A program made the translations under genes and the position numbers. The notes under the pieces were generated by a model. The model did no database searches. It was not told the DNA's origin and saw nothing but the letters and a program-made list of their open reading frames with translations. From a bacterium (GTDB taxonomy: Bacteria; Actinomycetota; Acidimicrobiia; Spongiisociales; JAENVV01), in the NCBI GenBank assembly GCA_024639975.1, contig JAHEFX010000014.1, forward strand, positions 1 to 32,770: a DNA stretch of 32,770 bases. Direction: 5' to 3'. Below are positions 1-32,770 of this stretch, one piece after another; the first letter of the stretch is position 1, and every line of letters begins with the position of its first letter.

Positions 1-41
1 GGGGACTCGGATAGCAGATCCCAGCTGGCGCTTGAAGAAGG

Positions 42-46
42 GGAGG
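42..46 (+). promoter_or_regulatory. Shine-Dalgarno site deciding a CTG start
   Basis: GGAGG within a purine-rich run (36-47) sits 7 bases before CTG at 54. It supports that rare start for the secreted protein, because no ATG, GTG or TTG start in this frame would keep the signal peptide. Confidence 0.6.
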
Positions 47-53
47 GTGGGAT

Positions 54-914
54 CTGGCTACTCGCATCCTGGCGATAGCCCTCGTCCTCTTGGCGATCAT
101 GCCGTCTCGTGCTGCGGCGCAGGCGCCTGGGCACTGCGACCTATTCCCAGATGCCGTCGGATGTTCTGGCGGCGGCTCTGGCGGCGGTTCTGGATCTACC
201 ACCACGACCACGTCGCCGCTGTCGTATCACTGGGGTGGGTGGCAGGCGTCAGGGTCCTGCACCGATGGCGATCCCCGCTCCCTTCGGTACCTCCTTTGGT
301 CCGACGGAACCTACGTCCGACCCTGGGAGCTCCCGGACCCGCCGACAGGTGCGATCCTCGGGACTGATCGGGTGTACCAGCTCGTCTGCTCCGACCTGCC
401 GGAACCCAGCGTCTGGGATGAGCTTGCCTCCGCCATCGAGGCGCTCCCCCCGCCGGTCTGGGAGGCCTCGCCGCCCGAACCCGGGATCACCGGCCTCGAG
501 ACGTGGCTCTGGCACTCCGGGAACACCGACGCCGGACCGATCTCCGTCTCCTACACCGATGGCGTGACCGGGCGTTCCTTCACCCTCGAGGGCCGAGCCT
601 GGGTCGGGACCATCACCTGGGAGACCGGAGACGGCGAAACCGTTCGAGTCGATGCGCTCAGTCACGCATCAGGGCTCACCATTGGAGGGACCGAAGAGCA
701 GCCAGCAGCCACACACACCTACGAGACCTCATCGGCCGAGGCTGGAGAATCCGCCGGATACACCGTCGCCCTCGATCTCACGTGGGTCGGAGAATGGCGG
801 TGGCGGGAAGGATCGGGTCCATGGACTGCCTATCAACCGATGCTCTCCACCGCCACGGCATCGAACACTGGTCAGTACGAAGTCGTGCAGATTGTGTCAG
901 ACCTCCAGCCCTGA
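54..914 (+). CDS. Secreted protein of unknown function, probable CTG start
   Basis: The reading frame is open from a stop at 33-35. The first 24 residues from CTG-54 form a good Sec signal peptide: Arg at residue 4, a hydrophobic core of Leu/Ile/Ala/Val, then a small-residue cleavage region ending AAAQA. No ATG, GTG or TTG precedes this hydrophobic core in frame; the nearest, TTG at 90, would remove most of the signal. A GGAGG at 42-46 lies 7 bases before CTG-54, which decides the start. The mature protein (total 286 aa) begins with a Cys-containing segment, then a Gly/Ser and poly-Thr linker, then a domain rich in Trp and Gly with PKD/Ig-like beta character (GLETWLW motif near the middle). 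I do not recognise a named family. Acting outside the cell is inferred from the signal peptide. It is the first gene in the window, so its operon is unknown. Confidence 0.7.
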   Translation: MATRILAIALVLLAIMPSRAAAQAPGHCDLFPDAVGCSGGGSGGGSGSTTTTTSPLSYHWGGWQASGSCTDGDPRSLRYLLWSDGTYVRPWELPDPPTGAILGTDRVYQLVCSDLPEPSVWDELASAIEALPPPVWEASPPEPGITGLETWLWHSGNTDAGPISVSYTDGVTGRSFTLEGRAWVGTITWETGDGETVRVDALSHASGLTIGGTEEQPAATHTYETSSAEAGESAGYTVALDLTWVGEWRWREGSGPWTAYQPMLSTATASNTGQYEVVQIVSDLQP

Positions 915-916
915 AC

Positions 917-995
917 CGAGGGCTGCGACCTACCGCTGCGGTGGGTACTGGCCCACAGAACGCCTGAACGCGGTAGGCAGGAACCCTGGGTTCGG
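917..995. repeat. Intergenic repeat, copy A, with hairpin and GAACCCTGGGTTC palindrome
   Basis: This segment matches 9420-9498 without gaps at 57 of 79 positions by hand count. It has two parts. The first is a hairpin (ACCTACC at 928-934 pairing GGTGGGT at 940-946, with an outer GGGC/GCCC at 920-923/951-954). The second is the near-palindrome GAACCCTGGGTTC at 981-993. It fills the gap between two converging genes and ends one base before the stop codon of the patatin gene on the minus strand. It may act as a bidirectional terminator. Confidence 0.75.
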
Positions 996-996
996 G

Positions 997-1815
997 TCAG
1001 ACGGACTTGAGGTAGTCGAGGGTGGCGACACGGGCAGATTCGATGCGGCGCTTCACCGCAGACGTGTCGGCGAACCTGAGCTTCGCCGGGTCGTTGAACT
1101 TGCCCTGGCCCTCCTCGCCGGTGGGAAGGACATGGGCCGCCACGCCCTCCGGAATGGCGGCAATCTCGCCCAGGAAGCGGTGGCGGCGACTGACCTCGAA
1201 CGTCACCATCGCCAGGTCCCACGGGGTGGTCGGGGCCTCGAGCGGCTCGCTCACATGCCCCACCTGCAGGATCCACAGCTCGTCGGCACCCATCTCGATC
1301 GCTCGCTCCACCGGGATCGAGTTGACGATGCCGCCGTCCAGATAGTGGAGGCCGTCGATACGTCGCGGCGAGAACACGCCCGGAAGGGCCGCCGACGCCA
1401 TGATCGGGTCCAGGAGGGGACCCGTCGAGAACCAGGTCTCGGTCGCCGTCTCGATGCAGGCGGCCACGCACTCGAACGGAATCGCCAGGTCCTCGAAGCT
1501 CTCCACGCCGACCGCCGAACGGACGAATCGCTCGGCAGGCTTGGCGGAGACGATGTGGGTTCGGGTCCGAAGCGCCGTCTGGACCGTCTGCCAGATCGAC
1601 ATCTCGAGCGGGTTGTCGGTCTCGTCGAGCCACAGGTCGGCCAAGGCGTGGGCTCCGGCGAGTGTCGGATCCGCCGCGATGGCGGCGCCGTTGATCGCCC
1701 CGATGGAGGTACCGACGACGATGTCGGGCTCGATTCCCTGCTCGAACAGCGCCTCGAGCATCCCCACCTCGTAGGCACCACGGTTACCACCGCCCCCGAG
1801 CACGAACGCACGCAT
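997..1815 (-). CDS. Patatin-like phospholipase family protein
   Basis: A 272-aa serine lipase of the patatin/RssA type, which hydrolyses acyl esters with a Ser-Asp dyad. The N-terminus carries the Gly-rich oxyanion-hole motif GGGGNRG (residues 7-13). The nucleophile elbow GTSIG has Ser37, and the DGG motif has Asp160. There is no signal peptide or membrane segment, so it should be cytoplasmic. Length is typical of short bacterial patatins such as RssA. ATG at 1815 is preceded by a -10-like TAGGCT 6 bases upstream, so the transcript is probably leaderless. It is divergent from a PlsC-like acyltransferase through a shared palindrome, suggesting linked control of lipid breakdown and acylation. 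Substrate unknown. Confidence 0.9.
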   Translation of the reverse strand: MRAFVLGGGGNRGAYEVGMLEALFEQGIEPDIVVGTSIGAINGAAIAADPTLAGAHALADLWLDETDNPLEMSIWQTVQTALRTRTHIVSAKPAERFVRSAVGVESFEDLAIPFECVAACIETATETWFSTGPLLDPIMASAALPGVFSPRRIDGLHYLDGGIVNSIPVERAIEMGADELWILQVGHVSEPLEAPTTPWDLAMVTFEVSRRHRFLGEIAAIPEGVAAHVLPTGEEGQGKFNDPAKLRFADTSAVKRRIESARVATLDYLKSV

Positions 1816-1816
1816 A

Positions 1817-1850
1817 CCCGCAGCCTACGGGCGCTTCCGTAGGCTGCGGG
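1817..1850. promoter_or_regulatory. Perfect 14-bp inverted repeat carrying two divergent -10 boxes
   Basis: CCCGCAGCCTACGG (1817-1830), a 6-base spacer GCGCTT, and its exact complement (1837-1850) fill the 37-bp gap between the patatin gene and the acyltransferase gene. Each arm contains TAGGCT facing outward: minus strand 1827-1822, 6 bases from ATG, and plus strand 1840-1845, 7 bases from GTG. Both genes would be leaderless. Upstream promoter contacts of each must overlap the other gene's promoter. Confidence 0.7.
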
Positions 1851-1852
1851 AC

Positions 1853-2860
1853 GTGCCGTTGCCACCGAAGCTCGTCCGCCGCCTCACGACCATCCCGCTC
1901 TTCGTGTTCGTCGCTCTCACCGCGATGCTGATCGCGCCCTTCGTCGTCGTGGCGGCCGCCGCCTACGACACCCTGGCCCGCAACGGCTACCGCTTCACCC
2001 GCATCTCGGCCCTGGCGTTCATCTGGTGCTTCTTCGAGGTGATCGGCATCTTCGCCCTCTTCCTGCTCTGGCTCGTCGGCGGATTCAGTCTCCTGTTCCG
2101 GTTGCCATTCTTCCTCGATGTCCACTACGAGATGCTCGGAATCTGGATGGGCATCGCCGTATGGACCCTCCGCACGATCCTCGGGCTCGAGATCGAGATC
2201 GAGAACGAGCTGGGCCAGCGATCAGGGCGCCTCCTGCTCTTCGCCCGCCACGCCGGCCCCGCCGACTCGCTCCTTCTGGTCAATGGCCTGCTCCGCCAGT
2301 CCCGCCAACCCCGGATCGTGGCCAAGGCGGCCCTGCAGTGGGATCCGTTCATCGACGTTGCGGCGAACCGGGTCCCATTCCACTTCGTCGATCCGAAGCC
2401 GAAGGACCGCGACGCCGAGCTCAAGGCCATCGCCGGCGTCGCCGGCGGCATGGGGCCCCGAGGTGCGTTCCTGCTCTTCCCGGAGGGCGGCAACTTCACC
2501 ACCGGCCGGCGCGACAAGGCGATCGGATCGCTCGAGCGCAAAGGCCTCGACGTCTACGCCGAAGCGGCCAAGGACATGCCCTACCTGCTTCCGCCCCGGC
2601 CCAACGGAGCCTTGACGGCGCTGGCTGCCGCGCCCGACGCCCATGTGGTCTTCCTCGGCCACACCGGACTCGAGGACATCCAGGGAGGACTCGACGCCGT
2701 CCGAGCCGTGCCGTTCCAGAACAAGGTCTGGGTTCGGATCTGGGACGCCCCACCCGAGGAGATCCCTCCAGCCGACGATCGGGAGGCCCAGATCGAGTGG
2801 CTCTTCCGCTGGTGGGCGACGGTCGACCGGTGGATAGCCACCCACCGAGACCCGGCATAG
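1853..2860 (+). CDS. PlsC-type lysophospholipid acyltransferase family protein
   Basis: A 335-aa membrane-anchored acyltransferase of the 1-acyl-glycerol-3-phosphate acyltransferase superfamily. Three hydrophobic segments (about residues 14-38, 51-82 and 94-110) precede the catalytic domain. The HX4D motif is HAGPAD (His133, Asp138), and the second conserved block FPEG is at 209-212, followed by GNFTTGRR. The likely role is transfer of an acyl chain from acyl-ACP or acyl-CoA to a lysophospholipid or another lipid at the inner membrane; the acceptor cannot be told. It is longer than minimal PlsC (about 240 aa) because of the N-terminal membrane part and a C-terminal extension. GTG-1853 follows TAGGCT by 7 bases. 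Its TAG stop (2858-2860) is also the beginning of the next gene's -10 box. Confidence 0.85.
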   Translation: MPLPPKLVRRLTTIPLFVFVALTAMLIAPFVVVAAAAYDTLARNGYRFTRISALAFIWCFFEVIGIFALFLLWLVGGFSLLFRLPFFLDVHYEMLGIWMGIAVWTLRTILGLEIEIENELGQRSGRLLLFARHAGPADSLLLVNGLLRQSRQPRIVAKAALQWDPFIDVAANRVPFHFVDPKPKDRDAELKAIAGVAGGMGPRGAFLLFPEGGNFTTGRRDKAIGSLERKGLDVYAEAAKDMPYLLPPRPNGALTALAAAPDAHVVFLGHTGLEDIQGGLDAVRAVPFQNKVWVRIWDAPPEEIPPADDREAQIEWLFRWWATVDRWIATHRDPA

Positions 2861-2863
2861 GCT
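2858..2863 (+). promoter_or_regulatory. -10 box TAGGCT overlapping a stop codon
   Basis: TAGGCT lies 6 bases before ATG-2870, and its TAG is the stop codon of the upstream acyltransferase gene. It predicts a leaderless transcript for the next gene. No clear -35 hexamer is visible. Confidence 0.5.
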
Positions 2864-2869
2864 CGACCC

Positions 2870-3493
2870 ATGGACATCGCCGTCAGCCTCGTCGAGGCCT
2901 ACCTCCGTGCAGCGGGCTACCTGACCCTCTCAGAGGTCGCCGTGTTCCGGATCGGTGCCGATGGGCGGTCGGAGAACGTCACGGACATCGACGTGGTCGG
3001 CCTCCGGCTTCCGGGGGATGTGGCCGAACCCGGACCCGAAGACGCCCATCCGGAGCTCGCCCTGTTGCGAGACCCGGTGCTCCAGATCGAGGACTGCATC
3101 GACATCATCATCGGTGAGGTCAAGCAGGGAGAGGCCCGGTTCAACAAGGCCATCCACTCGAGGGAGGCACTCCACTCGGTCCTGCACCGGGTTCGCTGGC
3201 TCTTCCCACCCGGTGGCGTCGACGAGACGCTCGAGGTCCTGAGCCGGGGTCGGACCCACACCATGAAGACTTGGGGGGATATGGACCTACGGGTCCGTCT
3301 CGTCGCCTTCGGCCAGTCGGACCGCAACGACGAGAACTTCATCGGCCACTCCCACATCCTCAAGGTCTCCACCGAGTACATCGAGCGGAACCTCGATGTC
3401 ATGCGGGGGGCGAAACCGTCCTCACCGGCGGCGCAGTTCCTCGTGTTGCTGGCCAAGACCGGCCATCACATCGGGAAGGACCTGGGTCCCTAG
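2870..3493 (+). CDS. Uncharacterised protein with possible PD-(D/E)xK nuclease signature
   Basis: A 207-aa soluble protein I cannot assign to a named family. The N-terminal half has the order expected of the PD-(D/E)xK nuclease fold: a helix with Glu22, a strand with TDIDVVGL (Asp41), then about 40 residues later a strand reading IIIGEVKQG (Glu83, Lys85). Glu, Asp and ExK are the catalytic pattern of Holliday resolvase-like and restriction-like enzymes. A nuclease role is inference only; some members of this fold are inactive or bind without cutting. The C-terminal half has no recognised motif. There is no signal peptide. The gene is probably transcribed from its own -10 box. Its TAG stop shares a CTAG with the stop of the convergent BtpA-like gene. 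Confidence 0.75.
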   Translation: MDIAVSLVEAYLRAAGYLTLSEVAVFRIGADGRSENVTDIDVVGLRLPGDVAEPGPEDAHPELALLRDPVLQIEDCIDIIIGEVKQGEARFNKAIHSREALHSVLHRVRWLFPPGGVDETLEVLSRGRTHTMKTWGDMDLRVRLVAFGQSDRNDENFIGHSHILKVSTEYIERNLDVMRGAKPSSPAAQFLVLLAKTGHHIGKDLGP

Positions 3494-4263
3494 ATCGAGG
3501 CCCGGACGACGGCTGCGGCCCGTTCCGGGTCGACCGGGTTCGTCGTGACCCCACCGGCCTTCGTCGACGTACCGACGATCGCTGCGTCGGCCACCTCCAG
3601 CAGGTCGGCAATCGTGTCAGGCGTCGCGCCCGATCCAATCACGACCGGCATGCCGGACGCGTGCTTCCTCACCACTCGTGCATCGGAGAGGTCCACCGCT
3701 TCGCCGGTGCCGGTGCCCGAGACGACGATGGCGTCTGCGCCGGAACGCTCGCCCATGTCCCGGACCGCTTGGACGAGCGTGAGCCCGGCCGGCGGGACGG
3801 CGTGTTTCACGAAGACATCGGCGAGGACGAGCCCATCCCAACCGAGCGCAGTCCGCTTGCGGGCCACCTCGGCGCCCCGCCCCTGGATGATCCCTTGATC
3901 GGTGTACATCGTCCCCGAGAGGACGTTGACCCGGATCATGGAAGCGCCGGTCGCGGCGGCAACGGATAGGGCGCCGAGGGCGTCGTTGCGAAGGACGTTC
4001 ACACCGATCGGCACGTCGACGGCGTCCGCCACCGATCCGACAGCACGCGTCATGGCCGTCAGCGTCTCGGACGGCACCTCGTCGGCGAAGAACGGAGCAT
4101 CGCCGAAGTTCTCGACCATGACCCCGCCGAAGCCGGCGTCCACCAAAGCCTTGGCGTCGGACACGGCTGCGTCGACCATCGCGTCGATGGAGCCGGCGAA
4201 CCCCGGTGCTCCCGGCAATGGCCCGAGGTGGACCATCCCGATGAGCTGGGGGAGGGATGCCAC
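3490..4263 (-). CDS. BtpA/SgcQ family TIM-barrel protein
   Basis: A 257-aa protein with the family opening GMVHLGPLPG at about residues 9-18 and the barrel motifs AGFGGVMVENFGDAPF, IGVNVLRNDA and VVSGTGTG. BtpA was named for a role in photosystem I stability in cyanobacteria, and SgcQ is a sugar-operon relative; in non-photosynthetic bacteria the reaction is unknown. The phosphate-binding-like end (VIGSGATPDTI, AIVGTSTK) suggests a phosphorylated ligand, which is inference. GTG-4263 begins one base after the stop of the upstream DinB-like gene, so the two are surely co-transcribed. No photosynthesis genes are nearby. Confidence 0.87.
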   Translation of the reverse strand: MASLPQLIGMVHLGPLPGAPGFAGSIDAMVDAAVSDAKALVDAGFGGVMVENFGDAPFFADEVPSETLTAMTRAVGSVADAVDVPIGVNVLRNDALGALSVAAATGASMIRVNVLSGTMYTDQGIIQGRGAEVARKRTALGWDGLVLADVFVKHAVPPAGLTLVQAVRDMGERSGADAIVVSGTGTGEAVDLSDARVVRKHASGMPVVIGSGATPDTIADLLEVADAAIVGTSTKAGGVTTNPVDPERAAAVVRASI

Positions 4264-4264
4264 G

Positions 4265-5026
4265 TCAATCGGTGACGTAGGCGGTCAGGAGCTTCAGGGC
4301 CTTCTCGGCGGCTTCGCCCTCGGCGACGACGCCCTCGGCCTTGGCCTCCTTCAACGTCGAGCGCTGCACCACGTAGCGGGCCATCGGCATGGCCGGACCC
4401 TTGATGCGGGGGGCGTCGACAGGGCCGAACGACCACTTGGCGTAGTTCGGGCCCATCGCCTCGATGCGCACGGGCTCGAAGGACTCACCGGCTTGCTTGA
4501 ACGCGACCGGGAGGACGCGGGAGGAGAGGAAGATGATGTGCTTGAGGCGCTCCGTTTCGGGGAGCATGTCCTCTTCGTCGTTGTTGCCCCAGATGTCCCA
4601 CACGTCGAGACCGTGAGCCCACGTCTCCATGATGCGGTAGGTGGCAAGGGTGCGGGCGGAGCAGTCGCCGCCGACCCACTCGACACGGTCGTCGGCCTCG
4701 AGGGACCAGAGGGCGTCCATGGCCCGGGCCCGGGAGAGCCGCCACCACTCGATGACGTCCTGGGGACGCATCGGCTTGCCCTTGTCCAGACCGGACTTCA
4801 CGAAGGCCTCGAATCCGCCGGCTTCGGCGACGAGCTCATCGGGGACGAGCTCCTCCTCGATGGCATTGGCCGTGAGGTCCTCGAACTGGGCGAGGTGGGC
4901 GACCAGGTTCTTGATGCTCCAGCCCTTGGCCTTGGTGGGCTTGCCCCACTCTCGAGGATTGATCTTCTGGAGGAACTGGTCGAGCGTCTGTTGCTCCTTG
5001 ACCAGGTCGGTCAGTATCTCTCGCAC
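4265..5026 (-). CDS. DinB/MDMPI-like metal-binding protein (TIGR03084-like)
   Basis: A 253-aa protein of the mycothiol-dependent maleylpyruvate isomerase-like (DinB) superfamily. The N-terminal four-helix bundle has the expected three metal ligands: His44 (VAHLAQFE), Glu134 and His138 (METWAHGLDVWD). A C-terminal domain follows from about residue 165. The resemblance is to the TIGR03084 subgroup of actinobacteria. Members often use mycothiol as a thiol cofactor, but the substrate here is unknown. GTG-5026 is chosen because TAGAAT lies 7 bases before it on the minus strand, giving a leaderless start. It leads a two-gene unit with the BtpA-family gene. Confidence 0.85.
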   Translation of the reverse strand: MREILTDLVKEQQTLDQFLQKINPREWGKPTKAKGWSIKNLVAHLAQFEDLTANAIEEELVPDELVAEAGGFEAFVKSGLDKGKPMRPQDVIEWWRLSRARAMDALWSLEADDRVEWVGGDCSARTLATYRIMETWAHGLDVWDIWGNNDEEDMLPETERLKHIIFLSSRVLPVAFKQAGESFEPVRIEAMGPNYAKWSFGPVDAPRIKGPAMPMARYVVQRSTLKEAKAEGVVAEGEAAEKALKLLTAYVTD

Positions 5027-5033
5027 CGGCGGA

Positions 5034-5039
5034 ATTCTA
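5034..5039 (-). promoter_or_regulatory. -10 box TAGAAT for the DinB-like/BtpA unit
   Basis: Read on the minus strand, TAGAAT ends 7 bases before GTG-5026. There is no Shine-Dalgarno site between, so a leaderless transcript is predicted. Confidence 0.5.
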
Positions 5040-5071
5040 CTGCCGGTTTGCTGCTACCCACACCCGGTTCG

Positions 5072-6151
5072 CTACCAATCGCGATCGGCCTGGGCGGCGG
5101 TGAACGCGTCGCCGGGCAGACCGGTCCGGGCTTCGGCGAATCCGTTGAGTCGATCGATGAGCAATCGGAGTCGGCTGAAGTGGCGCCGGTCGAACGAGAA
5201 GGAAAGCCGCGGGAGGTCCACGACGTCGCCGTCGGCGACTTCCGGGGGCGTCGCCTCGATGCTCGAAATCACCCCTTCCGAGAGCAGGTCTCCGAACTCG
5301 TCGTTCAGCGCTGCCAACTGCGGTTCCGTGGGCGCTTGGCGGATTCGCAGGATGAGCCGTCCGTTGACGTACCGCTGCGAGTGGTAGTTGGCGTAGAACC
5401 CGCAGATCTCCGAGATCGCCTCGTCCAGGTCGTTCGTCACCACGTACAGCGAGCGGTCCTCGGATGAGATGAGTCCCTCACCGACGAGGTCGTCGGCGAA
5501 CGCCGCCCACTTGGTCCAGTAGTCGGTCCCTTCGGCTTCCACCAGGACGATGGGGTGCAGGTCCGACTTCCCCGTTTGCATCAGGGTGAGCAGTTCGTAG
5601 GTCTCGTCCATCGTCCCGAAGCCGCCGGGGAACAGTGCGAAGCCGTGGGCCTCCTTGACGAAGCCGAGCTTGCGGGTGAAGAAGTACTTGAAGTTGATCG
5701 TCTTCGCCGGGTCGAGGTACTCGTTGGCCGAGTCCTCGAACGGCAGGCGGATGTTCACGCCATAGGAGTGGTCCCGGCCGGCCCCCTCGTTCGCCGCCCG
5801 CATGATCCCGGGGCCGGCTCCGGTGATGATGCCCCAGCCGATCTCGGCCATCCGGCGGCCGAACTCCTTCGCCAGGACGTAGTTGGGATCATCGGACGGT
5901 GTCCGTGCCGACCCGAAGACCGTCACCTTCGGTTCGGTCTGGTGCTGGGCGAACACGAGCGATGAGTACCGCATCTCCTTCAGAGCGGTGTTGATCAGCT
6001 TGAGGTCACCTCTCGCGGGTTCATCACGCTGGAGCTTGACGGCCGTGGTCACGAGCTCGCGAATGAGGTCGTCGTTGGCACCGTCTCCGGCAGCTGCCAC
6101 CAGGTCGGCGATGGAGTCGTCGATGTCGGGGCGACGCGTCGAGTAGGTCAT
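5072..6151 (-). CDS. LOG-family (TIGR00730-like) Rossmann-fold protein, long form
   Basis: A 359-aa protein containing the LOG/'lysine decarboxylase' fold. Seen: a first strand KVTVFGSARTP (75-85), the phosphate loop GAGPGIM (111-117) and the signature PGGFGTMDE (175-183). LOG enzymes release free nucleobase cytokinins by cleaving ribose 5-phosphate from N6-substituted AMP; many bacterial relatives act as AMP/nucleotide hydrolases. This protein is much longer than classical LOG (about 190-220 aa), with about 70 extra residues in front and an extension of roughly 100 behind, so the exact substrate is unsure. I chose ATG-6151 (MTYSTRR) over a longer frame to 6286, because the longer form would run into the end of the upstream AAA gene and lacks coding character. 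A -10-like sequence sits just upstream. Confidence 0.88.
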   Translation of the reverse strand: MTYSTRRPDIDDSIADLVAAAGDGANDDLIRELVTTAVKLQRDEPARGDLKLINTALKEMRYSSLVFAQHQTEPKVTVFGSARTPSDDPNYVLAKEFGRRMAEIGWGIITGAGPGIMRAANEGAGRDHSYGVNIRLPFEDSANEYLDPAKTINFKYFFTRKLGFVKEAHGFALFPGGFGTMDETYELLTLMQTGKSDLHPIVLVEAEGTDYWTKWAAFADDLVGEGLISSEDRSLYVVTNDLDEAISEICGFYANYHSQRYVNGRLILRIRQAPTEPQLAALNDEFGDLLSEGVISSIEATPPEVADGDVVDLPRLSFSFDRRHFSRLRLLIDRLNGFAEARTGLPGDAFTAAQADRDW

Positions 6152-6160
6152 CGGGAAGCC

Positions 6161-6168
6161 AGCGTATA
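6161..6168 (-). promoter_or_regulatory. -10-like TATACGCT before the LOG-family gene
   Basis: On the minus strand, TATACGCT occupies 6168-6161. It offers TATACG or TACGCT as -10, 11 or 9 bases from ATG-6151, in the 55-bp gap after the AAA gene. The spacing fits a leaderless or very short leader. Confidence 0.4.
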
Positions 6169-6206
6169 GGTGGGTGCGCTTTGACCGAAGGGGGTCGGCC
6201 CGCTCG

Positions 6207-7199
6207 TCAGCCCCACGGGGCCGAGTCGGGTCCCTTGCGGACGACGGCATTCCACACCGTCTCGTAGTGGTCCCGGTCGTAGGCATCGACGTGGGGGAGC
6301 ACCATCGACTCCCACGCCCGCCGCAGCGGGTCGTCCGCCGTCTCGTGCAGGCGGAGACCGACCGGCAGGCGGTCGAGCGTCGCTCGGAGACTCATCGGGG
6401 TCTCCACCGACGTGCCGGAGTCCGTCGAGCCGAATGACTCGTTCACCTCGGTCGCCAACCGGACGATGGCCTCGATGTACGGCTCGGCGAGGTCGACATA
6501 GCGACGCTGGAGCATCGACGAGAGCTCGTCCTCGCTCGGGAAGTCCTTCTCCCAGATGACCCAGCGGTCGGCGAACGCCTTGTTGAGCGTCTGGGTGCCT
6601 GCGTAGTCGCGCAGGTCGGTGGGGTTCATGGTGCCGAAGACCCGCACGTCGTCGCGCAGTCGGACGGTCTCCCCGTTGGGGAGGTCGAGGGCATGGTGGC
6701 GGTCGAGCAGTCCGTGGAGTGCGAAGAGCGTCTCGGCACCGGCGGCGTTCAGCTCGGAGAGGTTGAGGATCGCCGGGCCGCGCAGGGCGCGAGTGATGTC
6801 GCCGTCCTCCCAGCGGCTCTCCGTGCCGCCCTTGCCGTCACCGTGCAGCTTCGTCGAGCCGATCAGGGTGATGTCCCGCACCTCGCCGGTGAGTGGGATG
6901 CGGAAGTAGGGGAGGTGGAGGAGCGCGGCGAACTGTTCGATGTCGTGGTCCTTGCCGGTCCCCATGTGACCGCGGACGGCGATGTGCTGGGGGGCGAGCC
7001 CGGAGCCGCCGTCGCGGCGCACCTTCTCGAGTGCCGCAAATCGATAGAGCATGCCGATGTCGACGTACCACGGGTCCGGTTCGGGGATCTTCGCCGCTCG
7101 GGACTCGAAGTCGGGCAGGTCGGTCGGGAGATCGAACGCGTCCAGTTCGATCGTTGGCCCCTCGCCGGTCGGGTCGGGGAAGCTCACGGTCTCGGCCAT
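6207..7199 (-). CDS. CobS-like MoxR-class AAA protein with altered Walker A and B
   Basis: A 330-aa AAA+ protein most like CobS/NorQ in layout. The P-loop reads GHMGTGKD (77-84) followed by HDIEQF, matching CobS GTGKSTHIEQ except that the Ser/Thr after Lys83 is Asp84. Walker B reads AILNLSELN (143-151): Ser148 replaces the Asp of the usual DE, while Glu149 is kept. Sensor 1 (FGTMNP, Asn192), a possible Arg finger (Arg212) and a C-terminal helical part with SLRA are present. I checked both altered motifs on the DNA. Mg-ATP handling should therefore be weakened or different. It starts one base after the stop of the HExxH-VWA gene, so the two are a unit. In relatives such pairs remodel metalloproteins or insert metals (known of CobS/T and NorQ/D); the target here is unknown. 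Confidence 0.87.
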   Translation of the reverse strand: MAETVSFPDPTGEGPTIELDAFDLPTDLPDFESRAAKIPEPDPWYVDIGMLYRFAALEKVRRDGGSGLAPQHIAVRGHMGTGKDHDIEQFAALLHLPYFRIPLTGEVRDITLIGSTKLHGDGKGGTESRWEDGDITRALRGPAILNLSELNAAGAETLFALHGLLDRHHALDLPNGETVRLRDDVRVFGTMNPTDLRDYAGTQTLNKAFADRWVIWEKDFPSEDELSSMLQRRYVDLAEPYIEAIVRLATEVNESFGSTDSGTSVETPMSLRATLDRLPVGLRLHETADDPLRRAWESMVLPHVDAYDRDHYETVWNAVVRKGPDSAPWG

Positions 7200-7200
7200 G

Positions 7201-9330
7201 TCAGGCGCTCCTACGGATGTCGGTTGATTGCGAATTGGGTACTCCGGCTGCTGCCCGCACCCACCAGGCGTCGAGGCCGGACATGGCGAGGCTCCGCCGC
7301 AGGGCGGATCGCACGCCGTCGACCATGGCGACGGTGAGGGCGTCGGGACGGTCCACGACTGCGTATCGGTGGTAGGTCCTGGTGACGGTGTCGTCCCCGA
7401 TCCCGATGCCGAGCACGGTCGTGCCGGCTTCTTCGATCTGGGTGACGGTCCTGGCGAGGGCGCTCAGCGAGCCGCGGGTCATGCCGTCGGCCAGGACCAC
7501 GAGGACCCGTACGTTCGCACCGAGCCGCTCGAGGCGGTCGGCGGCATGGCGGACATTGAACTCATCGACGTTCGCCGCCTTCTCGAACATCGCCAGCGGT
7601 GGCGCCTCGGCAGCGTTGCGACGGGCATGCTTCACCGACTCGGCCTGACGGCTGATGGTTTGGAAGAAGCCGGCGAGGAGGTGCTCGGATGTCCGCCAAC
7701 GCCGGTCGAACGGCTTGAGGAGGTAGTGGTTGACCGTTTGGGTGAGCCGATCGGCCGACGATCCCTGTGCCCGACGGAGCTCGGACGTCGCGTTCGCCTT
7801 GCGCCGCCGGTAGGACGCCTCGGTGTCATCGACGGCAGCAGCGAACCCGCGGTTGAACACGGCCAATTCGAAGTCGATCTGGAGGTCGTCGCACAGGTTG
7901 GCAAGCATCCAGGCCCCCAGCGTGGCTGCGGTCATGCCCCACCGCGTGTCGCGCGCCGAGTTGCGGTCCCGCGACTGGAGCATCGAGGCCGATCCGTCCA
8001 CCAGGAGGCTCACGGCGTAGGAGCGACGGGTGCGCATGGCTCGGCGCTCGTACATGCGGTCATACAGGCCGCCTGCCAACAGCAGTGGCGCATGCGGGCT
8101 CAGGTCGCCCGAGTCGTATCCGGATTGCAGGCCCCGCCGTTGGTTGGCGGCGAACAGCGGGAAGAGCTCACCGGTGACGTGTCGCTGGGTCAGGTTCCAC
8201 TGTTTGGTCAACGACTGCATGGTCGCTCGACCCTTGGGTGCCAGTTGCCCGAACGCAGCTGGGAAATCGGAGACCACGAGGCGCCCGGCTTGGCCGGTCG
8301 GGAGGTGGATCGTCGGGGCTGTGGAAACCCGGATGAGCTGGTCGGTCGCCTCCTGGCTGGCGACCTTCGACTCGCCCTGGCGGAAGGACTCGGCAGAGCG
8401 GGGCTGGCCGGCCGACCGGGTCCGTTCGTAGGAGTCCCGGTCGGCGAGGATCGGCGTCGTCAGCCGAAGGCGATCGAGGTTGGAGGTCGACGCTGCCGTT
8501 TCGGCTTCCTCGCGCTGCTTGCGCTGGGTCTCTGTCTCGCTCCCGTGCTCGATCCCGGTCAGGCCGTGGAGCTTGGCGACGGACAGCAGCTGGATCGCGA
8601 CGGTCCCGACATCCCAGGGGTCGTCGGCGTCGACGGCTGCGTCCATGAACGGCTGGGCATCGGGGAGAGCACCGGCGACCTTCGCGTGCACCCGGCGTTC
8701 CATGGTGTCCCGGTCGGCGTGGCCGCCCACGAGGACGAAGCAGGCAATGGTGAACTGGGCCATGAGCCCGGCGTCGGCGAGCGCCTGGGGCAGTGCCGAT
8801 CGGTAGAGGTCGGTGAGGACTGAGCGGGCGCCCGGGTAGGCAGAAAGGCCCTGCGTCTCCTGGCGGGCATCTTCCACGGCGAAGAACAGACCTTCCGCCT
8901 GGACTCCACCAGTGCGCCGGATTGCATCGAGGAGATCGAAGGTCCCATCGGGGATGTCGGCCTCCGGGCCGAGCCACTCGGCGGGGACCTCACGCCGCTC
9001 GTCGAGGTCGGTGGAGACGAGGTGCACGACCTCGTGGAGGGCCGAGGCGAGGGCCACTTCGTCGGGGGTGACCGGGGCTCGCCTCGCATACGCCGCCTGG
9101 AAGATCGCCGGGTCTACGACCACTTCTTCGTCGGAGGACGCCGATTCCGCCCCGACGCGCACGGCCAGTTCGTCGTTGCCGGCCAGGGTCCGGGCGAAGC
9201 GCGTGACCGCTCCGGAGACCCGCTGGTAGCGGGCCACCACCTGCTCGACGGCCCGTTCCTCGGGCTGGAGGATCTCGGTCAGGACGCTTCGTTCCTGCCT
9301 GGGTCCGCTTGGTCGGTTCCGCTCGGCCAT
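7201..9330 (-). CDS. CobT-like protein: HExxH metallopeptidase-like region plus VWA domain
   Basis: A 709-aa partner of the AAA gene. The N-terminal part has ALHEVVHLVS with HExxH at 99-103 and, about 50 residues later, AVEDARQE (Glu153), a plausible third zinc ligand as in gluzincin-like folds. A charged, low-complexity linker spans about 262-330. The C-terminal VWA domain has the MIDAS motif DGSAS (Asp445, Ser447, Ser449), later LVVLADGMTRGS and a final strand TTVLGIGIGDD. CobT- and NorD-type proteins pair with MoxR-class AAA proteins. The HExxH region suggests proteolysis or metal binding, which is inference. There are no membrane segments. ATG-9330 has a GACAAT 8 bases upstream on the minus strand and no Shine-Dalgarno site, so it is probably leaderless. 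No substrate gene is adjacent. Confidence 0.87.
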   Translation of the reverse strand: MAERNRPSGPRQERSVLTEILQPEERAVEQVVARYQRVSGAVTRFARTLAGNDELAVRVGAESASSDEEVVVDPAIFQAAYARRAPVTPDEVALASALHEVVHLVSTDLDERREVPAEWLGPEADIPDGTFDLLDAIRRTGGVQAEGLFFAVEDARQETQGLSAYPGARSVLTDLYRSALPQALADAGLMAQFTIACFVLVGGHADRDTMERRVHAKVAGALPDAQPFMDAAVDADDPWDVGTVAIQLLSVAKLHGLTGIEHGSETETQRKQREEAETAASTSNLDRLRLTTPILADRDSYERTRSAGQPRSAESFRQGESKVASQEATDQLIRVSTAPTIHLPTGQAGRLVVSDFPAAFGQLAPKGRATMQSLTKQWNLTQRHVTGELFPLFAANQRRGLQSGYDSGDLSPHAPLLLAGGLYDRMYERRAMRTRRSYAVSLLVDGSASMLQSRDRNSARDTRWGMTAATLGAWMLANLCDDLQIDFELAVFNRGFAAAVDDTEASYRRRKANATSELRRAQGSSADRLTQTVNHYLLKPFDRRWRTSEHLLAGFFQTISRQAESVKHARRNAAEAPPLAMFEKAANVDEFNVRHAADRLERLGANVRVLVVLADGMTRGSLSALARTVTQIEEAGTTVLGIGIGDDTVTRTYHRYAVVDRPDALTVAMVDGVRSALRRSLAMSGLDAWWVRAAAGVPNSQSTDIRRSA

Positions 9331-9419
9331 AACGGTCCATTGTCACACAAGCTGCCGATCAAGCGGCTCGCGGCCCCTGCCGCTCCCTTCGGTGTTCTTG
9401 CCGGGACACCCGGACGAAT

Positions 9420-9498
9420 CGAGGGCCCCCACCTACCGCTGGGGTAGGTGGGGGCCCTCGGAAGTGACCTTGGCGGTGGGTTGGAACCCTGGGTTCGG
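9420..9498. repeat. Intergenic repeat, copy B, with strong hairpin and GAACCCTGGGTTC palindrome
   Basis: Second copy of the element at 917-995, 57 of 79 positions identical with no gaps. Here the first part is a perfect 17-bp hairpin and the second is GAACCCTGGGTTC at 9484-9496. It abuts the stop codon (9499-9501) of the DUF4230 gene on the minus strand, the same placement as copy A has next to the patatin gene. Confidence 0.8.
9421..9459 (-). terminator. Perfect 17-bp hairpin, probable terminator of the DUF4230 gene
   Basis: The arm at 9421-9437 (GAGGGCCCCCACCTACC) pairs exactly with 9443-9459 around a 5-base loop. On the minus strand it follows the DUF4230 stop by about 40 bases and precedes the VWA gene. 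There is no T-run, which is common for terminators in high-GC actinobacteria. Confidence 0.75.
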
Positions 9499-10197
9499 CT
9501 ACGGCAGGACGGTGATGGTCTCGTAGCCGAAGGCTTCGGCGAGGCTCTCCACCACGCTGATGGCCCGGTCGGTGGCCTGGTCGAGGACGCCGGCTTCGAT
9601 GGCCTTCTCCTCGAGCAGCCCTTCGGCGGCGAGCCGGGCTTCCTGTTCCAGCGCCGGGTCCGGGTTCACGAAGATCCCGAGATCCCGGTCGTAGACCTCA
9701 CTGGCCGCCTCGTCGATGTCCACGTAGGTGATCACGGCGGGGGGCAACTGGATGGTGATCTCGCCGGTCATCGGGTCCGCGAGGACGTCCCCGGGGCCGA
9801 TCTCGGAGAGGTCGATACCGGCTCCGACGTTGGCGACGGCCAGGAGGCCGATCTTCTCGCCGGTCGCCCAGTTGAGGAGCCCGGCGTCGACACCGCGCTC
9901 CACGGTCACGAAGGCGGCCGCCTCGGCCGTTGTCAGCTCGGACATGCCGATGATCGCCTCGATGACCACGGCGCCGTCCTTGGCGATCGGCTCGGGCAGG
10001 ATCGGGGCGAGGACCTCTTCGGTGAGGGTCACGGCCTCGTCGGCTGCTTGGCCGGCAGCCCAGACGGCGAGGGCCAGAGCGCCCGTCACGAGCACGAGGA
10101 GGGACAGGAGCACGATGAGGACCCGAGAGGTGCGCTTGGCTGGAGGCGCAGGCTCGGGGCGGGTCTCGACATCGGAAGGGGGGAGCTGCAAGGTCAT
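9499..10197 (-). CDS. DUF4230 family membrane-anchored protein
   Basis: A 232-aa protein with a Pro-rich N-terminal cytoplasmic tail (about 1-20), one transmembrane helix (about 21-46) and an outside domain. The outside part has the DUF4230 pattern: a strand ending IGLLAVANVGAGIDLSEI, then GEITIQLPPAVITYVDID, VYDRDLGIF, and a C-terminal helix with repeated Ala/Glu ending in GYETITV. The family's function is not known. ATG-10197 is chosen because the hydrophobic anchor then sits at the N-terminus and the longer frame upstream covers the divergent promoter. Single gene, closed by a strong hairpin, and divergent from the MaoC-kynureninase operon. Confidence 0.85.
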   Translation of the reverse strand: MTLQLPPSDVETRPEPAPPAKRTSRVLIVLLSLLVLVTGALALAVWAAGQAADEAVTLTEEVLAPILPEPIAKDGAVVIEAIIGMSELTTAEAAAFVTVERGVDAGLLNWATGEKIGLLAVANVGAGIDLSEIGPGDVLADPMTGEITIQLPPAVITYVDIDEAASEVYDRDLGIFVNPDPALEQEARLAAEGLLEEKAIEAGVLDQATDRAISVVESLAEAFGYETITVLP

Positions 10198-10258
10198 GGG
10201 GATGACGATAGAAACGGTTCGCCTATACGAATCGGTTCCCACGTAGCTTTGAAGACTC

Positions 10259-10265
10259 AAGGAGG
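10259..10265 (+). promoter_or_regulatory. Shine-Dalgarno AAGGAGG of the MaoC-like gene
   Basis: AAGGAGG lies 4 bases before ATG-10270. With TATACG further upstream at about 10225-10230, this is one of the few clearly leadered operons here. The shared gap with the DUF4230 gene also has an imperfect inverted repeat, GGTTCG...CGAATC, around that -10. Confidence 0.6.
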
Positions 10266-10269
10266 CAAC

Positions 10270-10716
10270 ATGTCCTACGAAGCCCTGAAGGCACTCGAGG
10301 GTCAGGAGATCGGCGTGAGCGACTGGTTCACCGTCGACCAGGACCGTATCGACGCCTTCGCCGATGCCACGATCGACCACCAGTGGATCCACGTCGACCC
10401 GGAGAAGGCCGCGGCCGGCCCGTTCGGGACGACGATCGCCCATGGGTTCCTCACCCTCAGCCTGATCGTCCACTTCCAGAGTCAGGTGGAGCTACCGGTC
10501 GAGGGAGTCCGGATGGGCATCAACTACGGACTCGACAAGGTCCGGTTCATCACCCCCGTGCCCGCCGGCGGTCGGATCAGGGGCCGACGAGCCGTGGCCG
10601 AGGTCACCGAGACCGGCGACGGGGCGGTGCAGGTGAAGAGCCTCGTGACCGTCGAGCTCGAAGGAGCGGAGCGTCCCGCCTGCGTCGCCGAGGGCATCGC
10701 CAGGCTCTACTTCTAG
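10270..10716 (+). CDS. MaoC-like dehydratase / (R)-specific enoyl-CoA hydratase
   Basis: A 148-aa single hot-dog domain protein. The hydratase-2 motif is seen at residues 33-46: ATIDHQWIHVDPEKA, with Asp36 and His41 as the catalytic pair, then PFGTTIAHGFLTLSL. This family adds water to trans-2-enoyl-CoA; the NodN-like subgroup fits the sequence best. It is the first gene of a tight three-gene run: the next ATG begins immediately after its TAG stop. The pairing with kynureninase suggests an aromatic or acyl-CoA degradation setting, but this is inference. Confidence 0.88.
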   Translation: MSYEALKALEGQEIGVSDWFTVDQDRIDAFADATIDHQWIHVDPEKAAAGPFGTTIAHGFLTLSLIVHFQSQVELPVEGVRMGINYGLDKVRFITPVPAGGRIRGRRAVAEVTETGDGAVQVKSLVTVELEGAERPACVAEGIARLYF

Positions 10717-11913
10717 ATGGAGCCGGGCGCCCTCGCCGACCGGTTCGTCGTCACCGACCCCCAGCTGGTCTACCTCGACGGCAACTCGCTCGGTCGGCTG
10801 CCGCAGGCGGCGGCCGACCTCGGTGTCGACCTCGTCGCCCGGCAGTGGGGCGACCGGCTCATCCGAGGCTGGAACGAGGGATGGTTCGACCTGCCGGAGC
10901 GGCTTGGCGACAAGATCGCCGGCCTCATCGGTGCTCGCCCGGGTGAGGTGACGGTCGCCGACTCGACGACCATCAACCTGCACCGTTTGGCCACGGCGGC
11001 CCTCACGGCCCGGCCCGGCCGCCGGGTCATCGTCACCGACGACCTCAACTTCCCGAGCGACCACCACGCCCTGGGAGCGCTCGGGGCCGAGTTGCGCATC
11101 ATTCCCTCGGATGGCATCCACGGCCCGGTCGACGACCTCATCGAGGCGCTCGACGACGATGTCGCGCTCCTCTCGCTCTCGGCCACGGCCTATCGGAGCG
11201 GATACACCTACGACCTGCCACCTCTCGCCGGGGCCGCCCACGGCGTCGGGGCCCTCGTTCTCTGGGATCTGTCCCACACCGCCGGTTCCATCCCCGTGGA
11301 CCTGACCGGCGGGGACGCCGACCTGGCGGTCGGGTGCTCGTACAAGTACCTGAACGGGGGCCCGGGCGCCCCGGCCTGGCTCTATGCGCGGTCCGAGCTC
11401 CAAGCGAACCTCCTGAACCCGCACGCCGGCTGGATGGGTCACGCCGACGTTTTCTCCTTCTCGGCCGAACATGTGCCGGCCACCGGCATCCGTCGGTTCC
11501 GGACCGGCACCCCACCGGTCGTGTCGATGGCACTCATCGAACCGGGGGTCGATCTGATCGCCGAGGTCGGGATGGAGGCCATCCGAGCAGCATCCCTTCG
11601 GCTCACCGATCGGCTCCTCCGCTGGTTCGACGACGAGATGGAGCCGCGGGGGATGGGACTGGCGAGTCCGCGGGACCCGGCGGTCCGGGGCGGTCACATC
11701 ACGCTCACCCATCCCGAGGGCCTCGCCGTCGACCTCGCTCTCCTCGAGGCAGGCGTGGTCCCCGACTTCCGTCCGCCGGGCGGGATCCGGTTCGGTCCGT
11801 CGCCGCTCTATACGACCCTCGACGAGGTCGACCGGGCCATGACGGTCCTCGTCGAGATCCTGGACTCGGGCCGATGGGCCAAGCACCGGGACGATGATGT
11901 CGTGGTGACATGA
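10717..11913 (+). CDS. kynU: Kynureninase
   Basis: A 398-aa fold-type I PLP enzyme, the usual length for kynureninase, which splits kynurenine (or 3-hydroxykynurenine) into anthranilate (or 3-hydroxyanthranilate) and alanine. Family blocks seen: YLDGNSLG (19-26), GWNEGWFDLP, the PLP-binding aspartate region LVLWDLSHTAGSIPVDL, the lysine motif CSYKYLNGGPG with Lys210 as Schiff base, and GWMGH and GTPPVVSM further on. The start directly abuts the MaoC stop. Tryptophan dioxygenase and a typical kynurenine formamidase are not in the window; the next gene is a hydrolase but with an Asp nucleophile. Confidence 0.94.
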   Translation: MEPGALADRFVVTDPQLVYLDGNSLGRLPQAAADLGVDLVARQWGDRLIRGWNEGWFDLPERLGDKIAGLIGARPGEVTVADSTTINLHRLATAALTARPGRRVIVTDDLNFPSDHHALGALGAELRIIPSDGIHGPVDDLIEALDDDVALLSLSATAYRSGYTYDLPPLAGAAHGVGALVLWDLSHTAGSIPVDLTGGDADLAVGCSYKYLNGGPGAPAWLYARSELQANLLNPHAGWMGHADVFSFSAEHVPATGIRRFRTGTPPVVSMALIEPGVDLIAEVGMEAIRAASLRLTDRLLRWFDDEMEPRGMGLASPRDPAVRGGHITLTHPEGLAVDLALLEAGVVPDFRPPGGIRFGPSPLYTTLDEVDRAMTVLVEILDSGRWAKHRDDDVVVT

Positions 11914-12767
11914 GGGACGGCGTCCGCATCACCCCGAACGGCGTGGACCTCCACGTCGAGGTCCACGGTCCCGATGACGCCCCGGCAGTCGCACTCATCC
12001 ACGGGTGGCCCGACTCGATCCGCTGCTGGGACCGGGTCGTGCCCCGCCTGGCCCGCACCCACCGGGTCATCGCCTACGACCAGAGGGGTTTCGGCCGGTC
12101 GGGGATGCCGGAGCACGCCGGCGCCTACCGGATCTCGGAAGCGGTCAAGGACCTGGCCGGCATCCTCGTCTGGGCAGGGCTCGAGCGGTGCACCGTCGTG
12201 GGGCACGACTTCGGGGGCGCGGTTGCCTGGGCCGCGGGTGGACGACTTCCACAGGTGGCGGGCCTGGTGGTGCTCGCCTCGCCCCACCCGAACCGGATGC
12301 GGGAAGTGACCGGAACGGATCTCCGCCAGCTTCGCAACGGTTTCTACGCCTGGCTCATGCAGACCGACGACGGCCTGGACCTACTCACCCGCGAGGGAGG
12401 GCGGCTCATGGCCGAGTTCGCGTTCGCCTCCGACCTCCCTGCCGAGGAACGGGCCGCCTACATGGCCGAGTGGCACGACCCGCCCGAGCGCATCCGGCGC
12501 ATGGCGAACTGGTACCGCTCGGCGTATTCGCCCGCGGTGATGAACCCAGACACACCCATCAAAATCCCGCCGTGCCCCGTCCCGGTGCGGTATGTCCAAG
12601 GGGATCGGGATATGGCGTTCGTGCCCGAACTGGCTTCCGGTTCGGGGGAGTGGGTGGATGCCGACTTCGACGAGGTACTGGTCGAGAGCGCTTCCCACTG
12701 GCTCCCGCAGACCGAGCCCGAGCTGGTGGCGGACCTCGTGGCCGACTGGGTCAGCCGCTTCGGCTGA
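11910..12767 (+). CDS. Alpha/beta hydrolase, epoxide hydrolase-like
   Basis: A 285-aa cytoplasmic alpha/beta hydrolase. The oxyanion motif is HGWPDS (31-36). The nucleophile elbow GHDFGG has Asp100 rather than Ser, which is typical of epoxide hydrolases and haloalkane dehalogenases. The charge-relay acid is in QGDRD (about 230-234), and the catalytic His is His263 in SASHWLP. A helical lid lies between. The gene overlaps kynU by 4 bases (ATGA), so they are translated together. A kynurenine formamidase role is tempting from position, but those enzymes use Ser. The substrate is unknown. Confidence 0.87.
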   Translation: MRDGVRITPNGVDLHVEVHGPDDAPAVALIHGWPDSIRCWDRVVPRLARTHRVIAYDQRGFGRSGMPEHAGAYRISEAVKDLAGILVWAGLERCTVVGHDFGGAVAWAAGGRLPQVAGLVVLASPHPNRMREVTGTDLRQLRNGFYAWLMQTDDGLDLLTREGGRLMAEFAFASDLPAEERAAYMAEWHDPPERIRRMANWYRSAYSPAVMNPDTPIKIPPCPVPVRYVQGDRDMAFVPELASGSGEWVDADFDEVLVESASHWLPQTEPELVADLVADWVSRFG

Positions 12768-12805
12768 TCGTGGAACACCCCGACTGATTGGGTACCGGCC
12801 CCCCA

Positions 12806-12811
12806 TAGACT
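12806..12811 (+). promoter_or_regulatory. -10 box TAGACT of the M16 peptidase-dapB operon
   Basis: TAGACT ends 10 bases before ATG-12822 in the 54-bp gap after the hydrolase gene. No Shine-Dalgarno site is seen, so the mRNA probably starts at or near the ATG. Confidence 0.45.
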
Positions 12812-12821
12812 CTCGCAACGC

Positions 12822-14078
12822 ATGGCCTTCTACGACCTCTCGACGCTGCCCAACGGCCTGCGGGTGATCACCGAGCAGATGCCGGGCATTCGATCGGCGG
12901 CCATCGGGGTCTGGCTCGACACCGGCACCCGGGATGAACTCCCCAACGAGGCAGGGGCGTCGCATTTCCTCGAACACCTGCTCTTCAAGGGCTCCGAGAC
13001 GCTGACCGCTCGCCAGATCTCCCAGGCATTCGACTCGATCGGGGCGCAATCGAACGCCTTCACCACGAAGGAGTACACCTGCTTCTGGGTGCGATGCATG
13101 GACGACGACCTCGACCGGAGCCTCTACCTGCTCGGTGAGATGGTCCATCGCCCGGCCTTCCGCGAACCCGACATCGACTCCGAGCGCCAGGTGGTCCTCG
13201 AGGAGATCCTCATGAGCGAGGACGAACCCGACGACGCCGTCTTCGAGTTGTTCAGCGAAGCAACCTTCGCCGGCCACGCCCTGGAGCGACCCATCCTCGG
13301 CACCCGCGAGTCGATCAACGGCATGACCCGCGACGACCTCGTCGGCTACTGGAAGCGCCGCTACACCACCGGGGCGGCTGTGATCTCCGTCGTGTCCTCC
13401 CTGCCCCACGACGAGGTGGTCGCCGCCGTCGAAGCCCAATTCGCGGGCTGGGGTGGCGATCCCGTCGACCACGAGCACGAGCCACACACGCCGACGGGCG
13501 ATACGAGGGTGATTCGACGCGATACCGAGCAGGTCCACCTGGTCCTGGGTGGCGACCTGTTCCCCCGCGGCGACGAGCGCCGGTGGGCGTTCGAGATGCT
13601 GAATCACATTCTCGGCGGTGGCATGTCGTCCCGGCTCTTCCAAGAGATCCGGGAGGAGCGAGGTCTGGCCTATTCGGTGTACTCGTTCGGCATGCCGTAC
13701 GCCGACGCCGGCGCCTGGGGCATCTACGTCGGAACCGCACCCCGCCACCTCCCGGAGGTCACCGCACTCATCGAAGAGATCATCGGCGACATCACCACGA
13801 CTGGGATCACCGCCGAGGAACTGCACCGCACCAAGGGAGCCGTTCGTGGCTCGCTTGCGCTCGCCCTCGAGGATGCCAACTCACGGATGACCAGGCTCGG
13901 CCGCCAGCTCGTGACCGGCTCTGAACTGCTCTCGACCGACGAGCGGATCAAGCGCCTTTCGGCGGTGACCACCGATGAGGTCCTCGAGGTCGCCGCCAGC
14001 GTGTTGAATTCCTCCAAGGTCGTCGCGGCCGTCGGGCCGATCGACGACACGGGACCGTTGGAAAGGATCGCCGGATGA
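12822..14078 (+). CDS. M16 family zinc peptidase (processing-peptidase-like)
   Basis: A 418-aa member of the pitrilysin/insulinase class closest to mitochondrial processing peptidase beta. The inverted zinc motif HFLEH is at 48-52, with Glu51 as base, and the third ligand is Glu127 or Glu128 in RQVVLEEIL. The C-terminal half is the second, inactive M16 domain, with the glycine-rich stretch LGGGMSSRLFQEIRE. It lacks a signal peptide, so it should act in the cytoplasm on peptides or unfolded proteins. In many actinobacteria it lies between pnp and dapB; here dapB follows with a 4-base ATGA overlap, but pnp is not upstream in this window. Confidence 0.92.
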   Translation: MAFYDLSTLPNGLRVITEQMPGIRSAAIGVWLDTGTRDELPNEAGASHFLEHLLFKGSETLTARQISQAFDSIGAQSNAFTTKEYTCFWVRCMDDDLDRSLYLLGEMVHRPAFREPDIDSERQVVLEEILMSEDEPDDAVFELFSEATFAGHALERPILGTRESINGMTRDDLVGYWKRRYTTGAAVISVVSSLPHDEVVAAVEAQFAGWGGDPVDHEHEPHTPTGDTRVIRRDTEQVHLVLGGDLFPRGDERRWAFEMLNHILGGGMSSRLFQEIREERGLAYSVYSFGMPYADAGAWGIYVGTAPRHLPEVTALIEEIIGDITTTGITAEELHRTKGAVRGSLALALEDANSRMTRLGRQLVTGSELLSTDERIKRLSAVTTDEVLEVAASVLNSSKVVAAVGPIDDTGPLERIAG

Positions 14079-14827
14079 CCGCCATCGCCATCTCCGGAGC
14101 AGGGGGCCGCATGGGACGCACCGTGGCGGCCGCCGTCGTGGACGAGCCCGACCTCGATCTCGTCGCCACCTTCGACCCCGAGCACGCCGGCGATGTCGTG
14201 GCCGGGACCACCGTGGCCGGCGACCTCGCGGTGCTCGACGGTTCCGAGGTCGTGATCGAGTGGGCGCCGGTCGACGCCGTGCTCGGGCACCTGCCGGCCC
14301 ACGCCGCATCAGGCCGGCACGTTGTGGTCGGTTCCAGTGGGTTCACCGCCGAGCGTCTCCTGGAAGTGGAGCGGATCTGGTCGGGAGCCGAGGGGCGTCT
14401 CCTCATCGTTCCCAACTTCGCCATAGGCGCCGTCCTGATGCAGCGATTCGCCGCCGAGGCCGCTCGGTGGTTCGCGGCGTACGAAGTGGTCGAGCTCCAC
14501 CACGACGCCAAGGCCGACGCGCCATCCGGCACCGCGGTGGCGACCGCAGTCGGCATGTCGGGGGAGCAGCACCGGCGTGTGGAGAGCAAGGAATACGTCA
14601 CCGGTTCCCGGGGCGGGGACGTCGAGGGAGTCCGGGTGCACTCGATCCGCCTCCCGGGTCTCCTGGCCCACCAGGAGGTGCTCTTGGGGAACCCGGGCGA
14701 GGTGCTCACCATCCGACACGACTCGATGGACCGGTCGTCGTTCATTCCCGGTGTGCTGCTGGCACTCCGCGGCGTGGGCGATCTCACCGACCCGGTCACG
14801 GTCGGCCTCGACGCCCTGCTTCGTTGA
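14075..14827 (+). CDS. dapB: 4-hydroxy-tetrahydrodipicolinate reductase
   Basis: A 250-aa enzyme of the diaminopimelate/lysine pathway that reduces the DapA product with NAD(P)H. Seen: the nucleotide-binding loop GAGGRMGR (8-15), the catalytic block ELHHDAKADAPSGTA (140-154) with His142/His143 and Lys146, PNFAIG (113-118), and HSIRLPGLLAHQEVLLG near the end. The usual DFT and GTTG segments are changed here to IEWAP and GSSGF, so it is a divergent DapB, but the catalytic residues remain. Length is normal. It overlaps the M16 gene by 4 bases and is followed by a small membrane protein gene, also with an apparent overlap. Confidence 0.93.
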   Translation: MTAIAISGAGGRMGRTVAAAVVDEPDLDLVATFDPEHAGDVVAGTTVAGDLAVLDGSEVVIEWAPVDAVLGHLPAHAASGRHVVVGSSGFTAERLLEVERIWSGAEGRLLIVPNFAIGAVLMQRFAAEAARWFAAYEVVELHHDAKADAPSGTAVATAVGMSGEQHRRVESKEYVTGSRGGDVEGVRVHSIRLPGLLAHQEVLLGNPGEVLTIRHDSMDRSSFIPGVLLALRGVGDLTDPVTVGLDALLR

Positions 14828-15183
14828 GCGACGACTTCCCCTCCGGCGACCCCGACGACGACGGTGCGGTCGGCTGTCGACCCATGATCGAGGCGATCGG
14901 CGTCTTCGCCGGGCTGCTCCTGATCGGACTCGTGGCGCTCTTCGGTTCCGACCCCGGCTCCATCGGAGCGGTCCGCTCCTTCATCTTCTTCCTGGGGGCG
15001 CCGGCCACTGCTGCCCTCCAGTTCATCTCGCCAGGCAGCTTCGCCCTGGCCTGGCCCGTCGACGTCCTCGTCTGGGTGCTCGCCGCGTTCTGGTCCGCCC
15101 GGGCCGGTGACAGGCGGGGTTGGACCCGACGCGTCGGCATGGCCATCGGCCTCGCCGCCGTCCTCGCGTTGCTGGCCATTTGA
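14824..15183 (+). CDS. Small membrane protein of unknown function
   Basis: A 119-aa protein if TTG-14824 is used; this codon overlaps the dapB stop as TTGA, giving translational coupling. An alternative ATG at 14884 would give 99 aa. After an acidic N-terminus there are three to four hydrophobic segments (about residues 22-40, 50-68, 72-90 and 100-119) with a basic loop SARAGDRRGWTRR before the last. I recognise no family. It is probably an inner-membrane protein co-transcribed with dapB. Confidence 0.6.
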   Translation: MSDDFPSGDPDDDGAVGCRPMIEAIGVFAGLLLIGLVALFGSDPGSIGAVRSFIFFLGAPATAALQFISPGSFALAWPVDVLVWVLAAFWSARAGDRRGWTRRVGMAIGLAAVLALLAI

Positions 15184-15185
15184 TC

Positions 15186-15223
15186 GTCACCGGTTCTCAA
15201 CCGGTACGAAACGTCTTCGAAAC
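15186..15223 (+). promoter_or_regulatory. GlnR-like box upstream of amtB
   Basis: Four 5-mers with exact 6-base gaps: GTCAC (15186), TCAAC (15197), GAAAC (15208) and GAAAC (15219). This matches the actinobacterial GlnR layout GTnAC-n6-GAAAC twice over, with the first and last blocks perfect. Genes amtB-glnK-glnD are classical GlnR targets in Streptomyces. A 7-bp inverted repeat ACCGGTT-CTC-AACCGGT (15189-15205) overlaps it. GlnR itself is not in the window. Confidence 0.6.
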
Positions 15224-15254
15224 ACTCGGCGGGAACCCTCCGGCTCGCTGACAC

Positions 15255-15290
15255 GTGCCGGCCCCAGAACGTCCTTCGGACGACCGGCAC
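15255..15290 (+). promoter_or_regulatory. Leader hairpin before amtB
   Basis: GTGCCGG (15255-15261) pairs with CCGGCAC (15284-15290), and inside it CGTCC (15270-15274) pairs with GGACG (15278-15282). It lies 19 bases before ATG-15310 and just ahead of the ribosome site AAAGG at 15299-15303. It could influence translation or mRNA life. Confidence 0.5.
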
Positions 15291-15309
15291 CCGACAAGAA
15301 AGGTGCTCG

Positions 15310-16500
15310 ATGTCTGCTGGTGACATCGCGTGGGTGCTCGTCGCCTGCGCACTCGTGCTGTTCATGACGCCCGGGTTGGCGCTGTTCTACGGCGGCATGG
15401 TGAGGACGAAGAACGTCCTCAACATGCTCATGATGAACGTGCTGACCATTGCCATCGTGACCGTCGTGTGGACGCTGATCGGCTATTCACTCGCCTTCGA
15501 CGGGTCCTTCGGGCAAGTCATCGGCGGGCTGGGAAAAGTCGGTCTCAACGGGGTCGAGGGCGAGGAGCTCCTCTTCTTCGCCTTCCAACTGATGTTCGCG
15601 ATCATCACGCCGGCCCTCATCTCCGGTGCCGTCGCCGGTCGGATGAAGTTCTCGGCCTGGGTGGCCTTCTCCACCCTCTGGGCGATCATCGTCTACCCGA
15701 TCGCCGCGAACTGGGGCTTCGGGGACGGTTGGCTTTTCACTTGGGGCGCCCGCGACTTCGCCGGTGGCTTGGTGATCCACATCAACGCCGGCATCGCCGC
15801 CCTCGCCATCGTCAAGGTGCTCGGCCCACGCAAGGGGTTCCCCGACGAGCCGATGCGCCCGCACTCGCTGCCGCTCACGCTCATCGGCACGGGCATCCTC
15901 TGGTTTGGTTGGTTCGGCTTCAACGCCGGGTCGGCGTTCGGGGCCAATGACCTGGCGATCAACGCCTTGGTCACCACCCAGATCGGCGCCTCGCTCGGCA
16001 TGCTCGGCTGGGTCATCGCCGAGTGGCGCAAGACCGGCAAGCCCACGCTGCTCGGAGCCGCCTCGGGCGCCGTCGCCGGCCTCGTTGCGATCACGCCGGC
16101 CGCAGGTTTCGTCGGGCCGCTCCCGGCGTTCGCCATCGGCTTCGCCGCTGGGCTGGTCTGCTTCTGGGCCGTCAGCCTGAAGCACCGGTTCGGCTACGAC
16201 GACTCGCTCGACGTCGTTGGGATCCACCTCGTCGGTGGCATCCTCGGGTCGCTGCTGACCGGCGTGTTCGCCTCGAACGCCCTCAACGGGGATGTCGGGA
16301 ACGGACTCGTCTACGGCGAGACCGCCTTCTTCGTCAAGCAGCTCGTCGGCGTGCTGGCGATACTCGCCTTCTCGTACGCGGCATCGTGGGTCCTGGCCAA
16401 GGTCGTCGATGCCACCATTGGCCTGCGGGCCGACGAGAACGATGAGATCACCGGCCTAGACCTCACGCTCCACGACGAGCGTGCCTACATCACGGAGTAA
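15310..16500 (+). CDS. amtB: Ammonium transporter AmtB
   Basis: A 396-aa integral membrane channel of the Amt/Rh family with about 11 helices that conducts ammonium into the cell. Seen: N-terminal helix ending LALFYGGMVRTKNVLNM, the conserved DFAGGLVIHINAG with Asp and first pore His157, FGWFGFNAGSAF, and the second pore His306 in DVVGIHLVGGILGSL. There is no cleavable signal in front of helix 1. It is followed after 3 bases by the PII gene, whose product normally plugs this channel when nitrogen is plentiful. The operon lies behind a GlnR-like box and a leader hairpin. Confidence 0.96.
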   Translation: MSAGDIAWVLVACALVLFMTPGLALFYGGMVRTKNVLNMLMMNVLTIAIVTVVWTLIGYSLAFDGSFGQVIGGLGKVGLNGVEGEELLFFAFQLMFAIITPALISGAVAGRMKFSAWVAFSTLWAIIVYPIAANWGFGDGWLFTWGARDFAGGLVIHINAGIAALAIVKVLGPRKGFPDEPMRPHSLPLTLIGTGILWFGWFGFNAGSAFGANDLAINALVTTQIGASLGMLGWVIAEWRKTGKPTLLGAASGAVAGLVAITPAAGFVGPLPAFAIGFAAGLVCFWAVSLKHRFGYDDSLDVVGIHLVGGILGSLLTGVFASNALNGDVGNGLVYGETAFFVKQLVGVLAILAFSYAASWVLAKVVDATIGLRADENDEITGLDLTLHDERAYITE

Positions 16501-19100
<2,600 letters not shown>

Positions 19101-19113
19101 GCACCCGCAGCCG

Positions 19114-19119
19114 TACCAT
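19114..19119 (+). promoter_or_regulatory. -10-like TACCAT before the lipoprotein gene
   Basis: TACCAT ends 9 bases before ATG-19129, in the 28-bp gap after glnD. It could give the lipoprotein its own leaderless transcript. Weak evidence on its own. Confidence 0.35.
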
Positions 19120-19128
19120 GCCGAGCCG

Positions 19129-20505
19129 ATGATCCGTCGCGCCTCCCTCCTTTTCGTCGTGCTCGCCCTGGTCGGCTGCAGCGAGGGGGTCACCGGTGCG
19201 ATCCCGGCCCTCGGACCGACCACCACCACGACATCCACCACGTCCACCAGCACCACCACGACATCGACGACGTCCACCAGCACCACCACGACAACCATCC
19301 CAACGGCGTTCCTCAACGCCACCGTGGTCGACTCGGACGGGACCCCGGTCCCCGGAGCAGTCGTCACGGTTGGGTCCGAGACCACCACGACCGGTCCCGA
19401 CGGCATCGTGGCGCTCGGACCGATCCCCATCACGGACGTGACCGTGGGGAAGCCGGGCTGGATCGGATCCGAGGCCGAGTGGGACGGTGGGTTCGAGACG
19501 GTGGAAGTGGCGATCGAGCCCCTTCTCGTGCGAGCCCTGCGGGTCTCGGCCTACGTCGCCCAGGACCTCGGCATGTACGAATCCCTCCTCGACCTCGCCG
19601 ACGAGACGGCAGTGAATGCGCTCGTCTTCGACACCAAGCAGGAGGGTGGGACCGTCCTCTATGAGACGTCGGTCGAAGAAGCCAATCGGATCGGGGCGGT
19701 CAAGCCCATGTACGACCCGGTGGAGCTGCTCGCCATGGCCAAGGAGCGGGGCTACTACACGGTGACCCGGGTGGTCAGCTTCGAGGACGACATCAAGGCG
19801 AGGGCCGTTCCGGAGCACAAACTCGCCGGCGCCTGGATCGACCCCCGCATCGAAGCAGCGTGGGAGTACCCCCTCGCTCTGGCGATCGAGGCATGCGAGC
19901 TCGGCTTCGACGAGATCCAGTTCGACTACGTCCGGTTCCCGACCGGCCGAGCGGCGGAGGTGAGCGGTCAGCGGGACCTCACCGAACAGGAACGGGTGTC
20001 GGCGATCGAGGCCTACCTGGCGGAGGCCAGGAGCCGGCTCCACCCGATGGGCTGCGCGGTGAGCGCCGACATCTTCGGGATCGTCGTCTCGACACCCGAT
20101 GACCAGGGCATCGGTCAAAGGCCCGAGGAGCTGTCGCGCCAGCTCGATGCCGTCAGCCCGATGGTCTACCCGTCCCACTACTCGGACGGCTGGCTCGGCT
20201 TCGCCGATCCCAACGACCACCCGTATGCCGTGACCGCCGACGCGATCGACGACTCCCTGCCGCGTCTCGCCCCGGGTGCGGTCCTTCGACCCTGGCTGCA
20301 GGGCTTCTGGTGGACTTCTGCCCAGATCCGGGAGTCGATCCAAGCCGCCGAAGACCGAGGCGTCGGCTGGATCATCTGGAACGCCGCCGGCAACTACTCC
20401 AAGGCCTCCCTGCCCACCGATGAGGAGGTGGCCGTGGAAGAACCGGGACCGACGACCACGACCACGACTGTCGCGGAGCCGACCACCACCACGACCGAGG
20501 GTTAG
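19129..20505 (+). CDS. Lipoprotein with DUF4015-type putative glycoside hydrolase domain
   Basis: A 458-aa secreted lipoprotein. The lipobox LVGC places the lipid on Cys17. A Thr/Ser linker (about 31-61) encoded by a 30-bp tandem repeat leads to a small beta domain like carboxypeptidase regulatory/Ig repeats (about 62-120). The main domain (about 135-430) is a TIM barrel of the DUF4015 putative glycoside hydrolase type: NALVFDTKQEGG, the key GFDEIQFDYVRFP (about 260-272), SADIFGI, VSPMVYPSHY and WIIWNA. A second Thr tract ends the protein. Expected on the outer face of the membrane, acting on a glycan; the substrate is unknown. It lies 28 bases after glnD but probably has its own promoter. 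Confidence 0.87.
   Translation: MIRRASLLFVVLALVGCSEGVTGAIPALGPTTTTTSTTSTSTTTTSTTSTSTTTTTIPTAFLNATVVDSDGTPVPGAVVTVGSETTTTGPDGIVALGPIPITDVTVGKPGWIGSEAEWDGGFETVEVAIEPLLVRALRVSAYVAQDLGMYESLLDLADETAVNALVFDTKQEGGTVLYETSVEEANRIGAVKPMYDPVELLAMAKERGYYTVTRVVSFEDDIKARAVPEHKLAGAWIDPRIEAAWEYPLALAIEACELGFDEIQFDYVRFPTGRAAEVSGQRDLTEQERVSAIEAYLAEARSRLHPMGCAVSADIFGIVVSTPDDQGIGQRPEELSRQLDAVSPMVYPSHYSDGWLGFADPNDHPYAVTADAIDDSLPRLAPGAVLRPWLQGFWWTSAQIRESIQAAEDRGVGWIIWNAAGNYSKASLPTDEEVAVEEPGPTTTTTTVAEPTTTTTEG
19221..19293 (+). repeat. 30-bp tandem repeat encoding a Thr/Ser linker
   Basis: Units at 19221-19250 and 19251-19280 differ at two bases, followed by a 13-base partial unit. The repeat length is a multiple of three, so unit gain or loss would lengthen or shorten the linker by ten residues without a frameshift. 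Confidence 0.8.
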
Positions 20506-20536
20506 CCCCCTCCCACTCGCTCTGCTCGTGGGCCCC

Positions 20537-20555
20537 ATCCCCGCTGACTGGGGAT
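20537..20555. terminator. Hairpin between converging lipoprotein and cyclophilin genes
   Basis: ATCCCC (20537-20542) pairs with GGGGAT (20550-20555) around 7 bases in the 103-bp convergent gap. A 12-base perfect palindrome GTACTCGAGTAC follows at 20580-20591. Either could end transcription from one side; both are short. Confidence 0.4.
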
Positions 20556-20608
20556 CTCTCGTGGAGGGGCTGGTCTTCAGTACTCGAGTACGTCGGGACC
20601 CAAGCTTC

Positions 20609-21115
20609 TCAGCTCTCGCTGATCGTCACGCTCTTGATCACCGCGTCCTCGGTCGGCTTCTCGCCGGCCCGGGGGAGTGCCGCCACTGCGTCGACGGCGT
20701 CCATGCCTTCGGTGCACTGTCCGAAGATCGTGTAGGCGTGGGGGAGCCCGACGTCGGCAAGGCAGATGAAGAACTGGCTGCCGTTGGTGTTCGGTCCGGC
20801 GTTGGCCATGGCAACGGTGCCCCGCTTGTAGGAGCCGAGGCTCTCGAGCTCGTCACGGAACTTGTAGCCGGGACCGCCGCGACCGGTGCCGGTCGGGTCG
20901 CCACCTTGGATCACGAATCCGGGGACGACCCGGTGGAAGATGACGCCGTCATAGAAGCCCTCGCGAGCAAGAAACACGAAGTTGTTCACGGCGATGGGTG
21001 AGCGAGCAGCGTCGAGCTCAAGCACCATGTCGCCTTGGGTCGTGTGCAACGTGGCGGTGTAGGTCGTCGACAGGTCGATCGCCATCGCTGGCGGCTGGTC
21101 GTACTGCTGTGCCAC
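20609..21115 (-). CDS. Cyclophilin-type peptidyl-prolyl cis-trans isomerase
   Basis: A 168-aa cytoplasmic cyclophilin that speeds proline isomerisation in folding proteins. Active-site blocks seen: FHRVVPGFVIQGGDP (60-74, catalytic Arg62), GTVAMANAGPNTNGSQFFI, and LPHAYTIFGQCTEGMD; the Trp of cyclosporin-sensitive forms is His here (LPHAYTIFG). No signal peptide. I choose GTG-21115 because AGGAGG stands 7 bases before it; a longer frame to 21145 has no ribosome site. A -10 TATGGT lies upstream inside a 6-bp inverted repeat. Probably its own transcript, downstream of the thioredoxin-like gene on the same strand. Confidence 0.93.
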   Translation of the reverse strand: MAQQYDQPPAMAIDLSTTYTATLHTTQGDMVLELDAARSPIAVNNFVFLAREGFYDGVIFHRVVPGFVIQGGDPTGTGRGGPGYKFRDELESLGSYKRGTVAMANAGPNTNGSQFFICLADVGLPHAYTIFGQCTEGMDAVDAVAALPRAGEKPTEDAVIKSVTISES

Positions 21116-21122
21116 TTGGGCT

Positions 21123-21128
21123 CCTCCT
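21123..21128 (-). promoter_or_regulatory. Shine-Dalgarno AGGAGG of the cyclophilin gene
   Basis: AGGAGG on the minus strand, 7 bases before GTG-21115, sets the start and excludes the longer frame. Confidence 0.65.
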
Positions 21129-21134
21129 GGCTTT

Positions 21135-21153
21135 GGCCGCACCATAGGCGGCC
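21135..21153 (-). promoter_or_regulatory. -10 TATGGT within inverted repeat GGCCGC-n7-GCGGCC
   Basis: GGCCGC (21135-21140) and GCGGCC (21148-21153) flank TATGGT (minus strand 21146-21141), the likely -10 of the cyclophilin gene. The symmetry makes an operator possible. Confidence 0.4.
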
Positions 21154-21208
21154 GCTCTCATCTCTCTCCCTGCCTATCGGTCAGGGGGTGTCGGAAACTT
21201 GAATCGAC

Positions 21209-22048
21209 CTAGAACAGGGCGTTGGCGAGCCGTCGGCGGAAGGCCGGTACCTCGGGGTGCTCGTTGCCCAGCAGGTTGAAGATCTCGACCATCGCCTCCC
21301 GAGCCGCCTCGGCGTGCTCACCCCGGGCCGAGATGATCGAGAGCAGGTCGTCCAGGGCCCGTTCGACGTGTCCGGCGGCTGCCATGGCGCGGTCGAGGCC
21401 GATGCGTGCCTCATGGTCCTCGGGATCGGCGGCGACCCTGGCTTGTAGGGCTTGGACGTCACCGAGGTCACCGGTCAGGCTGGCGGCAGCGCGAAGACGG
21501 TCCACCTCGGTCGACGGCGGCAGCTTGTCGAGTAGCTCGACGGCTTCGTCCTGGCGGCCGAGGTCGATGAGGAGAGCGGCAAGGGCGGGCGCGGCCTCGG
21601 GATGGTCGGGGGTCTCGGCGAGGATTGCCTTCAGCTTGACCTCGGCGGCCTGGTCTGCCCCGGCGTCGAGGAGCTGCTCGATCTCGGCCATCTTCGGATC
21701 GCCCGGATCAGCCACGAACTGGGCCAGCCACTGGCGAATCTGGGACTCGGGCAGGGCGCCCTGGAATTGCGAGACCGGTTGTCCGTTCACGAAAGCCACG
21801 ACCGTCGGGATGCTCTGGATGCCGAACTGCCCCGACAGCTGCTGGTTGGCGTCCACGTCGATCTTGGCCAGCTCCCACTCGCCGTCGTACTCGGCGGCGA
21901 GACGCTCGAGGGTGGGGGAGAGCTGCTTGCACGGACCGCACCACTCCGCCCAGAAATCGACCACGACCGGTACCTGCCGGGATCGCTCCACCACTTCATT
22001 CATGAAGCCCTGGGTGTCGACATCCTTGACGTGTGGCATGGCCTGCAA
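21209..22048 (-). CDS. Thioredoxin-fold protein with TPR-like C-terminus (YbbN/CnoX-like)
   Basis: A 279-aa protein with an N-terminal thioredoxin domain and a helical repeat domain. The active site WCGPC has Cys37 and Cys40, and the cis-proline loop QSIPTVVAF is present. From about residue 118 on there are helix pairs of TPR type (EAAPALAALLIDLGRQDEAVELLD and onward). This is the build of YbbN/CnoX, a redox-linked chaperone that hands clients to folding machines; E. coli CnoX lacks the full CxxC, which is intact here, so disulfide reductase activity is likely. TTG-22048 is chosen because GAGGAG sits 7 bases ahead; ATG at 22039 is the alternative. It is divergent from dapA. Confidence 0.9.
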   Translation of the reverse strand: MQAMPHVKDVDTQGFMNEVVERSRQVPVVVDFWAEWCGPCKQLSPTLERLAAEYDGEWELAKIDVDANQQLSGQFGIQSIPTVVAFVNGQPVSQFQGALPESQIRQWLAQFVADPGDPKMAEIEQLLDAGADQAAEVKLKAILAETPDHPEAAPALAALLIDLGRQDEAVELLDKLPPSTEVDRLRAAASLTGDLGDVQALQARVAADPEDHEARIGLDRAMAAAGHVERALDDLLSIISARGEHAEAAREAMVEIFNLLGNEHPEVPAFRRRLANALF

Positions 22049-22110
22049 GATCGTGCTCCTCGGCTTGGCGGACGGAAGGGTAGTGGGCGGGGGTCCGAAC
22101 CCCTCGGGGC

Positions 22111-22116
22111 TAGGCT
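22111..22116 (+). promoter_or_regulatory. -10 box TAGGCT of the dapA operon
   Basis: TAGGCT is 36 bases before ATG-22153. Unlike the leaderless genes, this gives a leader of about 30 bases with AGGAG at 22139-22143. A small hairpin GGGGT-CCGA-ACCCC (22090-22103) stands just upstream. Confidence 0.5.
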
Positions 22117-22152
22117 GGCGGTCAGACTGCCAACCATCAGGAGTGGCTGGAA

Positions 22153-23025
22153 ATGGCCCCGTTCGGGCATGTGATCACGGCGATCGTCACCCCATTCACC
22201 GACGATGGCGAAGTCGACTACGACACCTTCACCCGCCTGTGCTCCCACCTCGTCGGACACGGTTCGGATGGACTGGTCGTCGCAGGGACCACCGGCGAGT
22301 CGCCGACCCTCTCGGACGACGAGAAGTTGGCGCTCTTCAGGGCCGCCATCGACGCCGTCGGTGACAGGGCCAACGTGATCGCCGGCACCAGCACCTACGA
22401 CACCGCCCACTCGGTGAGGCTCACCGAAGCGGCGTGCGAGCTCGGCGTCGACGGGATCCTCGCCGTGACCCCCTACTACTCGAAGCCCGATCAGCGCGGC
22501 ATCACCAGGCATTTCACGGCCATGGCCGATGCCTCCTCCGTGCCACTGATGCTGTACAACATCCCCGGCAGGACGGCCCGACTCGTCGAGGTGGCCACGC
22601 TCGTCGAGCTTGCCGGCCATGAGCGGATCGTGGCCGTGAAGGACGCCGTGGAGGACCTCGGGTTCTCGACCCGTCAGCACGCGTCGGCGGACCTGGCCGT
22701 ATACAGCGGCGCCGACATCTACAACCTGCCCCTCGCTGCGGTCGGAGCCGTCGGCGTCGTTTCCGTTGCCTCGCACCTCGTCGGCGACGAGATCTCTGCC
22801 ATGCTGGCGCTCGTCCGATCTGGCGACCTACAAGGAGCCCTTGCCATCCACGAATCACTCATCCCCGTCTATGACGCCTGCTTCGCCGAGCCGAGCCCCC
22901 AACCCCTGAAGGGTGCGCTCGGCGTCCTGTGGGACGGGGTCGGAGTTCCTCGACTCCCGCTCGTGGAGGCAGAACCCGAGACCGTGGACGCGCTCGTCGC
23001 TGCCGTGCGAGCCGTCAAGGGATGA
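22153..23025 (+). CDS. dapA: 4-hydroxy-tetrahydrodipicolinate synthase
   Basis: A 290-aa TIM-barrel aldolase that condenses pyruvate with aspartate semialdehyde, the first committed step to diaminopimelate and lysine. Seen: AGTTGESPTLSDDEK (Thr46, Thr47), Tyr108/Tyr109 in TPYYSKP, YNIPGRT with Tyr135, and the Schiff-base lysine Lys163 in AVKDAVED. Length is normal. It is followed by the RNase J gene with a 4-base ATGA overlap, a known gene order in actinobacteria. The next pathway enzyme, dapB, is about 7.3 kb upstream in another operon. Confidence 0.96.
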   Translation: MAPFGHVITAIVTPFTDDGEVDYDTFTRLCSHLVGHGSDGLVVAGTTGESPTLSDDEKLALFRAAIDAVGDRANVIAGTSTYDTAHSVRLTEAACELGVDGILAVTPYYSKPDQRGITRHFTAMADASSVPLMLYNIPGRTARLVEVATLVELAGHERIVAVKDAVEDLGFSTRQHASADLAVYSGADIYNLPLAAVGAVGVVSVASHLVGDEISAMLALVRSGDLQGALAIHESLIPVYDACFAEPSPQPLKGALGVLWDGVGVPRLPLVEAEPETVDALVAAVRAVKG

Positions 23026-24653
23026 GCGTCCGGGTCACCTTCCTCGGCGGACTCGGCGAGATCGGCCGGAACTGCGCCGCCATCGAGATCGACGGCAAGA
23101 TCGCCCTCATCGACGTCGGGATCATGTTCCCCGAAGAGGACATGCTTGGTGTCGACCTCGTCTTCCCCGACTGGTCCTGGCTCGAAGAGCGGGCCGACGA
23201 CGTCGAATGCGTCATCCTCACGCACGGGCACGAGGACCACGTCGGCGCCTTGGCCTACTTCCTCCAGGAGTTCCCGGTGCCCGTGTATGGCACGGCCCTG
23301 ACCTGCGAGGTCGCAGCCGGACGCCCCGCCGAGTTGGGCGTCAAAGCCGACTTCCGCCCGACCGCCGACAACGAGTGGGTCGAGCACGGGCCGTTCACGT
23401 TTTGCTTCGTCCCGGTCTCCCACTCGATCCCGGACGGTTCGGCCGTCGTGCTGGACACGCCGGAGGGCTACGTCATCCACTCGGGCGACTTCAAGCTCGA
23501 CCCGACGCCGATCGACGGGCGGGCCACGGACCTCCCGACCTTTGCCGGCTTCGGACGCCGAGGCGTTCGCCTGCTGCTCGGTGACTCCACCAATGCCGAG
23601 GTCCCGGGATTCGTCCCCTCCGAACGGAGCCTTGGCAAGACGATTGAGGACATCGTGCGGCGGGCCCAGGGCAGGGTTGTCGCTGCCTGCTTCGCGTCCC
23701 ACGTCCACCGCGTCCAGCAGATCGCCGACGCCGGTGTCGCCGATGGACGCAAGATCGCCTTCTTCGGGCGGTCCATGCATCGCATCAGCGACGTGAGCCG
23801 CCGCATGGGAGTGCTGTCGATCCCCGAGAAATCGATCGTCGAGATCGAGGAGCTGCTCAAGCTGCCTCCCGAGAAGCAGCTGCTGATCACCACCGGTTCC
23901 CAGGGCGAACCGTTCGCTGCGCTGTCGCTCATGGCGTCCAACCGGCACAAGTGGGTGGATCTCACCGAGGAGGACACGGTCCTCCTGTCTGCGACCCCGA
24001 TCCCGGGCAACGAGCGAGCCGTGTCTCGCGTGATCTCCCAGCTCCATCGCATCGGCGCGAGGGTCTACCACGGCCGCAACGCTCCGGTCCACGTGTCGGG
24101 CCACGGAGCACAGGACGAGCTCAAGACGTTCCTGAACGTCGTCCGACCCAAGGCTTTCGTGCCCGTCCACGGCGAATACCGCCACCTCCGGGCCCATGCC
24201 GAGCTCGCCAAGGAGATGGGCGTCGAACAGATCGAGGTGTGCGAGGACGGCGACGCCATCGTCATCGACGGCGACAAGATCCGACGCGAGGAGCGGGCCG
24301 TGGCGGCCCGCTACATCTACTTCGACGGCACGTCGGATGTCTCGATGTCCGTCCTCCGGGCGCGCGGCAAACTCGCCGATGACGGCGTCGTGGTCGTGAC
24401 GGTGGGCGTGGAGCTTGCGAGCTCCAAGGTGATCCTGGGGCCGGACGTGGACTTGCACGGTGTCGTCGATGGCGCCGAGAAGGACGCCGTCGCGAAGGAG
24501 ATCGCCGATGAGGTCCGATCGTTGATCGAAGCGATCGCCAAGCGGCCGTCGTTGGACCAGCTCCAGCAGGTCACCCGCCAAGGAGCCCGGAAGGTGATTC
24601 GGGAGCACTCCCAGCGCAAGCCGGTCGTCATCCCGGCGATCCTCGAGGTCTGA
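23022..24653 (+). CDS. rnj: Ribonuclease J
   Basis: A 543-aa metallo-beta-lactamase/beta-CASP nuclease that trims and degrades RNA as both exonuclease (5' to 3') and endonuclease. The start motif FLGGLGEIGRN (7-17) and the zinc motif HGHEDH (68-73) are present, then VSHSIPDG, HSGDFKLDPTP, the beta-CASP stretch with ITTGSQGEP, and HVSGHGAQDELK, then PVHGEYRHL. The C-terminal dimer domain ends in KPVVIPAILEV. ATG-23022 overlaps the dapA stop by 4 bases; a frame further upstream is only out-of-frame dapA. A palindrome pair follows its stop. Confidence 0.95.
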   Translation: MSVRVTFLGGLGEIGRNCAAIEIDGKIALIDVGIMFPEEDMLGVDLVFPDWSWLEERADDVECVILTHGHEDHVGALAYFLQEFPVPVYGTALTCEVAAGRPAELGVKADFRPTADNEWVEHGPFTFCFVPVSHSIPDGSAVVLDTPEGYVIHSGDFKLDPTPIDGRATDLPTFAGFGRRGVRLLLGDSTNAEVPGFVPSERSLGKTIEDIVRRAQGRVVAACFASHVHRVQQIADAGVADGRKIAFFGRSMHRISDVSRRMGVLSIPEKSIVEIEELLKLPPEKQLLITTGSQGEPFAALSLMASNRHKWVDLTEEDTVLLSATPIPGNERAVSRVISQLHRIGARVYHGRNAPVHVSGHGAQDELKTFLNVVRPKAFVPVHGEYRHLRAHAELAKEMGVEQIEVCEDGDAIVIDGDKIRREERAVAARYIYFDGTSDVSMSVLRARGKLADDGVVVVTVGVELASSKVILGPDVDLHGVVDGAEKDAVAKEIADEVRSLIEAIAKRPSLDQLQQVTRQGARKVIREHSQRKPVVIPAILEV

Positions 24654-24659
24654 TCCCAC

Positions 24660-24739
24660 GAACCCTGGGTTCTGGAGCCGCGCCTGAGCGGTCTGGGGCC
24701 CGCGGTTCGCCCGGAACCCGGTCCCTGAACCCAGGGTCC
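24660..24739. repeat. Inverted pair of GAACCC(T/A)GGGTTC palindromes after rnj
   Basis: GAACCCTGGGTTC (24660-24672) begins 7 bases after the rnj stop, and its inverted partner GAACCCAGGGTCC is at 24727-24739 (12 of 13 pair). Between them GAGCCGCG (24675-24682) pairs with CGCGGTTC (24701-24708) apart from one wobble. The core is the same as in the repeats ending at 995 and 9498. It probably terminates rnj. The rest of the 173-bp gap is CpG-rich, with CGCGC-GGT-GCGCG shortly before the ftsK promoter. Confidence 0.7.
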
Positions 24740-24812
24740 GCGTGACGAGTCCGGTTTGTAGCGGTGAATCGCGCGGTGCGCGCGAATCCGCGCGCCGGGA
24801 GTAACAACGTGG

Positions 24813-24818
24813 TAGTTT
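24813..24818 (+). promoter_or_regulatory. -10-like TAGTTT before ftsK
   Basis: TAGTTT ends 8 bases before ATG-24827 with no Shine-Dalgarno site between, so ftsK is probably leaderless. It supports the internal ATG over GTG-24764. Confidence 0.45.
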
Positions 24819-24826
24819 GCCGCCAC

Positions 24827-27130
24827 ATGGCGAAACGGACCTCCTCCCGACGCGGGGCAAAGCGGGCGGGGCGGGGTTCCAAGAAGCAGAAGTCGCTCTT
24901 CGGGTCACTCGGTGCCGCGCTGGCATCGGTTCCGGTCCGGGTCCGACACCGACTCGGCAGGCAGGCCGACGACGTCTGGGGCGTCGTGCTGGTCGTCCTG
25001 GCCGGGCTGATCACCCTGGCGTTCTTCGGCCAGGCCGGTCCCATCGGCCGCGGCGTGGTCTACGCACTCACCTTCCTCTTCGGGCTGTGGTCCGTGCTCG
25101 TCCCGGTGATCCTCGCCTTCCTCGGGGTGTCCTTGGTCATAGGCCGCACCCGGCGGCCACACGGGCGCATCGCCCTCGGCATCGCCATCGCATTCATCGG
25201 GACCCAAGCGCTGTTCCACCATCTCACCGACGGCCCCCTGCCGTGGGAGATCATCGAGGGTGGCGCGGCATCCGCCGAGCCCGGCTTGGAGGGCCTGCTG
25301 GTGCTCGGGGGCGGCCTCGTGGGTGCCCTCATCGCCTTCCCGACTGCTCGCCTGATCGGCGATTGGGGCGCCAACCTGGTGCTCGGCGCCCTCACCGTGA
25401 CCGGGGTGCTCCTCGCCACGCAGACCTCTTTCCGGGACTTCTTCCTCGCCGTCGGTGACCTCTGGCGGGCCCTGTCGGCCTGGGTCCGCTCCCTGCGAAC
25501 GACCATTCGACACGCAGTGCCGGTCAAGACGCGTGCCCCCCAGATCGTCACCCAGTCCCCGACGAGCCAAGGCCCGAAGAAGCGGCGTCCCGCCAAGCCC
25601 CGGCCGGGCGAGGACGAGGGAGAGCCGGAGCTCGCCGAGCCGGTCGCAGAAGAAGAACCGGAGGCGATCCCGACGAGCGTCGTGGACGAGGCCTACGAGA
25701 AGCCTCCGCTCGAGCTGCTGGAGCTGTCCGAGGGGATCACGCAGAACCGACGCTCACTCGAGCAAACCGCTGACCAACTGGCCGAGACGCTCCGCCAACA
25801 CGGCGTGGATGCCGAGCTCACGAAGATCGTCCCCGGGCCCACCGTCACCCGGTACGAGATCGAGCTCGCCGCCGGCGTCAAGGTCAGCAAGGTCACGAAC
25901 CTCGCCCACGACATCGCCTACGCCCTCGCCACACCCGACGTCCGCTTGCTGGCGCCGATCCCGGGCAAGTCGGCGATCGGCGTCGAAGTGCCGAACGTCC
26001 AGCGTCGTCTCGTGACCCTCGGTGACGTGCTCCATTCGGCAGAGGCCGAGAAGGCCGCCCACCCGTTGACGGTGGGTCTGGGCATGGACATCTCGGGAAA
26101 GCCGATCATGCTGAACCTCGCCGAGCTGCCGCACGTGCTCATCGCCGGCGCCACCGGGGCCGGGAAGTCGTCGTGCATCAACTCGATCGTCACGTCCCTG
26201 CTGGTCCGCACGCACCCCGACGACGTTCGATTGATCATGGTGGACCCCAAGCGGGTCGAGCTGGGCCAGTACAACGGCGTCCCCCACCTGTTGACCAAGG
26301 TCATCACGAACCCGCGCAAGGCGGCTGACGCCCTGAAGTGGGCCGTCGAGGAGATGGATCGCCGCTACGACCTCCTCGCCGATGCCGGCGTGCGGGACAT
26401 CGTCGGGTATCGCCACAAGCTCGACGCCGACGAGCTCGACCCCGACGGCTTCGACCGCTTCCCCTACCTGGTCGTGCTCATCGACGAGCTGAACGACCTG
26501 ATGATGGTGGCCGGGCGCGAAGTCGAGGATTCCGTCGTGCGCATCGCGCAGATGGCTCGTGCGGTTGGCATCCACCTCGTCATCGCCACCCAGCGCCCTT
26601 CGGTGAACGTCATCACCGGCGTGATCAAGGCCAATGTCCCGAGTCGTCTGGCCTTCTCGGTCGCCAGCCAGACCGACTCCCGCGTCATCATCGACTCGGC
26701 GGGAGCCGAGAAGCTCGTCGGCATGGGCGACATGCTCGTCGTGACTGCCAAACAGCCGCGGCCTCGCCGCATCCAAGGGTGCTGGGTCGAGGAGTCCGAG
26801 GTCGAGGAAGTCGTCGGATGGGTCAAGGAGCAGAAGGAGGCCCGCTACGAGGACACGGTCATCGAGCAGGCCGCCGAGGCTGCACGCGTGGCCCAAGCGG
26901 AAGAGGACGACGAGGACGAGGCCTTGGTGCGCCAGGCCGTCGAGCTGGTCGTCTCGAGCCAGCTCGGGTCGACGTCGATGCTCCAGCGCAAGCTTCGTAT
27001 CGGATTCGCCCGTGCCGGGCGGGTGATGGACATCATGGAGACGAGGGGGGTCGTGGGACCGTCGCTCGGCTCGAAGGCAAGAGAAGTCCTGTGGACGACC
27101 GACGATCTCATGGAGAGCACAGATGCGTGA
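24827..27130 (+). CDS. ftsK: DNA translocase FtsK/SpoIIIE
   Basis: A 767-aa septal DNA pump that moves chromosome ends away from the closing division site. A basic N-terminus (KRTSSRRGAKRAGRGSKK) leads to four or five membrane helices (about 48-215), then an acidic Pro-rich linker (about 235-290). The motor has an alpha domain, Walker A GATGAGKS (about 441-448), Walker B LVVLIDELND (about 545-554) and the ATQRPSVNVITG stretch. The C-terminal winged-helix gamma domain (about 700-762, SSQLGSTSMLQRKLRIGFARAG) reads the polar sequences in DNA. I chose ATG-24827 over GTG-24764 because of the -10 box and because the extra 21 residues look non-coding. A small ORF overlaps its end. Confidence 0.95.
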   Translation: MAKRTSSRRGAKRAGRGSKKQKSLFGSLGAALASVPVRVRHRLGRQADDVWGVVLVVLAGLITLAFFGQAGPIGRGVVYALTFLFGLWSVLVPVILAFLGVSLVIGRTRRPHGRIALGIAIAFIGTQALFHHLTDGPLPWEIIEGGAASAEPGLEGLLVLGGGLVGALIAFPTARLIGDWGANLVLGALTVTGVLLATQTSFRDFFLAVGDLWRALSAWVRSLRTTIRHAVPVKTRAPQIVTQSPTSQGPKKRRPAKPRPGEDEGEPELAEPVAEEEPEAIPTSVVDEAYEKPPLELLELSEGITQNRRSLEQTADQLAETLRQHGVDAELTKIVPGPTVTRYEIELAAGVKVSKVTNLAHDIAYALATPDVRLLAPIPGKSAIGVEVPNVQRRLVTLGDVLHSAEAEKAAHPLTVGLGMDISGKPIMLNLAELPHVLIAGATGAGKSSCINSIVTSLLVRTHPDDVRLIMVDPKRVELGQYNGVPHLLTKVITNPRKAADALKWAVEEMDRRYDLLADAGVRDIVGYRHKLDADELDPDGFDRFPYLVVLIDELNDLMMVAGREVEDSVVRIAQMARAVGIHLVIATQRPSVNVITGVIKANVPSRLAFSVASQTDSRVIIDSAGAEKLVGMGDMLVVTAKQPRPRRIQGCWVEESEVEEVVGWVKEQKEARYEDTVIEQAAEAARVAQAEEDDEDEALVRQAVELVVSSQLGSTSMLQRKLRIGFARAGRVMDIMETRGVVGPSLGSKAREVLWTTDDLMESTDA

Positions 27131-27320
27131 CCCCCACCTCTTCGGCGCCCTGGTGACACAGCTACGGCTGTGGCGTCACGACGTCATGAACTGGGACCTG
27201 CCCTTCGGCCGGCGCGATGGCGTCTGGCGTTGGCGGAAGCGAGTCCCGGCCCGAGTTCTCACACTTCCGGCCATCGATACCGCTGACCTCCGGTCGGAAG
27301 AGGAGTCGAGGGCCGCCTAG
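27123..27320 (+). CDS. Small basic Trp/Arg-rich ORF after ftsK
   Basis: A 65-aa reading frame whose ATG lies 8 bases inside the end of ftsK, so it could be translationally coupled. It is rich in Arg and Trp (QLRLWRHDVMNWDLPFGRR, then GVWRWRKR) with a more acidic tail. Third codon positions are GC-rich like those of neighbouring genes, which favours a real gene, but I recognise no family and the frame could be chance. A strong terminator follows after about 50 bases. Confidence 0.45.
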   Translation: MRDPHLFGALVTQLRLWRHDVMNWDLPFGRRDGVWRWRKRVPARVLTLPAIDTADLRSEEESRAA

Positions 27321-27372
27321 GTGCCCCGCACCCGATTCGCGCCGGCACGGCGCCGATCGGGCCGCACCCCGA

Positions 27373-27403
27373 ATGAGCCCCGGGTGGCACGCCCGGGGCT
27401 CAT
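27373..27403. terminator. Bidirectional terminator with 12-bp stem
   Basis: ATGAGCCCCGGG (27373-27384) pairs perfectly with CCCGGGGCTCAT (27392-27403) around 7 bases. It lies between the ftsK unit and the convergent DUF2461 gene and can serve both. Confidence 0.85.
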
Positions 27404-27409
27404 CTCATC

Positions 27410-28087
27410 TCAGAATTCGACCCCGACCGCATCACAGAGGAAGGCCATGAGTGGTGTCGCCGTGTCGAGCAGGTCGGTGTACGTGGCGAGGAAGTCGTCG
27501 GACATCACGACCTCCTGGTCCAATGCGGTGCTGGCCATGAACGACTTCAGTTTGAGGTCCTCGATGAGGGGGTGGTCGGGATCGAAACCTTTCGGGGGTC
27601 GTTTCAGCGTCTGTTCCCTGCTGAGCTCGAGCCCGCCGCCCAGCGCGGAAACGGCCGTCTCCCAGGTCTCCCGGTTCTCTGCGATGTGCTCACGGATGTC
27701 GTACTGGATCTTCGTCTCCGGAGTCCAGAGCCCGACCCCGGCGAAGCAGTTGTCCGGTTCCAGGTGGAGGTAGTAGCCGGGGGCGTGGGCATCCTTGGCT
27801 CGCTCGTGGCGGAAGTGGAGGGCGGCGTTGGTCTTGTAGGGCGTCTTGTCCTTGGAGAACCGGGTGTCCCGGTGGATGCGGAACATCGACCCACCCTGGG
27901 TCTTCGGAATCGCCCGAAAGCGACTGGAGATGCCGGAGAGGGGCGCAGCGAACGCCTCGATGAACTCCATGCACGGCTCACGCACATCCGCCTCGTAGCG
28001 GTCACGGTTGGCGTCGAACCACTCCTTGGTGTTGTTGTCGGCCAAGTCGTCGAGGAAACCGAACAGTTCGGGTCCAAAGAATCCCAT
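27410..28087 (-). CDS. DUF2461 (TIGR02453) family protein
   Basis: A 225-aa soluble protein of the DUF2461 family. Family hallmarks seen: FLDDLADNNTKEWFDANRDRYE at the N-terminus, MFRIHRDTRFSKDKTPYKTN in the middle, GYYLHLEPDNCFAGVGLW, and RPPKGFDPDHPLIEDLKLKSF near the end. The family is widespread and has no established biochemical role. ATG-28087 has a TAGCGT 6 bases upstream on the minus strand (leaderless). Single gene ending at a shared terminator. Confidence 0.92.
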   Translation of the reverse strand: MGFFGPELFGFLDDLADNNTKEWFDANRDRYEADVREPCMEFIEAFAAPLSGISSRFRAIPKTQGGSMFRIHRDTRFSKDKTPYKTNAALHFRHERAKDAHAPGYYLHLEPDNCFAGVGLWTPETKIQYDIREHIAENRETWETAVSALGGGLELSREQTLKRPPKGFDPDHPLIEDLKLKSFMASTALDQEVVMSDDFLATYTDLLDTATPLMAFLCDAVGVEF

Positions 28088-28093
28088 GCCGCG

Positions 28094-28099
28094 ACGCTA
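28094..28099 (-). promoter_or_regulatory. -10 box TAGCGT of the DUF2461 gene
   Basis: TAGCGT reads on the minus strand 28099-28094, 6 bases before ATG-28087. The divergent gene uses the same hexamer on the plus strand at 28167. Confidence 0.5.
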
Positions 28100-28166
28100 G
28101 GGGAAGAAGATGACGGGGAGCGGCGATCCCGGGGCGGTGTTGGAAGCCGGGTCGTCCCCCGAGGGG

Positions 28167-28172
28167 TAGCGT
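28167..28172 (+). promoter_or_regulatory. -10 box TAGCGT of the small membrane protein/GerW unit
   Basis: TAGCGT ends 7 bases before ATG-28180 with no ribosome site, predicting a leaderless mRNA. Confidence 0.5.
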
Positions 28173-28179
28173 CATCGAC

Positions 28180-28452
28180 ATGTGGGCAGTGCTGTTCGAC
28201 GACGTTCGGGGTGAAACGGTTCGCCGCGGGAAGCTCGGAGTCACGCCGGTGGCGCGGCGCTGGGGGCTTCGAGTAGGCCCGCCGGATGGTCGGTGGGCCT
28301 GGACGATGTCCTACGCGGCGCCGGCGCTCGAAGTCGTCGAAGGCGACGGCGAGCCCGACCTGCGCATGCTCCCCGACGTTGGACTGTGGTCTCGGCTGGG
28401 AGCGATGACACTGATCGCCCTCGCCGTGCTGATGATGGGAGTACGACGATGA
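28180..28452 (+). CDS. Small protein with C-terminal membrane helix
   Basis: A 90-aa protein with a basic, Trp-containing N-terminal part and one hydrophobic helix at about residues 71-88 (LGAMTLIALAVLMMGV) ending in Arg-Arg, so it is probably tail-anchored in the inner membrane. No family recognised. It overlaps the GerW-like gene by 4 bases (ATGA), and both end with a membrane helix followed by Arg residues, so the two may work together. Confidence 0.7.
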   Translation: MWAVLFDDVRGETVRRGKLGVTPVARRWGLRVGPPDGRWAWTMSYAAPALEVVEGDGEPDLRMLPDVGLWSRLGAMTLIALAVLMMGVRR

Positions 28453-28838
28453 GTGATGACACGATGCGCGGTGGCTTCGATGCCGTCGCGGCGACGTTCG
28501 AGCGGTACTTTGCCGTGGCGATCGACGACCTGTTCGGTGAACCGATCGAGCGGGGTGACCGCACCGTGTTCACGGCTGCGTCCATCGAACGCATGGGTGG
28601 CTTCGGCATGGGCGGCGGCTCCGGTGAGGACGAGGGCCCGGATGGCGAGGGAGCGGGGACCGGATCCGGTGCCGGTGGTGGGGGCGGGGGCACATTGCGC
28701 GCCCGGCCGGTTGCGGTGATCGAGGTCTCGCAGGACGGGATGCGTGTGGAGCCGGTGATCGACTTCACGAACGTGCTGGTGACGGCGCTCCTCGCCGCGG
28801 CCGCGTTCCTGTCCCTTGGGAGGCGCGTCCGCCGCTAG
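28449..28838 (+). CDS. GerW/YtfJ-like protein with C-terminal membrane helix
   Basis: A 129-aa protein with the order of the GerW (YtfJ) family. FGEPIERGDRTVFTAASIERMGGFGMGGGSG is followed by a Gly-rich loop (about 50-81), then ARPVAVIEVSQDGMRVEPVID. Bacillus YtfJ is a spore-coat-related protein, but relatives are common in non-sporulating actinobacteria, so a spore role should not be assumed. After the domain there is a membrane helix (about 105-121) and a basic end, unlike the Bacillus protein. It is coupled to the small membrane protein gene in front. Confidence 0.8.
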   Translation: MSDDTMRGGFDAVAATFERYFAVAIDDLFGEPIERGDRTVFTAASIERMGGFGMGGGSGEDEGPDGEGAGTGSGAGGGGGGTLRARPVAVIEVSQDGMRVEPVIDFTNVLVTALLAAAAFLSLGRRVRR

Positions 28839-29047
28839 GTCGATGCCGGGGCTGCCGGGTGTGGATACCTGATCGGCGTGGCGGATCCGGATGAGTGCCC
28901 GGCCCGCGGACATCGATGCAAGGGACACGAAGGACCGGTCGGTGGAGCCGAATCGCGTGGCGACCCCACGCCACGGTGTGGACGTTGGTCCGCACGGCCT
29001 GGATCATGCGATTGACCGCTTGAATCCGGTCAGCGTCGACGAGCGCG
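28839..29047. other. Gap before the E1 gene with two hairpins
   Basis: I see no convincing gene here. CGTGGCG (28956-28962) pairs with CGCCACG (28969-28975). An adjacent hairpin pairs GTGTGGAC with GTCCGCAC (about 28976-28997, one wobble). They may end the GerW-like transcript, although they lie over 100 bases after its stop. Confidence 0.5.
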
Positions 29048-29053
29048 TACGAT
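29048..29053 (+). promoter_or_regulatory. -10 box TACGAT of the 2-oxoacid dehydrogenase operon
   Basis: TACGAT ends 7 bases before ATG-29061. No ribosome site lies between, so a leaderless start is predicted. Confidence 0.5.
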
Positions 29054-29060
29054 CGCCTCG

Positions 29061-30080
29061 ATGCGCCAGATCCTCCTGCCCGACGGCTCCCTAGATGGCG
29101 AGTCGCCACTCCCGACGGACCATGTGAAACGGCTCTTCGAGGCGATGGTCACGGCCCGCCGCTATGACCACAAGAGCATCTCGCTCCAACGACAGGGCCG
29201 GCTGGCGACCTACGCCCCGTTCGAGGGGCAGGAGGCCGCCCAACTGGCCTCCGTCGCCGCATTGGCTCCGGACGACTGGCTCGTGGCCACCTACCGGGAC
29301 GCGGCTGCCAACTGGGCCCATGGCTACCCGATGGACCTGCTCTTCCTTGGCCGCGTTGGCGACGAGCGCGGCGGCGCCCCACCCGAAGATGTCCACTGCC
29401 TCCCACCCTCGATCACCGTTGGGGCCCACATGCTCCACGCTGTCGGCCTCGCCTGGGCTGCCATGCTCAAGGGCGAGAACCGGGTGGCGCTCACCATGTT
29501 CGGGGATGGTGCCACCAGCGAAGGGGATTTCCACGAGGCGATGAACTTCGCCGCCGTCTACGACACTCCCACCGTCTTCCTCTGCCAGAACAACGGGTAC
29601 GCCATCTCGCTGCCGGTCGCCAGACAGACGAGGTCGGAGTCCATCGCCGCCAAGGCGTCGGCCTACGGCATGGCCGGCGTACGGGTGGACGGCAACGACC
29701 CCCTTGCCGTATACGACGTCACCCGCGAGGCGGTCGCCCGAGCAAGACGTGGCGGGGGACCGACGCTCATCGAAGCCGTCACGTACCGGTTGGGTGCCCA
29801 CACCACCAACGACGATCCCGGCCGGTACCGGACGTCCGAGGAGGAAGAGGCGGCTCGCCGGCGTGATCCGATCGTTCGAACCCGCAGCTACCTCGAGGGT
29901 CTCGGCGAGTGGTCCCGGGGGTGGGAGGACGCCATCGAGACCGAGGCCGAGCGGCTCGTCGATGAAGCCATCGAGCGAGCGGAAGCGATGCAAGTACCCG
30001 ACGTGGAGCATGTGTTCTCTGCGATGTTCGAGACGCCGCACGCCGGCCTGGTCGCCCAGGCCGAGGAGGCGGGGCGATGA
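29061..30080 (+). CDS. 2-oxoacid dehydrogenase E1 component, alpha subunit
   Basis: A 339-aa thiamine diphosphate enzyme subunit of the pyruvate/branched-chain 2-oxoacid dehydrogenase complex. The cofactor motif runs from GDGATSEGDFHEA (148-160) to QNNGYAIS (176-183). The front has YAPFEGQEAAQLAS, and YRLGAHTTNDDPGRYRT resembles the phosphorylation-loop area of its relatives. It decarboxylates the 2-oxoacid and passes the acyl group to lipoyl-E2. The sequence fits PdhA of the heterotetrameric type or BkdA; substrate (pyruvate or branched-chain) cannot be decided. It overlaps the beta gene by 4 bases. Confidence 0.93.
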   Translation: MRQILLPDGSLDGESPLPTDHVKRLFEAMVTARRYDHKSISLQRQGRLATYAPFEGQEAAQLASVAALAPDDWLVATYRDAAANWAHGYPMDLLFLGRVGDERGGAPPEDVHCLPPSITVGAHMLHAVGLAWAAMLKGENRVALTMFGDGATSEGDFHEAMNFAAVYDTPTVFLCQNNGYAISLPVARQTRSESIAAKASAYGMAGVRVDGNDPLAVYDVTREAVARARRGGGPTLIEAVTYRLGAHTTNDDPGRYRTSEEEEAARRRDPIVRTRSYLEGLGEWSRGWEDAIETEAERLVDEAIERAEAMQVPDVEHVFSAMFETPHAGLVAQAEEAGR

Positions 30081-31057
30081 GCGAGCGAACCCTCGCGCAG
30101 GCCATCACCGCTGGATTGGACGAAGCCTTGGCCTCGGACCCCTCCGTGATGCTGCTCGGCGAGGACGTCGGCGTGACCGGGGGCGTGTTCCGCATCTCCG
30201 ATGGCCTCCTCGAGCGTCATGGTGCCGACCGGGTGGTCGACACACCGGTCGCCGAGTCCGGGATCGTCGGAGCCGCATTCGGACTCGCCGTCGGTGGCAT
30301 GCGGCCGATCGCCGAGATCCAGTTCATGGGCTTCTCCACACCGGGCTACGACCAGGTCGTCAACCACGTCGCCCGCATCCGGCACCGCAGCCGACACCGC
30401 TTCACCGCTCCGCTGGTGCTCCGCATCCCCTACGGGGGCGGTTTCGGGGCAGCCGAGCACCACTCGGAGTCCTGGGAGGCCATCTACGCCCACACGCCCG
30501 GCCTCGTCGTCGTCACCCCGTCGACACCCCACGACGGGAAAGGCCTGCTGGCGGCGTCGGTCGCATCCAACGACCCGGTCGTCTTCCTCGAGCCCATCCG
30601 GCTCTACCGGTCGGTGAAGGGGCAGGTCCCCGACGAGCGTTACGAGGTGCCCCTCGGCACGGCCGCCGTTCGGCGTGAGGGCCGGGACGTCTCCCTCCTC
30701 ACGTGGGGCGCGATGACCAAGGAGGTCCGCCAGGCCGCCGAGGTGCTGGCCGGCCAGGGGATCGACGCCGAGGTCGTGGATGTCCGATCGCTCGTCCCCC
30801 TCGACGAGGAGACCGTCCTCGGGTCGGTCGCCAAGACGGGACGGGCCGTCATCGTCCACGAAGCCCCCCGTACGGCCGGTTTCGGTGCCGAGTTGGCCGC
30901 CCGCATCGGCGAGACCTGTCTCTATGACCTACTCGCCCCGGTCCAGCGAGTAACGGGATGGGACACGGTCTTTCCGCTCAAACGAGGGGAGCACCACTAC
31001 CTGCCCTCGGTCGACCGGATCGTCGCGGCCGCCGTCGACACGATGGCCGACGCCTGA
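30077..31057 (+). CDS. 2-oxoacid dehydrogenase E1 component, beta subunit
   Basis: A 326-aa partner of the alpha subunit (transketolase-like pyrimidine-binding and C-terminal domains). Seen: LGEDVGVTGGVFRISDGL, DTPVAESGIVGAAFGLAVGG, PYGGGFGAAEHHSES, FLEPIRLYRS and the C-terminal VHEAPRTAGFGAELAARI. Together the subunits form the alpha2-beta2 E1. The stop shares a base with the E2 start (TGATG), so the three genes are one operon. Confidence 0.95.
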   Translation: MSERTLAQAITAGLDEALASDPSVMLLGEDVGVTGGVFRISDGLLERHGADRVVDTPVAESGIVGAAFGLAVGGMRPIAEIQFMGFSTPGYDQVVNHVARIRHRSRHRFTAPLVLRIPYGGGFGAAEHHSESWEAIYAHTPGLVVVTPSTPHDGKGLLAASVASNDPVVFLEPIRLYRSVKGQVPDERYEVPLGTAAVRREGRDVSLLTWGAMTKEVRQAAEVLAGQGIDAEVVDVRSLVPLDEETVLGSVAKTGRAVIVHEAPRTAGFGAELAARIGETCLYDLLAPVQRVTGWDTVFPLKRGEHHYLPSVDRIVAAAVDTMADA

Positions 31058-32424
31058 TGCCCACCGTCTTCCGTCTGCCGGACATAGGAGAGGGCCTCAC
31101 CGAGGCCGAGGTCGTCGAGTGGCACGCCGCCGTGGGCGACGAGGTTCGGGCCGACCAGGTGCTCGTCACCGTCGAGACGGACAAAGCCCAAGCCGACCTG
31201 CCTGCTCCGGTGGCGGGGGTCCTCCTTCACCAGGGCGCCGCGCCCGGCGTGGTCCTACCGGTCGGAGAGGTGCTGGCGGTGATCGGCATTCGCGGTGAGC
31301 GGTGGAGCGGCCCGGTGGTCCCCGTTGCACCTCTCGAGCAGGATGCCCTGCCGCTCGATCCGCCGGCTGGAGCGGAACCGGAGCCCGAGCCGGAGCCGGA
31401 GCGGCCGCCACTGGTCGGCACGCTGGACGAATCCGCCGAAGACCTCGATGCGGAGCCGCCAGGGTCGAACGTGACCGAGGCCCCGCCCGCCGAAGTCCCA
31501 CCGGCCAAGAAGGAGGCCGTCCTGCAGTCGGTGCGCCCGCGCGCCCTGCCCCTCGTCCGGCGTGAGGCCGCCGCCCGCGGTATCGATCTGTCCGAGATCG
31601 CGGGCTCCGGTCCGGGGGGCCGGGTGATCCGGGCCGATCTCGACCGGGTCGAGACCGACCCCGGGTCCGAGGCGGCGCCGGAAGTCCCTGCGCCCGAGCC
31701 CGAAGCAGATGCCGAGGTACCGGAGCCTGCGCCCGACATCGAGCCCGGCGAGAACCGCATCCGCATGTCGGCGACCCGCCGAACGATCGCCGCCCGACTC
31801 ACCGAGTCGTGGCGGACGATCCCGCATGTCACGACCTTCGGGGAGTTCGACGCCGGCCGGCTCCTGGACGTGCGACGAGCCCTCGCCGAACGACACCGGA
31901 CCGACGTCCCGCTCGATGCCTTGCTGGTTGGTGCCTGCCTTCCCGTGCTGGGGGCCCATCCGGAGCTGAACGCCACCCTCGACGGTGATGAGCTCGTCCT
32001 GCACGAGCGGGCCGACGTCGGGGTCGCGATCGACGGTCCCAGCGGCCTCCTGGTCGGTGTGGTCCGCGACGCCGGCACCCACGATGTGATCGGTCTGTCC
32101 GAGACCGTGCTGGACCTCGCCGAGCGCGCTCGGGCCCGCCGGCTGGCACCCGACGACATGTCCGGGCAGACGTTCACCGTCTCGAACATCGGTGCCGTGG
32201 GCGGGGGGATGGGCACGCCGATCATCCCGCTCGGCACGACGGCGATCCTCTCGGTGGGTCGAGCCGAACCGAAACCGGTGGTGCGCGACGGAGGCGTCAC
32301 GGTGGCGACCATTGCCTCGCTCAGCCTCTCCTATGACCACCGAGTCATCGATGGCGCCCAGGGTCGAGCCGTGATGTCGATGCTGGTCGAGAACCTCGAG
32401 GAGCCAGCCCTGTTCTTGGTCTGA
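31057..32424 (+). CDS. 2-oxoacid dehydrogenase E2 (dihydrolipoamide acyltransferase)
   Basis: A 455-aa E2 core enzyme that takes the acyl group from E1 and gives it to coenzyme A. Domains: one lipoyl domain (about 3-77) with Lys43 in ETDKAQADLPA, a Pro/Glu-rich linker, the peripheral subunit-binding domain (about 164-191, RREAAARGIDLSEIAGSG), a second acidic linker, and the catalytic domain (about 235-455) with SLSYDHRVIDGAQG (His428, Asp432). There is a single lipoyl domain, as in branched-chain E2. No E3 gene is in the window, so it is shared or elsewhere. The ATG-31057 start is set by the DIGEGLTEAEV lipoyl opening. Two hairpins follow. Confidence 0.94.
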   Translation: MPTVFRLPDIGEGLTEAEVVEWHAAVGDEVRADQVLVTVETDKAQADLPAPVAGVLLHQGAAPGVVLPVGEVLAVIGIRGERWSGPVVPVAPLEQDALPLDPPAGAEPEPEPEPERPPLVGTLDESAEDLDAEPPGSNVTEAPPAEVPPAKKEAVLQSVRPRALPLVRREAAARGIDLSEIAGSGPGGRVIRADLDRVETDPGSEAAPEVPAPEPEADAEVPEPAPDIEPGENRIRMSATRRTIAARLTESWRTIPHVTTFGEFDAGRLLDVRRALAERHRTDVPLDALLVGACLPVLGAHPELNATLDGDELVLHERADVGVAIDGPSGLLVGVVRDAGTHDVIGLSETVLDLAERARARRLAPDDMSGQTFTVSNIGAVGGGMGTPIIPLGTTAILSVGRAEPKPVVRDGGVTVATIASLSLSYDHRVIDGAQGRAVMSMLVENLEEPALFLV

Positions 32425-32461
32425 CCCGCTGGCGTAGCGATTGAGTTCAGGAGCCAAACGA

Positions 32462-32490
32462 ACCGACCCCCGCCATGGGCGGGGGTCGGT
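32462..32490 (+). terminator. 13-bp hairpin terminator of the E1/E2 operon
   Basis: ACCGACCCCCGCC (32462-32474) pairs exactly with 32478-32490 around a 3-base loop, 38 bases after the E2 stop. There is no T-run. Confidence 0.8.
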
Positions 32491-32491
32491 G

Positions 32492-32515
32492 GTGACCCGG
32501 GGAAGGGCGGGTCAC
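32492..32515 (+). terminator. Second hairpin after the E1/E2 operon
   Basis: GTGACCCG (32492-32499) pairs with CGGGTCAC (32508-32515) around 8 bases, directly after the first hairpin. Together they make a tandem terminator. Confidence 0.6.
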
Positions 32516-32611
32516 ACACCCTTCCTGGCCGGGTTCCGGAGCGCTGGGAGGAGCGCCCCGATCTCGGTCAGTGGAACTGTCTTGTGTGTTCGGTTGGCCT
32601 TCCCTCCAACA

Positions 32612-32629
32612 TTGTGAAGTCTTTCACAA
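32612..32629. promoter_or_regulatory. Perfect CRP/FNR-family palindrome
   Basis: TTGTGAA-GTCT-TTCACAA contains TGTGA-N6-TCACA exactly (32613-32628), the classical CRP-family site also bound by actinobacterial GlxR/CRP proteins. Its centre is 67.5 bases before ATG-32688, which would be the transcript start if the gene is leaderless. The surrounding bases are less GC-rich than the rest of the window. Confidence 0.65.
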
Positions 32630-32673
32630 ACGGGAGGAGAATGCAAGCACCTGGCTCAGGAACGTCGTTGGCC

Positions 32674-32679
32674 TAGCGT
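32674..32679 (+). promoter_or_regulatory. -10 box TAGCGT of the last gene
   Basis: TAGCGT ends 8 bases before ATG-32688, the same hexamer as used at 28094 and 28167. Confidence 0.5.
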
Positions 32680-32687
32680 CGCGCCCA

Positions 32688-32770
32688 ATGAAGGCATTGC
32701 TCTGCACCCACCACGGGGATCCCGAGGACCTGGTCCTCACCGACGTACCCGACCCGACCGCCGGCCCCGG
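32688..32770 (+). CDS. Quinone oxidoreductase / medium-chain reductase family protein, 5' end only
   Basis: Only the first 27 codons are in the window. The start MKALLCTHHGDPEDLVLTDV resembles the N-terminus of NADPH:quinone oxidoreductases of the medium-chain dehydrogenase family (a first strand, then a Pro-rich VPDPTAGP turn before the substrate domain). The identity rests on this short piece only. It has a -10 box 8 bases upstream and a CRP-type palindrome further upstream, so control by a cAMP- or FNR-like regulator is plausible. Confidence 0.6.
   Translation, partial: MKALLCTHHGDPEDLVLTDVPDPTAGP

Follow-up and report, generated by a model that had tools for sequence, protein, structure and literature searches.

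An AAA+/HExxH-VWA gene pair of Acidimicrobiia with an apparent reciprocal exchange between P-loop Ser/Thr and Walker B Asp

Throughout one branch of Actinobacteria, a two-gene unit is retained that encodes an AAA protein and a partner with an HExxH motif and a VWA domain. In the nucleotide site of its AAA protein, the two most highly conserved Mg-handling residues are altered in what looks like a reciprocal exchange, judged from the aligned orthologues: Ser/Thr has become Asp at the position following the Walker A Lys (K+1), and Asp has become Ser in Walker B. At roughly even odds (about 0.5) we interpret the pair as a NorQD-like remodeller with an ATPase that functions through a rearranged Mg site.

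The pair is located in a window of 32,770 nucleotides, which is the whole stretch of DNA analysed, from a 2.35-Mb draft genome of the class Acidimicrobiia. Both open reading frames were found where a previous sequence-only reading had placed them, separated by a single base:

6207..7199, minus strand: AAA protein, 330 aa; MoxR-class AAA+ by predicted fold, carrying K-D in Walker A and S-E in Walker B
7201..9330, minus strand: partner protein, 709 aa; predicted N-terminal helical HExxH domain, linker, C-terminal VWA domain

The 1-base gap had been taken to tie the two genes together. It is a property of the window but not a general trait, since an overlap of about 8 bases is the rule among orthologous pairs. 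In the loci checked, the partner gene lies ahead of the AAA gene. A search for orthologues over 395 genomes of the class, carried out independently of the Walker motif, resulted in 165 genomes with an orthologue, nearly all of them from the order of the window's genome and from family f12, the genomes of which comprise 0.6-1.1 Mb. An HExxH-VWA partner adjoins the AAA gene in all 110 ortholog loci and also in this small-genome family, and genomes of about 1 Mb thus retain the pair. In 11 out of 11 genomes tested, small genomes included, a CoxE-type VWA protein distinct from the partner was detected. Hence, the altered pair is retained besides an ordinary one.

Altered nucleotide site and its conservation

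The following elements of the nucleotide site were localized in the AAA gene:

6948..6971, minus strand: Walker A GHMGTGKD, residues 77-84; D84 replaces Ser/Thr
6753..6758, minus strand: Walker B S148-E149; Ser replaces Asp, catalytic Glu kept
6624..6626, minus strand: sensor-1 Asn192
6564..6566, minus strand: candidate Arg finger R212 (FADRW)

Walker A of the window's protein reads G77-HMGTG-K83-D84 and Walker B reads N146-L-S148-E149-L-N. Counted on distinct proteins from all loci fetched, K-D was present in 124 out of 124 orthologues and S-E in all 123 that cover the site. The number of distinct orthologues with K-D rules out a sequencing error or a change in a single strain. Across 110 loci the motifs follow [R/K]GHMGTGKDHD[I/L]E for Walker A and ...SELNA for Walker B, and the orthologues from small genomes, which are 57-60% identical, agree in both. 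A DNA pattern search recovered the exact GHMGTGKDHD in 164 of the 395 class genomes, compared to 165 with an orthologue; the sole ortholog-bearing genome listed without this string reads GHRGTGKD, with K-D still in place. D84 is encoded by both Asp codons and S148 by both Ser blocks, TCN and AGY. As the codons vary and the residues do not, the site is not drifting, whereas nothing would keep a dead site from doing so.

Further constraint became apparent in an alignment of 98 sequences that included the small-genome family. All 12 nucleotide-site positions tested were invariant, versus 113 out of 330 positions (34%) overall (p about 2e-6). Lys83, Glu149, Asn192 and R212 are all retained in the orthologues. 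Asn192 is invariant in alignments A1 and A3, phage relatives included, and R212, which aligns with the Arg of the CobS motif mDRW, is invariant in orthologues and nearly so when phage CobS-like rows are added. The stretch DHD following Lys83 is likewise invariant and differs from that of relatives.

The altered motifs, sensor 1 and the candidate Arg finger had been pointed out in the sequence-only reading, and its suggestion of a real subfamily is borne out by the fixation of Asp84 and Ser148 together with a constant HExxH-VWA partner. The case that would speak against such a subfamily, the same neighbour next to normal Walker motifs, was looked for and not seen inside the clade. The label "degenerate" for this ATPase is not borne out in this form: the site is strongly constrained and its two changes mirror each other. 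A working rearranged Mg site is therefore no less likely than a dead one.

Outside the clade, the closest relatives belong to family f85 from another part of the phylum. Their AAA proteins are 35-40% identical and carry GKT together with E-E, and other MoxR-like and phage CobS-like relatives possess GK[S/T] with D-E or E-E. The K-D/S-E sequences form one group with two subclades in the tree (support 84/69, which is moderate, with long-branched outgroups), and one origin followed by fixation is the simplest reading of this group. Among the f85, MoxR-like and phage CobS-like relatives compared, neither an intermediate with one change alone nor an independent second origin of the exchange was found. 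Independent co-variation is thus not available, the exchange being known from one clade only.

Fold, partner protein and related systems

The AAA protein gave a Pfam match to AAA_5 (2.7e-14). Weak matches to CobS and GvpN remained far below the NCBIfam cut-offs (54.7 versus 558.55 bits for CobS), with CobS being the best affinity in both NCBIfam and PHROG. A search of solved structures returned midasin, CobS, CbbQ and NorQ. The AlphaFold2 model has a mean pLDDT of 87.7, and its top 20 Foldseek matches were all NorQ and CbbQ with TM-scores of about 0.8 by target length. Profile, solved-structure matches and Foldseek thus agree on a CobS/NorQ-like AAA+ fold, in line with the CobS-like surroundings of the P-loop noted in the sequence-only reading. 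By its predicted fold, the protein is a MoxR-class (helix-2-insert) AAA+ ATPase. Its nearest neighbours are MoxR-class members and it is encoded adjacent to a VWA partner, as is typical of the class, whereas the canonical GK[S/T] and DE are replaced by K-D and S-E throughout.

In the partner protein, three elements were localized:

9022..9036, minus strand: HExxH motif, residues 99-103, on helix 89-106 of the model
8872..8874, minus strand: E153 (VEDARQE), possible third metal ligand, on helix 133-161
7986..8000, minus strand: MIDAS DGSAS, residues 445-449

HExxH and Glu153, both noticed before, are confirmed as conserved features, the former in 84 of 84 gap-free rows and the latter in 81 of 85 aligned rows. 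Rows from small genomes have VHEAIH at the place of HExxH and SIEEK at that of E153, where the Glu is apparently misaligned by one residue. The two elements are situated on successive helices of the predicted N-terminal domain, and at the motif level this corresponds to the gluzincin type with HExxH and a downstream Glu on a helix. The VWA domain had been described as carrying a complete MIDAS. This stands for D445, S447, S449 and the later MIDAS Asp D615, the columns of which are invariant in alignment A2, whereas for the Thr there is only a candidate, the invariant T532. Pfam matches of the partner were all below threshold and concerned the CoxE and CobT VWA domains. A weak profile match to CobT was obtained, and VWA domain and N-terminal stretch both match CobT-type families. 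The structural model is modest (mean pLDDT 70); by fold, its VWA part is nearest to NorD and to the MIDAS domain of midasin.

The pair resembles several known systems. NorQ/NorD, by which nitric oxide reductase is matured, is also a two-gene pair, provides the best structural matches to the AAA fold and the VWA domain, and shares the layout of N-terminal domain, linker and C-terminal VWA domain (PMC9976466, PMC13036017). In contrast to NorQ/NorD, the window pair has K-D and S-E motifs and an N-terminal HExxH domain, and identity in the AAA fold alignment is about 20-23%. No genes of a nor operon were detected beside the pair, neither among the window neighbours nor in about 100 loci. CobS/CobT is connected to the pair by the profile affinities of both proteins and by an HExxH motif in a phage CobT-like protein, but the CobS score is far under its cut-off, CobN was missing from the 14 genomes inspected, and the Walker motifs are altered here. 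Midasin/Rea1 shows detectable sequence similarity in its AAA modules and MIDAS domain, but is a eukaryotic single-chain six-module ring acting in ribosome assembly.

The sister pair of family f85 (loci L157-L159) has in one genome, G667, an HExxH-VWA neighbour as well (LHELGH...LEDARVE in L157). It differs by GKT and E-E and by its surroundings, which consist of Mo-hydroxylase genes or of genes for CobW, RACo, URO-D and B12-binding proteins. Mo-hydroxylase genes flank the relative in G667, and this hint at Mo-hydroxylase maturation as a general role was followed and rejected, PF02738 being absent from five small genomes and from G313, a single-contig, 69%-complete genome. A viral origin was also rejected, since viral contigs contained no close relative and only CobS-like phage proteins of 23-32% identity were found. 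The same holds for a defence system, given that no PADLOC match was obtained and the position is in the conserved chromosomal core.

Genomic context

Three genes follow the pair on the same strand:

5072..6151 (likely start 6151), minus strand: LOG-family (possible lysine decarboxylase) gene; Pfam Lysine_decarbox 5e-25; same-strand downstream in 78 loci
4265..5026, minus strand: MDMPI_N/DinB-like gene; Pfam MDMPI_N 1.1e-23; same-strand downstream in 74 loci and in the small-genome family
3490..4263, minus strand: BtpA-family gene; Pfam BtpA 8e-78; same-strand downstream in 59 loci and in the small-genome family

Genes for an M16 peptidase, DapB, DapA and FtsK are located upstream on the opposite strand. 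The conserved flanking genes indicate a stable chromosomal position and not a mobile island. The earlier statement that no target gene is nearby did not take account of the LOG, MDMPI_N/DinB and BtpA genes, which are conserved downstream in most loci. As clients, these genes are leads by position only. A metal triad of the MDMPI_N neighbour was considered as proof of a metal-loading client and discarded, as its first His is not conserved. Scans for promoters, terminators and Rfam families yielded nothing usable.

Possible mode of action

In P-loop NTPases the K+1 Ser/Thr ligates Mg2+ directly and forms a hydrogen bond with the Walker B Asp. No other proton-handling residues of these enzymes are described as strictly conserved, and the pair has been called a universal catalytic module; replacement of either residue is reported to abolish activity in known enzymes (PMC9599734). 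Owing to this hydrogen bond in ordinary P-loops, the exchanged residues would lie opposite one another, and homology suggests a contact between Asp84 and Ser148. Judging from the alignment and the known geometry, the Mg site would still contain one hydroxyl and one carboxylate. A search of the open-access literature found no report of an AAA+ protein with Asp at K+1. We tentatively propose, at somewhat less than even odds, that an AAA+ motor with exchanged P-loop Ser/Thr and Walker B Asp hydrolyses ATP by means of a divalent ion ligated by the K+1 Asp. If active, the exchange would constitute a natural exception to a pair of residues described as strictly conserved across P-loop NTPases.

In NorQD, ATP hydrolysis rotates the VWA adaptor and opens the client for metal insertion, a process that depends on residues of Walker B and of the MIDAS (PMC13036017, PMC9976466). 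As the fold and the gene pairing are like those of NorQD, a broadly similar mode of action is expected of the unit. The MoxR-class AAA+ ring would bind the VWA domain of the partner, as NorQ does with NorD, and ATP turnover would move this adaptor, whose MIDAS and N-terminal domain may hold and remodel the client. Meanwhile, a metal possibly held by the HExxH...E site may be loaded into the client. At the nucleotide, Asp84 would supply the carboxylate and Ser148 the hydroxyl, with Mg2+ or another divalent ion probably ligated directly by Asp84, and Glu149 would position the water. The mirror image of the two changes and their joint fixation in 123 out of 123 distinct orthologues argue for a rearranged active site. 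Several points speak against it. An Asp adjacent to the phosphates might repel ATP, and a site can be conserved for binding alone. Known enzymes are inactivated by either replacement (PMC9599734), and the aligned relatives confine the exchange to one clade.

The main rival explanation is a ring that binds ATP but is deficient in hydrolysis. In such a pseudo-ATPase, nucleotide binding would drive assembly and, with no turnover taking place, lock the VWA adaptor onto the client, and conservation would reflect binding and subunit contacts alone. This would agree with the loss of activity of known P-loop enzymes upon loss of the K+1 Ser/Thr or the Walker B Asp (PMC9599734), as well as with NorQ Walker B mutants, in which ATP binding and stable ring formation are preserved (PMC13036017). 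However, it gives no reason for the invariant Glu149, sensor-1 Asn192 and Arg-finger candidate, and each of the two sites now holds exactly the residue class of the other. Hence, we regard the hydrolysis-dead ring as a serious but less probable alternative and favour the NorQD-like remodeller with a rearranged site. The invariant DHD after Lys83, unlike the sequence of relatives, would also fit a P-loop serving another ligand than ATP/Mg, e.g. ADP alone or a different phosphate compound together with Mg. A review of polyphosphate kinase 2, which has a different P-loop fold, places Mg2+ at Walker A and/or B near a catalytic Walker A aspartate (PMC8776046), although this Asp is no exact precedent but a loose analogy, since Asp62 of F. 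tularensis PPK2 precedes Lys66. Arg finger, sensor 1 and the MoxR fold are kept and rather fit a nucleotide motor, so that a different ligand appears improbable.

Two further explanations concern the partner. An ATP-dependent zinc protease, with the HExxH...E domain as a gluzincin-like peptidase fed with substrates by the AAA ring, would make use of the conserved HExxH and Glu on their two helices. The partner yielded no Pfam peptidase match and no peptidase in the fold search, and metal binding or carrying would explain the HExxH module equally well. Nor is the peptidase-like partner the distinguishing trait that had been suggested: such a module also occurs beside canonical GKT ATPases, in the sister locus L157 and in a phage CobT-like protein with DHEVGH that adjoins a GKT CobS-like ATPase, and two f85 genomes carry a decayed HGLGR in its place. 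Because HExxH is found next to canonical ATPases too, we regard this domain as a piece that CobT-like adaptors have inherited and that may be a metal site; it is not taken to indicate a protease, which we consider unlikely. A role as a chelatase, of either the CobNST or the Mg-chelatase type, with insertion of metal into a tetrapyrrole, would agree with the sequence affinity to CobS and CobT. The large subunit CobN/ChlH (PF02514) was absent from all 14 pair-bearing genomes, complete and small ones, while control genomes gave the expected matches. Cobalto- and Mg-chelatase were therefore rejected as highly improbable, barring a large subunit of an entirely different type.

A core gene with both residues exchanged and fixed over 164 genomes represents a rare natural test of motor function and would directly probe the idea of a strictly conserved, universal catalytic module. 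If the reversed pair is active, P-loop chemistry tolerates the exchange. If it is inactive, this would be a clean case of a whole lineage holding a hydrolysis-dead MoxR ring. Either way, the genes provide a defined, expressible AAA+/VWA pair from abundant uncultured Actinobacteria.

Conservation of motor and adaptor

The AAA protein (motor) and its HExxH-VWA partner (adaptor), encoded as a pair at 6207-9330, were compared with orthologues from the small genomes of the class. Identity was 57-60% for the motor and only about 28-38% for the adaptor. Judged from these values, the adaptor is far less conserved than the motor.

Genes flanking the pair

9499-10473, minus: DUF4230 protein, membrane-anchored-looking, upstream of the pair
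3490-6151, minus: LOG-family, MDMPI_N/DinB-like and BtpA-family genes, downstream of the pair
2870-3493, plus: 207-aa gene without Pfam match

The DUF4230 protein is probably not part of the system, because its gene is close to the pair in just 4 further loci. The downstream same-strand run is seen across the order, and the MDMPI_N and BtpA genes likewise follow the pair in the 1-Mb genomes. Beyond BtpA, the opposite-strand 207-aa gene is kept in 23 loci.

Canonical relatives in an actinobacterial family

L157 (G667), 6217-8652 and 8949-11537: canonical relative of the pair (ordinary Walker motifs) and molybdenum hydroxylase context

In this locus, the canonical relative likewise has an HExxH-VWA partner, and molybdenum hydroxylase genes lie immediately downstream. 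L158 and L159 (genomes G435 and G600) carry a second canonical relative in a corrinoid methyltransferase context, among genes for CobW GTPase, a RACo-type activator, URO-D and B12-binding proteins; in the partner of this relative, the HExxH is decayed to HGLGR.
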